DNA of 64,000 nucleotides, from contig PLNS01000006.1 of NCBI GenBank assembly GCA_003141855.1, positions 44,163-108,162 on the forward strand, read 5' to 3'. This stretch comes from Candidatus Bathyarchaeota archaeon. Lineage in GTDB: Archaea; Thermoproteota; Bathyarchaeia; Bathyarchaeales; Bathycorpusculaceae. The first letter of the stretch is position 1. Every line of letters begins with the position of its first letter. This document shows, piece after piece, positions 1 through 64,000 of the stretch. Under the pieces are notes generated by a model. That model did not search any database, was not told where the DNA came from, and saw only the letters and a list, made by a program, of their open reading frames with translations. The position numbers and the translations under genes were made by a program.

Positions 1-33
1 TCTGCAATGAGTTTCTAATAGGATCCAAATATG
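1..33 (+). repeat. partial copy (R0) of ~85 bp interspersed repeat
   Basis: The first 33 bases match the right-hand end of the repeat family seen complete at 42340-42424 and 48793-48877, including the terminal block ggatccaaatatg. The left part lies outside the window or is missing. It sits downstream of pcc1. No coding function is visible. Confidence 0.6.
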
Positions 34-78
34 CCCAAACAGTCAGCTAGACTGTCGAGAGTGGAGGCGTTTGGCTTT

Positions 79-321
79 TTATTTTGTTATTATATGAAGC
101 GTTTTTTCCGCGGTGGATGCGCTGAAGAGTAAGTCGTCTATGGTGGCGGTGAAGGTGGCGAGTTTCCCCTCACATTGGATTTCTGTTATTACTTTGTTGT
201 TTTCCCTCACGGTTTTAACCTGCAACCCGATAGGCGTTTTGAAGTTGTCAGGCGAAACCGCACGGGCAATGGCTTCCGCGGTCTTCTCGTCTTTGTACTC
301 AAGCGTGACTGTTGCCTGCAA
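79..321 (-). CDS. pcc1: KEOPS complex subunit Pcc1
   Basis: Small (80 aa) CTAG/Pcc1-family protein. In the family, Pcc1 forms the dimerisation platform that holds Kae1 in the KEOPS complex, which makes threonylcarbamoyl-A37 on ANN-decoding tRNAs. The signature is a beta-strand-rich N-terminus (VTLEYKDEKTAEAIARA), the SPDN motif and a C-terminal helix of the DDLLFSASTAEKTL type. I prefer TTG at 321 as the start: AAGGGTGA lies 5 nt upstream, whereas the alternative GTG at 330 falls inside that Shine-Dalgarno sequence. It overlaps the end of the recJ-like gene by 23 nt, so translation is probably coupled. Kae1 and Bud32 lie about 4 kb away; Cgi121 is not in the window. Confidence 0.85.
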   Translation of the reverse strand: MQATVTLEYKDEKTAEAIARAVSPDNFKTPIGLQVKTVRENNKVITEIQCEGKLATFTATIDDLLFSASTAEKTLHIITK

Positions 322-1765
322 GCTTCTCACCCTTCAACTGCCTACCGACCAAGTCATCCGCGGTCTTAATGAAATCTATCACTTTGTCAAGGGGCACTTG
401 GGCACCTGCCGCTATGTTGTGTCCTCCGCCTTTGCCGCCGTGCGCTTCCGAAGCCAACCGCATTACATCCCCGAGGTTGACGCCTTTGCGCAGTGCAGCC
501 TCCGTGGTTCTGCCCGAGAACTTTGCAACATTCTCCTGCTCAATATTGGCGAAAGCCAAAAGCGGTTTTTCGTTGTTGGCAAGACTCGAAACGATTATGG
601 ACGAGACGGTGCCGATGATTTTTTCGTTGATAAAGTTCTCGCCGTAGATGACGTAGATGTTTTGGAGTTCGCGCATGCGTTCGGGTTTTTCGGTTACCCA
701 GCCGAGGTATTTGTTGATGTTTTTGCGGTAGTCCTCTAAGATTTTGTTGGATTCCTCAAGGGCTGCTTTGCGGTCGCCCATGCAGATGGCTATGCCGAGG
801 CTTGGTCGGTCCATGCGTCCCGCCGAATTCAAAACCACCGCGAATTCGCGTGCATCCCGCAACGCCGTGTTGGGTTCTTCCTTGGTTAAAATGTAGATGT
901 AGCCGATTAGGTTCTCAACTTCCAAATGCAAACCTTTAGACAATAAGTAGTCGGCAAGAGCAGTGCACAGCCGCTTCCGTTCTTCATCAGTTAAGTCACA
1001 GAGAGCCCGTAACTTGTCTCCCTGCTTGAGGGGAATGCCTAGGTTTGCTACAAAATTCAACGCTTCGGTTTCTTGACCGCTTAAGCCAGGAATAAACGGG
1101 TTAGTGGTGGTTGCCAGCATCTTGTAGATTGGTCTTGTTTCTCTGCCGAAGAAAATCAAGTCTTTCTCAACCTTTAACAAGCCTGCAGAGACACCGTCGT
1201 TTACTATTATTTCGTTTAGGCTTCGTAGGCTTCGCTGTTCGTACTTGTCCTGCATGTCTCCCAGCGCGCCGACTAAGGCTATGGGAGCCAAATCAACATT
1301 TGCCGAATTCACCGCTTTAGCTGCAAAGTAAGCCACGCCTGAACCGCTAACATCCGTCGCCCCATCTATGCCGAAGAGGTGCGGGTTAACTTGGACAAAA
1401 TTCGGGTTAGCTACTTTGCTTGTTATTTGGTGGTGGTCGAGGATTACGATTTTGACGTTGGGGATTTTTTCGTTGAGCAGGTCAAGGTAGCCACTTCCAA
1501 AATCCGTCAAAATAACGAGTTGCGGTTTGTCAGCGATGACTTCGCCTATGATTTTGTCATCAACCCACTGCATCACCCGAATGCGGAAACGGGCATCGAG
1601 CCGATAGAGCATTTTACCTATGACTCCTGCAGCAGCAACACCATCCGCATCCAAATGCGAAAACACAAGAATAAAACCGTCTTTCTTAACAGTTTCCAAG
1701 ATTACCTTTGCCGCTTCGTTTGCTGAAGCTAAGAAGCCTTCGATGGATTTTTGCTGTGCTGACAT
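299..1765 (-). CDS. RecJ-like DHH-family exonuclease (archaeal GAN type)
   Basis: 488 aa DHH/DHHA1 phosphoesterase. Motifs seen: SHLDADG (residues 36-42), LTDFGSG (~87-92), DHH (110-112) and the C-terminal DHHA1 glycine motif GGKGGGHNIAAGA (~443-455). Archaeal members of this family are Mn-dependent single-strand exonucleases that associate with GINS at replication forks, or nano-RNase-like enzymes; which activity applies here is inference. The gene lies between rps15 and pcc1 on the same strand, an arrangement I recall from other archaea. It starts at ATG 1765, 93 nt after rps15. Confidence 0.88.
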   Translation of the reverse strand: MSAQQKSIEGFLASANEAAKVILETVKKDGFILVFSHLDADGVAAAGVIGKMLYRLDARFRIRVMQWVDDKIIGEVIADKPQLVILTDFGSGYLDLLNEKIPNVKIVILDHHQITSKVANPNFVQVNPHLFGIDGATDVSGSGVAYFAAKAVNSANVDLAPIALVGALGDMQDKYEQRSLRSLNEIIVNDGVSAGLLKVEKDLIFFGRETRPIYKMLATTTNPFIPGLSGQETEALNFVANLGIPLKQGDKLRALCDLTDEERKRLCTALADYLLSKGLHLEVENLIGYIYILTKEEPNTALRDAREFAVVLNSAGRMDRPSLGIAICMGDRKAALEESNKILEDYRKNINKYLGWVTEKPERMRELQNIYVIYGENFINEKIIGTVSSIIVSSLANNEKPLLAFANIEQENVAKFSGRTTEAALRKGVNLGDVMRLASEAHGGKGGGHNIAAGAQVPLDKVIDFIKTADDLVGRQLKGEKLAGNSHA

Positions 1766-1858
1766 GCCCTGTTCACTTCTTTGGGCTTAAAGGCTGTAAT
1801 TGGATTTAAAGCTGGCGCATCAAGAAACAATAAAATTTAAAATTAAAAGAAAGAAAAC

Positions 1859-2299
1859 TTAGGTTACGGAAGCGATTTTTGGCACGTACTTCCAGTTCTG
1901 CGCAATAACGCCTTCACGTTTATAGTAGCGTGATAGCTTGTGGATGTGGGCTTCGATGATTTGCATGTTGCGTTTGTTGTGGAGGTCTTTCTTGTTCTTG
2001 CCCATGTGGACGGCGAGGCTTTGGGCTTTTTTCATGAGGTTGGATAGGTCTTCGGGCATAGTTGGGGCTAATCCTGAGGCTTTGAGTGTGTCGCTTATGC
2101 TTTTGCCCGTTATGGGTTTTACCAGTGGAATCGCGTATTGGTCTCTTAGGATAGTGCCTATGCCGCTCATTGAGTGGCCTTCTTTAGCCAGTTTAATTAT
2201 GAATGCTTCTACTTCTTCAGGCTGATACTTGCACCAGCTTGGAGGACGCCTGCTAACAGGACGCATTGAATGGGATTTCCCTTTTTCTTGCTTTGGCAT
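1859..2299 (-). CDS. rps15: 30S ribosomal protein S15
   Basis: 146 aa archaeal/eukaryotic-type uS15 with the N-terminal extension absent from bacteria (basic start, RRPPSWCKYQPEEVE) and the core helix motif HNKRNMQIIEAHIHKLSRYY. It binds 16S rRNA in the platform of the small subunit. It is the first gene of a probable minus-strand operon rps15-recJ-pcc1. The ATG at 2299 is the only sensible start. Confidence 0.95.
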   Translation of the reverse strand: MPKQEKGKSHSMRPVSRRPPSWCKYQPEEVEAFIIKLAKEGHSMSGIGTILRDQYAIPLVKPITGKSISDTLKASGLAPTMPEDLSNLMKKAQSLAVHMGKNKKDLHNKRNMQIIEAHIHKLSRYYKREGVIAQNWKYVPKIASVT

Positions 2300-2389
2300 T
2301 GTTACACCTTAAACTCTGCACTAATCCACGTTGCACGAATATTTAAAAGTAATCCCTTTGAGGAGAAAAACCAAAAAATTTTTGTTCTT

Positions 2390-2893
2390 TTATTCGTGCA
2401 GAGCTCCATTAATGCCTTTTCTCGCGAGATACACGAAGAATCGCGCAATCAAGGATGCTCCTATGAGCACGATTAACGCTGACCAGAACTGGAACCAGCC
2501 GCTAAGCGTTCCAGTCAACAGGAAAACGTTCGCCATAACCGCGACACCCAGCCAGAATACCAAGTTGCCCACGGTTTCAGCTATCCGCCTAATCGGCGAT
2601 TTCACCCATAACCTTAGGGCTAAGATAACAATCTGCAGGATGCCCACGCCTAAGAGAAAATTCACTACAGCCGTGTAGAAACCGATGTGCTCTGCAGGGT
2701 TGGCTGGTGCGGGTAAATGCACGGTACTTGAGCTTCCAAGGGGATAAGTTACGGTTGTTAAGTCGGAGAAGAACGCGTTTGTCTTCTGTGAGATGCCAGG
2801 TGTCAGGGCAAAAACTGAGCCCAATATGATAAAGAATCCGCCTATGGCTAAGGCTGTGATTAAGCCTTCATGAGGAGACCTGATTCGAATCAT
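2390..2893 (-). CDS. hypothetical four-helix membrane protein
   Basis: 167 aa with about four hydrophobic segments: residues ~10-30 (ITALAIGGFFIILGS), ~72-92, ~105-127 and ~135-155. An extracytoplasmic loop of about 40 residues, rich in T/S/P, follows helix 1. I recognise no family or catalytic motif. It stands alone between rps15 and a toxin-antitoxin pair, transcribed in the same direction as rps15. Confidence 0.65.
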   Translation of the reverse strand: MIRIRSPHEGLITALAIGGFFIILGSVFALTPGISQKTNAFFSDLTTVTYPLGSSSTVHLPAPANPAEHIGFYTAVVNFLLGVGILQIVILALRLWVKSPIRRIAETVGNLVFWLGVAVMANVFLLTGTLSGWFQFWSALIVLIGASLIARFFVYLARKGINGALHE

Positions 2894-3070
2894 ATTATTC
2901 CACTCTTAGCAATTCTGCTTATGCAGCAATAGCAATATAAAATTTTGTTTTGGGTTTGATTGAGGCTTAGCTTTCCCTTTTTGCTTGGCTTCAAATTCAT
3001 CGAAACAATTCAGTGCGCATCATAGAATATCTTTTAGGTAAGAAAGTAAGAATATTACTAGATGAGTTAA

Positions 3071-3370
3071 ATGACCCAAACCGAAAAAGCAGACATAACG
3101 GTAGTCAGCGAAAAAGGACAAGTGGTCATTCCAAAAAGCATACGCAAGAAGCTTGGATTAGGACCGAAGACAAAACTGCTTATCTATGGCTACCAAGACG
3201 CAGTAATCATGAAAAAACTCGAAGTGCCAGATGTAACCCAAGAACTCGAAGCCCTCTACAAACGGGTAAATAAAAAAATAACAAAACATGGCGAGTTGAC
3301 TAATGAAGAGATTAACGAGGTAATTCAAGATTACAGAGCAAAGAAGACTGTTCCTTGTGAAGGACGCTAA
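3071..3370 (+). CDS. AbrB/MazE-type DNA-binding protein (VapB-like antitoxin)
   Basis: 99 aa. Residues 8-50 form a SpoVT/AbrB swapped-hairpin domain (VVSEKGQVVIPKSIRKKLGL), followed by a charged helical tail that probably wraps the toxin. The stop codon is immediately followed by the ATG of a PIN-domain gene (no gap), the usual VapB-VapC arrangement. Antitoxins of this type normally repress their own operon. The partner toxin is frameshifted here, so the antitoxin may persist without an active toxin. Confidence 0.8.
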   Translation: MTQTEKADITVVSEKGQVVIPKSIRKKLGLGPKTKLLIYGYQDAVIMKKLEVPDVTQELEALYKRVNKKITKHGELTNEEINEVIQDYRAKKTVPCEGR

Positions 3371-3794
3371 ATGAAAGTAGTCTTTGACACCAATGTTTTA
3401 ATCTCTGCCTTAATTACAACTGGAAAGCCAAAAGAACTCTTTCATAAAGCAATTGAAGGGCAAATCCAACTAATACTTTCTAAAAATATTCTTGAAGAGT
3501 TCACCAAAGTGCAACGATCCAAGAATAAGAAAATACGCTGACCAAGAAGACATAATTGCTTTCTTAAAAATTATCGATACTTTTGCTGAGATAACTAAGG
3601 TTAATTCGCGTTTTAAAGCTGTAACCGAAGACCCAGAAGACGATGTCATTCTAAGAACAGCTTTCGACGGCAAAGCTGACTGCATAGTTTCAGGAGATAA
3701 GCACCTGCTTTCTATGGTAACATTCAGAGGGATAAAAATTTTAACTGTTAATGAAATGCTGGAGCTACTAAAAGAAGAAAAAGCACAAAAATAG
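3371..3794 (+). pseudogene. PIN-domain toxin (VapC-like), frameshifted
   Basis: The first 56 codons from ATG 3371 encode the PIN start (MKVVFDTNVLISAL ... ILEEFTKV) and end at TGA 3539. The rest of the domain (DPRIRKYADQEDI ... EDDVILRTA ... CIVSGDKHLL) continues in the +1 frame, from about 3505 to 3794. The junction lies near 3497-3505 and is explained by a net loss of 2 nt or gain of 1 nt. All the acidic residues expected of a PIN ribonuclease are present but split between frames. It could be a real inactivation, a sequencing indel or, less likely, programmed shifting. Confidence 0.8.
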
Positions 3795-3834
3795 TTGCTT
3801 GATACCGATATTTATTGGTAATTTGATTAATGGG

Positions 3835-4452
3835 TCAACGCTTGGTTTTGTACCATTCAGCGAAATTGCGTATAGCCATCGCCCTGTGCGAAAAACCATT
3901 CTTTTCCTCAATGGTCATTTCCGCAAACGTTTTGGCGCTTCCTTCTGGCTGGAAGATGGGGTCAAACCCGAAACCTGACTTTCCCTGCTCTTTGCGCTCA
4001 GCCAAGGTGATTCCGCCTTTGGATTCGCCGTCAAAGCATTCTGGTTCGCAGGGGGTTTGGTCGTCGCAGTAGGCTATGACTGATTGGAATTTGGCTTGCC
4101 TATCAGAGATGTTTTCCATCAGTTTTAGGATGCCACTGTTGTGGATTGTCTTGTAAACGTAAGCGGCGTATGGACCGGGAAATCCGCTTAAAGCGTCGAT
4201 GAATAAGCCTGCGTCTTCCACAAAAATGGGCAAGCGGCACCGCCTGAACGCGTTTATGACGCTTGTTTGGGCTATGTCTTTTAGGCTGTCGCTCTGTATC
4301 TCATCACCTTTTAAACGCAGCATGCCGACTACGATGTCGTGTTGGCTTAGGATGCTTCGTGCCTCGTTGAATTTGTTGATGTTGCCTGTTGCGAAAAAGA
4401 CAACTTTGCCCTTGGGAAGGGAGCATTGTTTATTTTTTTCGTTCTTCGACAT
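3835..4452 (-). CDS. rdgB: XTP/dITP pyrophosphatase (RdgB/HAM1 family)
   Basis: About 205 aa house-cleaning enzyme that hydrolyses non-canonical purine NTPs to NMP plus PPi. Family motifs: FATGNINKFNEA near the N-terminus, VEDAGLFIDALSGFPGPYAA in the middle and GFGFDPIFQPEG before the C-terminal S/T-H-R element (FSHRAMA). I choose ATG 4452, 10 nt behind GAGAGG, rather than the GTG at 4461. It overlaps the end of bud32 by 23 nt, making Kae1-Bud32-RdgB one minus-strand operon. Confidence 0.92.
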   Translation of the reverse strand: MSKNEKNKQCSLPKGKVVFFATGNINKFNEARSILSQHDIVVGMLRLKGDEIQSDSLKDIAQTSVINAFRRCRLPIFVEDAGLFIDALSGFPGPYAAYVYKTIHNSGILKLMENISDRQAKFQSVIAYCDDQTPCEPECFDGESKGGITLAERKEQGKSGFGFDPIFQPEGSAKTFAEMTIEEKNGFSHRAMAIRNFAEWYKTKR

Positions 4453-5089
4453 AGCGCCCACGCCTCTCTATTTCCCTGATTTTCTCATAAACCTCTTCCG
4501 CCACTTCCACGCCTAAAACCGACGTGTAGCCACACAGAACACTCTGGAAGCATTCTTCCCAGAACAAGTAATGCGTACTCTGCAGCGCCTGCTTCATCAA
4601 ATGCAAATCCACCCCTTGCGCTTCCAGCTCGATGTTTTTTTCTCCCAAGCCAAAATCGACAAAGAATAGTTTGCCCTCAGGGTTTAGGATTATGTTTGAG
4701 GTTGTTAGGTCGCCGTGGATTAAGCCTTGCTTATGCAGCCGCGCAATTGAATCTCCGATTTTAACGCACAAGTCATGACGCTCAGCTTTGGGAACGTTGT
4801 TGAGTACCTGTTTTATTTGTTGTCCTTCAATGTACTCCATAGTAATCGATGATTCAGGCACGTTAACCATGTAAATCAAAGGCGTCGGCACCCCAGCAAC
4901 TTTAGCTTCATGCATCAACTGCGGCTCATGCACCGTACGGTAACTCCTTATTTGTTCATCCAAAGCTGGCGGACGGTACTTTTTGGGAATACGCAATTTA
5001 ATGATTACTCTCCGTTCATGCCAATCGGATAGGTAGAGGCTGGCTTCGGCGCCCTTCTTAAACAGCGTTTTTTCAGCTAACTTATCCAT
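4430..5089 (-). CDS. bud32: KEOPS kinase/ATPase Bud32
   Basis: About 219 aa RIO/PKD-like atypical kinase that regulates Kae1 in KEOPS. The glycine-poor N-lobe contains KGAEASLYLSDW and the lysine segment RVIIKLRIPKKYR. The catalytic loop is LIHGDLTTSNIIL and the metal motif is VDFGLGEKN. The start is taken as ATG 5089 (MDKLAEK); the longer ATG at 5116 would extend into kae1. It overlaps the kae1 stop by 13 nt. In many Euryarchaeota the two proteins are fused; here they are separate but adjacent. Confidence 0.92.
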   Translation of the reverse strand: MDKLAEKTLFKKGAEASLYLSDWHERRVIIKLRIPKKYRPPALDEQIRSYRTVHEPQLMHEAKVAGVPTPLIYMVNVPESSITMEYIEGQQIKQVLNNVPKAERHDLCVKIGDSIARLHKQGLIHGDLTTSNIILNPEGKLFFVDFGLGEKNIELEAQGVDLHLMKQALQSTHYLFWEECFQSVLCGYTSVLGVEVAEEVYEKIREIERRGRYVEERKK

Positions 5090-6105
5090 GGCACATCCAC
5101 CTTGTCCACTCGCCACCGCAACTTCACAAAACTCTCATCCAAAGCCGTAACTAGCCCATGCTGGAAAGCTAAGACGCCCGTCCAAGCAATCATGGCGCCG
5201 TTGTCGGTTGCAAACTCTAGCGGAACCACATTGAAGCGTGCATCATGCTCCTCGGCGATAATTGCAAGCATGGATTGTAGGCGTTTGTTTGCGGCTACTC
5301 CGCCAGTTAACAAAACTTCCTTCTTCTCGGTATGAGCCAACGCTCGTTCAGTAACTTCTGTAACCATGGAAAAAGCGTTTTCTTGCAGACTATAACATAC
5401 ATCCTCCAGCTTGCAATCGCCCTTCTGCAACGCAGTTGTCGCCGCTGTTAACAAGCCACTGAGCGACAAATCCATCCCCTTCACCACGTACGGCAAAGTA
5501 ACGAGCTTTTCGCCTTTAGCTGCCAACTGCTCCACGGCTGCGCCAAGCGGCAAACCCTTCTTATGCTTAAGCCCTGCTTCACGTGCAAAAACGTCCAAAC
5601 AGTTCCCAAGCGCTATATCCAAAGTTTCGCCGAACACTCGGTAGCGTCCCGACTCGAAGGCGGTGACCATGGTGTTGCCTCCTGAAGCGTAAAGCGTCAC
5701 GGGGTCGTGGGCTCCTGTTTTGAGTTTGCCGATTTCTATGTGGGCTACGGAGTGGTTGACTCCTACGAGCGGAACCTCAAGGTACGACGCCAGAGCACGG
5801 GCGACGGTGGCTCCTGTCCGCAAACTTGGTCCTAAGCCTGGACCTTGGGAGAAAGCAATAACTGATAATTCGCGGGGTTTCAAGCCAGCCTTTGATAGAG
5901 CTTCACTTAGGACTTTATCAGCGACTTCGGCATGGTGACGCGCTGCTTCTCTGGGGTGAATTCCGCCTTCCGCTGGGATGTAGCTGTCGGATTTGTTAGC
6001 CAAGATTTCACCGCTAAATGTTGCAATGCCAACGCCGAAGTCGTCAGCTGAGGATTCAATTCCCAAACAGTAATTGCCTGAATCATCTTTCTTTGCCTTT
6101 CTCAT
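5077..6105 (-). CDS. kae1: tRNA threonylcarbamoyladenosine synthase Kae1
   Basis: 342 aa TsaD/Kae1/Qri7 ASKHA-fold protein, the catalytic subunit that transfers threonylcarbamoyl to A37 of tRNA. Metal ligands are seen in NHSVAHIE (His118, His122) and TDNGAMIAWTG near the C-terminus; GPGLGPSLRTGA and GGVAANKRLQ form nucleotide-site loops. The N-terminal motif reads GIESSADDFGVGI, where many relatives have ...AHTFG..., a mild departure. It is the first gene of the kae1-bud32-rdgB operon. The promoter lies in the 80 nt it shares with the divergent TFE-beta gene. Confidence 0.94.
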   Translation of the reverse strand: MRKAKKDDSGNYCLGIESSADDFGVGIATFSGEILANKSDSYIPAEGGIHPREAARHHAEVADKVLSEALSKAGLKPRELSVIAFSQGPGLGPSLRTGATVARALASYLEVPLVGVNHSVAHIEIGKLKTGAHDPVTLYASGGNTMVTAFESGRYRVFGETLDIALGNCLDVFAREAGLKHKKGLPLGAAVEQLAAKGEKLVTLPYVVKGMDLSLSGLLTAATTALQKGDCKLEDVCYSLQENAFSMVTEVTERALAHTEKKEVLLTGGVAANKRLQSMLAIIAEEHDARFNVVPLEFATDNGAMIAWTGVLAFQHGLVTALDESFVKLRWRVDKVDVPWIS

Positions 6106-6186
6106 GCCAATCCACGTTTATCTAGGGATACATATTTTTATGTGAATCCAACGCTTATATTACTGTATTATTTGGAACTGATCTAA

Positions 6187-6639
6187 ATGCCTAAGCGTAA
6201 TGACCTTGAACAGAAAGCACTCCACTACGTCGTCGGTACTGGCTATCAGGGAGTGCTTCAATCAGATTTATGGCGTGAACTTGGCGCAAGCAGTCGCGAA
6301 GGCTCACGTGTCTCCATTAAACTCGAAGAGAAGGGGCTTATCCGCAGGGAAAAAGAACTTCAAGAAGGCAGATGGACCTATAGGCTCTACCCCAAAAGGC
6401 TTCCTGCATCAATAGAAACCATCGTGGATTGCCCATGTCTACTGTGCCCAGACAACGCACGCTGTGACCCCACAACCGCCCTTTCCCCGAAAAGTTGCCC
6501 AAAACTAACCGATTGGATACTTAATTTAGGAAAACCACCAGCATCAGTTATAGCTAATCCTGAAGGTCCAAGCGTACCCGCACCAGAACCCAGCATAACA
6601 GAGGATGATTCCGTTGCCGGAAGCTTGGATACGAGCTAG
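6187..6639 (+). CDS. transcription initiation factor TFE beta subunit (RPC39-like, Fe-S)
   Basis: 150 aa. Residues ~5-70 form a winged helix (ASSREGSRVSIKLEEKGLI). A cysteine cluster follows: Cys84, Cys87, Cys93 and Cys104, spaced C-x2-C-x5-C-x10-C and ending SPKSCPKLTDW. From memory this spacing and the SP..C....W ending match the C-terminus of human Pol III subunit RPC39 and the cubane Fe-S domain of archaeal TFE-beta. TFE-beta pairs with TFE-alpha (at 52.3 kb here) to open promoters. The C-terminal ~35 residues are a disordered Pro/Ser/Glu tail. It is followed by an overlapping ftsJ-like gene. Confidence 0.82.
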   Translation: MPKRNDLEQKALHYVVGTGYQGVLQSDLWRELGASSREGSRVSIKLEEKGLIRREKELQEGRWTYRLYPKRLPASIETIVDCPCLLCPDNARCDPTTALSPKSCPKLTDWILNLGKPPASVIANPEGPSVPAPEPSITEDDSVAGSLDTS

Positions 6640-7246
6640 AAAAAACGAATACTACTACAAGAAAGCCAAAGAAGAGAACTACCGCTCCCGATCCACATAT
6701 AAGCTAATTCAAGCTAACGACAAATACGGCTTCATAAAACTAAGAGATATTGTTGTTGACTTAGGCGCTGCTCCAGGTGGTTGGATTCAAGCAGCAAGAA
6801 AAATGACAGGCAAACACGGATACGTTTTAGGCGTAGATTTGAAGCCGATTGACCCCTTCACTCAAGAATACATTCGCACAATCATCGCCGACTTTACTGA
6901 ACCCGGAACAGTGGAACAAATCTTGTCTTTTATCCCGCGCAAAGCAGACGTGGTTGTCTGTGACGCTGCACCAAACGTTACGGGCGTGTGGGAAGTTGAC
7001 CACGCAAGACAAATCGACTTAGCCACCCAAGCACTAGAAATCGCCCAATGCATACTGCGACCCAACGGAAGCTTCTTTGTCAAAGTCTTCGAAGGCGAAT
7101 TACTAAACGATTACATACAAACCGTAAAGACGCTTTTTGAAACGGTTAAGATGGTGAAGCCTCAGGCAAGCCGACAAAAAAGCTCCGAAATGTATCTTTT
7201 AGCTTTGGGCTTAAAGGCTACGCGTGAATGTGAAGAGGAAAGCTAA
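6614..7246 (+). CDS. rRNA 2'-O-methyltransferase, RlmE/FtsJ family
   Basis: About 210 aa Rossmann-fold SAM methyltransferase. Motif I is VVDLGAAPGGWIQAA. The K-D-K-E tetrad is visible as Lys in STYKL, Asp in VVCDAAPN, Lys in FFVKVFEG and Glu in KSSEMYLLA. The likely substrate is a 23S rRNA ribose. I favour TTG 6614, since AGAGG directly abuts the ATG at 6605 but sits 9 nt before the TTG. It overlaps the TFE-beta gene by 26 nt, so translation is probably coupled. Confidence 0.9.
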   Translation: MPEAWIRARKNEYYYKKAKEENYRSRSTYKLIQANDKYGFIKLRDIVVDLGAAPGGWIQAARKMTGKHGYVLGVDLKPIDPFTQEYIRTIIADFTEPGTVEQILSFIPRKADVVVCDAAPNVTGVWEVDHARQIDLATQALEIAQCILRPNGSFFVKVFEGELLNDYIQTVKTLFETVKMVKPQASRQKSSEMYLLALGLKATRECEEES

Positions 7247-7285
7247 TTTTCCGCTTTAACCTCATCCTTTAGTTAGGTGCAAAAG

Positions 7286-7978
7286 TTGAAGGTTATTTCG
7301 GCGGATTCTGCAGCAGCAATACTAGATGAGCAGTTTAAGCCAGTGTACCATGTTGCTTCCGTTTCGGTTCTAGTTGAACCGCCTTATAGGGAACCGTCTT
7401 TTAGGTTAGCTGAACCGATTTTTAGGGAAGTTGAGAGCGGGTTTGATGTGATTGTGCATGAGGCTGAGCTCTGCCGAAGCTTGCTCGATAAGATGAAGGC
7501 GGATGTTGTGCATTTGGACATGTCTTTGGGCGGAGTTTCCATTGAAGAGTTATCGCCTGTTGAACTCGTAAACATGCGGGCATCAAGGACAGGAAGACAG
7601 AATATCTTGAAGATTCTGCCAAGGCTCAGGAAGATTGCTTGCGAAATCAAACGTGTGCATGGCATTGATATGTTGGCTATTGGCAAAGAGAGCATGCCTG
7701 TGCGGATTGCAGAGTTGACGGCTGGGGCAGAAGCGATTCTTTTTGCTTGCCAAAGGGCGGTGGATGAAAAAGAGAACATATTGTTGGGGTTGCCGTTAAT
7801 GTGCCAGCCCAGATTCTTAGGTAACCGAGTTTATCTTCATTCGCTTATAGCAAACGAGCACGACGTGCGGGGATTTAGCGTTGATACATTGGGTGTTTTA
7901 ACAAAGGTTAAATTGTCAGAAACCTTAAACCCTATTGCAAGAGGATTCCGCGCCCTAAAGATTACGCCAATGAACTAA
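7286..7978 (+). CDS. DUF4152 family protein (RNase H-like fold)
   Basis: About 230 aa archaeal protein that resembles, from memory, the DUF4152 proteins of Thermococcales: N-terminal KVISADSAAAILDE, then VVHLDMSLGGV and the IGKESMPVRIAELTAGAEA block. The conserved Asp residues in the first strand and in HLD suggest an RNase H-like metal site, but no activity has been established. TTG 7286 is preferred over GTG 7277 because it follows AGGTG by 6 nt and gives the family-like start MKVISAD. It is third in the TFE-beta-FtsJ run. Confidence 0.75.
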   Translation: MKVISADSAAAILDEQFKPVYHVASVSVLVEPPYREPSFRLAEPIFREVESGFDVIVHEAELCRSLLDKMKADVVHLDMSLGGVSIEELSPVELVNMRASRTGRQNILKILPRLRKIACEIKRVHGIDMLAIGKESMPVRIAELTAGAEAILFACQRAVDEKENILLGLPLMCQPRFLGNRVYLHSLIANEHDVRGFSVDTLGVLTKVKLSETLNPIARGFRALKITPMN

Positions 7979-7991
7979 AGCAGGTTTGTTT

Positions 7992-8543
7992 ATGAAACTT
8001 GATTTATCTTTTTGGAAGAACGCTTCGCAAAGACGAAAAAGAATCTATTCAATCATCGCCATATTCGTAATTGCCCTCATAGTCACAATAATTGGCAGTT
8101 ATGTACCGCTCAGCGCCAAAGACGCATTAACCCTAAGTAATCAGGTTAATCAAACACTAAACGAAAACAAAGCCAACAACACCCTAACCCAATACATTTT
8201 CATAAACAACTTCGAAATCTGCCTCCTAATGTTCATCCCCGTGGTGGGTGCTGCTTTGGGTATGTTCATACTCTTTGACACTGGATTAGCCCTCGGTGCC
8301 ATAGCCGCCACACAAGGCTACCCCATATGGCTAGGTCTTGCAAGCTTAGTGGTGACCCCCGTGTTCTGGTTAGAATTCGCCGCCTACTCAATCGCCATGG
8401 CGGAGAGCATCTGGCTGTTCCGCAGATTAACACAGAAGCGGTGGCGCGAGTTAAAATGGACTACCATCTCTATCGGGGTTTGCGCTGCTTTGCTTATTAT
8501 TGGCGCCGTGGTAGAGGTATGGCTTATAACTGTTTTAGGCTAA
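7992..8543 (+). CDS. SpoIIM-like (DUF95) integral membrane protein
   Basis: 183 aa. Hydrophobic segments lie at about residues 20-42, 75-100, 105-130 and 155-182. The pattern FINNFEICLLMFIPVVG ... GMFILFDTGLALGAIAA is typical of the stage II sporulation M/DUF95 family, whose archaeal role is unknown. ATG 7992 has AGG 7 nt upstream and is chosen over TTG 7986. It ends 10 nt from the convergent nadC stop. Confidence 0.75.
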   Translation: MKLDLSFWKNASQRRKRIYSIIAIFVIALIVTIIGSYVPLSAKDALTLSNQVNQTLNENKANNTLTQYIFINNFEICLLMFIPVVGAALGMFILFDTGLALGAIAATQGYPIWLGLASLVVTPVFWLEFAAYSIAMAESIWLFRRLTQKRWRELKWTTISIGVCAALLIIGAVVEVWLITVLG

Positions 8544-8553
8544 AAGTGGCAAG

Positions 8554-9408
8554 TTAGCCTTTTACTATTTCTAAGCTTATGTCTAATGCTTTAACGCTGT
8601 GAGTCAGTTCGCCCATGCTTATGATGTCCACCTGTGCGGTCGCATACTCCAGCAGGTTTTCGCCTGTTATTCCGCCGCTTACTTCAAGCAACACTTTGCC
8701 AAACCCAGCTTTCCTAAGCGCTTCCCCTGCATTCTTGGCTTGTTTGGGAGAAAAATTATCCAGCATAATAATGTCGGCACCTGCCTTTGCCGCTATCACC
8801 GCATCCTCAACCGAGGTAACTTCGACTTCGATTTTTTTTGTGAAAGAAGCGTGAGCCTTAGCTTTCTTAACTGCGTCTTCAACGCTTCCAACTATTGCGA
8901 GATGGTTATCTTTAATCAGAACCATATCGTCCAAATGTAACCTGTGCGGGTCACCGCTTCCTATGATTACGGCTTTTTTGTCGAAGTAAAGCAGTCCTGG
9001 CGCGGATTTGCGTGTTGCTGCGATTTTCGCTTTCACATGCGCTTTTTCCAATTTGTCGGTTAACATTCGTGTTTTGGTTGCGATGCCACTCATCCGCGAA
9101 AGAAGATTAAGCATTGTCCGCTCAACTGAAAGGATGGTTTGGGCATCTCCCGAAATCTGCATTAGCACTTGCTTGTTTCTGATTTTTTCGCCGTCTGCAA
9201 CTTTAACGTTAACTGTTAGCCCTAAGTATTGGGCAAGAATCGTTGCTTCTTCGATTCCAGCCGCTATTCCCTCTTCCTTCGCAATAACCTCTGCGTTAAC
9301 AGTTAAATTCGGGGGAATAACTGCCGCCGCCGTTACGTCGCCCTGCCCGATGTCGTCGGCGAGGATTTGCTTGAGCTTATCCTCCACAATCTTTCTTGGA
9401 ACAAACAT
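8554..9408 (-). CDS. nadC: nicotinate-nucleotide pyrophosphorylase (carboxylating)
   Basis: 284 aa quinolinate phosphoribosyltransferase that converts quinolinate and PRPP to nicotinate mononucleotide in NAD synthesis. Seen: DDIGQGDVTAAAVIPP near the N-terminus, TRKSAPGLLYFDKKAVIIGSG with HRLHLDDMVLIKDNH, the EVEVTSVEDA strand and the GADIIMLDNFSPKQ / LEVSGGIT phosphate-binding segments. NadM, a later enzyme of the same pathway, lies 4 kb away on the other strand. Confidence 0.95.
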   Translation of the reverse strand: MFVPRKIVEDKLKQILADDIGQGDVTAAAVIPPNLTVNAEVIAKEEGIAAGIEEATILAQYLGLTVNVKVADGEKIRNKQVLMQISGDAQTILSVERTMLNLLSRMSGIATKTRMLTDKLEKAHVKAKIAATRKSAPGLLYFDKKAVIIGSGDPHRLHLDDMVLIKDNHLAIVGSVEDAVKKAKAHASFTKKIEVEVTSVEDAVIAAKAGADIIMLDNFSPKQAKNAGEALRKAGFGKVLLEVSGGITGENLLEYATAQVDIISMGELTHSVKALDISLEIVKG

Positions 9409-9503
9409 ACCTTCTATTGTTGGCGCTTAGAACTTAAATTGCTTGCTTTTTTCCACCGTTAAGGGATAGTTCAAATATAATCTTGCACTTACCTGTATGT
9501 TGT

Positions 9504-10643
9504 ATGCGACTGTTACTCAGCTGCTCCGAACTCGGATTAGGTCACGTTTCACGGATTATTCCGTTAGGGAAACGGCTGGAGAAAAACGGTCATGAAATGT
9601 TCTTTTTTTCAGGCGGCAAAGCATACGAGATGCTGCAAAAAGAGTTCAGGCATGTTTACAAGTGCACGCCAGTTTCCTGGTATGAAAACGCGCATGGCAT
9701 AATCACTTCTGCCTCGCTAATCAACCTGTTATTTCCGCTTCCGCTTTTTAACATGGAAAAGAACAGTTTTGAAATGAAAAAATCCAATGCCATGGAAACC
9801 ATCCACCGCTACTATGATTTAAGAGAAAACTTGCACGACATAGCACCTGACATCCTCATCGCCGACGGCGACATAAACGCTCTTCGACTTGCCCAAAGAT
9901 GGAAAATTCCCTCAGTCTACATCGCCAACATGATTAGGCCAAGCTACGGCTTCTCCGCTTTTCTCAGTCCAGGAGAGCGCGTGGTTGAACGGTATGTGAA
10001 GCAATGCTCAAAAATCATAATTCCAGACAACCCACCACCCTACACAGTATCAGAGTACAGCATCGGCAACCTGGATAACATGGGATTAAACGAAAAAGTC
10101 GAGTACACAGGAGCTTTCGTTGACACAACACCCGTAAAGGGTTCTGAAGAACACATTTTTGCCCCAATCAGCGGACCAGCAGGAACAAGAGCAAAACTCA
10201 CAAAAACGCTCCTGCCAGTGCTTGAAAAACTAAAAACCAAATGCATCATAAGCTTAGGCACCCCTGGAAAGAAGGCATCAGCAAAAATCGGCAACTGCGA
10301 ACTGCACACATGGCTATCCACAGAAGAAAGGCAAGAAGCCATGAAAAACGCCAAGTTCGTCATTTTCAGCGGCGGCCACGCAACATGTTTTGAAACCATC
10401 AAGTACGCGAAACCAAGCATCTGCATCCCCACACAGCCCGAACAGCTTGGCAACGCCGCGAAACTTGAGGACTTAAACTGCTCCATAACCGCCAAAAACA
10501 AAAAGCAACTCGAAAAAGCCATCGAAAAAATGGAAAATGAAAAAGAAACCTACAACAAAAACATGCGGACGCTAAACGAGTTCTCTAACAAATTTAAAGG
10601 CTTAGATAGGGCGGTTTCAATCGTGGAAACATTGCTTGATTAG
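9504..10643 (+). CDS. glycosyltransferase (GT-B, MurG/UGT-like)
   Basis: About 379 aa. The N-terminal Rossmann domain begins MRLLLSCSELGLGHVSRIIPLG with the GHxxR loop of GT1/GT28 enzymes. The C-terminal domain contains FVIFSGGHATCFETIKYAKPS and PTQPEQLGNA, the usual donor-binding loop. The donor and acceptor cannot be read from sequence; surface glycan or protein glycosylation is plausible. The ATG at 9504 fits the fold start, so the upstream TTG 9483 is rejected. It is a single gene, convergent with the AMMECR1 gene. Confidence 0.8.
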   Translation: MRLLLSCSELGLGHVSRIIPLGKRLEKNGHEMFFFSGGKAYEMLQKEFRHVYKCTPVSWYENAHGIITSASLINLLFPLPLFNMEKNSFEMKKSNAMETIHRYYDLRENLHDIAPDILIADGDINALRLAQRWKIPSVYIANMIRPSYGFSAFLSPGERVVERYVKQCSKIIIPDNPPPYTVSEYSIGNLDNMGLNEKVEYTGAFVDTTPVKGSEEHIFAPISGPAGTRAKLTKTLLPVLEKLKTKCIISLGTPGKKASAKIGNCELHTWLSTEERQEAMKNAKFVIFSGGHATCFETIKYAKPSICIPTQPEQLGNAAKLEDLNCSITAKNKKQLEKAIEKMENEKETYNKNMRTLNEFSNKFKGLDRAVSIVETLLD

Positions 10644-10648
10644 CACGT

Positions 10649-11272
10649 TTATTTTGTAAGGTTTAGGCGTTTGACTTCGCCGTTGGGTGTTTGTTCCTCG
10701 AAAATGATGGCTCTGAACTTGTAGATTTTTGCGTCCTTGGTTAACCAGCTGTCTGGGGGTAAGCCTGCTTTCATGCAGCACTGGCAGAGGAACTCTTCTT
10801 CGCACCAGCCCCATTCAACGGGAACCTGAGGCAAAAGCAGTCCTTTGTATGGGCCTCTTTCAACGATTAAGCCGTCTTCGCCGACTTTAATCTTGCTCAA
10901 ATATTCCTTTGGATTTTTCACTTCTACGGGTTCTGGAGGCGTTAACACGCTAACCTCGAAGACTACTTTGCCCAACTCCTCGGTGGATAAGGGTTCAAAC
11001 CTTGGGTCCTCTGTTGCAGCGTTAATGGCGCTGTCAATTACTGCCTCCACCAGCGGACTTGTGGGATAGGGGTATCCTATGCAGCCGCGGAGTTCCTTCT
11101 CGCCGTGCCCAACACTGTTAATGGTAACAAAAACGCCGCAGTGCTCGAAGAGCTTTTTAGGTGTTTCTTCAGGCGGTTTAATGGCTTTGCCAGTTTCCAA
11201 GTATTGTTTGACGGTGTTTCGGGCTAAGTTGATTAGGAATTTTCCTTCTTCTATTGTTAGTTCAAACGACAT
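10649..11272 (-). CDS. AMMECR1-domain protein
   Basis: 207 aa AMMECR1 family (a TIGR00296-type archaeal protein) with the invariant LRGCIGYPYPTSPL motif and the PVEWGW...FL.Q.C.KAGL block. The conserved Cys in LRGC hints at an enzyme, but the function is not established. Start ATG 11272 follows GGAAGG by 8 nt. In many archaea it occurs near MEMO-like and radical SAM genes, but not here. Confidence 0.9.
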   Translation of the reverse strand: MSFELTIEEGKFLINLARNTVKQYLETGKAIKPPEETPKKLFEHCGVFVTINSVGHGEKELRGCIGYPYPTSPLVEAVIDSAINAATEDPRFEPLSTEELGKVVFEVSVLTPPEPVEVKNPKEYLSKIKVGEDGLIVERGPYKGLLLPQVPVEWGWCEEEFLCQCCMKAGLPPDSWLTKDAKIYKFRAIIFEEQTPNGEVKRLNLTK

Positions 11273-11351
11273 AACGTTTCCTTCCTTTTGCACATTCCTA
11301 TGCGCTGCTCAACCGCTGCTAAACTAAAAAATATTAAAAGTGAAGAAGGGG

Positions 11352-12056
11352 TTAAAACTTTATGGATTCTTCAGTGATGCCTTCCTTAGTTATGATAAGG
11401 AAGTCTATGCCGTCGCCGCTCATGGAATCTCTGCTTACAGCTGACTTTATCGACCGCGTAACGAGTTCTTTTGCTTCTTGAGCAGTCATGGATTCTTTGT
11501 AGCCTTCTTCGAGAACACCCATGGCGATTTCTGTTCCTGAACCCACAACCGCGTACTTGTCAGGAATTAAGGAGCCTAAGACGTCAAGCACGTAGAGTGA
11601 TGCGCCTTCTTCATCTAAGCCGCCGACGATTGTTTGAGTGAACAATGGTGCGTATCGGCGGTTGAAGAGTACGTTAGCTAAAAGTTTTGCTGCTGAACGC
11701 ACGCTGATTTTTCTTCCGACATCCATGCTGTAGAGGCTAGCTTGTGCCTCCATTTCTTTGGCGAGGATTTGCATGTCTCCAATGAGTCCTGCGCATGCGA
11801 CGCCGATGCGGTCTGTTACTTTGAAGACTTTTTTGCCGCCTTTGCTCATGATGAAGTATCCGTATGTTACTCTTTTTTCTGAAGCTAAGATCACTCCGCC
11901 TGCGAAGACAGCGCCGACTGTGGTGGCGCCAGGCATCCAGCCGCCTCCTTGCTGGGCTTGCTGACCTTGAGCTTGCTGCTGCTGTTGTTCTTGCGGCATC
12001 AGTTGGATTTGTGGAATTTGTGGTAATTGAGGTAATTGTGGTCCATAACCTTCCAT
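11352..12056 (-). CDS. psmB: 20S proteasome beta subunit, probably non-catalytic type
   Basis: About 234 aa. The Ntn-hydrolase core starts GATTVGAVFAGGVILASEKR and contains the Lys33 region KGGKKVF and a late RDSMSGDGID motif. Counting back from Lys33 puts Ala, not Thr, at position 1 (A-T-T-V-G), whereas active subunits read T-T-T-V-G. Glu17, Lys33, Asp166 and Ser169 equivalents are kept. The ~40-residue leader is Pro/Gln-rich (PQEQQQQQAQGQQAQQ). Crenarchaeal and thaumarchaeal genomes carry one beta subunit of this ATAVG type plus an active one. The start is ATG 12056, since upstream codons have no homology. A divergent Zn-ribbon gene lies 81 nt away. Confidence 0.88.
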   Translation of the reverse strand: MEGYGPQLPQLPQIPQIQLMPQEQQQQQAQGQQAQQGGGWMPGATTVGAVFAGGVILASEKRVTYGYFIMSKGGKKVFKVTDRIGVACAGLIGDMQILAKEMEAQASLYSMDVGRKISVRSAAKLLANVLFNRRYAPLFTQTIVGGLDEEGASLYVLDVLGSLIPDKYAVVGSGTEIAMGVLEEGYKESMTAQEAKELVTRSIKSAVSRDSMSGDGIDFLIITKEGITEESIKF

Positions 12057-12137
12057 AATTTTCGCCTTTTCTTGATATACACAAGACAAATTATTAAGGT
12101 TACTTATAACCATTATAGAATAAGCGAAGTGGCTTGC

Positions 12138-12308
12138 ATGAGCGAGTCTAAACCGTTAAGGTGCCAAAAATGCAGCAAACCCATCGGTTACGTAACCGTT
12201 ACGTCCAAAAACTTCACAGCAGCCAAACCCTCAGCAGATAACGTAAAGTTGGTTGCTACATGCATGGATTGCTCCAACCAAAATAGCTTTTACCGCAGAA
12301 ACTTTTAA
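12138..12308 (+). CDS. small zinc-ribbon protein
   Basis: 56 aa. Two CxxC knuckles, RCQKCSKPIG and TCMDCSNQN, separated by about 30 residues, form a rubredoxin/zinc-ribbon-like fold. It is divergent from psmB and is the first of a plus-strand set with ogt and nadM. No specific function can be assigned; such archaeal ribbons often bind nucleic acid. Confidence 0.7.
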   Translation: MSESKPLRCQKCSKPIGYVTVTSKNFTAAKPSADNVKLVATCMDCSNQNSFYRRNF

Positions 12309-12344
12309 CATGCACCCTGCCCTTCAAAGTGAAGGAGAGCAAGA

Positions 12345-12929
12345 ATGATAGAAATCTACGCTCAAAACATCGAGGACACATGGTTCGCAATCGCCATCAA
12401 TCAGCAGCAAATCATAACATCATCTTTTGGGGCAGACCAGCAAACAACAATAAACAACGTTTTGGGTAACGTACCCTTCAACGTGGCTTTTCAGGTTTTC
12501 CACGAACCCACAGCCTCCGCCAAAAACATTCTTGCAACTTTGAAAAGCATCCATGACGGAAAAGACACTAACCCCAATCTGTCTTTGGCAACGGCTCATT
12601 TGCCAGTCTACACCAAAAAAGTCCTTAAAACAACCTCAAAGATTCCGCTTGGCTATGTAACTTCGTACGGCTCAATAGCCAGAGCCGTCGGCGGCGGACC
12701 AAGAGCAGTAGGAAACATCATGGCGTCCAATCCCTTCGCCCCCATTGTTCCCTGCCACAGGGTTGTTAGGGCGGATTTTACGTTGGGCGGTTACGGTTTT
12801 GGCTTAAAAGTTAAGATGCAGTTGTTGGAGAGGGAGAAGCGCGGGTTTACTTCTCCCAAGGAAATTGAAGTTGATGACGGGCGGCTAACGGTTTTCCCAG
12901 TCGAAAACGTTCTCAAAAACTTTCCTTAA
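12345..12929 (+). CDS. ogt: methylated-DNA--protein-cysteine methyltransferase
   Basis: 194 aa AGT suicide repair protein that transfers O6-alkyl groups of guanine to its own cysteine. The active site is IVPCHRVV with acceptor Cys137; the HTH segment KIPLGYVTSYGSIARAVG and the following Tyr/Arg finger are intact. The start at ATG 12345 has AAGGAGAG upstream, a strong RBS. It lies between the zinc-ribbon gene and nadM. Confidence 0.94.
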   Translation: MIEIYAQNIEDTWFAIAINQQQIITSSFGADQQTTINNVLGNVPFNVAFQVFHEPTASAKNILATLKSIHDGKDTNPNLSLATAHLPVYTKKVLKTTSKIPLGYVTSYGSIARAVGGGPRAVGNIMASNPFAPIVPCHRVVRADFTLGGYGFGLKVKMQLLEREKRGFTSPKEIEVDDGRLTVFPVENVLKNFP

Positions 12930-12988
12930 GATAGGTGTTTACGCAAATCATAAATGCAGGCGAGCCCCACTCAAAGCAAGTGACCACC

Positions 12989-13516
12989 ATGGTTAATCGA
13001 GGCCTCTACGTTGGAAGATTTCAGCCATTCCATTTAGGACACTTAGACGCCATCAAGTTTGCCCTAAAAGAGGTTGATGAGCTAGTCATTGTCATCGGCA
13101 GCGCCCAGTACAGCCACAACGCCAACAACCCGTTTACTGCAGGCGAGAGGCTGGTCATGGTTCGCCAAGCATTGCTGGAGGCTAAGGTGGATTATTCTAA
13201 ACTGTGGATTGTTCCCGTACCAGACGTTCACTTGCACATGCTTTGGGTCAGCGCAGTCGAAGGCTACACGCCAAAATTCAACCTCCTGTTTTCCAATGAG
13301 CCGTTGACCAAGAGGCTTTTCATGGAAGGCGGCTACGAGGTCAAGAACATTCCGTTGTTTGAAAGAAAAGTCTACATGTCAACCATCGTGCGCGAAAAAA
13401 TGGTTAAAAACGACAGTTGGACGGAGCTTGTGCCCAAAAGCGTGGCTGACTTCATTTTGGAGATAGATGGAGTTAACAGGCTAAGAGACTTAACTAGAAC
13501 AGACAGGGTTGGTTAA
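12989..13516 (+). CDS. nadM: nicotinamide-nucleotide adenylyltransferase (archaeal NadM)
   Basis: 175 aa nucleotidyltransferase that joins NMN or NaMN with ATP to make NAD. It begins MVNRGLYVGRFQPFHLGH with the HxGH ATP motif and ends with the second motif YMSTIVREKM, the archaeal counterpart of ISSTxxR. A GTG at 12935 would add 18 residues without homology, so ATG 12989 is used. It overlaps the 3' end of the convergent PrsW-like gene by 4 nt. Confidence 0.93.
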   Translation: MVNRGLYVGRFQPFHLGHLDAIKFALKEVDELVIVIGSAQYSHNANNPFTAGERLVMVRQALLEAKVDYSKLWIVPVPDVHLHMLWVSAVEGYTPKFNLLFSNEPLTKRLFMEGGYEVKNIPLFERKVYMSTIVREKMVKNDSWTELVPKSVADFILEIDGVNRLRDLTRTDRVG

Positions 13517-14079
13517 ACAACCATTTTTTCCTTTGAAGCCTGATGATAAAAGCGCCAAGCTAACAGGTAAACGGTGATTAAAACTAGCAGTTCTGCAAAA
13601 ACCCCAAAAAAGATGTCTCCTGCAAGAGCAAGAAAGTTGTTGGCTATATGAAGCGCCACGGCAAGCAAGTAGTAGGGCAACGGGTTCTTTTTAGCTATGC
13701 CATAAGCAACTATAGTTGCGCTGGAAGCATGAAAGATAATTCCCGGTATTCTGGCAATAGGAGGCACGCCTACAAAGAACACATATTCAATAAACTCTGC
13801 AATACCAAAACCTAAACCGATTAAAAGGCCCAATGTCACAATTGACCTTTCAGTTTCGCCGTGCCTGTAGAACAAAGGGAAAACTTTCGCTAACTCCTCT
13901 ATGAAAGGAGCCAAAACAACGATGAACAAGGCTACAGAAAACTGGATTGGGTACAACGCCTCGAAGAAAGACGCAAAAGGAATACTCACCAAAATCCCAG
14001 AAGCAAAAAAGAAAACTAACTCTTTTCGACTGGGCTTATGAAGCGGAATAACGCATTGACGTCGCGGTTCATTTTCCAT
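13513..14079 (-). CDS. PrsW-family intramembrane protease
   Basis: 188 aa with six or seven hydrophobic helices. M82 hallmarks are visible: EELAK (Glu61, Glu62, Lys65), LGFGIAEFIEY, FHASSATIVAYG and the C-terminal LHIANNFLA. In bacteria PrsW cleaves anti-sigma factors; the archaeal substrate is unknown. It is a single gene, convergent with nadM. Confidence 0.82.
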   Translation of the reverse strand: MENEPRRQCVIPLHKPSRKELVFFFASGILVSIPFASFFEALYPIQFSVALFIVVLAPFIEELAKVFPLFYRHGETERSIVTLGLLIGLGFGIAEFIEYVFFVGVPPIARIPGIIFHASSATIVAYGIAKKNPLPYYLLAVALHIANNFLALAGDIFFGVFAELLVLITVYLLAWRFYHQASKEKMVV

Positions 14080-14141
14080 AAAAAGGGGCTTCCTATAAAA
14101 TAATGAACAATCACTTCCTTATCAGCGTTTTCGCTAACTCC

Positions 14142-15515
14142 TTAGAAGCCGGCAGTTATAGGGTCTGAAGGCTTCATTATTTCTCTTAAAACTACTGTGG
14201 CGTAGGAGCCTCTAAGCAGCATGAAGCTTAACTGTGCTTGGCAACCTTCGCCATCGGATTTTTTCAAAACGTTTTGCAGTTTAATGTCTTTGATTGGAGT
14301 AACAGCTGTTCGCAAACCTCCTTTCCCACCCATCCTCGATAACACGTTAACTTGCAAGTTGTCCGCTTCGACCCCTTCCTGCTCAAGAACCTCGTTTTCT
14401 ATCTGCCCCATGATGCCTTGGGAAAGCTTCTGTTTTACTCCAAATATGGGAAGGGCAACACGCAGCCTTCCAGTCTTAACTTGTGCGTTAACTTCAGCCA
14501 AGTTTTCGGCAACTACAATCTTAGCCACGGTAGTCATGGGTAATCCAGAACGCTCAACACCAACCACGTAATCTCCGACCACAACCTCATTCAAAGGCAA
14601 ACCACGCTTAACACGCTCGCTGAGAAAACGGTTAAACAGGTAAGATTGGTGGGCTTGAACAAAAAGCGCCTGGAGCTTAAGGGGCAAACTTTGAAAAGCC
14701 CCAATGAAATCACTTGGATTATCGGCTAAATGGTTGAGCATTAGTCTTTCGAAACGGAGCTGCTTAGGAAAGTTCTCCAGAGCCTGCTTGAAATTTTTTG
14801 TTGTTTCTAGTTCTTGTCGTGCTTGCCTTGAGGCTGGATGCTCGTGAACGCTCGGTTTAGCCAAAAAAAGCATCGCTGCCTCCTCAAAATCGCCTTGAAC
14901 AAGGGCTTTTCCAACCAAATGCGTTACGGGACGTGTGGTTCCGAAGCGTTGGTGGCCAAAAAAGTTTGGAATACCACCGAGACCTTCAAGTTCCTGCACG
15001 GTTTGGGCAATGTGTTCTTTAGTGGTTGCCTCTGAATCCTTTATGGATTTGATGGTTATGGTGAAGTTGTTGCCTAAGAGGTAGAACAGCGATAGCATTT
15101 CTCGAACGTAGCCGACAGGGCGAACTTCAATATCTTTAACGTTAACTTTCGCAACGTCTTCCATCAAAACGTTTTCTATGGTGACATATTGGGCGGTGAC
15201 GGCTTTAGCGTCCTTGATTCCTGCAAACTGGACTCTTGCTTGGTCAATGCCTAGTGACTTGGCAATGTTTTTGACTGCTATGAATGTGTCCCAGTTGCGC
15301 TTGACCAAAACGCAAAGCAGATACCGCTGTTTTTGAGGCGTAGAGCCTATAACCCTGTTTGGAACACTCCCATCCGCGCTGGCTTTGGAGCCGTCCACAA
15401 GAACCTCTTCAACCACAAAATCATCAGCCGACTCCCGAATAGCACCACCAATGCCTTCACTCGTGGTTGCGTATACTTCGATTCCGAGCAACTTATCAAT
15501 TTCAGGAATAGGCAA
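14142..15515 (-). CDS. truD: tRNA pseudouridine(13) synthase TruD
   Basis: 457 aa archaeal TruD/Pus7 family. The catalytic Asp102 lies in VQFAGIKDAKAVTAQ, and the downstream NFFGHQRFGT and GYD-equivalent regions are present. It modifies position 13 of tRNAs and can act on other positions in archaea. It begins 9 nt after the end of pth2 as the last gene of the minus-strand run GGR-Pth2-TruD. Confidence 0.93.
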   Translation of the reverse strand: MPIPEIDKLLGIEVYATTSEGIGGAIRESADDFVVEEVLVDGSKASADGSVPNRVIGSTPQKQRYLLCVLVKRNWDTFIAVKNIAKSLGIDQARVQFAGIKDAKAVTAQYVTIENVLMEDVAKVNVKDIEVRPVGYVREMLSLFYLLGNNFTITIKSIKDSEATTKEHIAQTVQELEGLGGIPNFFGHQRFGTTRPVTHLVGKALVQGDFEEAAMLFLAKPSVHEHPASRQARQELETTKNFKQALENFPKQLRFERLMLNHLADNPSDFIGAFQSLPLKLQALFVQAHQSYLFNRFLSERVKRGLPLNEVVVGDYVVGVERSGLPMTTVAKIVVAENLAEVNAQVKTGRLRVALPIFGVKQKLSQGIMGQIENEVLEQEGVEADNLQVNVLSRMGGKGGLRTAVTPIKDIKLQNVLKKSDGEGCQAQLSFMLLRGSYATVVLREIMKPSDPITAGF

Positions 15516-15524
15516 AAAATCGCC

Positions 15525-15887
15525 TTACAACAACTTTAACTTACCCGTTAAGCGGTCCATCATTCCTTCTGGCGCGGGACCAATCCCCAAACAGGTTACT
15601 GTGCCCTCAGGAATCTCAGTTAAACCCCTATCAACAATCAAAGCGTGAGGCAAACCCAAATCGTCAGCCGCCTCCTCGAGTTCACTAAGCTCTTTCTCGT
15701 CAGCAACCTTAACTGCAATCTTGCGTTGACCCTCGAACATCCACGCTTCCCACCACTTCTTATGACGCACAAAAGCATCCTGAGCTGCAGAAACCGCGGC
15801 GTGTCCTGCTTGCGCTGCAATCTTGCCCTTGCTCATCTGTAGGTCTGTTCGGAAGACGAGGACTTGCTTGTATTCAAATTCGCCCAT
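15525..15887 (-). CDS. pth2: peptidyl-tRNA hydrolase, Pth2 family
   Basis: 120 aa, the usual length for archaeal/eukaryotic Pth2. The N-terminus YKQVLVFRTDLQMSKGKIAAQAGHAAVS and the C-terminal TVTCLGIGPAPEGMMDRLTGKL are diagnostic. It recycles peptidyl-tRNA released from ribosomes. It is tightly packed upstream of truD. Confidence 0.96.
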   Translation of the reverse strand: MGEFEYKQVLVFRTDLQMSKGKIAAQAGHAAVSAAQDAFVRHKKWWEAWMFEGQRKIAVKVADEKELSELEEAADDLGLPHALIVDRGLTEIPEGTVTCLGIGPAPEGMMDRLTGKLKLL

Positions 15888-15925
15888 TTTTGTTTTATCC
15901 CGAATCTATGTTGGCACTCGAGATT

Positions 15926-17176
15926 TTAAGGGTTTGCAGACAAGTAAAGCATACCAAAGTAAGCTAAAGCCGCCAACATCGCTGGTTTCCCTAAAACGTT
16001 GAGCAAAAGTTTTCCCTGAAAATCAATCTCATCAACATCCCTAAGAGCCCTATCCACACCCAACTTTGCGCAGACCCTCAGCATCTCGTCCGTTTTCTCG
16101 TCTGAGAGAGAATTAAGAAAACGCCTAAGCCTGAGCATAACACGGAAATCAAAACTCAACAAGTCATCGCAATGTTTCTGGTATACTTGAAGAAAATTAG
16201 ATGAAACATCACCCTGCCTTAGGGCTTGGCTTGCGACTTCCGCGGCTGTTTTTGCGCACGTTAACCCAAAGATTACTCCGCCACCCGTCGTGGGTTTAAC
16301 CTGCGAAGCGCAGTCGCCGACGGCAAGAAAACCATCCGCGTATGCTTTTTCGATTGGTCCGCCCAAAGTGATGGCGTGGTAGCCGACCTGTGTTATCTTT
16401 GCTTTGCCGAGCTGTTTAGAAGCCGCAGGATGCTTAAACATGAGACGCTTTAGATAATCGCGTGGGTCGCCATGGTTTGTTGCCAAACCCACCTTTGCTG
16501 AGCCGTCAAGCCGTGGAATCAGCCACCCATAAAATCCAGGAGCATAAGCCTTGCCAAAATAAACCTCAACCGCATCAAGCTCAACATCTTGCACTTTGTC
16601 TACTTCTGCTTCAACTGCATAGACCAAACCTCTGGGCTTAAGCGCTGTTAAGCCCGCTTGCCTGAGAAGCCTCGAAGAAATCCCTTCAGCATCCAGCACA
16701 ATCTGGGAAAAAACCTTCTCTTCAGCGCCGTCGGATTGCTTAATGTTAACGCCTTTAACAAAGCCATCCGCCTTCAACAGCGATTGGACACAAGAGTTCA
16801 AAACGAAGCTTGCCCCAGCTTCCTGAGCCTTTTTAGCCAAGTATTGGTCAAACCGAGCCCTATTCAAAGCAACTGTCACTGGGCAGGAAAGGTGAAGCGA
16901 AAACTTTGTGCCAGCGGACGAGTGAAAGTTGGCGGCGCAAAAAGTGTTCTCAACAATCCCCTCTGGCAGAGGATACAAACCCATGCTCCTTAAGCTTCTT
17001 ATACTGATGTGCCCAGCGCAGTGTGAAGGAAAACCAATCGTGGAGTGCTCTTCAAAAACAGTGACTTTGACACCAAGTTTAGCCAGGTTCAAGGCTGCAT
17101 AGGAACCGACAGGTCCACCTCCCACGACTATCACATCTGGAGTGTTGGCTGTGGGTTGCAGCTTGGGCACCATCAT
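15926..17176 (-). CDS. geranylgeranyl reductase-family flavoprotein
   Basis: 416 aa FAD enzyme. The dinucleotide-binding motif VIVVGGGPVGSYAALNLAKLG is at residues ~15-35, the GFPSHCAGHIS cysteine/flavin loop at ~68, and the second FAD motif GFLAVGDCASQVKPTTGGGV at ~285-305. Relatives saturate the isoprenoid chains of archaeal lipids, but the family is broad, so the substrate is inferred. It heads the operon with pth2 and truD. Confidence 0.82.
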   Translation of the reverse strand: MMVPKLQPTANTPDVIVVGGGPVGSYAALNLAKLGVKVTVFEEHSTIGFPSHCAGHISIRSLRSMGLYPLPEGIVENTFCAANFHSSAGTKFSLHLSCPVTVALNRARFDQYLAKKAQEAGASFVLNSCVQSLLKADGFVKGVNIKQSDGAEEKVFSQIVLDAEGISSRLLRQAGLTALKPRGLVYAVEAEVDKVQDVELDAVEVYFGKAYAPGFYGWLIPRLDGSAKVGLATNHGDPRDYLKRLMFKHPAASKQLGKAKITQVGYHAITLGGPIEKAYADGFLAVGDCASQVKPTTGGGVIFGLTCAKTAAEVASQALRQGDVSSNFLQVYQKHCDDLLSFDFRVMLRLRRFLNSLSDEKTDEMLRVCAKLGVDRALRDVDEIDFQGKLLLNVLGKPAMLAALAYFGMLYLSANP

Positions 17177-17276
17177 AATTATGCTATGGAACTAAATCGT
17201 ATATAAAGAAAAGGGCTGGACAAATCCGAGAAAATAAAGTGAAGGTGATCTGGGCTTTATTCTAAAATGGCGGCTT

Positions 17277-17383
17277 CATATTTGGAGCCTAATAGTGATT
17301 CTATGCAGAAACGATAGATGGGAGGTCAAAAATCCCTAAGAGGGTAGGTCACTATTGGAGGTTTCAGCAGCCATTAACATGTT
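17277..17383 (-). repeat. inverted, diverged copy (R1) of interspersed repeat
   Basis: Read on the minus strand, this segment follows the family order: aacatgtt, ggctgctgaaac, gacctaccct, tctgcat, ctattaggctccaaatatg. It carries a ~25 nt insertion near the central ccctatagg block (17313-17338). It lies between the GGR gene and the end of the large propeller gene in a 269 nt gap that otherwise shows nothing recognisable. Confidence 0.6.
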
Positions 17384-17445
17384 GAAAATCTTTGAGAAAG
17401 AAATTAAAAAAGAAAAAGAGGAAAAGGGGTTTTTCCCTTTTGGTT

Positions 17446-20079
17446 TTATGGGTGTTTTTTAACAGTTGACCAGACTACTATGGCTGCAAGGATGATGATT
17501 GCGACGATCATGACAACAGAGAGCGGCAAGAAGTATAGGTCTGCCATTGATTGTGTAGCTACTGGGGTTGGTGCTGGAGTGATATTTGGTGCTTGCATGA
17601 CATTGATGGCGGTCTCGGAGGATGATTGCCAGTTAGATGCTGTTCCAGTGAAGGTGGCGAATATCGTGTAGGTTCCGGGGATGTCTGGTGTGTATGCTTT
17701 TGCGAACATGCCGTTTGCGTCGGTTGTAGCGTTCCCGATAACGAAAGAGTTTCCGTTCGGGTCAATAGTTGTTAGAGTGACCGTTACACCTTGTGCGTTT
17801 GCTGGCTTTGGTCCTTGTTGATATACATACTGCATCCAACCAGTCTGACTTGCGTCAGAGACTGCTGGAACACCGTTTGGAAAGTCTGCTGCTTGAGCTT
17901 TTTGAGTTGTTCCAGGTGAAATGTCCATCACTGAGCCCTGTATTAGTACGCTGTTTCCTTGTGGAATAACGTTGGTTTGGATGTTAACGGTGGTTGAGCT
18001 TGGTCCCTTGCCTACAACGTATACTTGACCGTCATATGCGTTAGCGAATGCCATGTAGCCGTCAGCGATAGCAATTGGTGCCATGGATGTGCCTAGTCCT
18101 GAAGCAGACCAGTCTGGCAATGTCCAGAGTTCTTTTCCAGTGAAGGCATCTATAGCGCGTGCCATGTATCCTCTGTACAGTGGTGTGTTGGGGGAGTGTT
18201 CACCTGACATGGCGTAAACTACTCCATTAGCAAAGCCTGCAATGTGAGTTGGGTAATTGCCCCACGCTGTGTTGTCTCCTGTGTTTGTGCTGTTTGTGCC
18301 TACGCCGTTACCGTAAGTCCATAGCAAAGTTCCATTTAGCATTGAATAGCAATAGACTACTCCGCCGTAACCACTGACGTAGAGATTTCCGTAAGCTGGC
18401 AAGCCTTCTCTAGAGGTGTAGTATTGGAATCCGGTTTGAGCGCGTTCACTTGGACCCCAAACTAATTTTCCGTCGGCAAGGCTGTAAGCAAGTCGCTGAC
18501 CAGTTTCAAAGTATGTCATAGTCCATTCGCGTGTAACTGGGTCAATTGGTTGCGTAGCTAACATTTGGGTCTGGTTGTTTGATGGCGCTGCGTATCTTTG
18601 AAGCCATGAAAGTTGTCCTTGATCGCCTAGTTTGTCGCTTAAAGCCCACATTGTCCACGGGTCACTATTTGGTCTAGGTGCTGAAGATAAGCCGACACTG
18701 CTGCTGCTGCCAAGTATTACATCACCAGGGATGACACCGACAATACTCGGGGCTGCGGCGCCAGTCAAGTCTGCTGTGATGGTGACGTTCCACGAATAGG
18801 AAGCAGGTGTACTTTCGTTAACGAATACCGCTCCGTTAGCATTGATGGCAAATCCAGTATCAGTTGGCCAAGCGTATTGTCCTGCAGCGACAGATCCAGA
18901 GTGTCCAGCATTGCTCGTAATGACAAGAGTTGAATTCCAAAGAGCCAGCCAGCCAGTTTTTGTTGTGGTGCTGTAGCTGAATACGTATCGGTCGATTTCG
19001 CCGTTGTTAAGGTAAACTTCTGTGCCGGAAGGAACGTTCGTCAGGTTGAATAGGAACTTTCCGTCAAGTGCGTTATATGCCATCCATGTTGAACCAGAAG
19101 TCTGCCACAGTATACCACCTACAATGCCATGCTGATTGGGTGATTGGAAATCAACCAACTGTGCTTTCGATGGTGTAAGTGTACTGCTAGTCCATAGTGT
19201 TTCGCCCGTAGTTAAGTCCACAGCATTTAATCCTCCGCCAGATCCAGCCTCACTCATCGGAGCCTGATAGTAGAGAATTCCGTTAATGACCAGTGGGTTA
19301 TTGAACCGGGTGTTGTATGAAAATCCAGAGTAATAAGTTGCTGCAGTATCATTATCTTGAGCTGTGTTGCCTGCCTGAGTTACGATTCCGCCTGTTAAAC
19401 CGCTGAATTCAATAGGTTTGGTCCACATTATGTGTGCACTTCTTGGTGCAGCACCGTTTTGTTGCCAGAAGTTAGCTGTAGCTGCTCCGCCAAGCCAATT
19501 TGATCCAACAGAATCCCATAGAATATTCATGCCGTTTATCGGTCGAGCCCAGAATGCACTTGGAAGTGGATTTTCAGTGAATGATGGTACTGGGTCTTGT
19601 TGAACTGTAAAGGTTGTCGTGAAATTGCTTGGTGTGTAGTAGTCACCTTGGTATGTTCCGCCGAAATCATATACTTGTCCTGGGAAGCTGAAAAACAATG
19701 TGTATGTTCCAGCTTGATCTGGGGTGTAGGCGTAATATTGTGAGGATGTTGGGTCGCTAACGACTGGGAAACTTTGAGTCACAGTTGTTCCGTCAGGCTT
19801 TGTGATAGTGAACTGGTAGTTGTGGAATCTAATGTTATTGACGAGGTCTACACCGTTTATGGTGTTGTCAAGCCAACCGAAGATAAGCATTTGTTGACCG
19901 ACACCAACAGGGTTGGGTGTAGCAGTAGCATATGCATAAGTTGTGATTAACCACGTGCTTTTGTCTGTTGAAGTATTGTGGGCATTAGCATTTGGTATAA
20001 GTATCGTTGAAGCTCCTATTGAAATTGTTAAGAACAAAGCAATCAAAATAGCCATAACTTTAGTTTTACGATTTTGCAT
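17446..20079 (-). CDS. membrane-anchored PQQ-like beta-propeller surface protein
   Basis: About 877 aa. An N-terminal signal peptide (hydrophobic core near AILIALFLTISIGAS) is followed by an Ig-like domain (~35-140), then a long propeller with repeated [W/L]xxDxxxGxxLW units such as NAVDLTTGETLWT, DGKLVWGPSERA and AIDAFTGKELWTLP. A second Ig-like domain (~700-820) and a C-terminal hydrophobic anchor ending WSTVKKHP complete it. It is probably an exported cell-surface protein; the ligand is unknown. Start ATG 20079 has GGAGAG 10 nt upstream and directly precedes the signal peptide. The longer ATG at 20175 is rejected. Confidence 0.85.
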   Translation of the reverse strand: MQNRKTKVMAILIALFLTISIGASTILIPNANAHNTSTDKSTWLITTYAYATATPNPVGVGQQMLIFGWLDNTINGVDLVNNIRFHNYQFTITKPDGTTVTQSFPVVSDPTSSQYYAYTPDQAGTYTLFFSFPGQVYDFGGTYQGDYYTPSNFTTTFTVQQDPVPSFTENPLPSAFWARPINGMNILWDSVGSNWLGGAATANFWQQNGAAPRSAHIMWTKPIEFSGLTGGIVTQAGNTAQDNDTAATYYSGFSYNTRFNNPLVINGILYYQAPMSEAGSGGGLNAVDLTTGETLWTSSTLTPSKAQLVDFQSPNQHGIVGGILWQTSGSTWMAYNALDGKFLFNLTNVPSGTEVYLNNGEIDRYVFSYSTTTKTGWLALWNSTLVITSNAGHSGSVAAGQYAWPTDTGFAINANGAVFVNESTPASYSWNVTITADLTGAAAPSIVGVIPGDVILGSSSSVGLSSAPRPNSDPWTMWALSDKLGDQGQLSWLQRYAAPSNNQTQMLATQPIDPVTREWTMTYFETGQRLAYSLADGKLVWGPSERAQTGFQYYTSREGLPAYGNLYVSGYGGVVYCYSMLNGTLLWTYGNGVGTNSTNTGDNTAWGNYPTHIAGFANGVVYAMSGEHSPNTPLYRGYMARAIDAFTGKELWTLPDWSASGLGTSMAPIAIADGYMAFANAYDGQVYVVGKGPSSTTVNIQTNVIPQGNSVLIQGSVMDISPGTTQKAQAADFPNGVPAVSDASQTGWMQYVYQQGPKPANAQGVTVTLTTIDPNGNSFVIGNATTDANGMFAKAYTPDIPGTYTIFATFTGTASNWQSSSETAINVMQAPNITPAPTPVATQSMADLYFLPLSVVMIVAIIILAAIVVWSTVKKHP

Positions 20080-20125
20080 TTGACATTTTCTCTCCTTTTT
20101 TGATGGATAAGCAAGCAATAAAGCA

Positions 20126-20134
20126 CTTATAAAA
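20126..20134 (-). promoter_or_regulatory. TATA box of the propeller surface gene
   Basis: On the minus strand the sequence TTTTATAAG, preceded by a purine-rich BRE-like GGTAAG, lies 47 nt before the chosen ATG at 20079. This agrees with a transcript that has a short leader carrying the GGAGAG RBS. Confidence 0.5.
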
Positions 20135-20548
20135 CTTACCGAAAACTGGTACTTAATTATTGAAAATATCACCACTTTAGCATCAAAAAATTAACGCAAT
20201 AATAATTCACGCTTTATCCGTCTAAACTACGCTTGAATCAGTTTAGACAACTGAACTGATGAATAATGGTTGCTGTTTTGTTGGTTGTTGTGGCTGTGCT
20301 TTTATGTAAAAGAGGCACAAAATAGGTTTTCTGTGCTTTATGTAAGGGAGGGGGAGGTCACACAGAGCAAGAGCCTCTTCTAACATAGCATTATTCTGCC
20401 TTTAAATAAGGGGGTGAAGACAAAAAAGAGCGGCTAGACGCAAGTTAGCTTAGACAGCCTAAAAAAGTACAGAAAAGCGCAAAAAAGACCTAAATTCCAT
20501 TTCCAACAGGTCAGCAAAACTTACAAAGGGTTAGAAGAAAAGATAGAG
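20135..20548. other. gene-free interval with an inverted repeat at 20220-20248
   Basis: 414 nt without a supported gene. It contains the perfect 8-bp inverted repeat GTCTAAAC/GTTTAGAC (20220-20227 and 20241-20248) with a 13 nt spacer. This could be an operator upstream of the surface-protein promoter or a small hairpin. A purine-rich stretch (gggagggggagg near 20350) and a TTTAAATAA box near 20400 are also visible. No RNA gene was recognised. Confidence 0.4.
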
Positions 20549-20785
20549 CTAGTGTTGGCGGACTAGTTCGATTCGGCGTTTGCCACGAGACATCGATGAA
20601 GTACGGACCTTGCCGCTTACCTCAAGTTTCAGCAACAGTTCGTTGAAATCTTTGAACCCTAAATCTTCGTACTCGCCTTTTAGCTGGTCAAACAGGTCGT
20701 CATCAGTCAGGTCGCCCTTCTTAGTTAGCACTTCCAATAAAAAGAAGTAGGCTGGGCGTGTCTTCCAAGTTTTTATCTGCGGCAT
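20549..20785 (-). CDS. small winged-helix-like protein downstream of Cdc48
   Basis: 78 aa starting MPQIKTWKTRP. The predicted pattern is helical with a final beta pair (GKVRTSSMSRGKRRIELV), reminiscent of a winged helix; similarity is not strong enough to name a family. ATG 20785 has GGAAGGAA upstream and follows the cdc48 stop by 14 nt, so it is probably co-transcribed. A longer in-frame start at 20863 would overlap cdc48 and lacks support. Confidence 0.65.
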   Translation of the reverse strand: MPQIKTWKTRPAYFFLLEVLTKKGDLTDDDLFDQLKGEYEDLGFKDFNELLLKLEVSGKVRTSSMSRGKRRIELVRQH

Positions 20786-20799
20786 AAGCGTTCCTTCCT

Positions 20800-22971
20800 C
20801 TATGCAACTGGGGTTTGTGGCTTTTGTACTTGTCGGATTTGCTGCATGAAACTCTTGTACCATTTTTCCATGTCAGGACTAATTGACGGACCCATTTCTT
20901 TTAGGGCATCTTGGAAATCTTTCATGGTGACTTCGGTTGAGCTAATGTTCTTTCGCAGTGCGTGCATTGCAGCTTCCCTGCAGAGTGATTCTATGTCAGC
21001 GCCAGAATAGTACTTAGTCGCAGTTGTCAACTGGGTTAAGTCAACGTCTTTGCAGATCGGCATGCCCTTCGTGTAGATTTTTAGTATTTGCAAACGGCTT
21101 TTCTCGTCAGGTTCAGGCACGTAGATTAAGCGGTCAAACCTTCCGGGACGCAGAACGGCGGGGTCAACCATGTCAGGGCGATTGGTTGCAGCGATGACTA
21201 CGATGTCTTGTAAGGTTACTATGCCATCCATCTCAGTTAGCAGTTGGCTTATGACTCGTTCCGAAACTCCGCTATCAGACATACCCATACCACGTCTAGG
21301 CGTAAGAGAATCAATTTCGTCGAGGAATACCACTGCAGGCGCTGCCATGCGGGCTTTGCGGAAGACTTCACGTATGGCTTTTTCTGATTCACCAACCCAT
21401 TTGCTGAATACTTCCGGTCCTTTGATGGATATGAAGTTGGCTTCGCTCTCAGTTGCTACAGCGCGTGCAAGCAAGGTTTTACCGCAGCCAGGTGGACCAT
21501 AAAGCAAAATACCTTTGGGCGGCCTAATTCCAAGCTTGGTGAAGATTTCAGGGCTCTTTATCGGCCACTCCACCGCTTCTATGAGGCGCTGCTTTACATC
21601 ATCTAATCCGCCGGCATCTTCCCAGTGGACTGTTGTGACTTCGATGTAGACTTCTCGCATAGCTGTGGGCGTGACTTCTTTGAAGGCGCCAAGGAAATCG
21701 TCCATTTTAACCTCCATTTTCTCCAGCACTGCGGGCGGGATGCGTTCTTCTTCAAGGTTAATCTGTGGTAAATATCGTCTTAATGCTTTCATGGCGGTTT
21801 CTCTACCTAACGCGGATACGTCGGCGCCTGTGTAGCCGTGGGTCATATCGGAGAGTTTTTTGAGGTCAACGTCTTCGGCGAGGGGCATGCCGCGTGTGTG
21901 GATTTGGAGGACTTCATAGCGCCCTTTCTTGTCTGGAACACCGATTTCTATTTCTCGGTCGAATCTTCCTGGTCGGCGTAGGGCTGGGTCAAGTGCTCCT
22001 GGTCGGTTGGTTGCGCCTATAACTATGACGTTCCCTCGGCCGGATAAGCCGTCCATTAATGCGAGGAGTTGAGCGACAACGCGTCTTTCCACTTCGCCGG
22101 TGACTTCTTCACGTTTGGGTGCTATGGCGTCGAGTTCGTCGACGAATATTATGCTTGGGGCGTTCTGTTGGGCTTGCTGGAAAATCTCTCGGAGTCGTGC
22201 TTCTGATTCTCCGTAGAATTTGCTCATGATTTCGGGTCCGTTGATGGAGTAGAAGTTTGCTTCTGACTCGTTAGCGACTGCGCGTGCGAGCAAGGTTTTG
22301 CCGCAGCCTGGTGGACCGTGAAGCAGAACGCCTTTTGGCGGTTCGATGCCTAAGCGTTGGAAAAGTTCGGGGTGACGAAGAGGCAACTCAACCATTTCGC
22401 GGACGCGTTGAATTTCTTCCTCGAGTCCTCCGATGTCTTCGTAGTTTGTTCTAGGTAGGCCTTTGCCTTCGGGCGCTGGCTCGTTTAAGATTGTGAGCCG
22501 TGTTTCAGCGGTTACTTTTATGATGCCGTGGGGACGGTTTTTGGAGACTGTAAATGGGATGGCGTGTCCCAGCATCATGACTAGGGTTGTGTCGCCTTCG
22601 ACTAGGGTGCGTTCCATGAGGCGGTTTTTGACGAAGTTTGTGAAGTCCTCGTCTACGTTGAGGCGCATGTCTACGGGCGCGAGTGTGATTGCGAGGGCGG
22701 TTTTGACTTTTGCAGGTCGTATAACTACGTATTCGTTTATGGCGACGCCGCTGTTCTTGCGGGTGAAGCCGTCGATGCGGATGATGTCACGGTTTTGGTC
22801 TTCGCTGTATGCTGGCCAAGCGATGGCTGAGGTTGTGCGTTTGTTTACAATTTCGATTACGTCTCCAGCACTTATGCCTAGTTTCTGCATGGTTCGCTGG
22901 TCAATGCGGGCGATTCCTCTGCCGACATCTCTTTGCCGTGCGTCTCCGACGCGTAATTGTATTTCACTCAT
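20800..22971 (-). CDS. cdc48: Cdc48/VCP AAA+ ATPase
   Basis: 723 aa with the full family layout: N-domain (1-~175), D1 with Walker A GPPGCGKT at 219-226 and Walker [15 protein letters not shown], then D2 with GPPGCGKT near residue 495 and [10 protein letters not shown]. Arginine-finger segments ([24 protein letters not shown]) are intact. It is a hexameric unfoldase that extracts or unfolds substrates, probably feeding the archaeal proteasome. The start at ATG 22971 gives the canonical [11 protein letters not shown]. Confidence 0.96.
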
Positions 22972-23123
22972 GTAGAATTTCTCCTAAATAATCCTGATTT
23001 TTCTGTTTAGGGATATGTGTTTGAAAAAGCGGTTATTCCTATATAAACTTTAAAGTGTAAGCGCAAAGACGTTCAAGCGCATATTAGGGAGAAGATTTAA
23101 GGGGTTTGGCGGGTTTTAGCGGT

Positions 23124-23399
23124 TTACCAGCTGGTTCTACGAACATTGAAGGATTGGGCTTGACTTACACCCTGAATTTTGGCGAGTTTTTCTTCGAATT
23201 CGTCGACGATACCTGTTTTGTCTTCGGGAAATCTGACTTGGACCAAAAGTGCTACGAGACCGAACGCGACTGGTTCTTCGCCGTATCCTTCGATAGCTGA
23301 GAATTCGGGCAGGACGGCTTTTATTTTTGCTTTAAGGTCATCAAAGCTCGGCACGATGTCTTCTGGAAAAACCTTGTAAGTTACAAGTACACTGCCCAT
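23124..23399 (-). CDS. ef1b: elongation factor 1-beta
   Basis: 91 aa archaeal aEF-1beta, the nucleotide exchange factor for EF-1alpha. Seen: VTYKVFPEDI, the glycine loop IEGYGEEPVAFGLVALLV, and the C-terminal GVSQAQSFNVRR. The length is typical. It begins 15 nt after a Zn-ribbon gene, a pairing I recall from many archaeal genomes. Confidence 0.95.
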   Translation of the reverse strand: MGSVLVTYKVFPEDIVPSFDDLKAKIKAVLPEFSAIEGYGEEPVAFGLVALLVQVRFPEDKTGIVDEFEEKLAKIQGVSQAQSFNVRRTSW

Positions 23400-23414
23400 G
23401 CTGGTTCGCCTTTT

Positions 23415-23594
23415 TTATGGCCCGCTGAACCCGCATTTGGGGCATTTGTATAGGCGGCCGAATTTGCGGCATTTTCCGTCTCGTTTAATTTGGATGTCGC
23501 CGCAGTTTGGGCATAGGAATTTTGTGGATTCGCTGCCTGGCGGGATGGGTTTTCCGCAACTTGTACATGTGACTAGGGACAACTTTTCTGACAT
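23415..23594 (-). CDS. zinc-ribbon RNA-binding protein (DUF1610-like)
   Basis: 59 aa read directly from the minus strand: MSEKLSLVTCTSCGKP, then FLCPNCGD and YKCPKCGFSGP at the end. Three CxxC pairs form a tandem zinc ribbon like the small archaeal protein encoded beside EF-1beta. It lies 15 nt upstream of ef1b on the same strand. An apparent plus-strand ORF over this stretch is a shadow. Confidence 0.88.
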   Translation of the reverse strand: MSEKLSLVTCTSCGKPIPPGSESTKFLCPNCGDIQIKRDGKCRKFGRLYKCPKCGFSGP

Positions 23595-23681
23595 AACAGG
23601 ACACTTCTTTGCCGTTCATATTGTAAGGGTTCCTTATATCTGCTATGCTTAGAAACTCTGTTTTAGCCGCAAGGGCAGATT

Positions 23682-23815
23682 CATACTGTTTGGCTGCTGA
23701 AAACGCGAATACCGACCTACCCGCCTTAGGATTGCAAGCGTGCTAATGACCAAACAAAACGCCAATAGACCCCCTATAGGTTTGTGCATAGTATTTCTAT
23801 TAGGCTTCAAATATG
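23682..23815 (+). repeat. interspersed repeat copy (R2) with duplicated left half
   Basis: A left-half unit (23682-23730: catactgtttggctgctga, cgcgaataccgacctaccc) is followed by a nearly complete unit (23738-23815: gcgtgctaatg, aacgccaata, ccccctatagg, ctattagg, ttcaaatatg). The rest of the 409 nt gap between the Zn-ribbon gene and the AbrB gene holds only the open stretch listed separately. Confidence 0.7.
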
Positions 23816-24003
23816 CCGCCGCTGTTTGTTTCCGCACTTATCGCAGATTCCTTGCAAAAAGCAGGGTTAATTGATCGTGGAATATTAGTGGCATCGACAG
23901 GGTTTACAAAAACGCATTTCTTCCAATTTGTTCTTCCAATGCTTCGTAAGAGTCTATTTCCTTGTGAAAATTGGTTTCGGCTTTTTTGGAACCAGCAATA
24001 ATG
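23803..24003 (-). other. uncertain open frame after the AbrB stop
   Basis: In the same frame as the AbrB gene, 67 codons stay open after its TGA and end at TAA 23800-23802. The translation includes VNPVDATNIPRSINPAF. The opposite strand is also open here. I recognise neither translation. It may be a remnant of a longer protein or chance. Confidence 0.2.
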
Positions 24004-24147
24004 TCAAGGAACCTTTGTTAGGATTAACTTGTTATCGTCAAATGTGAATAGCACTTTGGAGCCTGGTTCTATTTTTAGGGCTGTCCGCATAGCTTTAGGA
24101 ATGACGACCTGCCCTTTCTTACCGACTTTCACTTCTTTCTGCATCAT
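24004..24147 (-). CDS. short AbrB-family DNA-binding protein
   Basis: 47 aa, essentially just a SpoVT/AbrB swapped-hairpin domain: VKVGKKGQVVIPKAMRTALKI, then SKVLFTFDDNKLILTKVP. No PIN or other toxin gene follows, so it is either an orphan antitoxin or a stand-alone regulator. Its start (ATG 24147 or 24144) is head-to-head with FEN-1, about 100 nt apart. The AT-rich ACTTTAAAATTTAAGT near 24177-24192 is a likely promoter or operator. Confidence 0.72.
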   Translation of the reverse strand: MMQKEVKVGKKGQVVIPKAMRTALKIEPGSKVLFTFDDNKLILTKVP

Positions 24148-24247
24148 GTTACCGCAAGTTATACAAGAGTACGATTCTACTTTAAAATTTAAGTCGTTTC
24201 GCAAACCTATTAAGAGGGACTCTTGCCTATTCTCTATCGGTGTAGTT

Positions 24248-25282
24248 TTGGGCGTAAACTTCAAAGACCTCATACCAAAAACCCCCGTAAAACTCGAAGA
24301 CCTCGGCGGCAAAATCATAGCCATAGACGCATACAACGCCATCTACCAGTTCCTCTCCATCATCCGCCAACCCAACGGCACTCCGCTCAAGGACAGCACG
24401 GGAAAAATCACCAGCCACCTAAGCGGACTCTTCTACCGCACAAGCAACCTAGTAGAAATGGGAATTAAGCCGATTTACGTTTTCGACGGCATCCCGCCAA
24501 CGCTGAAAGCGGCAGAAATCGAACGACGCAAACAAGTCAAAGTTGAAGCCGTCGCAAGCTACGCAAAAGCCGCAGCAAGCGGCGACACAGCCAAAATGCG
24601 AACGTACGCTTCGATGGCAACCAGCATGAAAGATTACATGCAGGAAGATAGCCGAAGACTCTTGGAGCTGTTGGGTTTGCCGTGGGTGCAGGCGCCAAGC
24701 GAAGGCGAAGCCCAAGCCGCGCACATGAATAAGCGTGGCGATGCGGATTATTGTGCAAGCCAAGACTACGACAGCTTGCTTTTTGGCGCGACAAAGCTTT
24801 TGCGGAACGTAACGATTTCGGGTAGGCGAAAGCTCCCAAGCAAAAAAATGTATGTAGAGATAGTCCCAGAAGTGGTAGAGCTCTCCAAAACCCTTAGCGA
24901 GTGCAGTTTAACCTACGAACAACTAGTAGATGTTGGCATATTAATCGGCACAGATTTTAACCCTGACGGCATAAAGGGGCTGGGACCAAAAACCGCCCTA
25001 AAACTAATCAAACAATACGGAACACTAGAAAACGCTTTGCCCAACATAAAAAACGCCACTTTCCCAGTAGAACCCAACTGCATACGGGAAATCTTTCTCC
25101 ACCCCGAAGTTACCGATAACTACAAGATAGAATGGAGAGAACCCGACGAGGCAGGCTTAATTGACTTTTTGTGCAGGGAAAAAGAGTTCTCGGAGGAGCG
25201 CGTCAAAAAATCCCTCGACAGGATGACTGAGGGCAGTAAGAAGCAGAAGGGGAAGGTTTCACTGGAAAAATGGTTCGGATAA
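24248..25282 (+). CDS. fen1: flap endonuclease 1
   Basis: 344 aa XPG/FEN-1 nuclease for Okazaki fragment maturation and repair. The N-region LGGKIIAIDAYNAIYQFL, I-region SEGEAQAAHMNKRGDADYCASQDYD with metal-binding acidic residues, and the helix-hairpin-helix IGTDFNPDGIKGLGPKTALKLI are intact. The C-terminal KVSLEKWFG is a PIP box for PCNA. The start is TTG 24248 (MGVNFKDLIP); Gly2 must be near the terminus in FEN-1, so longer upstream extensions are rejected. Confidence 0.94.
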   Translation: MGVNFKDLIPKTPVKLEDLGGKIIAIDAYNAIYQFLSIIRQPNGTPLKDSTGKITSHLSGLFYRTSNLVEMGIKPIYVFDGIPPTLKAAEIERRKQVKVEAVASYAKAAASGDTAKMRTYASMATSMKDYMQEDSRRLLELLGLPWVQAPSEGEAQAAHMNKRGDADYCASQDYDSLLFGATKLLRNVTISGRRKLPSKKMYVEIVPEVVELSKTLSECSLTYEQLVDVGILIGTDFNPDGIKGLGPKTALKLIKQYGTLENALPNIKNATFPVEPNCIREIFLHPEVTDNYKIEWREPDEAGLIDFLCREKEFSEERVKKSLDRMTEGSKKQKGKVSLEKWFG

Positions 25283-25292
25283 AAAGGAAAGG

Positions 25293-27122
25293 TTACTTTA
25301 CGGTAACCGACTTCGCCAAGTTTCGTGGCATGTCAGGGTCTAAGCCCTTCTCAAGAGCCGTATAATACGCCAACAACTGTAGCGGAACCACAAACGGAAT
25401 CGGCGAGAGCACACTCGGAATGCCCTTGGGTACCTCGATGTATTCTTCAGATAAAGCTTTGATTTCTTCGTCGCCTTCCTCGATGACGGAGATTATGTGG
25501 GCGCCTCTGGCTTTCATCTCCATAATGTTGCCAATCAAGGTCTTGTGCGAATCATCCCGTGGGCAGATGAAGACCACTGGGAAACCGTTTTCAACAAGGC
25601 TGATGGGTCCGTGTTTGCTTTCACCTGCGGGGAACGCGATGGATGGTATGTAGGCGATTTCCATCAGTTTGAGTCTGCCTTCATACGCCGTAGCGGTGCT
25701 GATTCCCCTGCCCAAGTAAAAGAACACTTTTGAATCCTTGTATTTGTGGGCGATTTGCTTGATTTTCTCCTCCTGCGTCCGAACAATCGTTTCCACGTCT
25801 TCAGGCATCTTTTTGAGGTTCTCTTCAAGACAATCCATTTCATCCTGAGAAATCTTACCCCGCTTCTTCGACAACTTGAGGGCAAGTTGGGCTAAAACCG
25901 AAAGCTGAGAAGTAAAAGTCTTAGTTGCTGCCACGCCGATTTCTGGGCCAGCTTGGGTGCCGATGTAAACCCGAGAAATACGGGTCAAAGTGGAGCCTAT
26001 GACGTTGGTTAAGCCCAAGATTGTTGCGGCTCGCTGCTGAGCGCAAGTAACAGCCGCCAACGTGTCCGCTGTTTCACCCGACTGGCTGACCGCGAGGATG
26101 GTGCTGTCGATGTTTACGGATTTGCCATGCTGCTCAACAAATTCCGAAGCATAAACAGGATAAGTTGGCAAAAACGCAAGTTTGGAAAACATGTACGAAG
26201 CCGCTAAACAGGCATGATAGCTTGTTCCGCAAGCAACCAAAAACACCTCGTTGGCTCGGTCAAGGAAGGTTGTGAGTAAATCAAGATAGTGATCCTGCAT
26301 ACGCAGAGTGTTGCGCAGGGTTTCGGGTTGTTCATGAATCTCTTTAATCATAAAGTGCGGGTACCCCTGTTTGACTGCCATTTCAGCGGTCCATTCGATG
26401 GTTATGGGTTCACGTGTGATTGGGGTGGAGTCAGAGATTTTCTTGATTTCGTATCCTTGCGCTGTAAGGATTACGAGTTCGCCATTGTTAATCATAACTG
26501 CTTTGTTGGTGATTGGCAGAAACGCGGGGATGTCGGAGGCGCAGAACACGCCTTTGCCGTTGATTCCTAAAACCAAGGGGCTCTCGTTTCTGGCACAAAT
26601 AATCTTGTCAGGGTCACGTGAAGAGATTATGGCAAGGGCATAGGAGCCTTCAAGCCGCTTGATGCTTTCTTGGATAGCACTTACAAAGGAAAGTTTTGGG
26701 TTGTTTTTGAGGGTTTCTTCGATTAGGTGTGGGATGACTTCGGTGTCTGTTTTTGAAACAAACGTGTGGCCGAGGTTTTGCAGTTCAGCTTTAAGCTCCA
26801 TGAAGTTTTCTACGATGCCGTTGTGAACAACCATTATTTCTCCTGTGCAGTCGGTGTGGGGGTGAGAGTTAACTTTTAAGGGTGCACCATGCGTTGCCCA
26901 TCGGGTGTGGCCGATGCCCAGGTTGCCGGGTAAGTCGTCGAGGTTTAGGATTTTGTGCACTTCATCGATTTTTCCCTGGTCTTTTTTCATGAAGATTTTT
27001 CCGTCAGAGATGGTTGCTATGCCGACGGAGTCGTAGCCGCGGTATTCGAGACGTTTAAGGGATGAGTGTATTAGGGGTGCAGCGTTTCCTTCTTTTAGTA
27101 TACAGCCAAAAATTCCACACAT
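25293..27122 (-). CDS. glmS: glutamine--fructose-6-phosphate aminotransferase
   Basis: 609 aa. It starts MCGIFGC, so Cys2 becomes the N-terminal glutaminase nucleophile; this fixes ATG 27122 rather than 27140. Class II amidotransferase residues (GYDSVGIAT, HTRWATHG, HNGIVENF) are followed by two SIS domains (ACGTSYHACLAA, SQSGETADTLAA, GRGISTATAYEGRLKLME). It makes glucosamine-6-P for amino-sugar and surface glycan synthesis. It ends 10 nt from the convergent fen1 stop and is divergent from the HTH regulator. Confidence 0.96.
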   Translation of the reverse strand: MCGIFGCILKEGNAAPLIHSSLKRLEYRGYDSVGIATISDGKIFMKKDQGKIDEVHKILNLDDLPGNLGIGHTRWATHGAPLKVNSHPHTDCTGEIMVVHNGIVENFMELKAELQNLGHTFVSKTDTEVIPHLIEETLKNNPKLSFVSAIQESIKRLEGSYALAIISSRDPDKIICARNESPLVLGINGKGVFCASDIPAFLPITNKAVMINNGELVILTAQGYEIKKISDSTPITREPITIEWTAEMAVKQGYPHFMIKEIHEQPETLRNTLRMQDHYLDLLTTFLDRANEVFLVACGTSYHACLAASYMFSKLAFLPTYPVYASEFVEQHGKSVNIDSTILAVSQSGETADTLAAVTCAQQRAATILGLTNVIGSTLTRISRVYIGTQAGPEIGVAATKTFTSQLSVLAQLALKLSKKRGKISQDEMDCLEENLKKMPEDVETIVRTQEEKIKQIAHKYKDSKVFFYLGRGISTATAYEGRLKLMEIAYIPSIAFPAGESKHGPISLVENGFPVVFICPRDDSHKTLIGNIMEMKARGAHIISVIEEGDEEIKALSEEYIEVPKGIPSVLSPIPFVVPLQLLAYYTALEKGLDPDMPRNLAKSVTVK

Positions 27123-27350
27123 TTTTTTCGTAGCCTTCAATTACATTATTACGGTGATAGCTTATGCAAGGTTTTGTTTTGCTAATAAGGATTTTTAATA
27201 TTAGAGTTTGACTGCTAAAAACTTTTTTTTAATAGTTTTGTCCAATTTGCGTACAAGCGGAAACACACAAGTGATTTTTCGCCAAAATTTTTTGAACCGT
27301 TATAAATAAATTTTTTATAGTACATGCAACTTTAATCCTTAAGACCAACC

Positions 27351-28313
27351 ATGGACAAAAAACTCCTCCTCCAAGAAAACGGCAACATCCAAGAAGTAAA
27401 AGAAATAAGCATCCTAAACGACTCCCAAAAACTAAAAATGATACTCGGCAGCCTCAGCTGGAAAATCCTCACCATACTCTCAAAAAAAGAAATGTACCCC
27501 ATAGAAATCGCCAAGCAACTCGGCATGCACGAACAAAAAATCTACTACCACATAAGAAAACTCGCCAAAGCAGGAGCCATAACCGTTGTGAGAGAAGAAA
27601 AAAAGAAAGGCGCAACGGCAAAATACTACAAAACCGTCTCCCCAGCCTTTGGAATTGAATTCCCCCAAGGCTACAAGCCAATCCAGAACATATGCACCCT
27701 AAGCATCAACGAGCCACTACAGAAATTCTTCAAAGAATTCATCGACAACGGCGTTTTTGACGGAAAAATCGTGGTAGGCAGCCCGCAGCCGCATGGACCG
27801 TTCAAAACCAGCGCCAGAGACGGGCACTACGCGGCGCATTTAGCTCTTTTCTTGGGGCAGTTCGCGAAGATGCCCACAGAGTTCGCCGTGAAGCTGGACG
27901 TTGATGTGAAGGTGGAGAAAGAGGAAAAAAACAACCTCATCCTCGTCGGCGGTCCAGGAACAAACCTGTTAACACAGGAAGTTAACGATTATTTACCTAT
28001 CAAATTCATAATGCAGTCATCCGATCATGGCTTTTTGCTGGGCGGTTTGTCGTCGAAGAAGACTTCGCAAGTTTACACTTCAGATGTTTCTGGAGTTGTG
28101 GCTAAAATCGTGAATCCGTGGGATAGCACCAAGCGCATCGTGGTTTTAGCTGGGAACAAAGCGGTGGGAACTAAAGCGTGCGTGTTGGCGTTGACTAATT
28201 TTTGGAAGAAAACGCTGGAAAAATACAAGGGCGAAGACACTTTCGCGGTGGTTATTCATGGTTTTGATTTGGATGGGGATGGGAAAGTGGATTCGATTGA
28301 GGTTAACGAGTAA
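27351..28313 (+). CDS. ArsR-type HTH protein with S-layer-like C-terminal domain
   Basis: 320 aa. Residues ~25-100 form a winged HTH (LSWKILTILSKKEMYPIEIA ... QKIYYHIRKLAKAGAI). Residues ~115-320 resemble the C-terminal domain of archaeal S-layer proteins: KIVVGSPQPHGP, LILVGGPGTNLL, AGNKAVGTKACVLAL and a Ca-binding-like loop DLDGDGKVDSIE. There is no signal peptide or membrane segment, so it is probably cytoplasmic. I infer a transcription factor with a ligand-sensing domain of S-layer ancestry. TTTTTTATAG 28-40 nt upstream is the likely TATA box. It is followed directly by the DUF371 gene. Confidence 0.7.
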   Translation: MDKKLLLQENGNIQEVKEISILNDSQKLKMILGSLSWKILTILSKKEMYPIEIAKQLGMHEQKIYYHIRKLAKAGAITVVREEKKKGATAKYYKTVSPAFGIEFPQGYKPIQNICTLSINEPLQKFFKEFIDNGVFDGKIVVGSPQPHGPFKTSARDGHYAAHLALFLGQFAKMPTEFAVKLDVDVKVEKEEKNNLILVGGPGTNLLTQEVNDYLPIKFIMQSSDHGFLLGGLSSKKTSQVYTSDVSGVVAKIVNPWDSTKRIVVLAGNKAVGTKACVLALTNFWKKTLEKYKGEDTFAVVIHGFDLDGDGKVDSIEVNE

Positions 28314-28748
28314 TTGAGCCCGAAACAAACATGGGAACGCATCCAGTCTTTTGGACATAAAAAAATCCAAGCCATCCACCCCACAACCTTAATGTTCACA
28401 AAAGACAAGCACCTCTCAGAAACTGGCGACTGCATAATCGCAGTGGCAGCAGACAAAGCCGTTGCCGATTTAAGTGCGGAGTTTAAGGATAAACTGAGAA
28501 AGCCAAACGCCAAACTAACAATTCTAATCGAAGCTGACGGCTTAAAGCAGCAAATTAACGCATCTGGCTCTCCAAAGCTGATTCTAAGTCATCCAACCGA
28601 CATGGTGATTAGGAAAAGCGATTATATCTGCAACCGAACGTTGGCGATTCGTGCGGATAAGGCTTCAAATGATTTGCCGAGAGAGTTTATAGAGAAACTG
28701 AAGGACCCCAAACAAGAAGTTAAAATCACATTAATCGTTGAGAGTTAA
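28314..28748 (+). CDS. DUF371 family protein
   Basis: 144 aa archaeal DUF371: GHKKIQAIHPTTLMFTKDKHLS and GDCIIAVAADKAVADL are the recognisable family features, with a second similar half around ICNRTLAIRADKASNDL. Function unknown; nucleic acid binding has not been shown. It begins at TTG directly after the upstream stop (TAATTG) and overlaps the convergent trm5 stop by 4 nt. Confidence 0.82.
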   Translation: MSPKQTWERIQSFGHKKIQAIHPTTLMFTKDKHLSETGDCIIAVAADKAVADLSAEFKDKLRKPNAKLTILIEADGLKQQINASGSPKLILSHPTDMVIRKSDYICNRTLAIRADKASNDLPREFIEKLKDPKQEVKITLIVES

Positions 28749-29815
28749 GCGATTTTTGCATCTAACACAATCTGCGACTCGAAGGGTGCAGTCTCACGTA
28801 TGCTTTTGCCGTAAAGGAAAGCTTCCACCCTTCTGCCGTTTTCCTCAACCGCTTGGGAGAAGCGTTGCTTGAGGTTTTCTGTTGAGTCGGGTGAACGGAT
28901 GAAAGCGTAAAAATGGATTACCCCACCGTCTGGCTTGAGAGTTTGGCAAGCGGCGTCAACAAAGTCGATGGCGGTTTCAGGCAAATTCATAATCACCCGG
29001 TCAGCTAAGCCCTTGAGTTGCGTTGCCGCGATTTCTCTTGCATCTGCCAGTATTGGGAAGACTCGGTTTTCAACCCTGTTAACCCTCACATTCACCTTAA
29101 GCAGCTCAACTGCGTCAGGGTTAAGGTCAACAGCGTAAACCTTCACCTTCGGATTTCTTTTGCCGATTAGCACTGAGAAGGGTCCAACGCCAGCAAACAA
29201 GTCCACAACAGTTTCGCCAGCTTGAACAAGCGAAGCCACACGCTCATGCTCATGCGAAAGCCTAGGCGAAAAATACGCTTTAGCCACGTCAACGTGGTAT
29301 TGACAACCGAACTCGCGGTGGACGGTTTGGGTTTTGTGTTCGCCCGCGATAAAAGCATATTCGCGCGTTCGGTAGGTTCCGCTTATGGCACCTGCTTTGG
29401 CGAGGACAGTTTTGAGGTTTTTGTGCGTTTTCAGGATTGCTTCGCCAATGAGGGTTTCGTAAGGTTTGAGTTCTTGTGGGATTTCGACGATGGCTATGTC
29501 CCCTATAACGTCTAAGGCTTGTGGCAGATGGGCTAGTAGATTTGGAGGCAGTTTGTCTTGGAGGGCTTGGATGAGGGTTTCTGCTGGAGCTTTCTTTTCA
29601 GAGAAAACATTTGTTGATAATTGCATTTCAGGTACGTGGTTTTTTAGCGTTTCCAACTCGTTTTCTTCTGGTTGCCTAACTAAGGGTATGCAAAGATGGC
29701 TTTCGTCTCTTTGAATGCCCAAAGACTTATCGACCAAACCCAGTTTGTTAGCTAAAGCTATTGCTATTTCGCCTTGTTTTTTTGGTACTTGGAGGCAGAT
29801 GGTTGATTTAGACAT
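28745..29815 (-). CDS. trm5: tRNA (guanine37-N1)-methyltransferase Trm5
   Basis: 356 aa class I methyltransferase of the Trm5/TYW2 family. An N-terminal D1-type domain (1-~75) is followed by a linker and a Rossmann core with FGCQYHVDVAKAYFSPRLSHEH, motif I VVDLFAGVGPFSVLIG and motif IV NLPETA. It forms m1G37, which prevents frameshifting; the TYW2-like activity cannot be excluded. It lies next to rtcA on the same strand with a 4 nt gap. Confidence 0.88.
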   Translation of the reverse strand: MSKSTICLQVPKKQGEIAIALANKLGLVDKSLGIQRDESHLCIPLVRQPEENELETLKNHVPEMQLSTNVFSEKKAPAETLIQALQDKLPPNLLAHLPQALDVIGDIAIVEIPQELKPYETLIGEAILKTHKNLKTVLAKAGAISGTYRTREYAFIAGEHKTQTVHREFGCQYHVDVAKAYFSPRLSHEHERVASLVQAGETVVDLFAGVGPFSVLIGKRNPKVKVYAVDLNPDAVELLKVNVRVNRVENRVFPILADAREIAATQLKGLADRVIMNLPETAIDFVDAACQTLKPDGGVIHFYAFIRSPDSTENLKQRFSQAVEENGRRVEAFLYGKSIRETAPFESQIVLDAKIA

Positions 29816-29819
29816 GGCA

Positions 29820-30857
29820 TCAGCTGCTTTTTTCTATCCTGTAGAGGTTGTTTACCTTTCCAATCGTGAATTTAACGTTTAACATTTTTTCCATAAGCCA
29901 AATGTTAGATTCGATATGCTCGGAAATTGTTCGCACCAGAAAAACCGATTTGCCCTGCGCCAGCGCCATGTAAGGAATGAGCATATCCGCCAAGAAAACA
30001 TCAACCGTTGGCTTAGCTGACAGTTCGGTGATGAGTTTTTCTGCTGCTTCTTTCCCAACTGCTTCGCTCATTTTTCTGAGTTCCCCTATGGCGTCAGCAC
30101 CGATGATTACGCCCGTGTCGGTTTCAGCCCACAAAACGATTGAGCTACCCTTCTGAATGGGGTTCGACTGGTCGTTTACGACTTGAATGTCCGCCTTGTA
30201 ACCGTTTTTCGAGAGGTAGTCTTGTGCTGTTTTTGCTTGCCGCTCTGCCACTTGCCTATCAGCTAGAAAAGTGCAGACAGAAACGCCCTTTATGCCCTTT
30301 AGCTTGCCAAAACTCTCCAGTGTGATGGGTCTAAGGGAGCGGTTTGGTTTGACGGTCATTGTTGCTTCGCCCATTCCTTTTGGGTAATAGCCGTATTTTT
30401 GAACGGTTATGGCAGCGTCAATGCCCATCTGCTTTAGTGCTGGCAAAAGCACGTTTCGCATGTAGTTGATGGTTGGAGCGTGAGTGGTGTCTGTTCCGCC
30501 CTTTGCTACATGCAAGTGCACAGGGTTCTCGGCGAACAAACAGATTGGCAGCGTTGCCAGTAGCAGCATGGGGATGCTTCCTGCGGTTTCGATTAAGGCT
30601 TCAATGTTGCCGCCTATGATTTCCTGAGGCGTGAACCAAAGTTCCCTTGAGCCCAATGTGGCTCCTTGCACTTTGGCGTTGCAGAGTTTGGCTGCAGTAA
30701 GGACAGCTTCTAGATGCTGGTGTTTTAGGCCTGGCTGGGGTCGGTTTTGTCGTATGTTGGTGATGTGGAGTGGTTGCTTGGTGATGGCAGCTAAGGCTAT
30801 GGATAAGCGAAGGATCGTGCCGCTTCCGCTTTTTTGGCTACCGTCGATTTCAATCAT
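29820..30857 (-). CDS. rtcA: RNA 3'-terminal phosphate cyclase
   Basis: 345 aa RtcA. The N-terminal IEIDGSQKSGSGTILRLSIA loop, HLHVAKGGTDTTHAPTINYM and RTISEHIESNIWLMEKM, which contains the catalytic His, are present. It converts RNA 3'-phosphates to 2',3'-cyclic phosphates through an AMP intermediate. It is head of a two-gene minus-strand unit with trm5. Confidence 0.93.
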   Translation of the reverse strand: MIEIDGSQKSGSGTILRLSIALAAITKQPLHITNIRQNRPQPGLKHQHLEAVLTAAKLCNAKVQGATLGSRELWFTPQEIIGGNIEALIETAGSIPMLLLATLPICLFAENPVHLHVAKGGTDTTHAPTINYMRNVLLPALKQMGIDAAITVQKYGYYPKGMGEATMTVKPNRSLRPITLESFGKLKGIKGVSVCTFLADRQVAERQAKTAQDYLSKNGYKADIQVVNDQSNPIQKGSSIVLWAETDTGVIIGADAIGELRKMSEAVGKEAAEKLITELSAKPTVDVFLADMLIPYMALAQGKSVFLVRTISEHIESNIWLMEKMLNVKFTIGKVNNLYRIEKSS

Positions 30858-30938
30858 GCAGGTTTTTCACTGTCTGTTTGGTTTGCAAATAATTAATAAG
30901 CGTCTGGGGTTATTTAGGAGTTTAAGAGGATGCGTTTC

Positions 30939-31358
30939 ATGAGCACCGACAAAGAAAAACTGAACCAGCTGTTGGAAAAAGTTGACGAGATCACTTTAAC
31001 TTTGAATAAAATTTCGGAAGAACTGCGTTCAGTTTCCGCATCCTTAAAGTCACTCGCGGTGGGTCAAATTACTCAGCCCACAGCTCACGCGCCAGCAGTC
31101 CAAACTCCAGTGCCACCTCCAGCAGCACGCGAAACATCAAAGCAGAGGTCGCTCGATGACATCCGCATGTCCTTCCCAGAAGAACTAGAAGCCCGACTAA
31201 GCTTCGACGAAAAAGGCGACTACATCATAATTAAGCCCAAGCAGTTTTTGGGTTCTGAAAACTTTGCCAAGATTGCTTCTGCAGTGCGCGGTATGGGTGG
31301 CGAGTACATTAGTGCGGGGAAAGATTCGCATTTTAGGGTGCCGAAGAAAAAAGCATAA
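30939..31358 (+). CDS. hypothetical coiled-coil protein with C-terminal globular domain
   Basis: 139 aa. Residues 3-42 are an amphipathic coiled coil (KLNQLLEKVDEITLTLNKIS). A Pro/Ala/Thr linker (~45-68) follows, then a compact domain (FPEELEARLSFDEKGDY ... KQFLGSENFAKIASAVRGMG) with a basic end (FRVPKKKA). I do not recognise the domain; it might be nucleic-acid related. It is divergent from rtcA and convergent with acylphosphatase. Confidence 0.65.
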   Translation: MSTDKEKLNQLLEKVDEITLTLNKISEELRSVSASLKSLAVGQITQPTAHAPAVQTPVPPPAARETSKQRSLDDIRMSFPEELEARLSFDEKGDYIIIKPKQFLGSENFAKIASAVRGMGGEYISAGKDSHFRVPKKKA

Positions 31359-31362
31359 GCGC

Positions 31363-31638
31363 TTAAAACGTGTCAAAATCGGAAAATTCATTCTTAAAAT
31401 TCTCTTGATTAACTTCCACATGGTCTACTTTGGCGGCAGATGGTCCATGATGGCAGTATTCAACGAGCGCTTCAACGGCTGATTTTTCGCCTTCAAAAAC
31501 CGCTTCAACCCGCCCATCAGGCAGATTTCTTACCCGACCTTTAACGCCTAGACCGTCGGCTTGCCGCTTGGCATTTTGCCTAAAGAAAACACCCTGAACT
31601 CTGCCGCTTACAAAAACATGCACTCTAACATTTACCAT
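31363..31638 (-). CDS. acyP: acylphosphatase
   Basis: 91 aa with the classic motif VHVFVSGRVQGVFFRQNAKR (substrate Arg20) and GRVRNLPDGRVEAVFEG (catalytic Asn38). It hydrolyses acyl phosphates such as acetyl-phosphate. The length is standard and the stop is close to the preceding convergent gene. Confidence 0.95.
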   Translation of the reverse strand: MVNVRVHVFVSGRVQGVFFRQNAKRQADGLGVKGRVRNLPDGRVEAVFEGEKSAVEALVEYCHHGPSAAKVDHVEVNQENFKNEFSDFDTF

Positions 31639-31715
31639 TAGCTTTCTCGGCTATGATTGGCTGTTAAGGTTTAAAAATAATTATGTTTTCAATAAAAAAG
31701 GAAAATGGTGTTTGT

Positions 31716-32171
31716 TTACCACGGCTCGATTTTTTCACCCACGGTGTATAAGAAAAGGCTTGCAGAAGGGGGTCCTAACCATTTGAATTTGTTGACTAAA
31801 TCCTTGATTGAATTTTCGTAGTTGTTTGACTTGTCTAGACTGTCAAGGTATTTTTGGAATGAGCCGTATCGTTTTTCTATGGCTTTGAAGTTTTGTGCGT
31901 TTTGTATGATTGCTTTAATTTTGCCTTTGTTCCTAATAATCCCTGGGTCCTTCATGAGTCTTTCAATGTCTGCGTTAGTGTAGTGTGAGACTTTGTCGAT
32001 GTTAAAATTCGCAAAAGCCTTCCTCGTTGTTGGCCACTTGTTGTCTATTACGTGCCAGTTTAAGCCTGCTTGAAAAATAACTCTGCACATATTCTCAAAA
32101 TAAACGCTATCGTTAGAGGGTCTTTTTTCTCGGCACCACCATTCAGGCATCTGCCAACTTTGATCTTGCAT
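31716..32171 (-). CDS. DNA-3-methyladenine glycosylase I-like protein (Tag family)
   Basis: 151 aa. Similar to Tag: YFENMCRVIFQAGLNWHVIDNKWP, DIERLMKDPGIIRNKGKIKAIIQNA and a final WLGPPSASLFLYTVGE helix. It is shorter than E. coli Tag (about 187 aa) and lacks the C-terminal zinc-binding cysteines and histidines, so the activity is likely but not certain. It is followed after 18 nt upstream by an unrelated small gene on the same strand. Confidence 0.78.
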   Translation of the reverse strand: MQDQSWQMPEWWCREKRPSNDSVYFENMCRVIFQAGLNWHVIDNKWPTTRKAFANFNIDKVSHYTNADIERLMKDPGIIRNKGKIKAIIQNAQNFKAIEKRYGSFQKYLDSLDKSNNYENSIKDLVNKFKWLGPPSASLFLYTVGEKIEPW

Positions 32172-32189
32172 AAAATCAAACCTAAAATG

Positions 32190-32609
32190 CTACTTCCATT
32201 CCCAGACTACTAGGTCAAATTCTTTCCACATGGGGTCGCCTTCTTGAGTTGTTATTGCGACAGTCATGTTCATCCAGGCAAGTTTTTGAGACATAGTCAT
32301 GAAGTTCCAAATGCCGACGCCTTTGCCTTTTGCGCCTTCTGGTTTGCCGTATCCTGAGCCTTTGATAACTGCCATGTCACCAGTCATTGTGGTGAACATT
32401 CCAGTTCCCATAGTTCCTCCTCCGCCAGTTGGAGAGATCATTGTGTTGCCTGTGAAGAGGATGTTACCGTCTACGCCTTTGGCTTTTCCCATGCCTTTAA
32501 CATCAGCCATCCACGTGTATTCGAGTGAAACGCCGTCTGCGTTTGCGCCTTTTATCGCCATACCCATTGTTTTTGCTTTACCTTCCCATAGTTTTTCGCC
32601 AATTGCCAT
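32190..32609 (-). CDS. hypothetical Met/Gly-rich beta protein
   Basis: 139 aa, unusual composition: about 17 Met and many Gly (TMISPTGGGGTMGTGMFTTM). The alternation suggests a beta-barrel. No cysteines, signal peptide or membrane segment. GAGGTGA lies 7 nt upstream of ATG 32609. I do not recognise a family. It lies next to the Tag-like gene. Confidence 0.62.
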   Translation of the reverse strand: MAIGEKLWEGKAKTMGMAIKGANADGVSLEYTWMADVKGMGKAKGVDGNILFTGNTMISPTGGGGTMGTGMFTTMTGDMAVIKGSGYGKPEGAKGKGVGIWNFMTMSQKLAWMNMTVAITTQEGDPMWKEFDLVVWEWK

Positions 32610-32791
32610 TTTTTTTCACCTCTATAAGACAGGGCTTTGGTTTGGGATTTAAGCCGTTGTGGCTACCCTTGCACAGTAACAATCATTCCACACTGCAGGT
32701 TCACTTTCACTCATCTCTCTGCTGTTTGAAAGGGTCGTTGGTGGGCTTGTTTTAAATGAGTTTTTTGCTGATTGAGTGTTTGGTGGTTGGC

Positions 32792-33130
32792 ATGTTTAAG
32801 GGGAACTGTGGGAAACTGATGGTTTATGCGTCGACTGGTGTTCCAGGCAGGAAACGGTTGGAATCCGTGAGGAACGCTGCGAAGGAAACTGCTAAGCGTT
32901 TGAATTTGGATTTTGAGATGGTTCGGTTTGATAGGGCAGCTTCACCAATTTACGTCTATTACGAGGAAAACGACGGCGAGGAACCTATACCGCTGTATTG
33001 CGATGAAGGCAAAATATCAGGTTTAGAAGAAATTAGCAGTACACTAAGAAGCATGATGTTTGTGCTGTCTTTTCACCCGAAGCATTCAGCGCTAAGAGAA
33101 ATGAGGAAAGAAATCCTCAAACTTTCCTAA
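32792..33130 (+). CDS. hypothetical protein
   Basis: About 112 aa from ATG 32792 (MFKGNCGKLMVYASTG); an in-frame ATG at 32756 would add 12 hydrophobic residues. An alpha/beta protein with VYASTGVPGRKRLESVRN, IYVYYEENDGEEPIPLYCDEG and a helical C-terminus. The first segment suggests a thioredoxin-like or Rossmann-like strand, but no named motif is present. It overlaps the convergent gene at 33117 by 14 nt. Confidence 0.55.
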   Translation: MFKGNCGKLMVYASTGVPGRKRLESVRNAAKETAKRLNLDFEMVRFDRAASPIYVYYEENDGEEPIPLYCDEGKISGLEEISSTLRSMMFVLSFHPKHSALREMRKEILKLS

Positions 33131-33449
33131 AATGGATCCCTTGGTTTTCAAGGATAACTTCGTAAACCTGGTTAACGTCGAAGGTTATGCCAAAGTCGTC
33201 GTATTCTTGTTCAGTTAAAAACAGGATTATTTTCGGTGTCGCCATCTGCGTGCGCTGGGGCAAAAACGGCATTTGCTGTTGAAGCGCTTGCATGATGTCT
33301 TGTGCCATCTTGGCTTCGTCTGATTGGGGTCTTACCACGTAAGGGTTGACTTCTCGTTCTTCAAGGAGTTCGATTCTTTTTCCAAGGTTACCGTCTAAGT
33401 CGCGGGTGGATTCGATTTTGTTGACTCTAACGCGGAACAAGTATTTCAC
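33117..33449 (-). CDS. hypothetical archaeal protein
   Basis: 110 aa starting at GTG 33449 behind GGAGAGT. N-terminal beta strand MKYLFRVRVNKIES, a Gln-rich helix (DIMQALQQQMPFLPQ) and a C-terminal ILFLTEQEYDDFGITFDVNQVYEV. No family recognised. It may be an arcadin-like or translation-associated small protein, but that is speculation. Confidence 0.6.
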   Translation of the reverse strand: MKYLFRVRVNKIESTRDLDGNLGKRIELLEEREVNPYVVRPQSDEAKMAQDIMQALQQQMPFLPQRTQMATPKIILFLTEQEYDDFGITFDVNQVYEVILENQGIHFRKV

Positions 33450-33575
33450 ACTCTCCTAATGGATTAGGCAGTCACAGATTTAATTCTTTACACCAACTGC
33501 AAAGCAGTTTCCTTCTCAAGATACCTTCCAAGCCTAAAACTGTTGAGGGAACCCAAGATTTTGGCAAGTTTTCCC

Positions 33576-34172
33576 TTAAGCACAGGGGGCTGTTGAAGAA
33601 TCAGTTTTGGCTTCTTTTTTAATTTCTGCAATTCTTTTATCGAGAAGTTTTAGTCGGTCACGCATGGTTTGGACTGTTTCGAAGATGTGTTTTCTTTCGT
33701 GCTCTAGCTGTTTGAGGTTTCGCTCCGCGCCCACTTTCTCCTCAAGGAAAGGCGAAAAAAGCGAAGGCATGTGAGGCACCGACTCATCTTCCAGTTCGAT
33801 ATTGAGGACATCTCGGGCGAATTCACGGAAAAGATTACCTATGTTGTTGGAGATTTCTGTTTGCTTCAAGATTGCTTTTCTAAGGATAAGTTCTCCTGAT
33901 TCGGTGATTTTGTAGACTTTGAGGCGTCGATTCTGTTTAGTTTGCCATTGTCCCTTGATGTATCCTGATTTTTCTAGGTCGCGCAGGATGGGATAGACGC
34001 CGCCTGCGGTGGGTTGCCAGAAGCCTTTGGTGCGGCTGTTGATTTCTTTCATGATTTCGTAGCCATGGGAGGGTTTCTTGCTTAGAAGGATCAGGACGCC
34101 CATACGTATAATGCCTTTTTGGGCTTCTTTCATCCAGTTGGCAGTAGTCTTGTCTTCGGTTTCTGTTGTCAT
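33576..34172 (-). CDS. PadR-family transcriptional regulator
   Basis: About 198 aa. A PadR winged HTH (ILLSKKPSHGYEIMKEINSR ... PTAGGVYPILRDLEKSGYI) is followed by a long C-terminal coiled coil (EKVGAERNLKQLEHERKHIFE) for dimerisation. ATG 34172 is preferred to TTG 34187. The gene is divergent from an ABC exporter operon, and a perfect palindrome lies between them, so PadR probably represses both. Confidence 0.88.
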   Translation of the reverse strand: MTTETEDKTTANWMKEAQKGIIRMGVLILLSKKPSHGYEIMKEINSRTKGFWQPTAGGVYPILRDLEKSGYIKGQWQTKQNRRLKVYKITESGELILRKAILKQTEISNNIGNLFREFARDVLNIELEDESVPHMPSLFSPFLEEKVGAERNLKQLEHERKHIFETVQTMRDRLKLLDKRIAEIKKEAKTDSSTAPCA

Positions 34173-34217
34173 TAGCTTTCGAATCAATAATTGACTTAGG
34201 TAATACTTATATCTTAC

Positions 34218-34231
34218 CGCAATATATTGCG
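34218..34231. promoter_or_regulatory. palindromic operator, probable PadR site
   Basis: CGCAATATATTGCG is a perfect 14-bp palindrome; two further flanking pairs match beyond a single mismatch. It lies 46 nt before padR's ATG and 31 nt before the ABC ATPase ATG, overlapping the TATA-like centre, where a repressor could block both divergent promoters. Confidence 0.65.
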
Positions 34232-34261
34232 TTAGAGTATATTAAAAAAGTGGTCTCTACA

Positions 34262-35287
34262 ATGGATAATGGTAATATAATCGAAGTAAAGAACCTTACC
34301 AAAATGTTTGGCAAGTTTACAGCCGTAGACGACATCTCGTTCGACGTTAAGAAAGGCGAAATTTTTGGGCTTCTAGGACCCAACGGTGCAGGCAAAAGTA
34401 CAACCCTACGCATGCTCTCCACGCTATCAAGACCTACAAAGGGAACTGCCACCGTCGGCGGATACGACACAGTAAAGAACGACACAGAAGTACGCAAGCT
34501 AATCGGCATAGTCTCAGAAAAAATGATTATCTACAATCGCTTAACCGCCAGAGAAAACCTCTGGTTCTTCGGCAGCCTCTTCAACATCCCAAAAGATACC
34601 CTGACAAAAAGAATCGATGAATTACTTGAACTAGTTCAACTTACCAAATGGAAGAACGCTCAGGTCGGCACGTTCTCAACAGGCATGCGCCAAAGAATGA
34701 ACGTTGTCCGCGCCTTGCTTAACATGCCTCAAGTGCTGTTTCTTGATGAGCCCACGTTAGGTTTAGATCCTCAGTCATCGGTCGAAATTAGGGATTTCAT
34801 AAAGAAACTCAATCAAGAACAGGGAACCACAGTTATCATAACTACACACATGATGGTTGACGCTGACTTACTCTGCGACCGCATAGCCATCGTTGACCAC
34901 GGAAAAATCATAGCTCTTGACACTTCAACTAACCTTAAAAAGATAATTTCAGGAGGAGACACCATGATTATTAAACTTGAAATCGCAAACCTAACACCTG
35001 ATTTAATTGCCTCAGTAAAAGCGCTCAAATGCGCTGATGCTGTAACCCAAGAAAACTCAACGAGACTACACCTTATTGTCCACGGTGAAGAAGCCTTCGA
35101 CAACATAATAGATGCTGTCAGAGAGAAAAACGGAAAAATTACCACCATGGAAAACTTGCAGCCCTCACTTGAAGACGTATTCTTGCATATAACGGGTCAC
35201 GAAGTCAGAGACAGCGCAGACCAAAAAATCCCGATGCAACAGGGTCCGGGAAGACGTTTTGGTGGAGCACCAAGGAGAGTTAGGTGA
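34262..35287 (+). CDS. ABC transporter ATP-binding protein (DrrA/CcmA type)
   Basis: 341 aa. Walker A GLLGPNGAGKSTT, Q-loop region, signature TFSTGMRQRMNVVRALL, Walker B VLFLDEPTLGLDP and switch His in TTHMM. A C-terminal domain of ~100 residues, as in drug-export ATPases, follows. The start is ATG 34262 (MDNGNIIEV); upstream sequence is promoter. The last codons overlap the permease start (GTGA). Confidence 0.93.
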   Translation: MDNGNIIEVKNLTKMFGKFTAVDDISFDVKKGEIFGLLGPNGAGKSTTLRMLSTLSRPTKGTATVGGYDTVKNDTEVRKLIGIVSEKMIIYNRLTARENLWFFGSLFNIPKDTLTKRIDELLELVQLTKWKNAQVGTFSTGMRQRMNVVRALLNMPQVLFLDEPTLGLDPQSSVEIRDFIKKLNQEQGTTVIITTHMMVDADLLCDRIAIVDHGKIIALDTSTNLKKIISGGDTMIIKLEIANLTPDLIASVKALKCADAVTQENSTRLHLIVHGEEAFDNIIDAVREKNGKITTMENLQPSLEDVFLHITGHEVRDSADQKIPMQQGPGRRFGGAPRRVR

Positions 35288-36474
35288 TAGACATGACCGC
35301 ACAAACTATTCTTCAACACAGCTTTAGAATCGCGAAAAAAGACTTAACTGAACTGTTCAGAAACAGGCTTGGATTAGTTCTTTTAATCGTTATGCCCTTG
35401 TTTATGATGGTTATGGTCGGGTTCATTTACCCATCCAACGGCACCATCAGCAACCTGCAAGTTGGCTTAGTCAACGAAAATTCTGGCTATAACAGCGTCT
35501 TCGCAAGCCAAAGCTTCATCACAGGTCTAAATCAAATAAATAATCAAACGCACATGCTCGTCATCACCAACGTGAACAGCACAGCAGAACTCAAGGATAT
35601 GGTGCAGAGGGGACAACTTGAAGGCGGCATAGTCATACCCAGCAACTTCAGCCAAAGCATCCTGTCTGGAGAGCAAGGAACAATAATCATAGTCAGCGAC
35701 GAGTCAAACCCGCAGATATCTGCCACAATCCAAGCCGCACTATCCGGTGTATTTAATGCAATGGGCCAACAATTAGCCATACACAATGTGTTGCCATTGA
35801 ATGCAACAAACCCGCTCGCAGTCGTACAACCCTACAGCATACAAACTCAAGGCGTAGTTTCAGGTCACCCAAGTTACTTTGACTTCATTGCGCCAGGCAT
35901 AATGGCTATGACGGTTATGATGAGCGTCATGACTGGTCTTCCAGTGGCTATTTCGCAGGAGAAAGAAATCGGCACAATGGACGGCATGATGGTTGCACCA
36001 ATAAACAGGCTGTCGATTCTGCTGGGTAAAACCATTGCTCAAACGGCTAGAGGCTTAATCCAAGGCTGCATAATCTTGGCGTTGGCAATCGGCATATTCG
36101 GAGTCGCCATACAAGGAAGCATCTTGCTCGTGTTTGCGTTGCTACTGCTTGGTGTGTTTAGCTTCGTGGGCTTAGGCATAGTTGTAACATCCTTTACCAA
36201 AGACCAGGAAACCGCGCAGATGCTCATGATGACACTGATGTTTCCAATGATGTTCCTGGGCGGAGTGTTCTTCCCGATACAGCAGATGCCATGGTACATG
36301 CAAGACATCTCAAAGATCCTGCCACTAACCTATGCTAGCGATGCTTTACGAAAAGTCATGGTGCTTGGCTCCGGTATATCGCAGATATCAACGGACCTCA
36401 TCATATTGATAGTCTTCGGCGTAGTCATGATTGCAATCGCACTGCCAGTCTTCAAAAGAATGATGACACGATAG
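35284..36474 (+). CDS. ABC-2 type permease
   Basis: 396 aa. One N-terminal helix (~30-50), a ~150-residue extracytoplasmic region (QVGLVNENSGYNS ...), then five helices from ~210 to the C-terminus. The ABC-2 pattern LPLTYASDALRKVMV before the final helix is present. Start is GTG 35284 in a 4 nt overlap with the ATPase gene. The two form an exporter whose substrate is unknown; PadR control suggests toxic or phenolic compounds. Confidence 0.9.
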   Translation: MIDMTAQTILQHSFRIAKKDLTELFRNRLGLVLLIVMPLFMMVMVGFIYPSNGTISNLQVGLVNENSGYNSVFASQSFITGLNQINNQTHMLVITNVNSTAELKDMVQRGQLEGGIVIPSNFSQSILSGEQGTIIIVSDESNPQISATIQAALSGVFNAMGQQLAIHNVLPLNATNPLAVVQPYSIQTQGVVSGHPSYFDFIAPGIMAMTVMMSVMTGLPVAISQEKEIGTMDGMMVAPINRLSILLGKTIAQTARGLIQGCIILALAIGIFGVAIQGSILLVFALLLLGVFSFVGLGIVVTSFTKDQETAQMLMMTLMFPMMFLGGVFFPIQQMPWYMQDISKILPLTYASDALRKVMVLGSGISQISTDLIILIVFGVVMIAIALPVFKRMMTR

Positions 36475-36485
36475 AGGAACAGAAA

Positions 36486-36641
36486 ATGAGCACCCTCTGT
36501 TCCAAATGCCCCTTCTTCCAACTTGCCCCACTTTTGAGGCGCAAAAACGCACGCAAACGGTGCCGCATCGAACCCCAAAGACAACTACGAATCTACGAAT
36601 GCAAAGACTACCCAGAGAAAAAGGGACTCTTCAAAAAATAA
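36486..36641 (+). CDS. small cysteine-containing basic protein
   Basis: 51 aa: MSTLCSKCPFFQLAPLLRRK, then RCRIEPQRQLRIYECKDYP and a Lys-rich end. Four cysteines (CxxC, C, C) could bind a metal. It starts 12 nt after the permease stop, so it is probably the third gene of the exporter operon. No family recognised; the short length keeps confidence moderate. Confidence 0.55.
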   Translation: MSTLCSKCPFFQLAPLLRRKNARKRCRIEPQRQLRIYECKDYPEKKGLFKK

Positions 36642-36724
36642 CTTTTTTCTTTTTTTGTTTAACTTTATCGCTGACCTATTGAAATGGAATTTAAGCCGTT
36701 TTTTGTGTGATTGTTTTTTCTTTA

Positions 36725-36762
36725 GTAGATGATAATGAATAGCCCCTATACTCATCATCTAC
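36725..36762. other. hairpin in gene-free interval 36642-36955
   Basis: GTAGATGAT and ATCATCTAC form a perfect 9-bp stem with a 20 nt loop, directly followed by a second small stem (CCAG/CTGG, 36762-36773). The interval also holds two similar A6/T6 blocks (near 36633 and 36875). It is downstream of the exporter operon and could act in termination or belong to an unrecognised RNA. Confidence 0.4.
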
Positions 36763-36955
36763 CAGCAGGCTGGGCTACACAATGTGTTTTGGGTTCAGCG
36801 TCGGGGTTGGGCTGCAGGCTGGTTGTGCAATAAGTCGCAAGCAGCTCCTTCTTGTGCATTAATTCCCGAGGAAAAAATAACGTTTTTTCTAAACTATCCC
36901 AGTTACGGTTTTACATTCAACCGTTAGCATAGAACTGGAAAAGAAGAGAGTTCCT

Positions 36956-37033
36956 ATGTCTGATACTGGTGTAACCGTAAAGAAATGTGAAGACTTCAGC
37001 GAATGGAGCGTAGAAGTCGTCCTGTTTCTGTGA
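36956..37033 (+). pseudogene. duplicated 5' fragment of proS
   Basis: 25 codons from ATG 36956 repeat the start of proS at 38920 with few changes (MSDTGVTVKKC, DFSEW, VEVVL) and then hit TGA at 37031. The upstream bases also match, including an identical 18-mer leader at 36931-36948 and a diverged ...acggtttta... promoter region. It is a truncated duplicate, separated from the real gene by the propeller surface gene. Confidence 0.85.
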
Positions 37034-37079
37034 TAGCGCACCAGTCTATTTCTAAGGAAAAAAGGAAGAGAAAAGAAAA

Positions 37080-38357
37080 TTACAGTTTCTTGTTCTTTAC
37101 TAGCTGCTTATGTTTCTTGTAGTATACTATCAGAGTGATTGGCACAACGATTGCGATGATTGCAACAATTGCAAAAAGTATTTCGAATTCGACAGACATG
37201 AAGGAGAGATTTTTTGTTTCATTTAGACTGCCCTGAGACGGCCGCGCCTGCGCTGGAGAACGACCCTCATAAGGCGGCGGGGAAATAGTTTCAGGAGCAT
37301 ATGAGATCATAGTCATGTAGATGTCCCAGTTGCCGTTTCTAAAATCCATGTAGACTACACGACCGCCAGAAACGGCTGGGTGAATCTGGCTGGCATTGTT
37401 GTTAGTTACTTGGTATTCAGTGTTGGTGTCCAGATTAGTCAAGTAAATATCCCAGTTCTTCAACAGGTTCCCATCCCATCTTGTGCTGTCATTTCTGCTG
37501 GCGTAAACTAGATAGTTCTGGCAAATGTCAGGGTTCATACTCCATCGATTGCCGCCTGTCACTTCGCAACTGACGGAAGACGATAAATCTTTTGAGTAAA
37601 TTATGCCTAGATATTGCCAAACAACAGTATTGCCATAGATTGCAGGCTCATTCACGGAATCATACTTATAACTGGCTCTTGATATGTCGAGTTCTTGCCC
37701 ACTTGAGAGATTAAAGCAATAAACGTATTCATACGTTTGGAAGTCATACCATGTTTCTTTTATTGCCTTTTCGTATACTATGATGTTGCCAGAAATTGAT
37801 GGATTTTCGCTGAACAATACAGTGTACGGCGAAAGGACCGCTGCAGAGGTCAGACACTTTTCTATCTTCGATGTTAGGTTATAGTAGTAGATATCCCAGT
37901 TGCCATTTCTGTTGTCTTGCCACACTATGATGTTTCCGTCAATGTCTGGGCTTTCCTGACTTGCTGTGTTGTTGGTGATTTGTGTTTCTGTTTTGGCTGT
38001 AATGTTATACATGTAGATGTCCCAGTTGCCGTTCCTGTCATCTTGATAAACTATTTTGTCACCGCTGATTGCAGGCTGCATTTGATTTGCAGGATTGGTG
38101 GTTATTTGAGTTTCAGGTGTAAAAGTGTGCTCAAGCGTGTACATGTAGATGTCCCAGTTGCCGTTCCTGTTATCCTGCCAAACTATGTTGACACCGTTGA
38201 TGTCTGGTTGCTCCTGAACGCCAGGATCATTGGTTATTTGGAACTCATCGAACTTTATGATTGCAGCATCTGCAGGGTTAAGTGCTAACCCACTGAATAA
38301 AACTAATATGACAACTGTTAAAGCGATAGTGAACTTGCTGATGTTAGTTTTCTTCAT
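37080..38357 (-). CDS. membrane-anchored TolB/WD-like propeller surface protein
   Basis: 425 aa from ATG 38357 (MKKTNISKF), which begins a signal peptide; ATG 38441 would add 28 residues before it. It contains at least five blades with the repeat [IV]VWQDNRNGNWDIYxYN and QITNNxAxQxxPDI, about 42-60 residues apart, followed by a proline-rich linker and a C-terminal anchor (VPITLIVYYKKHK). The repeats are also nearly identical at DNA level (gtagatgtcccagttgccgt). Exported, cell-surface; ligand unknown. The gene interrupts the duplicated proS region. Confidence 0.82.
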   Translation of the reverse strand: MKKTNISKFTIALTVVILVLFSGLALNPADAAIIKFDEFQITNDPGVQEQPDINGVNIVWQDNRNGNWDIYMYTLEHTFTPETQITTNPANQMQPAISGDKIVYQDDRNGNWDIYMYNITAKTETQITNNTASQESPDIDGNIIVWQDNRNGNWDIYYYNLTSKIEKCLTSAAVLSPYTVLFSENPSISGNIIVYEKAIKETWYDFQTYEYVYCFNLSSGQELDISRASYKYDSVNEPAIYGNTVVWQYLGIIYSKDLSSSVSCEVTGGNRWSMNPDICQNYLVYASRNDSTRWDGNLLKNWDIYLTNLDTNTEYQVTNNNASQIHPAVSGGRVVYMDFRNGNWDIYMTMISYAPETISPPPYEGRSPAQARPSQGSLNETKNLSFMSVEFEILFAIVAIIAIVVPITLIVYYKKHKQLVKNKKL

Positions 38358-38716
38358 GCCCTTCTTACTCCCATCGTAATCGTGAGGCAAAAAAGTCGAA
38401 GTTACCATTGCGAATAATTGTTTTTTACTGGCAGTTTTCATTGTTTTTCTTGTCCCTTTTTTGTTTATGAGGTAACCGATTAAAGAAATCAGAGATTGCC
38501 CCAGCCGCCTATTTCATGTTTTGCATATAAAACTTTTTCGCAAGCTTATTTGGCTAGCAGTACCTAAAATAGTCAAGTATTAATTAAAAGGATTATTTTA
38601 TTCTTAATATTTTCATTATTTTTCGAGACAGATAGGTAAGACACTCTGCTTTTTCTTTTACATACCAGAAGATTTTACCGCGCTTCTTTATGCCGTTTCT
38701 TTGTCATAGCGTCAAG

Positions 38717-38765
38717 TAAAAGCAAATACAATTCGCTTTCCATTCGCGCATTGTATTTGCTTTTA
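38717..38765. repeat. long perfect inverted repeat in proS promoter region
   Basis: TAAAAGCAAATACAAT (38717-38732) pairs perfectly with ATTGTATTTGCTTTTA (38750-38765), a 16-bp stem; three more pairs (CGC/GCG) form inside the 17 nt loop after one mismatch. It lies in the 560 nt divergent interval between the propeller gene and proS, about 155 nt before the proS ATG. It is not at the end of any gene, so it is not an ordinary terminator. Confidence 0.75.
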
Positions 38766-38866
38766 AGAATTTGGCTAAACAATTGCCAGATAGAACAATT
38801 ACTGTCCGAAAGGATAAACTCGACAAACCAATACAGGGCATCATTTTCTCTTTTTTCCCTGCACGG

Positions 38867-38875
38867 TTTTATATG
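38867..38875 (+). promoter_or_regulatory. TATA box of proS
   Basis: GTTTTATAT with a preceding CACG lies 45-53 nt before the proS ATG. The leader contains GGAAAAGAAGAG. The matching segment in the duplicate at 36.9 kb reads acggttttacatt, a degraded TATA element. Confidence 0.45.
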
Positions 38876-38919
38876 TTACTACTGCTATCAGGATAGAACT
38901 GGAAAAGAAGAGAATCCTC

Positions 38920-40362
38920 ATGTCTGATACTGGTGTTACCGTAAAGAAATGCCAAGACTTTAGCGAATGGTACGTAGAAGTCGTCCTCAAAGCAGAACTC
39001 GCAGATTACGCGCCCGTTAAAGGCTGCATGATTATTCGCCCCGACGCTTACGCGGTTTGGGAGAAAATCCAAGAAGTAGTCAACCAAAAAATCAAAGCCA
39101 CCGGACACAAAAACGTGTACTTCCCCATGTTCATTCCAGAAAGTTTCCTCAAAAAAGAGGCTGAACATTTTGAAGGGTTTACTCCAGAGGTGGCATGGAT
39201 TACTCAGGGCGGAGACACCCCGCTGGAAGAGAAACTGGCTGTAAGGCCGACTAGCGAAACCATAATGTACGCTACGTTTAGCAAGTGGATTCGCAGCTGG
39301 CGAGATTTGCCCCTTAAAATTAACCAGTGGTGCAACATCGTGCGTTGGGAAACCAAAGCCACCAAGCTCTTTTTGCGCACAAGAGAGTTTCTCTGGCAAG
39401 AAGGACACACCGCACATGCCACAAGCGAGGAAGCCGAAGCAGAAGTCATGTACGCCCTAAACGAGTACAAGGACGTAATAGAGAACTACTTGGCTATTCC
39501 AGTGCTTATAGGCACCAAGAGTGACAGCGAAAAGTTTGCTGGCGCCCTCTACACCACAGCGTTAGAGTCAATCATGCCCGATGGAAAAGCTCTGCAGATG
39601 GGCACAAGCCACAACTTGGGCCAGCACTTTGCCAAAGTGTTCGATGTAAAATTCATAGGCGAAGACAAACAAGACCACTACGTCTGGCAAACCAGCTGGG
39701 GCATAACCACACGCCTCATCGGCGCTATGGTTATGGTTCACGGCGACGACAAAGGCTTAGTGATGCCGCCTAAAGTTGCTCCAGTACACGTTGTCATTGT
39801 TCCAATACCCTTCAAGGGCGCAGAACCAGAGGTAATCGCTGCTAAAGCTAAAGAAATCGCTCAAACCCTCAAAGCCAAAGGCATAAGCGTAGTTTTGGAT
39901 GACCGAAACGAGTACACGCCAGGCTGGAAATTCAACCAGTGGGAACTTAAGGGCGTTCCTATCCGCATAGAAATCGGTCCACGCGACCTCAAACAAGGAC
40001 AAGTGGTGATGGTGAGGCGTGATACTTGCCAAAAAACCCCAGTCAAAGAAATCGACATTCCCGCCACCGTAGAGAAGCTGCTGCAAGAAATTCAAGACAA
40101 CATGTTCGCAAAAGCCAAAGCTATCCTCCAAGAAAAAACCACTTCGGTGCAAACTTACGAAGAATTCAAGAAAGTACTAGAAGAAAAGGGCGGATTCATC
40201 AAGGCAGCATGGTGCGGCAGCCCAGACTGCGAGGCAAAAATAAAGGATGAAACAGGCGCCACCATTCGCGTACGACCCTTCCAGAAAGAAGAACCAACCA
40301 CTAACTGCGTCGTCTGCGGGCAATGCGCTAAGGAAACGGTGTATTTTGCAAGGTCATACTAA
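38920..40362 (+). CDS. proS: prolyl-tRNA synthetase (archaeal/eukaryotic type)
   Basis: 480 aa class II synthetase without the bacterial editing insertion. Motif 2 WCNIVRWETKATKLFLRTREFLW, motif 3 with TRLIGAMVMVHGD, the anticodon-binding domain, and a C-terminal zinc region (CGSPDC ... CVVCGQC) are present. It ends with the Tyr seen in the family (YFARSY). Its 5' end is duplicated 2 kb upstream. Confidence 0.96.
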   Translation: MSDTGVTVKKCQDFSEWYVEVVLKAELADYAPVKGCMIIRPDAYAVWEKIQEVVNQKIKATGHKNVYFPMFIPESFLKKEAEHFEGFTPEVAWITQGGDTPLEEKLAVRPTSETIMYATFSKWIRSWRDLPLKINQWCNIVRWETKATKLFLRTREFLWQEGHTAHATSEEAEAEVMYALNEYKDVIENYLAIPVLIGTKSDSEKFAGALYTTALESIMPDGKALQMGTSHNLGQHFAKVFDVKFIGEDKQDHYVWQTSWGITTRLIGAMVMVHGDDKGLVMPPKVAPVHVVIVPIPFKGAEPEVIAAKAKEIAQTLKAKGISVVLDDRNEYTPGWKFNQWELKGVPIRIEIGPRDLKQGQVVMVRRDTCQKTPVKEIDIPATVEKLLQEIQDNMFAKAKAILQEKTTSVQTYEEFKKVLEEKGGFIKAAWCGSPDCEAKIKDETGATIRVRPFQKEEPTTNCVVCGQCAKETVYFARSY

Positions 40363-40373
40363 CCGAAGGCTTG

Positions 40374-42206
40374 CTACTCCCCCAATTTAACGTACGCATC
40401 TAGCTGTTTAGCCTCATCGAGCAAACCTAGCTTTGCCAGGGTGGACTTCTTTGGTATCCCCCGCTCATCCCAGCCTCTCTTCTCATAGTAGGCGCTTAGC
40501 ATGGTATTGTATTTTTCTAGGTCAAGCGTTGAACCTTTCAACGGACCTTCTGTTAAGGGCTCTTTGAACCACCGCATGGGCGGAACATCCAAGTCCCTAC
40601 TCCATTTTGCTCCGTATTCTCGAATCCAGAAAGCCCGCACTAAATTGAGAATTCTGTCGCTGACCTCGTTGAGCCGCTCCAAAGAAAACTCTACCCCAGT
40701 AGCTGCTTTTAGGTATTTTTGGTACCAATCAAGCCCAAACCCCAGCGAGTTATACGGAAAACGGCAAACCCCTAACGCCTCAAACAATCCGCCGCGGATA
40801 AGCTGGGATTGGATGAGGTAATCGACTTTTCCTGCGTCATAGCTTTCTCTGCCAGCCTTTATTTCCCAAGTGATGACCCAGGCGTCCTTGTGGTGGGCGC
40901 CGATGGAGCTGGTGCCGTAAGCCAAAGCCATGGCAGGTGCAGTGTGGCAATCGTAGGCGGTGACTTCTAAGCCTTTAACATGCATCGCCCAATCGCCTGA
41001 GCCTTTGCCGATGGTTGCGGATGCAGCTCGGACGCCTTCAGCCAAAACAGCGCCCAAACCGCGCCTGTAAGCAATATCGTTGATTAACGTTTTAATCCCT
41101 TCAAAATCGCCCCAAACAATCTTCTCAGGTATCAGCCTTTTCTCGGAGGCTTCCATGGCAAAACCCAGCACGTTTCCCAAAGAAATAGAATCAAAACCAA
41201 ACTCATCAGCCAATCGGTTCAAAGTGGCGACTTGCGCAAGATTGCCCAAGCCAATGTTTGAGCCAAGCATAACCACGTTCTCATAATCCAACTCGGAATC
41301 TTTCCCTTCACTGTCTTTGACGACGTTGCCGCATGTCATGTTGCATTGGGGACATCCGCGGTTAGAAACCTTCATCTTCTCCATAGTGAAACCGCCTATA
41401 CCCTCAGCTTTGTTGAAAACGCCTTGCCTGTAGTTGAATGTGGGAAGAACGCTGTTTTCCTGCGACCACTCTACTGTCGACATGGTGCCTTGTCTTTTCC
41501 AAAAAGCGTAGAGCGGTTTAGCTAAAACTTCCTTGTAGCCGTCGGCTGCCAGCTTCTTCATATCGTCGGGGTTTGCAAGCGGTATTGGCAAGGTGCCTTC
41601 GATTACGATGGCTTTTAGGTTCTTGGAACCCATTACGGCGCCCATTCCAGGTCGTCCGCCAGCACGTCCTTCTTGCGAGACAACTGTGGCGAATTTGACT
41701 AGGTTTTCTCCAGCTTGACCGATGGATACTATGCCAGCGGTGCGAGAATATTTTTTGCGGAGTTGCTGTTCTGTTTCGAAGGCGCTTGTGCCCCAATATT
41801 CCTTGGCATCCAAAAAATCGGTGGTTTTGTCTTTGATGTGGATGATGACCGGGGTTTGTGCTTTGCCCTCGATGATTAGCGCGTCGTAGCCAGCTTTGCG
41901 CATGTGCACAGCCGCCAACGTTCCAATGTTTCCGTCGCCATAACCGCCTGTGAGCGGGCTTTTTGATGCAACAACAAGCTTCCCACTGTTGGGCAAACCA
42001 ATCCCCGTCAACGGTCCAGCCGCAAAAATCAGCTTATTATCAGGCGACAGCGGCTCGGTTCCCTCTTTGAGCCTATCCCAGAGAATTTTGGCTGCAAAGC
42101 CTCTGCCGCCAAGAAAATTCAAAGCTAAACTCTCATCGTACTGTTCGGGAACGGCTTTACTTTTGGTTAAATCGATATTTAGAAAAACACCTGTCCAGCC
42201 TTGCAT
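40374..42206 (-). CDS. aor: aldehyde:ferredoxin oxidoreductase (tungsten-type)
   Basis: 610 aa AOR family. N-terminal tungstopterin domain (GGRGFAAKILWDRL, GPLTGIGLPNSGKL, GRAGGRPGMGAVMGSKNLKA), Fe-S ligands CPQCNMTC around residue 285 and a distant Cys in GVCRFPYN. It oxidises aldehydes to acids with ferredoxin, perhaps in amino-acid fermentation; the nearby aminotransferases fit peptide catabolism. It is convergent with proS. Confidence 0.93.
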   Translation of the reverse strand: MQGWTGVFLNIDLTKSKAVPEQYDESLALNFLGGRGFAAKILWDRLKEGTEPLSPDNKLIFAAGPLTGIGLPNSGKLVVASKSPLTGGYGDGNIGTLAAVHMRKAGYDALIIEGKAQTPVIIHIKDKTTDFLDAKEYWGTSAFETEQQLRKKYSRTAGIVSIGQAGENLVKFATVVSQEGRAGGRPGMGAVMGSKNLKAIVIEGTLPIPLANPDDMKKLAADGYKEVLAKPLYAFWKRQGTMSTVEWSQENSVLPTFNYRQGVFNKAEGIGGFTMEKMKVSNRGCPQCNMTCGNVVKDSEGKDSELDYENVVMLGSNIGLGNLAQVATLNRLADEFGFDSISLGNVLGFAMEASEKRLIPEKIVWGDFEGIKTLINDIAYRRGLGAVLAEGVRAASATIGKGSGDWAMHVKGLEVTAYDCHTAPAMALAYGTSSIGAHHKDAWVITWEIKAGRESYDAGKVDYLIQSQLIRGGLFEALGVCRFPYNSLGFGLDWYQKYLKAATGVEFSLERLNEVSDRILNLVRAFWIREYGAKWSRDLDVPPMRWFKEPLTEGPLKGSTLDLEKYNTMLSAYYEKRGWDERGIPKKSTLAKLGLLDEAKQLDAYVKLGE

Positions 42207-42339
42207 TGTTCACCAAAACCGTTTATATCCAAGGGGAATCGGGAATAAAAATGTGCTGAGAAGTAACTGTCAACAATTTTTCTGAGTTCTTAAAGTTTTT
42301 TTGCTGGAAAATACATGCCGTGAACTCCAAGCTTTCCCA

Positions 42340-42424
42340 AACATACTATTGGCTACAAAAAACGCGATTACAGACCTACCCCCTATAGGTTTCTGCATAC
42401 TATTTCTATTAGGATCCAAATATG
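42340..42424 (+). repeat. complete interspersed repeat copy (R3)
   Basis: 85 bp unit aacatactattgg ... cgcgattacagacctacc, the palindromic core CCTATAGG, then ctattaggatccaaatatg. About 88% identical to the copy at 48793-48877. It lies in the 328 nt divergent interval between AOR and the aminotransferase gene; nothing else is recognisable there. Confidence 0.8.
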
Positions 42425-42534
42425 TTGGTGCGCAAAAGATAGTTTTATGTTTAGAGGGCGTGTTTGTGCTGGGTTAATGTTAGGAAGATTTATTTTTTGG
42501 GCTAGCAAGTGTTCTGGTTACAGGTAACATAGCT

Positions 42535-43773
42535 TTGGCGCACATTAAAGTAACCAACAGGGCAAAAAACATCGAGTATGCCATACGAGACGTCATAGTT
42601 CACACTCAGGAACTTATCAAGAACGGCAAAAAAATCTATTACCTAAACATCGGCGACCCAGCAGCATTCGACTTCAAAACGCCCCAGAACGTCAAAGACG
42701 CCTTGTGTAAGGCAATCGAGAAGGATTGCAATTACTATTCACCTTCCGAAGGCAGGCTTGAACTTCGGGAAGCCATCGTGCGCAAAGAAAAAAGAGTCAA
42801 CAACGTTGACATCACCGCCAACAACGTGCTGATTACTGAAGGTATTTCGGAAGGAATCCAGATGATTCTGGCAGCGCTGGTTGAGAAGGGCGACGAAATT
42901 CTCTTTCCAGGACCAACCTATCCGCCGTACATTTCCTACACAAAATTCTTCGAAGGCACCCCAGTCGCCTACGAAACCATCGAGGAAGAAGGTTGGGTGC
43001 CAAACATCGATGACTTGCGAAGCAAAATCTCGCCTAAAACCCGCGCCATAGTAATCACCAACCCAAACAACCCCACAGGCTCAGTCTACAGTGGAAAAAT
43101 GATTAAGGAAATGCTCGACATCGCAGGCGAACACAACCTGCCAGTGCTCTCGGACGAGATTTATGACCAGTTGACCTACGAGAAAGAATTCGTCAGCACA
43201 GCACACCTGTCCAAAGACGTGCCTGTGGTCGGGTTAAACGGTTTCTCCAAAGTTTACCAAATGACGGGCTGGCGCTTAGGCTACATGTACTTCAAGGGCG
43301 AAGGCAAACAACTCGACGACCTGAGAATGGGTGTTGAGAAGCAATGCCGAATCCGCTTGTGCGCAAACACACCTGTGCAGATAGCTGGAGCGGCCGCACT
43401 TGACGGTCCCCAAGACTTCGTAAAAGGCATTGTGGATAGGCTAAAAGAACGACGAGACTTTGCTTGGAAACGATTAAACGAAATTGAAGGAATCACCACA
43501 ACCAAGCCAGAAGGCGCATTCTACATCTTCCCAAAAATCCACGACATCGGCACAAGATGGAAAAACGACATGGAATTCGTCGTAGAACTACTAAAAGAAA
43601 CAGGCGTCTTAATCGTTAACGGTTCAGGCTTTGACCCAGTCTACGGCAAAGACCACGCGCGAGTTGTGTTTTTGCCGCCCATAGAAGAGCTTGAGGAAGC
43701 GTTTAACGGGTTAGAGCGGTTTATGAAGAAGAAACATAAGAAAGAAGCCCGCGGACACGTAGGCTACGGCTAA
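42535..43773 (+). CDS. class I/II aminotransferase (alanine/aspartate type)
   Basis: 412 aa PLP enzyme. NPNNPTGSVY, LSDEIYDQLTY and the PLP lysine in GFSKVYQMTGWRLGY are intact; the C-terminal Arg region HARVVFLPP binds the substrate carboxylate. It resembles archaeal alanine aminotransferases; the substrate is inferred. Start is TTG 42535 (MAHIKVTNRA), the only start that keeps the family N-terminus. Confidence 0.88.
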   Translation: MAHIKVTNRAKNIEYAIRDVIVHTQELIKNGKKIYYLNIGDPAAFDFKTPQNVKDALCKAIEKDCNYYSPSEGRLELREAIVRKEKRVNNVDITANNVLITEGISEGIQMILAALVEKGDEILFPGPTYPPYISYTKFFEGTPVAYETIEEEGWVPNIDDLRSKISPKTRAIVITNPNNPTGSVYSGKMIKEMLDIAGEHNLPVLSDEIYDQLTYEKEFVSTAHLSKDVPVVGLNGFSKVYQMTGWRLGYMYFKGEGKQLDDLRMGVEKQCRIRLCANTPVQIAGAAALDGPQDFVKGIVDRLKERRDFAWKRLNEIEGITTTKPEGAFYIFPKIHDIGTRWKNDMEFVVELLKETGVLIVNGSGFDPVYGKDHARVVFLPPIEELEEAFNGLERFMKKKHKKEARGHVGYG

Positions 43774-43778
43774 AAAAA

Positions 43779-44663
43779 TTAAGCTTTGATGCCGTTGGTT
43801 GGATCTTCGATTACTTTGTGGAATTCAGCCATTAGCTTCTTTGTGACTGGTCCGGGTTTGCCGTTGCCGATTTGGCGTTTGTTGACTTCTCGTATGGGCA
43901 CCATTTCCATGGCTGTGCCTGTGAAGAAGGCTTCGACAGCAGTGAACAGCATAAACGGCGTTAGATTGGTCACGGTGAGTTTTATGCCGAGTTTTGCAGC
44001 AAGTTCAACGACGACTTCAGCGGTGATGCCAGCTAAGGCTCCTGTGGATGTTGGCGGAGTGAGTATTTCGCCATTTTTAACGATGAAGATGTTTTCGCCG
44101 ACGCCTTCAGCAATGTAACCGTTACTTTCCAGGCAGATGGCTTCGTCCACGCCGTTTGCGTTCGCTTCTATTTTTGCCAGCACGCTGTTTAGGTAGTTGA
44201 GGGATTTTATCTCGTGCGTTGTTGCGTCCACTGGGTTTCTGCGGACCCATGAGAACATTGCGGTGATTCCGTTTTCTTTGGCGCCCTCTGCGTGCAGTTT
44301 TATGATGTCAGTTATGATTATGATGGAGGGTTTGGGGCATTTGCGCGGGTCCAAGCCAAGGTCGCCTTCGCCTCGGGTTACGACTAAGCGGACGTACGAG
44401 TCTTTGAGCTTGTTTGTCCGCAGGGTTTCAACGACTGCTTTAACCATTTCGTCTTTAGTTAGGGGAATCTTTAGCATTATGGCGTGGGCTGAACGGTACA
44501 AGCGGTCAACGTGCTCTTTGAGTTTGAAGACAACGCCGTTGTACTCTCGGATTCCCTCGAACACGCCGTCACCGTAGAGTAGTCCGTGGTCGAAGACGGA
44601 GATTTTAGCCTGCGACTTAGGATAGTATTCGCCGTCGATGTATACGACTAATTCATTGTTCAT
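43779..44663 (-). CDS. ilvE: branched-chain amino acid aminotransferase
   Basis: 294 aa class IV PLP enzyme. [21 protein letters not shown], the PLP lysine in [15 protein letters not shown] and [15 protein letters not shown] ... [10 protein letters not shown] are diagnostic. It catalyses the last step of Leu/Ile/Val synthesis or the first step of their breakdown. It is convergent with the class I aminotransferase (5 nt gap). Confidence 0.94.
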
Positions 44664-44755
44664 TCAGTTTCCACTTCCGTACTGGTTTTCATATCGTTTG
44701 ATTGTTTGATATAGTTTACGTCAATGAACCATACGATTCATTTACGGTTGATTTA

Positions 44756-46654
44756 TTAACCGTGGAACTGCGGACGCTTCGACAGGTACAACGGCAACGG
44801 CAAGGGCTTGTAGGGTTTGCCAGCGATTTTCTCCGCCACCTTCGCTATCAACTGCTCTGTGGTCATGTTTTGCTGTTGACCCTTAAGCTCACGGACTCTA
44901 ACCGAGAGCATGCCAGATTCAATCTCTTTCTCGCCCACGACAATGATGTAGGGTACCCATTCTTGTTCGGCTTCGCGGATTTTCTTCTGCAACGTTGACG
45001 CGGAGTCGTCTATGTCTACTCTTATGCAGTGGGAGGTGATTTGTTTGGATAGCTCTTCCATCTTGTCGAGGAATTTATCGGAGATTGGGATGAGTCTTAC
45101 TTGGGTTGGTGAAAGCCAGAGCGGAAGCATCGGCGCTTTGCCAGCCATTTGTTCACGGTAAGCCTTCTCCAAAAGCGCATAAATGTCTCGTTCGATGGCG
45201 CCGCTTGGACTGCAGTGCAGAATCAGCGGGTACTGTTTCTCGCCTTTCTCGTCAACGAAGGTTATTTCATAGCGTTTAGCATTTTCCACGTCAATCTGGT
45301 CGGTGCTGAGCGCGGCAGCTTTGTCCTGGTTATCGATGAAGTTTAGGTCCCATTTGAGCGCGAAATAGAAGAACCGCTCGTTCCAAACTTCAGCTAGGAT
45401 GGGTTTACCGAATTTTTTGGACAGTTCGGTTATGAATTCTTTGTGTTCCGCATAGAAGTCCTTGGTAAAGCGCATGGCAATTTCATAATCATCCTTCACT
45501 AACCCAATGTTGCTTAACACGTCAATGCAGAGGTCAAATCGGATCATAAACTCTTTTTTGGCTTGTTCAAGGTCAGTGCAGAAAGCATGACAATCGGGCA
45601 TCGTGAAAGCTCGCAGACGTTTTAAGCCCACGACTTCACCGCTCTTTTCGCGGCGGAAACTGTAGCGGGTGAGCTCGTAGAGTTTGATGGGCATTTGTTT
45701 GTAGCTGAACTGCGCGTCATGCGCCATGAGGAACTGGCCGAAGCATGCTGCGAACCGCAAGAAAAGCTCCTTATCCTCGGATTTGAGGACGTATTGGCGT
45801 GCTGGGAAACGGTTTAGGTAGCTTTTAAGGCTGGGATGGTTGAAGTCGTACATGAGTGGAGTTTCGACTTCCATGCCGCCGTAAGCTGCCACTCGAGCAG
45901 TAACATACTGTTCAAGCAGTGATTTTATCATGCGGCCTTTCGGGTACCAGCGGATGTTGCCGGGGTCGCTGCCTGGCTCGTAGTCGGCGATTTCCAATCG
46001 CTTCATCAACAGCACATGAGGCGGCATCTGGGTGACGGCGCGCGCCTTTTTGATTTCATACTGAGAAAACTTTTGAAGGTTAGTGTGTCCCTTGAATTTG
46101 AATTCTTCAATAGGCACTAATGAACCGTCGCTCTGGATAACGTGCCAGAAGGATTGCATTTTGTCTTCTGCTTTTAGGGCTGCGGAGACTGGTTCTTCTT
46201 CTTTTTTGGCTTCACATGGAGCCTGTGCTTCTGATGCGGCTGGTGCTGGAGCGTAACTTCGCGCCTGCTCGGCTAATGGGTGCCCTTTGATGGATATGGT
46301 GAATTGTTTGTTCCAGCCGAACGGCGCACGGTAGGTTTCGATGCCTTTCTCTTTGGCGTATGCTTCCATGTCCTTGATGATTTTCAGGGCTTCAGATGGC
46401 TGGGATAGGTTGCTGCTGAGGTGAGCGAAGGGGTAGATTAGGATGCGGTTGGCTTTGAGTTTGCCTAAGAATGCTCGAACGTCGTTGATGGCTTTTTGCG
46501 CCATGGCGGAGTTGTCGCCTTCTTCTATGGCGGTAAATAAAACGACGACTTCTTCTACGCGGGTCTCTTGTTTCTCCGCTTCTTCGGCAATGTTGATTTC
46601 TTTTTCGACGGGTTTGAAAACTATAAAGTTAGAATGCAACTGTAAAATCCGCAT
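44756..46654 (-). CDS. thrS: threonyl-tRNA synthetase (archaeal type)
   Basis: 632 aa. The N-terminal ~140 residues are the archaeal editing domain related to D-aminoacyl-tRNA deacylases (MRILQLHSNFIVFKP), then a class II core with PLMYDFNHPSLKSYL, motif 2 YSFRREKSGEVVGLKRLRAF and motif 3 LHCSPSGAIERDIYALLE, then an anticodon domain (LSPTQVRLIPISDKF). It charges tRNA-Thr. It is followed upstream by a small zinc protein gene, 15 nt away. Confidence 0.95.
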   Translation of the reverse strand: MRILQLHSNFIVFKPVEKEINIAEEAEKQETRVEEVVVLFTAIEEGDNSAMAQKAINDVRAFLGKLKANRILIYPFAHLSSNLSQPSEALKIIKDMEAYAKEKGIETYRAPFGWNKQFTISIKGHPLAEQARSYAPAPAASEAQAPCEAKKEEEPVSAALKAEDKMQSFWHVIQSDGSLVPIEEFKFKGHTNLQKFSQYEIKKARAVTQMPPHVLLMKRLEIADYEPGSDPGNIRWYPKGRMIKSLLEQYVTARVAAYGGMEVETPLMYDFNHPSLKSYLNRFPARQYVLKSEDKELFLRFAACFGQFLMAHDAQFSYKQMPIKLYELTRYSFRREKSGEVVGLKRLRAFTMPDCHAFCTDLEQAKKEFMIRFDLCIDVLSNIGLVKDDYEIAMRFTKDFYAEHKEFITELSKKFGKPILAEVWNERFFYFALKWDLNFIDNQDKAAALSTDQIDVENAKRYEITFVDEKGEKQYPLILHCSPSGAIERDIYALLEKAYREQMAGKAPMLPLWLSPTQVRLIPISDKFLDKMEELSKQITSHCIRVDIDDSASTLQKKIREAEQEWVPYIIVVGEKEIESGMLSVRVRELKGQQQNMTTEQLIAKVAEKIAGKPYKPLPLPLYLSKRPQFHG

Positions 46655-46669
46655 AGCCCTTCACTCTTC

Positions 46670-46885
46670 TTAACCGTGACGCCACTTTTCTAAGGTTTTG
46701 TCTTTCTTGGTTTTCTTCTTGTATTCTTTATAGTGCTCTTTGCAGATGTAAGCACGATTTTCGTTGCTGCCTACGCTTAATCCCGCAGCTTTAACTTTTT
46801 CAGCGGATATTGACCTTGCGGCTTCCCTGCTACAGCTTGAAACGCTGCATTTTACGCCTTTTTCGATACGACCCAAACAATCCAC
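46670..46885 (-). CDS. small zinc-binding protein upstream of thrS
   Basis: About 71 aa (GTG 46885; TTG 46876 is possible and has GAGG 9 nt upstream). Cysteines in GVKCSVSSCSREA and CKEHYKEYK form a likely C2CH zinc site; the end is Lys-rich. It probably shares a transcript with thrS. Family name not recalled; small archaeal zinc proteins of this type are common. Confidence 0.65.
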   Translation of the reverse strand: MDCLGRIEKGVKCSVSSCSREAARSISAEKVKAAGLSVGSNENRAYICKEHYKEYKKKTKKDKTLEKWRHG

Positions 46886-46924
46886 GCCTCAACACAGTTA
46901 ATTTACTTTGTACATATACCGCTA

Positions 46925-47848
46925 TTACTTAAGTTTCTTTTCATACAAAGAATTAGCTCTCCGATAAATCTCTTCTTTTTTGCCAAAATAAGTGGGACCA
47001 AGCCCTTCAACAACACATGACGCGGCCGCGGAACCAACACTCGCGCACCACAAGGATTCTTTTTGGCGAAGGTATTCAGTTAAGAAGGCGCCGATGAAGA
47101 CGTCTCCTGCGCCTGTTGGGTCAACTAGAACCTGTGAAGGGCAAGCTTCAATATTGTACTGTGCGCCTTCGACGGAGAGAACGGAGCCTTTGGCGCCCAG
47201 AGTGACGATGACGGTTTCAACCCCAACGTCGTGAATCGCCTTTATTGCAGGCTTAAGTTCCGACTCGCCAGTTAAAGCGAAGATTTCATTCTGTGAGGAC
47301 TTGTAAATGTTGATTAAACTAAATATTCGATTGTCTACGGAAGCGTTTTCCGATACGTTTCCTGCTTCGTCGAAGCTTCGAAGTAAACCCTGAGGGTCAA
47401 GCGATAAAATATCAGCGCAATGCTTGAGGTGCTCGACTACTTCGTATGGGATTTCGTTTGCAATAGGGGCAATATGAACTGCTTTTGCATGAAAATCTTT
47501 GGGCACATCTTCTGGGCTTAGGGCGAGTCCTTTGCTCTTCAACTTCAAAGTACGTTTAGACAGGTCTTTGCTGTAGCTTAGCTCAAAACAAGTCGTCGGT
47601 TCCCCCGCAAGCTTAGTGACGCCTGAAAGGTCAATGCCTTCTTGTCCCAGCCACCACAGGTAAGCTTCTGGAAAGTTCCCGCCGACTTTGGAGACTACGG
47701 AAACTGTGGCGTCTAGGTGTTTAGCGGCAAATGAAGTGTAGGTTGCAGCGCCGCCTAAGATAACAAACGGAGCGGTTCTGCTTGGCAATATTATAGTGTC
47801 GATTGAGAAATGCCCGACTACTGCTATGTCAGAGTTTTGAGCAGCCAT
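46925..47848 (-). CDS. PfkB-family carbohydrate kinase
   Basis: 307 aa ribokinase fold. N-terminal DIAVVGHFSIDTIILP with the GG motif (VILGGAATYTSFAAKHL) and the C-terminal anion-hole motif DPTGAGDVFIGAF with catalytic Asp. The sugar or nucleoside substrate cannot be told from sequence. It is a separate gene from thrS and divergent from the crcB unit. Confidence 0.88.
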   Translation of the reverse strand: MAAQNSDIAVVGHFSIDTIILPSRTAPFVILGGAATYTSFAAKHLDATVSVVSKVGGNFPEAYLWWLGQEGIDLSGVTKLAGEPTTCFELSYSKDLSKRTLKLKSKGLALSPEDVPKDFHAKAVHIAPIANEIPYEVVEHLKHCADILSLDPQGLLRSFDEAGNVSENASVDNRIFSLINIYKSSQNEIFALTGESELKPAIKAIHDVGVETVIVTLGAKGSVLSVEGAQYNIEACPSQVLVDPTGAGDVFIGAFLTEYLRQKESLWCASVGSAAASCVVEGLGPTYFGKKEEIYRRANSLYEKKLK

Positions 47849-47985
47849 TTTTCTAATCCACTTGGAATATTAAATCAGGTAATATATAGGATTAGCTCAT
47901 CACCAAAAACAAACGGCTTATCGGAAGATATAATTTGTGTTTTTGTGCGAAAAAGTTTTAATAACTAAAATGCCCAAGGAAGCTT

Positions 47986-48049
47986 GGCTATGGCATTAGC
48001 CGTGGCAGAGCCAGAACCGCAGCCGTAGAGGATGCTGATAATGCCTACC
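47986..48049 (+). ncRNA. fluoride riboswitch (crcB motif)
   Basis: P1 is formed by GGCATT (47992-47997) with AATGCC (48040-48045); the pseudoknot strands GGCT (47986-47989) and AGCC flank it. The conserved GCTGAT precedes the 3' P1 strand and TACC follows it; AGAACCGC occupies the AAAC-CGCC position. A small extra stem TGGC-AGA-GCCA is present. This order matches the fluoride aptamer, and a CrcB fluoride channel gene starts 23 nt downstream. An upstream CCAAG/CTTGG hairpin precedes it (47974-47987). Confidence 0.85.
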
Positions 48050-48071
48050 TACAAGGTTGGAAGGTAAGCAC

Positions 48072-48461
48072 ATGAAGTGGATTGAGTTTGTCCTCTTGGC
48101 AGTTGGCGCGGTTGTTGGGGCTTATTTGCGTTATCGAATTGTTGAGTCTCCTACAGCAGTGTATGGTTTGCCCGTTAATGTGTTGATTGTGAATGTTTTG
48201 GGAAGTTTCATTTTGGGGGTATTCTCCATATTATCCATCGGGTTAAACTTGGAACCCCAATACACTTTGCTGGTAGCAGTCGGGTTCTGCGGTTCTTTCA
48301 CCACCATGTCCTCTTTCGCCCTTGAAACCAGCAACCTGCTCGACAGCAACCGTTTTAGCCTGCTAGCACTAAACATACTAGCTAACGTTGGCTTATCGTT
48401 GGGAGCCATATTTGGAGGCAGAACCTTGGGGAATGTTATGATGGAGAGGTTTTTGCGTTGA
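48072..48461 (+). CDS. crcB: fluoride ion channel CrcB/Fluc
   Basis: 129 aa four-helix membrane protein. Family marks: GAVVGAYLRYRI, NVLIVNVLGSFILG and GFCGSFTTMSSFALET, whose Asn, Phe and Thr/Ser residues line the fluoride pore. It forms dual-topology dimers that export F-. ATG 48072 follows AAGGT by 6 nt; the TTG 48057 lies in the riboswitch leader. Expression is probably controlled by the adjacent riboswitch. Confidence 0.94.
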   Translation: MKWIEFVLLAVGAVVGAYLRYRIVESPTAVYGLPVNVLIVNVLGSFILGVFSILSIGLNLEPQYTLLVAVGFCGSFTTMSSFALETSNLLDSNRFSLLALNILANVGLSLGAIFGGRTLGNVMMERFLR

Positions 48462-48769
48462 GAATGAAGATGTGGAGCCTAACAATTCGAATCAAGAAGA
48501 ACGATGAGGTCGGAGGCAAACGGCTTCAAACCTTAATCATGGATTGCTTAATGAAAGCGGGGATTGAAGGCGCCACCGTTTGGACGGGAGTGAACGGGTT
48601 TGGCAAACGCGGGAAATCTACTTTGCACCTTGAAGGCGTTTCGGTCAACATGCCCCTAATCATAGAAGTGGTTGATGAGCAGGCGAAGCTTGAGCCGCTG
48701 CTGCCTGAATTGAAGTTGATTGTGGGCGACAACGGCTTAGTAACCATCCAAGAAACCTACGTTATATAA
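48458..48769 (+). CDS. DUF190 (PII-like) protein
   Basis: 103 aa with DEVGGKRLQTLIMDCLMKAG, the GATVWTGVNGFGKRG loop and a final strand ITIQETYVI-like. DUF190 proteins adopt a PII-like ferredoxin fold and are frequently encoded next to CrcB. TTG 48458 overlaps the crcB stop by 4 nt and follows GGAGAGG by 9 nt; ATG 48464 and 48470 are alternatives. Likely under the same fluoride control. Confidence 0.88.
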   Translation: MRMKMWSLTIRIKKNDEVGGKRLQTLIMDCLMKAGIEGATVWTGVNGFGKRGKSTLHLEGVSVNMPLIIEVVDEQAKLEPLLPELKLIVGDNGLVTIQETYVI

Positions 48770-48792
48770 AACCGCTTTAAGGTTCTTTTTTT

Positions 48793-48877
48793 AACATGCT
48801 AATGGCAGCAAAAAACGCCAATACTGACCTACCCCCTATAGGTTTCTGCATGCTATTTCTATTAGACTCCAAATATG
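48793..48877 (+). repeat. complete interspersed repeat copy (R4)
   Basis: 85 bp unit aacatgctaatggcagc ... cgccaatactgacctacc, the core CCTATAGG, then ctattagactccaaatatg. It lies in the convergent gap between the DUF190 gene and NAC. Confidence 0.8.
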
Positions 48878-48928
48878 CCTGTTTTTGGGGAAAAATAAAG
48901 GCTCAAAAATACTAAAGGAAAAAAGTAG

Positions 48929-49294
48929 TTAAGATTGGAGTAGCAGAATAGCTTTTGCTAGGTCGCCACCGCATTCTTCGAGGGCTTCTTTTGCTTTCTC
49001 CAAGCTTCTGCCAGTCTGGTCCGCCACTAACTGTACGTCTTCTTCGGAGAACGTTGGTTGCGCAACCGCGGCAGCTTGTCGTTGTGATGGGGCTTGCTCG
49101 GAAACTTGCCCGCCGATAACCTGGTACATTTTTTGTCCTTGAACTTCTAAAATTGCTACTTCGGGCTCGTCGATGACTATGTCTTTGCCGCTTGTTCGGA
49201 TTATGACTTGTTGGACGTCGGCGACGGAGTCCATGTTCATGCCCATGCGTTGCATCATGCGTTTTTGCTCTCGAGGATTCATGCGTTTATGCAT
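48929..49294 (-). CDS. nac: nascent polypeptide-associated complex protein
   Basis: 121 aa archaeal NAC. Basic ribosome-contacting N-terminus (MNPREQKRMMQRMGM), the NAC beta domain (VIIRTSGKDIVIDEPEVA) and a C-terminal UBA domain (FSEEDVQLVADQTGRSLEKA ... GGDLAKAILLL). It forms homodimers that bind emerging chains. Convergent with DUF190 and upstream of the PUA gene. Confidence 0.95.
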   Translation of the reverse strand: MHKRMNPREQKRMMQRMGMNMDSVADVQQVIIRTSGKDIVIDEPEVAILEVQGQKMYQVIGGQVSEQAPSQRQAAAVAQPTFSEEDVQLVADQTGRSLEKAKEALEECGGDLAKAILLLQS

Positions 49295-49338
49295 AGAGTT
49301 TCACATCACCAAGTATTCTGCTCTAGAACTTGATATAC

Positions 49339-49806
49339 TTAACTTTCCTTGCAGCCGTGTCTGACCTTGACGGCTACGCCTGTTTTGAAAGCCTTGATTT
49401 CTTCGCTTGAAAGGGCGGTTCGTCCAACGGCAAGAACTTGCCCGTTTTCGTCGAGGGCGATGACTTCGTCTTTGGCGCCGACTTCAGCGTCAACTTTTAC
49501 TACGTGGATGGCGAAAACGTCTCCTCCAGCGGCAATAAACTTGGAAACTTCGTTTTGGACGGTAACGAAGCATTTGGCAAAGGGCGTGTTCTGTGCCATG
49601 AATTGGGCGGCTTTGAGGCTTAAAGACAGCAACCCATCCGTGGGGCGCAAAGTTGCTAATCGCTCCCCGTTTAGGTTAATGTAGCGTATCCTGCCCGTTC
49701 GGGGCGAATACTGGATTTCAATGTTGTCGGGAAACAGTTGTGCGCCTACGCCTTTTCCAAATTGGTAGTCAGCAATACTTCTAACTTTAGCCAGTGAATT
49801 CTCCAT
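49339..49806 (-). CDS. PUA-domain protein
   Basis: 155 aa. A pre-PUA region (1-~75: SIADYQFGKGVGAQLFPDN, NLNGERLATLRPTDGLLSL) is followed by a PUA domain (~78-150: KCFVTVQNEVSKFIAAGGDVFAIHVV). Similar archaeal proteins are annotated as RNA-binding, related to archaeosine transglycosylase C-terminal domains. No catalytic domain is present. It is divergent from MBF1. Confidence 0.85.
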   Translation of the reverse strand: MENSLAKVRSIADYQFGKGVGAQLFPDNIEIQYSPRTGRIRYINLNGERLATLRPTDGLLSLSLKAAQFMAQNTPFAKCFVTVQNEVSKFIAAGGDVFAIHVVKVDAEVGAKDEVIALDENGQVLAVGRTALSSEEIKAFKTGVAVKVRHGCKES

Positions 49807-49888
49807 GTGTCATCATCGTTTGGGTTGTTGTTGTTTCGACAAGTATAAACATAACAAGATTATAAAGACAGTGAAAGGTGAACGTTTC

Positions 49889-50425
49889 TTGAGATGTGAA
49901 GTTTGCGGACGCAAAATCCACTCTGACCCAGTACGGGCAATAATCGAAGGAGCCAAACTAACGGTCTGTGTTGAATGCTCCAAGCATGGAAAAGTAATTT
50001 TGCATGAAGAAGCAGACCTACCCCTGAAAACGGCTATAACCAAATCTGGGACACCAGTCGTATTGGTTCAGAGAAAAAGACAGCCGGTCGCTCAGGTTGC
50101 TCTAACAAAGGAACTCACCGATGATTATGCTAACAAGATAAGGGTTGCAAGAGAAAAACTCCTGCTCAGCCACGAGGAATTAGGATTAAAAATCAACGAA
50201 AAAGCCTCCGTTCTAAAACACATTGAAGTAGGAAAAATGGCGCCCAACAACCAATTAGCCTCAAAACTTGAGCACATGCTAAGAATCCAGTTGCTGGTTA
50301 ATATTGCCGATGAAAAATCAACTACTCAGGTTCACAGGGCGGCAAATGAAGAATTAACTTTAGGGGACCTCGTCGAGATGGATAAGAAAAGCGGGGAGGC
50401 GCCCACAAAACGAAAGCAATCATAG
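49889..50425 (+). CDS. mbf1: multiprotein bridging factor 1 (aMBF1)
   Basis: 178 aa. An N-terminal zinc ribbon (CEVCGRKIHSDP ... CVECSKHG) and a C-terminal Cro/HTH_3 domain (IRVAREKLLLSHEELGLKIN ... VLKHIEVGK). TTG 49889 follows GGTGA by 7 nt and places Cys near the terminus as in relatives; longer upstream reading is rejected. Archaeal MBF1 contacts the ribosome or transcription machinery. First gene of the MBF1-HflX-Trm56 run. Confidence 0.9.
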   Translation: MRCEVCGRKIHSDPVRAIIEGAKLTVCVECSKHGKVILHEEADLPLKTAITKSGTPVVLVQRKRQPVAQVALTKELTDDYANKIRVAREKLLLSHEELGLKINEKASVLKHIEVGKMAPNNQLASKLEHMLRIQLLVNIADEKSTTQVHRAANEELTLGDLVEMDKKSGEAPTKRKQS

Positions 50426-50511
50426 CTCAGCGTAGGCTGAACCGCGAAGAATCAAGCTTAGAGGAACTCAAAGCATTAGCGCAAGCCGCTGGCTACACTG
50501 TTGTCGGCACA

Positions 50512-51678
50512 ATGGAACAAACACGGCCACCTGACTCACGCTACCAGATTGGCGCGGGCAAAGTAGAAGAACTCGCCCGAATGGTCGAGGAAACAGGCGC
50601 CATAAAAGTAATTTTTGACAACCAACTCCGTACAACACAAGTCTACAACCTTGCAAAAGCAACAAAAGTCGAAGTAATCGACCGCTTCCAACTCATACTA
50701 GAAATCTTCACCAAACGAGCCACAACAACCGAAGCCCAACTTCAAATCCAACTTGCCATCGTACGAAATGAACTCAAACACGCCAGAGAAAAAGTCAGGC
50801 TATCCAAAGGAAGTGAGCAACCAGGCTTTATGGGTCTTGGCGCTTACGAAGCAGACGTTTACAGAGACGCAATAAAAAGACAAGTTCAAACAATCCTCAA
50901 AAAACTCGAGAGAGTACGGGAAAAAAGGGTTCTTCAACGGGAGAGAAGAACAGAGCTTGGTTTTCTCACTGTTTCGCTTGCAGGATACACCAACGCTGGA
51001 AAAAGCTCCCTCTTCAACGCATTAACGCAGGACACAGTCGAAGTGGACAATGCCTTATTCACTACGCTTTCAACAACGACGCGGATGGTGGAGTTTTCAA
51101 ACCGCAAATTCCTCATAACCGACACCGTGGGCTTCATCGACCGCTTACCCATATCGCTGATTGAAGCTTTCCATTCAACACTTGAAGAAACCATCTTCTC
51201 CGACTTGATAATAATACTTATAGACTTAAACGAGCCCATCGAAACAATAGAGAAGAAAAACAACGTTTGCCTAGACACAATCGAGCGACTTGGAGCTTGT
51301 GCCATACCAACCATAACCGCCCTAAACAAGATTGACAAGCTAACCGAAGAGGAAAGAAAACAAAAACTCGAAGCTCTAAAAGACAAAGTCAAAAACCCAA
51401 TCCTGCTATCAGCAAAATGCCAAACAAACCTCGATGAATTAAGAAAACAAATCCTGCGAATCCTTGAAAACTACCAGCAAGCCCAGTTTTCTGTACCGTT
51501 AACAGGCAAGGCTATGCCGTTTATCTCATGGGTTCACCAAAAAACCCACATCCAAAAAGAGACATTCACCAATGAGACGGTTGAAGTGGATTTTGAAGCC
51601 AATCCCTCCATAACTGAGCAAATAAAAAGAAAAGTTGAAGATCTAAATGGAAAATTCCAAATCACCTCCTCAACCTGA
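50512..51678 (+). CDS. hflX: GTPase HflX (true start unclear)
   Basis: At least 388 aa. An HflX N-domain (YQIGAGKVEELARMVEE, FDNQLRTTQVYNLAKAT, FTKRATTTEAQLQIQLA) precedes a G domain: GYTNAGKSSLFNAL, TLSTTTR, DTVGFIDRLP and ALNKIDKL. It is a ribosome-associated GTPase. Coding similarity extends upstream in frame to about 50413 (KAIIAQRR ... SLEELKALAQAAGYTVVG), but no ATG, GTG or TTG occurs before 50512 back to the TAA at 50383. The extension overlaps the mbf1 3' end. Confidence 0.88.
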   Translation: MEQTRPPDSRYQIGAGKVEELARMVEETGAIKVIFDNQLRTTQVYNLAKATKVEVIDRFQLILEIFTKRATTTEAQLQIQLAIVRNELKHAREKVRLSKGSEQPGFMGLGAYEADVYRDAIKRQVQTILKKLERVREKRVLQRERRTELGFLTVSLAGYTNAGKSSLFNALTQDTVEVDNALFTTLSTTTRMVEFSNRKFLITDTVGFIDRLPISLIEAFHSTLEETIFSDLIIILIDLNEPIETIEKKNNVCLDTIERLGACAIPTITALNKIDKLTEEERKQKLEALKDKVKNPILLSAKCQTNLDELRKQILRILENYQQAQFSVPLTGKAMPFISWVHQKTHIQKETFTNETVEVDFEANPSITEQIKRKVEDLNGKFQITSST

Positions 51679-52237
51679 TGATTCGCCCCAGATTTTTGTG
51701 CTGCGATGGGGACACCGCCCGCAGCGGGACGTTAGGTTGACTACTCATGTTGCTTTAACGGCAAGGGCTTTGTGCGCTTCAGGATTTATACTCTCAGACA
51801 CACTAGACCCCCACATCCAAGAAACCGTTACCAAAATCACAAAGAGCTGGGGAGGAAACTTCCACTTTGAAATGGGAACCCCCTGGAAAAGAGCCGTCCG
51901 CGACTGGAAAGCCAAAGGCGGCATCGTGGTGCATTTAACAGCGTATGGCGAGAACATTCAAACAAGCGACATCCTAAACCGAATCAAAAAAACAAACAAA
52001 GACTTACTATTAATTGTTGGAAGCCAAAAGGTTCCAGGCGAGTTTTACTCAAGCGAAGTCTCAGACTTCAACATATCCATCGGAAACCAACCGCATTCAG
52101 AATGCTCTGCGCTGGCTATTTTTTTGGACCGCTACTTTGAAGGCAAAGAATTAGCCAAACCATTTGAAAAGGCTAAAATCGAGATTGTTCCCAAAGAGAG
52201 GGGCAAAGAAATCAAAAGCAACGTGAATTTTCCTTAA
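51647..52237 (+). CDS. trm56: tRNA (cytidine(56)-2'-O)-methyltransferase Trm56
   Basis: 196 aa SPOUT methyltransferase specific to archaea. Family block VLRWGHRPQRDVRLTTHVAL near the N-terminus and the knot region GSQKVPGEFYSSEVSDFNIS ... SECSALAIFLDRYF. It methylates C56 in the T-loop of tRNAs. ATG 51647 overlaps the end of hflX by 32 nt; an internal GTG just before LRWGHRP is an alternative. Confidence 0.93.
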   Translation: MENSKSPPQPDDSPQIFVLRWGHRPQRDVRLTTHVALTARALCASGFILSDTLDPHIQETVTKITKSWGGNFHFEMGTPWKRAVRDWKAKGGIVVHLTAYGENIQTSDILNRIKKTNKDLLLIVGSQKVPGEFYSSEVSDFNISIGNQPHSECSALAIFLDRYFEGKELAKPFEKAKIEIVPKERGKEIKSNVNFP

Positions 52238-52302
52238 TGTTTTGAGAAGGGTTTTATTACAGCAAGTTCCAATATTAGGGTATTAAAAAGGAACATTAGA
52301 GT

Positions 52303-52815
52303 ATGTTATCGACTATTGATGATTCAACCTTAACGAAAGTAGCTTTAGCGTTAGGTGGAGAAGAAGCAGTACAACTTATCGCGCACTTGAAAGGCGTGGA
52401 AGAGATAACGGACGATGAAATCGCTAACAAAACAGGCATCCGCCTCAATTTAGTCCGCAAAATCCTCTACAAACTCTACGATCATTCTCTGGTAAGCCTT
52501 AGAAGGACACGGGACCCTAAGACGGGATGGTTTATTTTTCACTGGAAACTTCAACCCGACCAGCTGGAAGGCTTCATTCTAAGCCAGAAAAGAAGGGTTT
52601 TAGAAAAACTCAACGTCCGATTAGAATACGAAAAAAACCATGATTTTTACTACTGCGACAATCAAGAATGCAAACGGGTACCTTTTGAAGAAGCTGTTGA
52701 ACTAGTTTTTCACTGTTCCACATGCGGCAAAAACCTGGTGCATTTTGCAAACGGACGAATGATAAGTAAACTTTCAGAGAAAGTTGAGATCTTAAGGAAG
52801 GAACTGGGTGAGTAG
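52303..52815 (+). CDS. tfe: transcription initiation factor TFE alpha subunit
   Basis: 170 aa. An extended winged helix (ITDDEIANKTGIRLNLVRKI, LYDHSLVSLRRTRD) followed by a zinc ribbon (YYCDNQECKRVPFEEA ... FHCSTCGKNL). It helps open promoter DNA on RNA polymerase clamp and pairs with TFE-beta, found here at 6.2 kb. A separate promoter with TTAGGGTATTAAAAAGG precedes it. Confidence 0.95.
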   Translation: MLSTIDDSTLTKVALALGGEEAVQLIAHLKGVEEITDDEIANKTGIRLNLVRKILYKLYDHSLVSLRRTRDPKTGWFIFHWKLQPDQLEGFILSQKRRVLEKLNVRLEYEKNHDFYYCDNQECKRVPFEEAVELVFHCSTCGKNLVHFANGRMISKLSEKVEILRKELGE

Positions 52816-53338
52816 CGGGCTTCCGAATAGGGAGCAAGCAATAGAACTCCTCCGCAAAAACCACTGTTCACCTCAAGTCATTAATCACTGCATAGCCGTT
52901 GCAGACCTTGCCTTGGAAACCGCAAACAAACTCCACAGGAACGGACACAAAATTAATACTGAACTCGTTGAAGCAGGTGCACTTTTGCATGACCTTGGCC
53001 GCTCAAAAAACCACACCGTTGACCACGCGATCGTCGGAGCACAAATCGCACAATCTATAGGCTTACCAGATGAGGTGATTAGAATAATTAAGCGGCATGT
53101 TGGAGCTGGAATTACAGCAGAAGAAGCCCAATGGCTGGGTTGGCCAAAAGACATCTACGCGCCTCAAACACTGGAGGAGAAGGTTGTTTCCTACGCCGAC
53201 AAACTAATTGACCAATCAAAAAGAATCCCGATCGAAACCGAGATTGAACGGCTGCAAAAAGAAAATAAGAGTGAAGCGGCAGAAAGAGTTAGAAAGCTGC
53301 ATGAAGAAATAACCAGTTTACTAGGCAACAAACCATGA
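52808..53338 (+). CDS. HD-domain phosphohydrolase (TIGR00295-like)
   Basis: 176 aa HD protein. Metal ligands in INHCIAVADLAL, LLHDLGRSKNHTVDHAIVG and the later RHVGAG and YADKLID segments. GTG 52808 overlaps the TFE stop by 8 nt and has GGAAGGA upstream. Its substrate, presumably a nucleotide, is unknown. Second gene of the TFE run. Confidence 0.88.
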   Translation: MSSGLPNREQAIELLRKNHCSPQVINHCIAVADLALETANKLHRNGHKINTELVEAGALLHDLGRSKNHTVDHAIVGAQIAQSIGLPDEVIRIIKRHVGAGITAEEAQWLGWPKDIYAPQTLEEKVVSYADKLIDQSKRIPIETEIERLQKENKSEAAERVRKLHEEITSLLGNKP

Positions 53339-54117
53339 CCGCATTAACATTATTAGTTAAAGCTTCGAATCTTGGGCAAGTAAAACAAATAGATGAATTA
53401 CTAAAAACACAGTTCGAAGAATTAGATGTCGAAGTAAAAGTTTTAACCAACTCCGCTAACAGGTGGGTTCAGGTTTCGCTTTCAGGCGAAGACGAAGCCA
53501 TAGCTACAAGCTACATCAACAAAGAAATAGGCACCTGCCCCACAAACCTCGAAAACGCAAAAAACTACCCAGTTTTAAAGGGGTACATATCCAAACTTGA
53601 CCTCAACAAACAAGAATTGATTGTGGATGTTGGAATTTTTGAACCTAAAATAATTCTAGCAACCGTACCTTTGGCTTGTTTGCAGGCGCAACTTGTGGAT
53701 GGCAGAAAGGTGGATTTGAAGAAAATAGCTGAAGTCTACGGTTTAGCTGAACGTTCACCCTTAAGCATCAAACCATTATCTTTAATCGCTCAAGAAGGCG
53801 ATGTGTTGCAGGCAGAATTGTCCGTGGAGCAGGTTGAGAAGCTTCATGGTTGGCAGCAGTCGCTTTTGGATAGGCTAATCATTTTGGGCGCCTCAAAGGA
53901 GACGATTGAGAATGTGCTTGAGCGAACGCGGTTGAACCGGGATGTGATTGGCATCGAGACAATGGGTATGTTTGAGCATGCACTTACTTGCAAGCTTGGA
54001 ACTGATGCGGCGGGACTGGTTTCGATGGTGGGCAGGTACTTGAGAAACTCGGTGTTTGTGGTCTTTAATGCTAAGAAGAGCCTCAGTTTTCTGGGTGAAC
54101 AAGGATTAACCTTATAA
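53335..54117 (+). CDS. DUF2110 family protein
   Basis: 260 aa archaeal protein often found near TFE. Features: VQVSLSGEDEAIATSYINKE, a central S1-like beta segment (KGYISKLDLNKQELIVDVG) and the C-terminal VSMVGRYLRNSVFVVF. Function unknown; the neighbourhood suggests transcription or RNA work. ATG 53335 overlaps the HD gene by 4 nt (ATGA). Confidence 0.82.
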   Translation: MTALTLLVKASNLGQVKQIDELLKTQFEELDVEVKVLTNSANRWVQVSLSGEDEAIATSYINKEIGTCPTNLENAKNYPVLKGYISKLDLNKQELIVDVGIFEPKIILATVPLACLQAQLVDGRKVDLKKIAEVYGLAERSPLSIKPLSLIAQEGDVLQAELSVEQVEKLHGWQQSLLDRLIILGASKETIENVLERTRLNRDVIGIETMGMFEHALTCKLGTDAAGLVSMVGRYLRNSVFVVFNAKKSLSFLGEQGLTL

Positions 54118-54163
54118 TAGTGTACATAGATAATTAAATTCTAATTGAGAGGGAGAGGGGCTT

Positions 54164-54325
54164 ATGAGCCAAGGTGAAGATAGAGAGAGAAGAAAATACA
54201 GAATAGACATAGGGGCTTACGGCAGCATAGGAATTGAAGCGCCAACAAAAGAAGAGTGCTTGGAACTATTCAAAGAAGTCACAAGAACAAAACGTGACTC
54301 AAGAATAGACGAAGCAATAAGATAA
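54164..54325 (+). CDS. small conserved-looking protein
   Basis: 53 aa: MSQGEDRERRKYRIDIGAYG, then a helix rich in Glu/Lys (KEECLELFKEVTRTKR). GGGAGAGGGG lies 4-7 nt upstream of ATG 54164, one of the strongest RBSs of the window. It follows DUF2110 by 46 nt. The motif YRIDIGAYGSIGIEAPTKEE reads like a compact beta hairpin plus helix. Function unknown. Confidence 0.6.
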   Translation: MSQGEDRERRKYRIDIGAYGSIGIEAPTKEECLELFKEVTRTKRDSRIDEAIR

Positions 54326-54391
54326 CAGCAGCCGTACGCGTCCATATTACCCATTCACTTTTTTAGAAAGCTAAAGTCTAGCTTGCGGATT

Positions 54392-54562
54392 CTACAGGAC
54401 ATCGTGCTCTTCTTCGCAGTGCGCCTCATAATCCTCACGGTTATCGTAAACCTCTTGGTCTATGGGGCACTTGAACTTCTTCTCTTTGGTAATTTGGGGC
54501 TTTGGAATGGTTACCCGCGGCGCGGTACTCTTACAGTCGCTACAGTCATCATTTTCACACAT
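54392..54562 (-). CDS. small zinc-finger-like protein
   Basis: 56 aa read on the minus strand: MCENDDCSDCKSTAPR, then FKCPIDQEVYDNREDYEAHC and EEEHDVL at the end. Cys and His residues resemble a degenerate C2H2 finger plus a CxxC knuckle. GGAGGTGA lies 7 nt before ATG 54562, an ideal RBS. A hydrophobic plus-strand ORF over the same bases is a shadow. Convergent with the 53-aa gene. Confidence 0.7.
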   Translation of the reverse strand: MCENDDCSDCKSTAPRVTIPKPQITKEKKFKCPIDQEVYDNREDYEAHCEEEHDVL

Positions 54563-54735
54563 AAAACATTCACCTCCGACATAAAATCGGGAAATTTAAA
54601 ACAAGTACTTAGCGATTGGATAGTTATTAAAAATATGTGACTGCATCCACCCAACAACCAACCATTAAACGTTAGCTTTAGGCAAGCGGATTAACGCTTA
54701 AAAATAAAAAAGGGAAAAAATTTATGCGATTCGAT

Positions 54736-55122
54736 TTATTTTTCTGCGTTTGCAGCTTTTTTGCGGTAGAAGACAACGCCTACTGTACCCAAAACGACTG
54801 CTAGAGCGATTACTGCTGCCGCAATTAGAGCATCATCTGAACCTCCTGTTTGTGTGGCGATGAGGTTTGGTTCTGCTTCACCGGGCACTTGAGTGTCGTC
54901 TGCGGCTGTGCTGTTGCCTTGTATGGTGAATAATACGCCATCGCCTTGAGTTAGGGTTGAATTGTCACTTGAATCGGTGGCTGATCGGTCAGGTGCGGCT
55001 GTTGGTTCAGGAGGGGTTGTTGCGTCTGAAACGTTGTCGTCTGCAGCTGCCAAAGAAACGAAGGCTCCACTGAGGAGAACGGTTGCTAAGAGGGTTATGA
55101 CGATTAAGTTTTTGTTTTTCAT
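54736..55122 (-). CDS. secreted, membrane-anchored Asp/Thr-rich small protein
   Basis: 128 aa. Signal peptide (LIVITLLATVLLSGAFVSLAAA), a low-complexity acidic stretch rich in Asp, Thr, Ser, Pro (~27-95), then a C-terminal membrane helix (ALIAAAVIALAVVLGTVGVV) and a basic tail (YRKKAANAEK). It probably forms a surface stalk or glycosylated protein. It is next to the tRNA island boundary. Confidence 0.75.
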   Translation of the reverse strand: MKNKNLIVITLLATVLLSGAFVSLAAADDNVSDATTPPEPTAAPDRSATDSSDNSTLTQGDGVLFTIQGNSTAADDTQVPGEAEPNLIATQTGGSDDALIAAAVIALAVVLGTVGVVFYRKKAANAEK

Positions 55123-55251
55123 TTACATCCCTTGCTTGTTTAGACTAAGAAGGCTGGTTTATTTAGCATCAAGCATTCGAACAGAACGTCCAGTTTCTGG
55201 TACAATCCTCAAAAACATAGCTCTTTCTTGATTGAACGAATGAAAATTTAA

Positions 55252-55296
55252 AGTGGGCCGAGCCGGACTTGAACCGGCGACCTTTGGCTCATAAAG
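55252..55296 (-). repeat. displaced tRNA-Val 3' half (attachment-site scar)
   Basis: 45 nt identical, except one base, to the 3' half of the intact tRNA-Val at 58221-58265 (39 nt perfect, then one change in the anticodon, then 5 matches). It runs from the anticodon loop through the T-arm and acceptor strand to 1-2 bases past the discriminator. The 5' half is absent. It lies on the 3' side of the intact tRNA, as expected for a displaced attR/attL after integration. Confidence 0.85.
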
Positions 55297-55422
55297 ATAG
55301 ATAACCCGAGTTTTTCTCAGTTTTCCGTAAAAGCCGCGCGTGCCACACCCAAAAGCGTCAACGATACAGGCTATTTTTTGTATTTTTTGTTTTAATACAA
55401 ACTTTTTCGCGTGGTTATCACT

Positions 55423-55439
55423 AATTCAGATTCTGAATT
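55423..55439. promoter_or_regulatory. 17-bp palindrome upstream of the deacetylase
   Basis: AATTCAGA-T-TCTGAATT, perfect 8-bp arms, 48 nt before ATG 55487. A second AT-rich stem TTGTATT/AATACAA lies at about 55376-55400. Either could be an operator; the 190 nt from the att scar to the gene holds no ORF. Confidence 0.45.
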
Positions 55440-55486
55440 CATAAAGGTCAATAGTCTACATCGAGAATTTTGGGTTCGATGGTAAG

Positions 55487-56329
55487 ATGATGGAAAAAGC
55501 TAGCCTCTTAACTGTTCCACAAATTCACTTAGAAATGCCCTCGCCGATGTTGCCTGATGGGACACAGGCAGTGATATTGACGCATGACGTGGATTGGCCG
55601 CGAAAAGGTCCTGGAATTGAGCACATTCTAAGCCGGAGTGCCAGGTTTGATCCAAAGATAATAACTAAAGTAAAGTCGGAAGGCTTCAACCCATATTACG
55701 GCGTTCAGACTATTGCTGAAATCGAGGAACAATTTGGAATTAAGTCAACATTTTTCTTCAGGCCCACGTATGATGACGGAAGCAAAGTTGACGAATACAA
55801 GGACACGATAAGAGCCCTAATAAAGAATGGATGGGAAGTGGGTTTACATGCAAACAATACTTCGAGCGTTGAAGCGGTCAAGTCGGAAAAGAACTCACTT
55901 GAGAGAATTGCAGGGAAGCAAATATCTGGGTCCAGAGTACATTACTTAAGGGTTTCTTCAGACACGTTCCGCAATCTTGCTGAGGCAAAGATAAAATACG
56001 ATTCCTCAATCACCTTCGATAAAGAAAGCATCGACGCTAGAAACTCGGGCTGTTTGTTCAAAAACAGAGTTGCCGTTTTCCCCATCACATTTATGGATGC
56101 CTACCTTTTCACGTACATGGGACTCACTGAAAAAACCATAACCAAGTTCATTCTAAAAAAGATGCGAGAACTATTTTCTTCAGGCGTTCAAATAATGACA
56201 ATTCTTTGGCATGATAACTCGATTATGATGAAGGGTGGTCGCATTTACTCGAATTTGATTAAAGATATGTGCGCTCAGATGGATGTAACGTTTTTAAAAG
56301 GGATCGAAGCCTTTGAACTAGTAGCTTGA
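55487..56329 (+). CDS. polysaccharide deacetylase-like (NodB-homology) protein
   Basis: 280 aa CE4-type TIM-barrel features: LTHDVDWPRKG (Asp-Asp), FGIKSTFFFRPTYDDGS, GWEVGLHANNTSS (metal His), SRVHYLR (catalytic-type Arg), YDSSITFD and ILWHDNSIM near the end. Members deacetylate amino sugars or act on related bonds; the substrate here is unknown. First gene inside the tRNA-bounded island. The stop TGA is followed in the same frame by the transposase remnant. Confidence 0.78.
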   Translation: MMEKASLLTVPQIHLEMPSPMLPDGTQAVILTHDVDWPRKGPGIEHILSRSARFDPKIITKVKSEGFNPYYGVQTIAEIEEQFGIKSTFFFRPTYDDGSKVDEYKDTIRALIKNGWEVGLHANNTSSVEAVKSEKNSLERIAGKQISGSRVHYLRVSSDTFRNLAEAKIKYDSSITFDKESIDARNSGCLFKNRVAVFPITFMDAYLFTYMGLTEKTITKFILKKMRELFSSGVQIMTILWHDNSIMMKGGRIYSNLIKDMCAQMDVTFLKGIEAFELVA

Positions 56330-56473
56330 CTGTCTAGGCAGATGCTTTCCAAACATGATTTTCAATCTGTTGAAGACTTGGTTAGACAGATTCTGGCTTT
56401 CATCGATGAATACAACAAAGCTGCTGCGCCATTCGCTTGGACATACAAAGGCGAACCGCTAAAAATTAATTAA
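56330..56473 (+). pseudogene. IS630-type transposase C-terminal remnant
   Basis: The codons after the deacetylase stop read LSRQMLSKHDFQSVEDLVRQ, ILAFIDEYNKAAAPFAWTYK and GEPLKIN before TAA 56471. This matches the conserved end of IS630/Tc1-type DDE transposases (…ILAFI..YN..A.PF.WTYKG.PL). The rest of the transposase and both terminal repeats are missing. Confidence 0.8.
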
Positions 56474-56539
56474 GGATTTAAGGGGACTAAGTACTAGTTC
56501 AAAAACAACGAACCTCTTAATTATGGTGGGTGAGCAAGA

Positions 56540-57628
56540 ATGACAAACATATTAGTAACTGGATCTGGCGGAATTGGCGGAGTAAACTTTATACGAGCAT
56601 TAAGGCTGTCGGAAAAACAGCAAAACAAAAAATTACTCATAATATCCACTGATCACAACCCTTATTATCTAAAATTTTCTGGCTCAGATGTTAAACTTGT
56701 TTCGCCTAGGCATGATGACGACAGTTTTGTACCCCTGCTTATCAAATTAGTTGAGAAATACAACATTGAGTTTTTGCACCCTCATCCCAGTAGCGAAGCA
56801 CGAGTTGTTTCGGAAAATTTAGCGTCTTTTAAGAAAACAAAGGTTAAGACATATTTGCCTAAACCAACATCAATAATGCCTGACAAACTAGAAATCCACG
56901 ATGCCTTGGCGAAAAAACATGTACGCGTACCAAAAACAGTTGAAATAACCTCTTTTGAGGATATCGATAGGGCATTTTCAGAAATCGGCAAGCCTCTTTG
57001 GATAAGAGCCAAACGTGGTGCTGGTGGAAGACTAGGTTTAAAAGTTGAAACTCCAGAGGAGGCTAAGCATTGGGTAGAACTTAACAGGCTTCAGCATAGA
57101 GCCACTGTCGCCGACTTCATAATTCAGGAATATTTGCCGGGAAGAGATTTGGCTTTTGACTCATTATGGTTCAAAGGGCACCTTGTAACTTCTTACTGCA
57201 GAGAAAGGCTCGAATATTTTCTTAAGCACATTTCGCTTTCCGGGATCACTGGTACACCGACTATAGCGAGAACTTTTGTTGACGAGAAAGTTAATCGAAT
57301 CGGAGTGGAAGCCGTGAAAGCGATAGATTCTGAACCGCACGGTTTCTTCTCAACAGACATTAAAGAAGACGCATCAGGTAACTGTGTAGTTACTGAGGTT
57401 GATGGTAAATGGCACACAACAGCGCCGTTGTGGGGTTACGCTTTCGCCAAGGCACTGAATAAGCTAGAGTTGAACATAGCCTATCAATACCTCAGGTTGG
57501 CTTTGAACGGGGACACAGATGCTGATTTGCCCAACTACAACCTGTTCCCAGCAGACTACTACTTAGTCAGACAGCTAGACGCCGGCGTAATACTTGAGCA
57601 TGAGGATGCAACATGGCGAATAATATAG
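56540..57628 (+). CDS. ATP-grasp ligase (CarB-like)
   Basis: 362 aa. Rossmann-like preATP-grasp start ILVTGSGGIGGVNFIRAL, then ATP-grasp core: LWIRAKRGAGGRLGLKVE, DFIIQEYLPGRDLAFDSLW and CVVTEVDGKWHTTAPLW, where Asp/Glu ligate Mg. Such enzymes join a carboxylate to an amine or thiol; in surface-polysaccharide clusters they add amino acids to sugars, which would fit the deacetylase upstream. GGTGGGTGAG precedes the ATG. It overlaps the HAD gene by 16 nt. Confidence 0.82.
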   Translation: MTNILVTGSGGIGGVNFIRALRLSEKQQNKKLLIISTDHNPYYLKFSGSDVKLVSPRHDDDSFVPLLIKLVEKYNIEFLHPHPSSEARVVSENLASFKKTKVKTYLPKPTSIMPDKLEIHDALAKKHVRVPKTVEITSFEDIDRAFSEIGKPLWIRAKRGAGGRLGLKVETPEEAKHWVELNRLQHRATVADFIIQEYLPGRDLAFDSLWFKGHLVTSYCRERLEYFLKHISLSGITGTPTIARTFVDEKVNRIGVEAVKAIDSEPHGFFSTDIKEDASGNCVVTEVDGKWHTTAPLWGYAFAKALNKLELNIAYQYLRLALNGDTDADLPNYNLFPADYYLVRQLDAGVILEHEDATWRII

Positions 57629-58203
57629 ACATAACAAGAAAAGTTAAGGCAGTCGCCCTCGATTTCGACGGAGTAATCACAAACTTAAATATTGACTGGA
57701 ACGACGCCATACGCCAAGCATCCGAAATAGTCGGTCACGACATAAAGAGCCTCATCACGTTCTACGAGAACTGTTTTGGCACACCAATTTTTCAAAAAGT
57801 AAGCAACGAAATGGAAAAAATAGAACTATCAGCCGTAGAGAAAGCCCAAGCGGCACCTTTCGTTAAGGACGTCCTCCAAAAGCTTTCCGAAAAACAAGTC
57901 GAAGCCTATATCGTTTCTATGCAAAGTTTAAACGTGATCAAAACGTTCCTCGACCAGCATGAATTAGCCGCTTACTTTAAAGATATCATAACTCGAGAAA
58001 GGTGCCCCGGCAAGAAAGCTCAAGTTGAATGCATTGCGAAAATAACAGGGATTAGCCCTAACCAGATTTTGCTTGTTGACGATTCAAAGAGAAATATAAG
58101 TAATTGTAAAGAGCTCGGTGTCGTTTGCTTTTATTTTCAAAGAAAACAGAAACCAAAAGAAATCAGAGAAGCATGGAACAATATACTCAGTATAATAAAA
58201 TAG
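57613..58203 (+). CDS. HAD-superfamily hydrolase
   Basis: 196 aa. Motif I ALDFDGVITN (Asp17, Asp19), motif II VSMQSL, Lys in RCPGKKAQVECIA and motif IV LLVDDSKRNISNC. Cap type C1. Probably a sugar-phosphate or nucleotide-sugar phosphatase working with the ATP-grasp ligase; the substrate is unknown. It ends 17 nt before the island's right repeat. Confidence 0.85.
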   Translation: MANNIDITRKVKAVALDFDGVITNLNIDWNDAIRQASEIVGHDIKSLITFYENCFGTPIFQKVSNEMEKIELSAVEKAQAAPFVKDVLQKLSEKQVEAYIVSMQSLNVIKTFLDQHELAAYFKDIITRERCPGKKAQVECIAKITGISPNQILLVDDSKRNISNCKELGVVCFYFQRKQKPKEIREAWNNILSIIK

Positions 58204-58222
58204 CATCTTGAATTTTTTGGAG

Positions 58223-58297
58223 TGGGCCGAGCCGGACTTGAACCGGCGACCTTTGGCTCGTAAAGCCAACGTCCTAACCAGACTAGACGACCGGCCC
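58223..58297 (-). tRNA. tRNA-Val (UAC anticodon)
   Basis: 75 nt cloverleaf: acceptor GGGCCGG/TCGGCCC with A73, D-stem GTCT/GGAC, anticodon stem TTGGC/GCCAA with loop TTTACGA (anticodon TAC), T-arm GCCGG-TTCAAGT-CCGGC. CCA is not encoded. No intron. Its 3' half is repeated at 55252-55296. Confidence 0.93.
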
Positions 58298-58461
58298 ATT
58301 CATTTTTTCAAGGTTGTTTTGCGGTGTTTGACTTATGAGATTGCATTGGTTAATATTAGAATTTTGTTTCTGTGGCGCTGTTCTATTTGAATTTGCCTGC
58401 AAAAAGCGCTCGGAACATTTAGGTGATAGTGGGGAAATTTTAAAATGTTAAACCTTCAAGT

Positions 58462-59835
58462 ATGCTATTGCTGGGAAGCTTTGAAGTGGAATGGAAAAGT
58501 TTTAGAGACCTCTTAGGTGCGCATTTCCAATTAATCGGAGTCTTACTGGGCGCTCTCCTCGTTGCCGTGTCAACTGGAACTTACATCAATTGGGATTCCC
58601 AGCTTGAGTTTGAAGCCGCTTCAAGCGTGGTTACCCGCGGGTTCCCCTTCGTGACAACGGGACTTATGATTAATCAGCCGCCATTAGGCTTCTACATGGA
58701 TGCGCCAGTTTTCCAAGCATTCGGCTTATCCTACCTTAACGGGGTGAGCTTGATTACTGCCTTTGGGCTTGGCTGCGTCGTTCTCGTCTATGCTTTGGGC
58801 TGCGTGTTGTATGGGAAGAGGACGGGGTTGGTGGCAGCTGCGCTCTTCGGCGTCGTTCCCTGGCACGTTTACATGTCGAGAATTTTTCTCATCGACAGCC
58901 AAAGCCTGTTTTTCAGCCTGCTCTTTTTGACTGTTGGGGTTTTGGCTGTTCGCAAGAATTCCCAGAAGCTATTATTAGTTTCAGGAATAGTTTTTTCTTT
59001 GGCTCTTCTGACCAAACTTTTTGCTGTGTTTATGCTGGTTCCTCTTTTGTTGATTATTTATTTAAAACGAAAAGAAGGCGGATTCAAACTTACTTTGAGA
59101 AATGCGTTGATTTTTCTTGTGCCGTCATTTGTTTTGCAGGCAGTTTGGTTTGTAGGTTTTGCCAGCCAAAACTTTTTTGGGGTTTATTTAAGCAGCGACT
59201 TCACCCATCCAGTGCTCGTAGCTGACCCTTCACTGTTGTTTTTGCCCATAATCCTTGTTAAAAGCGCAGGGTGGTTTCTATTTGCGGCGGGGCTTTTCTC
59301 TTTAGCGCTATCAGTTTTCTACAGGAAAGTTTTTGCGAGAATCCTGCGGTTGGATGCTGTTTGCGTCGGAACCATAGCGGCTGTCGCTGGGCTAGATTTA
59401 TTGTTTGTTTTTGGTTTCCATTTGACTGTGCCGTATGTGAGTGCTTTCAAGTACAATTATGTGGCTTTACCGTTTTTCTGTCTGCTCGCGGCGTCGTTGG
59501 CGGATAAGGGCGGTTTGTTGATTGCCTCGATAGAGTCCAAGAGAAAAATTGGTTTAATTAAGCCATTTCTTGTCGGGTTGGGACTTGTTTTGCTGTTTGC
59601 TTCGATGCTTGAAAGCTTGGCGTTTCTGAATAAGTGGGTTGGGTTTGTGGCTTTCGGCGTTGACTCCGTCACTTATTACCCGTTTGACGTGTTCTCCTCG
59701 CCGATGGAGAGCGGCTACTTTGAAGTGTTCCATTATGCAGCCATCGTTTTGGTGGTGTTTAGCGTCGCGTTACCTTTGTTAGTGAGGGGTTTAAAGAAGT
59801 CGTTTGACTGGTTATCGACGGTACTTTCCAAGTGA
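58462..59835 (+). CDS. GT39-like (PMT/ArnT-type) membrane glycosyltransferase
   Basis: 457 aa with about ten membrane helices. The first external loop carries WDSQLEFEAASSV ... INQPPLGFYMDAP, the Asp/Glu-rich site typical of dolichyl-phosphate-mannose mannosyltransferase-like enzymes, followed by YMSRIFLIDSQSLFFSLLFL. It probably moves a lipid-linked sugar onto a surface acceptor. ATTTTAAAAT at ~58436 is a likely TATA box. It lies directly outside the tRNA-bounded island. Confidence 0.8.
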   Translation: MLLLGSFEVEWKSFRDLLGAHFQLIGVLLGALLVAVSTGTYINWDSQLEFEAASSVVTRGFPFVTTGLMINQPPLGFYMDAPVFQAFGLSYLNGVSLITAFGLGCVVLVYALGCVLYGKRTGLVAAALFGVVPWHVYMSRIFLIDSQSLFFSLLFLTVGVLAVRKNSQKLLLVSGIVFSLALLTKLFAVFMLVPLLLIIYLKRKEGGFKLTLRNALIFLVPSFVLQAVWFVGFASQNFFGVYLSSDFTHPVLVADPSLLFLPIILVKSAGWFLFAAGLFSLALSVFYRKVFARILRLDAVCVGTIAAVAGLDLLFVFGFHLTVPYVSAFKYNYVALPFFCLLAASLADKGGLLIASIESKRKIGLIKPFLVGLGLVLLFASMLESLAFLNKWVGFVAFGVDSVTYYPFDVFSSPMESGYFEVFHYAAIVLVVFSVALPLLVRGLKKSFDWLSTVLSK

Positions 59836-59991
59836 GAAGAAAGAGCTGTTGCTCTGTTGACCTATCCCCTCCCTTATTTATAGCCTCAACAAGCCCAAGC
59901 TTTAACGCTGATGTTGTATTCGCTTGTGTAGAATAACGTTGGATTTGTTGGCGCTTGTGTAGAGTAGCAGAGATTTTTTATGCGTTTACAT

Positions 59992-61158
59992 TTAGGTTGT
60001 GGTTAATTTGTTGCTTGGATGCTTTTTCGAGAGCAGGAAAACAACAATTGAGAGTGCCAGCACAAAGCTAAGGGTAAGGAATAACCCCGTGTACCGCAGA
60101 CTGCTGGCGAAGATTACGCCGCTGATTATGGGTCCAAGAGTTTGTCCTATGTCCATTGTGGTTGACAGGAACCCCATTGAAGCACCCACCAAAGTGGCTG
60201 GCACTAGGTCGCAAACCATGGGCGAGGTTGACGAGAGTACGGTGGCAAAGGAAACTCCATACGCAACCGCTAACACGAGCAGAACAGGGAACTGGGTTGT
60301 GAACGGTACGGCTGCAACTAGTAAGCAGCTGGCTAGGGTGCCTGCAATTATTGGTTTAGTCCTGCCAATCCTGTCTGAAATTCTTCCGATGAAAGGTCGG
60401 GCAATGACAAGCGCCGCTATTTCACTGCCCGTGATGATTCCTACTGAAAAAAGGTCCAACTTTACCACATCAATTAGGTATCCTACTAGAAAGAACTCGA
60501 CTGAACCAAAAACAAAGTATTGCACAGCTTGAACGAAACTGACGCCTAAAACGCTGGTGTTCTGGATTATAGTTAGCCATCCGCTGAATATTTTTCTCGG
60601 CGAATTTTCCACAGGCGCAGGTTCCATCGCAAGGGTTCTTTTCTCAGCCAAGAAGAGTAGGGCGACTGCAAAAGCGGTTATGCCAGCGATGCCCACTGCA
60701 ACGTAGAGGGTGAAGAAGCTTTCGTTGGTTGCAAAAAGTATGTAGCCTCCCAAAAACGGTGCTAAAGCCCTGCCTACGGCGGTTGCGGAGTTAAAAAGTG
60801 AAATCCGTTCCCCGCGCTTGGTCGGAAATAACGTTGCGATTGAGGCTTCAGCCACGGGCATGAAGATTGCTGTTGCAAACCCATGGTAGAAACGTACGAG
60901 CGCCAGCGTCCACCAAGAATTAACCCCTAAATACAGGAATGGAGCGGAAGCAAAAACAAAAGCGGCAAACAAGAGAACTTTGCGTCTGCCGAAAACGTCG
61001 GAGAGTGAGGCTGCAGGTAAGCTAATGAGTATGCCGGGGATAGTTGATGCGGCGGCAACTATGCCCAACAAGTCGTCGGGTGTTCCTAGGTTGGTGGCGA
61101 AGGGTTTTAGAACGGGGTTTTTTGACATGGTTGAGCTTAGGATTGCAAACAAGCCCAT
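59992..61158 (-). CDS. MFS transporter, N-terminally interrupted
   Basis: 388 aa from ATG 61158, eleven to twelve helices, with the MFS loop motif LSDVFGRRKVLLF after helix 2 and RISDRIGRTKPII after helix 8. An in-frame ATG at 61209 begins MLRTKWA, then TAA at 61188 interrupts the first helix before RAFFIVICVMGLFAIL. The annotated start is therefore a shortened form that trims helix 1. Substrate unknown; drug or sugar efflux is usual for such sequences. Confidence 0.8.
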   Translation of the reverse strand: MGLFAILSSTMSKNPVLKPFATNLGTPDDLLGIVAAASTIPGILISLPAASLSDVFGRRKVLLFAAFVFASAPFLYLGVNSWWTLALVRFYHGFATAIFMPVAEASIATLFPTKRGERISLFNSATAVGRALAPFLGGYILFATNESFFTLYVAVGIAGITAFAVALLFLAEKRTLAMEPAPVENSPRKIFSGWLTIIQNTSVLGVSFVQAVQYFVFGSVEFFLVGYLIDVVKLDLFSVGIITGSEIAALVIARPFIGRISDRIGRTKPIIAGTLASCLLVAAVPFTTQFPVLLVLAVAYGVSFATVLSSTSPMVCDLVPATLVGASMGFLSTTMDIGQTLGPIISGVIFASSLRYTGLFLTLSFVLALSIVVFLLSKKHPSNKLTTT

Positions 61159-61330
61159 TACGCATATTACTATGAAGAAGGCTCTTTATGCCCATTTAGT
61201 CCTAAGCATACCCTAAACCAAGAGAAAGCTTGGGTAAGACCTATTTTTTGTTTGCTATATCGGTGAAAAGAATGTGGTTTATTAATGGTGTTTTCATTTT
61301 CTTTACGGGTTAATTGTTGAAGGCAAGACA

Positions 61331-62032
61331 TTGAGCGTTTTTACAAGAATTCGGCGAAACGAGTATGTCAAGTCGGCACTCGTTATCGGGGTAATCGTTG
61401 CTGTGGTTTTGGGGTTTTTCTTTGGCTTACAGTTGGTTCTGGGTACAGCGGTTCCTGTGAGGGTTGTGGAAAGCGGTAGCATGTGCGTTCCCTATGATGG
61501 TGCCTGCGATGGTTGGAGCCATCCTTTTGACCACACCTTGCATGTGGGCGACATTATAGTTATCCAGCAAGTAAACCCAGCTGACCTCAACGCTAACTAC
61601 CCCAACAGCGACATCATCGTCTACGAAAACCCAACCGACCCAACAGACACGCCAATCGTTCACCGCATAGTGGCAACATATGAAGTCAACGGCACACTAT
61701 ATTTCCAAACAAAAGGCGACGGAAACGGCGACAAGTGGCCAGCGACGCCTTCAACTGGAGATTACGATTCAAATTCGCTTTGGCATACTGGGCAAGGGGT
61801 TCCCCAAAACCTAGTAATAGGTAAAGTTGTTATGCGTATTCCATACTTTGGATGGGTTACCCTTCTCTTGAGGAATAATCCGTGGGGCTTGCCAGTGGTT
61901 ATTGGTCTTATACTGTTGCTTGTGGTTCTTGAGTTCATCATTCCCTTAATCAAGGGCAAAAAAGGCAAGCCTGAAGAAGAGACAGAAAATAAGACGGATG
62001 AGGTTAAAAATTTTACCTTAACAGCTTGGTAA
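61331..62032 (+). CDS. signal peptidase I (archaeal type)
   Basis: 233 aa. An N-terminal membrane helix (~15-40), catalytic Ser50 in VVESGSM and His111 in TPIVHRIVA in place of bacterial Lys, as in archaeal/ER enzymes, and a C-terminal helix (~180-205) with a charged tail. It would process the signal peptides of the surface proteins of this window. Start TTG 61331 follows GAAGG. Confidence 0.88.
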   Translation: MSVFTRIRRNEYVKSALVIGVIVAVVLGFFFGLQLVLGTAVPVRVVESGSMCVPYDGACDGWSHPFDHTLHVGDIIVIQQVNPADLNANYPNSDIIVYENPTDPTDTPIVHRIVATYEVNGTLYFQTKGDGNGDKWPATPSTGDYDSNSLWHTGQGVPQNLVIGKVVMRIPYFGWVTLLLRNNPWGLPVVIGLILLLVVLEFIIPLIKGKKGKPEEETENKTDEVKNFTLTAW

Positions 62033-62099
62033 CGAAGACTGGCATTTAGTGTCTACGTTATCGCCTTTCACGTCATTTTAACGCGATACGGAATTATCT

Positions 62100-62564
62100 T
62101 TAAGACTTTGCTGGTTGCTTGAGGCTTTGTGCAAAGGCTTCAGCTTGCCTTAGGTCGTCGTCGTTGGGATGCCCTTTTTGTATGCCGCCCACTATCTTCA
62201 TGAGTGCATAAGTGTCGAATCCAGCACAATTGAACTCGCCAACAATGCTAAAACCCTTAGACTCAAGTTTTTCGCGGAGTTTCTTGTGGAATTTGGATGC
62301 ATTTCCTGTTTGACCGCTGGTGGAGAATATGAAGGCTTTCTTGTTAGTAACCGCGGGCAGCTTGTCGGCCAAGTCGAGCAAAACTTTATGATGTTTTCCA
62401 AAAGTAATCCCTGAACCAAACCCGATAAGGTCATAATCGGAAAGCCCATTTGGGTCAACTTCGGTTGGCGTTTTTACTTCTGCATCGAGCGTTTTCGCGA
62501 AGATAGAAGCTATTTTCTCGGTGTTTTTATGGTGAAAAGAAAAACAGATTATTAGCGTTTTCAT
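62100..62564 (-). CDS. flavodoxin-like protein
   Basis: 154 aa from ATG 62564 (MKTLIICFSFHHKNTEKIA). The FMN phosphate loop is SFHHKNTE, then YDLIGFGSGITFGKHHKVL and FIFSTSGQTGN flank the isoalloxazine. A low-potential electron carrier or an NAD(P)H-linked flavoprotein. It is separated from ferritin by a shared regulatory gap. Confidence 0.85.
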   Translation of the reverse strand: MKTLIICFSFHHKNTEKIASIFAKTLDAEVKTPTEVDPNGLSDYDLIGFGSGITFGKHHKVLLDLADKLPAVTNKKAFIFSTSGQTGNASKFHKKLREKLESKGFSIVGEFNCAGFDTYALMKIVGGIQKGHPNDDDLRQAEAFAQSLKQPAKS

Positions 62565-62639
62565 AATTGTCACGGACATTTGAGTTTGACGCGGTTAAGC
62601 TATTATGTTTTTTGGGTTTGGTCCTTTTTGGGTGATAAA

Positions 62640-62660
62640 TCAATTTATATACTAAATTGA
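62640..62660. promoter_or_regulatory. inverted-repeat operator over ferritin TATA box
   Basis: TCAATTTA-TATAC-TAAATTGA has perfect 8-bp arms and overlaps the TATA-like TTTATATA, about 18 nt before ATG 62678 counting from its right end. It probably binds a metal- or redox-sensing repressor of the ferritin-like gene. Confidence 0.65.
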
Positions 62661-62677
62661 CCTAATTTTTGTAGGGA

Positions 62678-63142
62678 ATGATTTTGGTTTCTCAAAAACT
62701 TTTAGACTTTTTAAACAAGGGAATAGCGCGTGAACTTCAAGTCAGCATACAATACATGTGGCAGCACATCCAAGTAACAGGCACAGACGGCGCCATCGTG
62801 GAAGATGTTTTCCGCAAAACAGCCATCACCGAAATGAAACATGCCGAACGCCTAGCAGAACGCCTAGACTACCTCAACGGCGTAGCCACAACCAAGCCTG
62901 ACCCGATTTTCGTGGGAGGCAGCCTCATTGAAATGCTAAAGCAGGACGAGCAGAACGAAGAAGAAGCCATCAACCTCTACAAGCAAGCCATCCAAGTTGC
63001 GGCGGAAGAAGGCGACTACACCACACGGCGGCTGCTGGAAGATATCTTGGCTGAAGAAGAAAACCACATCAACACCTTCGGCAAACTCCTCGTCGGCATG
63101 ACAGAACCGTTTACTCAGCCAGGAACATCACAAATAGAATAA
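62678..63142 (+). CDS. ferritin-like di-iron protein (bacterioferritin/Dps type)
   Basis: 154 aa four-helix bundle. Metal ligands: Glu in IARELQVSIQYMW, Glu-x2-His in ITEMKHAERLAERL, Glu in DEQNEEEAINLYKQA and Glu-x2-His in LAEEENHINTF. It likely stores or detoxifies iron or peroxide. GTAGGGA precedes the ATG. A palindromic operator covers the promoter. Confidence 0.85.
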   Translation: MILVSQKLLDFLNKGIARELQVSIQYMWQHIQVTGTDGAIVEDVFRKTAITEMKHAERLAERLDYLNGVATTKPDPIFVGGSLIEMLKQDEQNEEEAINLYKQAIQVAAEEGDYTTRRLLEDILAEEENHINTFGKLLVGMTEPFTQPGTSQIE

Positions 63143-63161
63143 AAACAAAAAAGAAAGCTGT

Positions 63162-64000
63162 TTAACGCAGTTTCATTAGTACCATTTCTGCGGCTAAGAC
63201 CATGGGTTCCCATGTTTCGCAGAGCGGTGGCGCGTAGGCTGTGTCTGCTTTGGCTAGTTCGCGCACCGTCATGCCTTTTTGGATGGCGAAGCTGAGGCAG
63301 TTTATGCGTTGGGTGACTTCTTCTCCGCCTATGACTTGGCCTCCTATGATGCGTTGGCTTTCTTTTTCGACGATGAGTTTGACTTTGATGGGTTTGGCGC
63401 CTGGGAAATAGTCTGCTTTGGTTTTGCTGCTTATGGCTCCTGTGACGACTTCGATTCGGTTGCGTGTAGCGGAGGTTTCGGTTAAGCCTGTGTTGCCTGC
63501 TTCAATCTCAAAGAGCCTTGTGACTGCGGAAGCTAAGATGCCCGTGAACTGTGAGTAGTCGCCTCCAGCGTTTGCTCCAGCAACCTTGCCTTGGCGAACC
63601 GCTATGGTGCCGAGCTGGGCGCACATGGGTTTGTGGGTGATGAGGTTTGGCGCTTCAGCGCAGTCGCCGACCGCGTAGACGTCTTTTACGTCGGTTTCCA
63701 TGCGTCCGTTAGTCTTAATCGCACGGGTTTCGCCTAAGGGTATGCCCGCGTCAACGGCAAGCTTCGTGTTCGCTCGCACGCCGAAAGCGCTGATGAATAA
63801 GTCCGCTTCGATTTTTTCTCCGCCAGCCATCACCGCGGTAACTTTGTCTTCGCCGAGGAATTCTTCGACGCCCTTGCTCGTGAGAATAATCATGCCTTTC
63901 TCTTCTAGGTGTTCTTGGACAAGCTTTGCCATGTCTGCGTCGAGCAACTGGGGCAGAATCTGCGGCAACATCTCCACGATGGTAACTTTTAGGCCCCTCT
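63162..64000 (-). CDS. FAD/NAD pyridine nucleotide-disulfide oxidoreductase (partial)
   Basis: The C-terminal ~279 residues of an NADH oxidase/CoA-disulfide reductase-like flavoprotein; the N-terminal part is outside the window. Seen: NAD-domain end (VTIVEMLPQILP), ADLFISAFGVRANTKLA, the FAD motif DVYAVGDCAEAPN and a dimerisation domain with IIGGQVIGGEEVTQRINCLS. The active-site Cys would lie in the missing part, so the exact activity is open. Confidence 0.85.
   Translation of the reverse strand, partial: RGLKVTIVEMLPQILPQLLDADMAKLVQEHLEEKGMIILTSKGVEEFLGEDKVTAVMAGGEKIEADLFISAFGVRANTKLAVDAGIPLGETRAIKTNGRMETDVKDVYAVGDCAEAPNLITHKPMCAQLGTIAVRQGKVAGANAGGDYSQFTGILASAVTRLFEIEAGNTGLTETSATRNRIEVVTGAISSKTKADYFPGAKPIKVKLIVEKESQRIIGGQVIGGEEVTQRINCLSFAIQKGMTVRELAKADTAYAPPLCETWEPMVLAAEMVLMKLR

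Follow-up and report, generated by a model that had tools for sequence, protein, structure and literature searches.

Gene content of the island and its surroundings

The window, that is the whole stretch of 64,000 nucleotides analyzed here, is part of contig C8 of a Candidatus Bathyarchaeota genome (G000; 2.39 Mb, 30 contigs, 96% complete, 3% contamination). Its sole tRNA gene is a tRNA-Val with anticodon TAC, and between this gene and a lone copy of its 3' half lies an island of three intact plus-strand genes and a transposase remnant. The G+C content of the island (41.1%) was the lowest of all 2.9-kb stretches of the window, which averaged 45.9%, and its composition looks foreign. To the left is a minus-strand host gene for a surface or anchor protein (54736 to 55122), also found to the left of the empty site in relatives, and to the right of the tRNA is a plus-strand host gene for a PMT_2 mannosyltransferase (58462 to 59835), which keeps the same position at empty sites. 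A preliminary description made from the sequence alone had listed deacetylase-like, ATP-grasp and HAD genes together with a transposase remnant, and all four were recovered in the present analysis.

The island begins with a non-coding stretch (55297 to 55486) in which the C-terminal part of an integrase was absent by tblastn. The first gene (55487 to 56329, plus strand) encodes a 280-aa protein resembling WbmS-like or CE4-type polysaccharide deacetylases, with scores just under the curated Pfam cut-offs for membership (PF22537, E-value 1.6e-5, 25.4 bits against a cut-off of 27; PF01522, 2.5e-4, 21.4 against 23.1 bits) and a match to the NCBIfam VimE deacetylase (5e-9). Since its HDVDWP motif was kept in six homologues despite the sub-threshold Pfam scores, the protein is predicted to work like these enzymes rather than to be a member of the WbmS-like/CE4 families. 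It is followed by a remnant of 43 codons (56340 to 56471, plus strand), the C-terminus of an IS630-family transposase with 49-51% identity to other IS630 transposases (tblastn against plasmids: 51% to Calothrix, 49% to Brasilonema) and present as a single copy in the genome. A Pfam search with the 43-aa remnant gave no match, and an IS3 identity, for which there was a weak NCBIfam match only, was set aside once the plasmid tblastn had settled the family as IS630.

The second gene (56540 to 57628, plus strand) encodes a 362-aa ATP-grasp ligase of the carbamoyl-phosphate-synthase-like or PylC-like kind, with a PF02655 match just under the cut-off (E-value 1.3e-4), a match to the PRK12767 family (2e-16) and similarity to PDB structures 2pn1 and 3vpb. 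The third (57613 to 58203, plus strand) encodes a 196-aa HAD phosphatase with a Pfam score above the cut-off (PF13419, 3e-12) and the DxDG motif; its LDFDGV motif is intact and invariant in six homologues. The HAD stop codon is only 18 bp away from the 3' end of the tRNA. Beyond the three genes and the IS remnant, the island held no replication or structural genes of an element's own.

The gene families point to a probable role of the cargo in modifying sugars of the cell surface or of glycoproteins, through deacetylation, ATP-dependent carboxylate-amine ligation and dephosphorylation, which upholds the function first suggested for it. A sugar role is also supported by analogy, because a related operon of the order, with ATP-grasp and HAD genes at 39-42% identity, is accompanied by a nucleotide-sugar dehydrogenase, DUF354 and glycosyltransferases. 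In its gene families the island resembles known sugar-modification operons combining a WbmS-like deacetylase, a PylC-like or carbamoyl-phosphate-synthase-like ATP-grasp protein and a HAD protein; unlike those operons, the close form found here was present in 7 of the 257 genomes of the class, and six of these belong to the genus of the window.

Two further features were observed elsewhere in the window. A fluoride riboswitch (crcB motif) lies at 47977 to 48054 on the plus strand (37.7 bits), and two short convergent protein genes, conserved throughout the genus and one of them zinc-finger-like, occupy about 54160 to 54560, after DUF2110. A conserved non-coding RNA had been considered for the latter region (54188 to 54526); Rfam gave no match, and the alignment was that of the two protein genes.

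The tRNA-Val repeat and the island borders

Self-comparison of the window identified a direct repeat (55247 to 55296 and 58216 to 58265) with 94% identity over 50 nt. The part inside the tRNA is identical at 43 of 44 positions (55253 to 55296 against 58222 to 58265), and with the flanking A (55252 to 55296 against 58221 to 58265) it consists of 39 perfectly matched nucleotides, one mismatch and five further identical positions, exactly the figures reported at the outset. The next best match to the repeat in the window reached 23-24 of 45 positions. One copy belongs to the intact tRNA-Val(UAC) gene, the attachment gene (58222 to 58297, minus strand; ARAGORN; Rfam 64.5 bits), whose upstream flank is kept in relatives. 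The other is a displaced 3' half of tRNA-Val(UAC) and forms one att border (55253 to 55296, minus strand). It spans the anticodon loop to the tRNA 3' end, lies 3' of the intact gene at a spacing of about 2.9-2.97 kb, as first described, and breaks off abruptly at the anticodon loop, past which there is no similarity to the 5' half.

The lone half was recognized genome-wide with an E-value of 7e-16, and the other clear matches in the genome were the related tRNA-Val(GAC), Ile and Gly genes, so that it does not belong to a set of dispersed tRNA fragments. In alignments of the window genome with its relatives the promoter side (5' flank) of tRNA-Val was conserved. The insertion is thus located 3' of the gene, where integration into a tRNA 3' half would put it. 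The borders show the arrangement of SSV-type integration, with a repeat of 40-50 bp of the tRNA 3' part on both sides and a rebuilt tRNA.

Empty sites and other scars at tRNA-Val in relatives

An empty site was found in five Bathyarchaeota of the same genus (G006, G007, G011, G018 and G024), each with one tRNA-Val, hence one copy of the repeat, and without the three genes. The order at these sites is DUF2110, a minus-strand surface protein (in four of five) and the single tRNA-Val, followed in G006, G007, G018 and G024 by the mannosyltransferase gene. Together with the geometry of the repeats, these empty sites bear out the original proposal of site-specific integration at a tRNA gene. In a DNA polymerase tree G022 and G024 were closest to the window genome, and the cassette was absent anywhere in either of them.

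Displaced halves of tRNA-Val(UAC) were present in 6 of 32 members of the genus (G000, G003, G014, G019, G022 and G044). The rebuilt tRNA-Val of G014 has a foreign T-arm and acceptor half, and the ordinary original half is displaced beside the C-terminal integrase part, intC (L091:1096-1173, L092:1183-1229); with T-arms that differ, the exchange is shown directly. A decayed integrase adjoins the tRNA-Val half in G044. G022 carries an integrase-less scar at tRNA-Val (L076:11189-12107), 844 bp apart and with different content, including a small antitoxin-like gene.

A family of split integrases at tRNA genes of the genus

In G003 an element of 5.4 kb lies between tRNA-Val and its displaced half (L057:3942-9350), and in G019 the two ends of an element lie on two contigs. 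In both genomes the C-terminal part of an integrase starts inside the half, with the residues NRRPLARKA encoded by the tRNA half itself, while the N-terminal part (MLSK..ELEYLKSPEKF..; 58% alike between the two) adjoins the intact tRNA, so that intC and intN stand at opposite borders. The C-terminal part matches Phage_integr_3 (PF16795). Members of this family open in displaced halves of tRNA-Val(UAC), Val(GAC), Thr, Leu, Pro, Gly and Ala across the genus (loci L133, L134, L136, L137, L139, L140, L145, L147, L148, L152 and L154), and the lone half of the window has the same extent as these integrase-opening halves, those of G003, G019 and G014 included: about 45 nt between the anticodon loop and the 3' end.

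Several additional features were observed in these elements. Beside its split integrase the 5.4-kb element of G003 carries a CAP12/Pycsar-type TIR-domain protein (PF10137, 3e-15), likely a defence gene, and the lone half of G003 contains an NN join. One element end in G019 (L074) encodes intC and a 777-aa primase-like protein (PriCT_1).

The island itself does not have intN and intC at its two borders. A tblastn search of it with 14 family members and intN matched only residues for which the tRNA half codes, in agreement with the earlier statement that it lacks an integrase. It had also been proposed that an integrase with att sites in tRNA-Val be sought: such enzymes occur in relatives (G003, G019), and no member of the Phage_integr_3 family was found at an E-value of 1e-6 in the window genome, which has four integrases of PF00589. 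This Phage_integr_3 integrase was likewise not found in viral contigs.

Distribution of the cassette in the genus

In all six genomes of the genus with the close-form ATP-grasp gene, the deacetylase and HAD genes flank it. The cassette occupies five sites in these six genomes, and four of the sites have no tRNA halves. In G013 it separates exactly two small convergent genes that are direct neighbours in the window genome (about 54325 to 54392). The G003 copy has a PQQ-like gene on one side and a regulator gene on the other, and is near the tRNA-bounded element and outside it; the copies of G011 and G018 are both flanked by an RNA-methylase-like gene and the gene for DNA polymerase B. The G017 copy, about 2.6 kb, was inserted cleanly and with no repeats next to an agmatinase-like gene, with a small gene on its other side; the corresponding spot is empty in contig C13 of the window genome. 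In G013 and G003 the cassette is near DUF2110, as in the window, but outside any att pair.

None of the five other copies had a tRNA, a tRNA half or flanking repeats at its borders, and the suggestion that the same repeat-flanked island might recur elsewhere was accordingly not borne out. The cassette was also absent from the viral contigs of IMG/VR. Its proteins are 30-37% different between most species, which indicates that the copies are old, and a tree-conflict test of horizontal transfer for G000, G003 and G017 gave an AU p of 0.20. The idea of a new kind of tRNA-borne cassette is not supported by these comparisons, since five relatives carry the genes at four tRNA-free sites and the G003 copy is outside the tRNA-bounded element of that genome.

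A different ATP-grasp (PylC-like) and HAD operon is found 5' of tRNA-Val in ten members of the genus (L063, L061, L062, L066, L071, L072, L126, L127, L128 and L129). No genome among those examined contained both this 5'-side operon and the close cassette.

Origin of the island

The borders of the island are a genuine integration scar of the Phage_integr_3 class of integrases, at a place that is empty in relatives. The cargo is a separately relocating cassette, because the same genes occupy four tRNA-free sites and lie outside the element of G003. The reading that best accommodates both, to which we assign a probability of roughly 0.58, is that a DNA circle with the three genes as cargo was integrated into the 3' half of tRNA-Val(UAC). 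An SSV-type ('suicidal', Phage_integr_3) tyrosine integrase would have joined the circle to the tRNA gene; the circle would itself have carried a copy of the tRNA 3' half, recombination restoring an intact tRNA on one side and displacing the original half by 2.9 kb, and the three genes would have entered as cargo of the circle. The integrase and replication genes of the element would subsequently have been lost, or may have been absent from the start, with integration in trans. As the integrase is gone, the island cannot now move by itself.

Drift at 1 of 44 bases in the lone half makes the integration look recent when set against the age of the cassette. With no trace of an integrase at the two borders, a recent event is consistent with rapid loss as well as with an integrase-less circle integrated in trans. 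The same observation counts against the reading: with the half drifted by one base and no integrase or replication trace left, any loss had to be rapid and to leave nothing behind at the two borders. The cassette copies without tRNA halves or repeats at four sites in relatives, and their absence from IMG/VR, also count against it.

A possible though less probable course is that an ordinary suicidal-integrase element decayed at tRNA-Val and that the cassette later replaced its remains by illegitimate or homologous recombination. The four sites without tRNA halves, the repeat-free insertion in G017 at a spot vacant in the window genome, and the copies close to DUF2110 and outside att pairs in G013 and G003 all speak for this course, as does the integrase-less scar of G022, with other content, at the same tRNA. 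Such a course nevertheless needs a second event placed exactly between borders no more than 3 kb apart, with all other DNA of the element removed and just 18 bp left at one end. A cassette riding in on a since-stripped element is therefore favoured over one landing in the remains of an element.

It is rather unlikely that the three genes and one tRNA-Val half constitute a minimal non-autonomous integrating cassette, inserted in trans by the suicidal integrases of other elements; if they did, sugar-modification genes of the host type would be disseminated by self-splitting integrases to which they are not linked. An assembly artefact, in which a chromosome with an empty tRNA-Val and a separate molecule were joined at the 44-nt repeat, is improbable. 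The multi-contig, 96% complete assembly with 3% contamination and the NN join within the G003 half speak for such an error, but one wrong join cannot yield the order half, cassette, tRNA; the cassette would still be flanked by a half, which amounts to an att-bearing circle or element, and the mismatch in the lone half separates the two copies. Hardly credible is a random dispersed tRNA fragment beside an ordinary resident operon: ATP-grasp and HAD genes of the 39-42% type do lie 5' of tRNA-Val in ten other members of the genus, but they form a separate subfamily, stand across the tRNA from the island and belong to an operon found throughout the order. Relatives lack such genes at the position of the island, which is 3' of the tRNA, with a half ending sharply at the anticodon loop and the promoter side as the conserved side.

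Relation to known systems and significance

The suicidal integrases of SSV, pTN3 and pT26-2 have a Phage_integr_3 domain and att sites of 40-50 bp (PMC8371274). As in SSV1, pTN3 and pT26-2, attachment is in the 3' part of a tRNA, a repeat of 40-50 bp is formed and the tRNA is rebuilt (PMC8371274), and relatives in the genus have the split integrase of such elements at the same tRNA. Unlike SSV1, pTN3 and pT26-2, the island has no intN or intC and no replication or structural genes, and is only 2.9 kb long. A 2021 review ascribes the suicidal-integrase system to hyperthermophilic archaea and does not mention Bathyarchaeota; the host lineage is outside the groups listed there (PMC8371274). Caldiarchaeum offers another archaeal case, a tRNA-Thr locus with a lone fragment 1.8 kb from the gene that was ascribed to an integrated mobile element; unlike the present island, that locus retains a recombinase, its fragment derives from the 5' part, and it involves tRNA introns (PMC3293823).

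The island may also be compared with cis-mobilizable elements of the CIME kind. The term CIME originates from bacterial integrative elements. As in a CIME, the cargo lies between two att sites with no recombinase gene, and a related integrase could move it. No matching integrase of the Phage_integr_3 family was found in the window genome at an E-value of 1e-6, and the five other cassette copies include no second att-bounded integrated copy. The island is of a known kind, a decayed or non-autonomous suicidal-integrase element.

The locus provides a clear tRNA integration scar whose enzyme class is identifiable through relatives. Arguably the more useful result is that a suicidal integrase family employs at least seven tRNA genes in a genus of Bathyarchaeota: this places self-splitting integrases in a genus with bog and sediment members, in which one tRNA gene has been used repeatedly. 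Furthermore, a surface-sugar cassette shifts position between related archaea, which would matter if viruses recognizing surface sugars put pressure on these genes.
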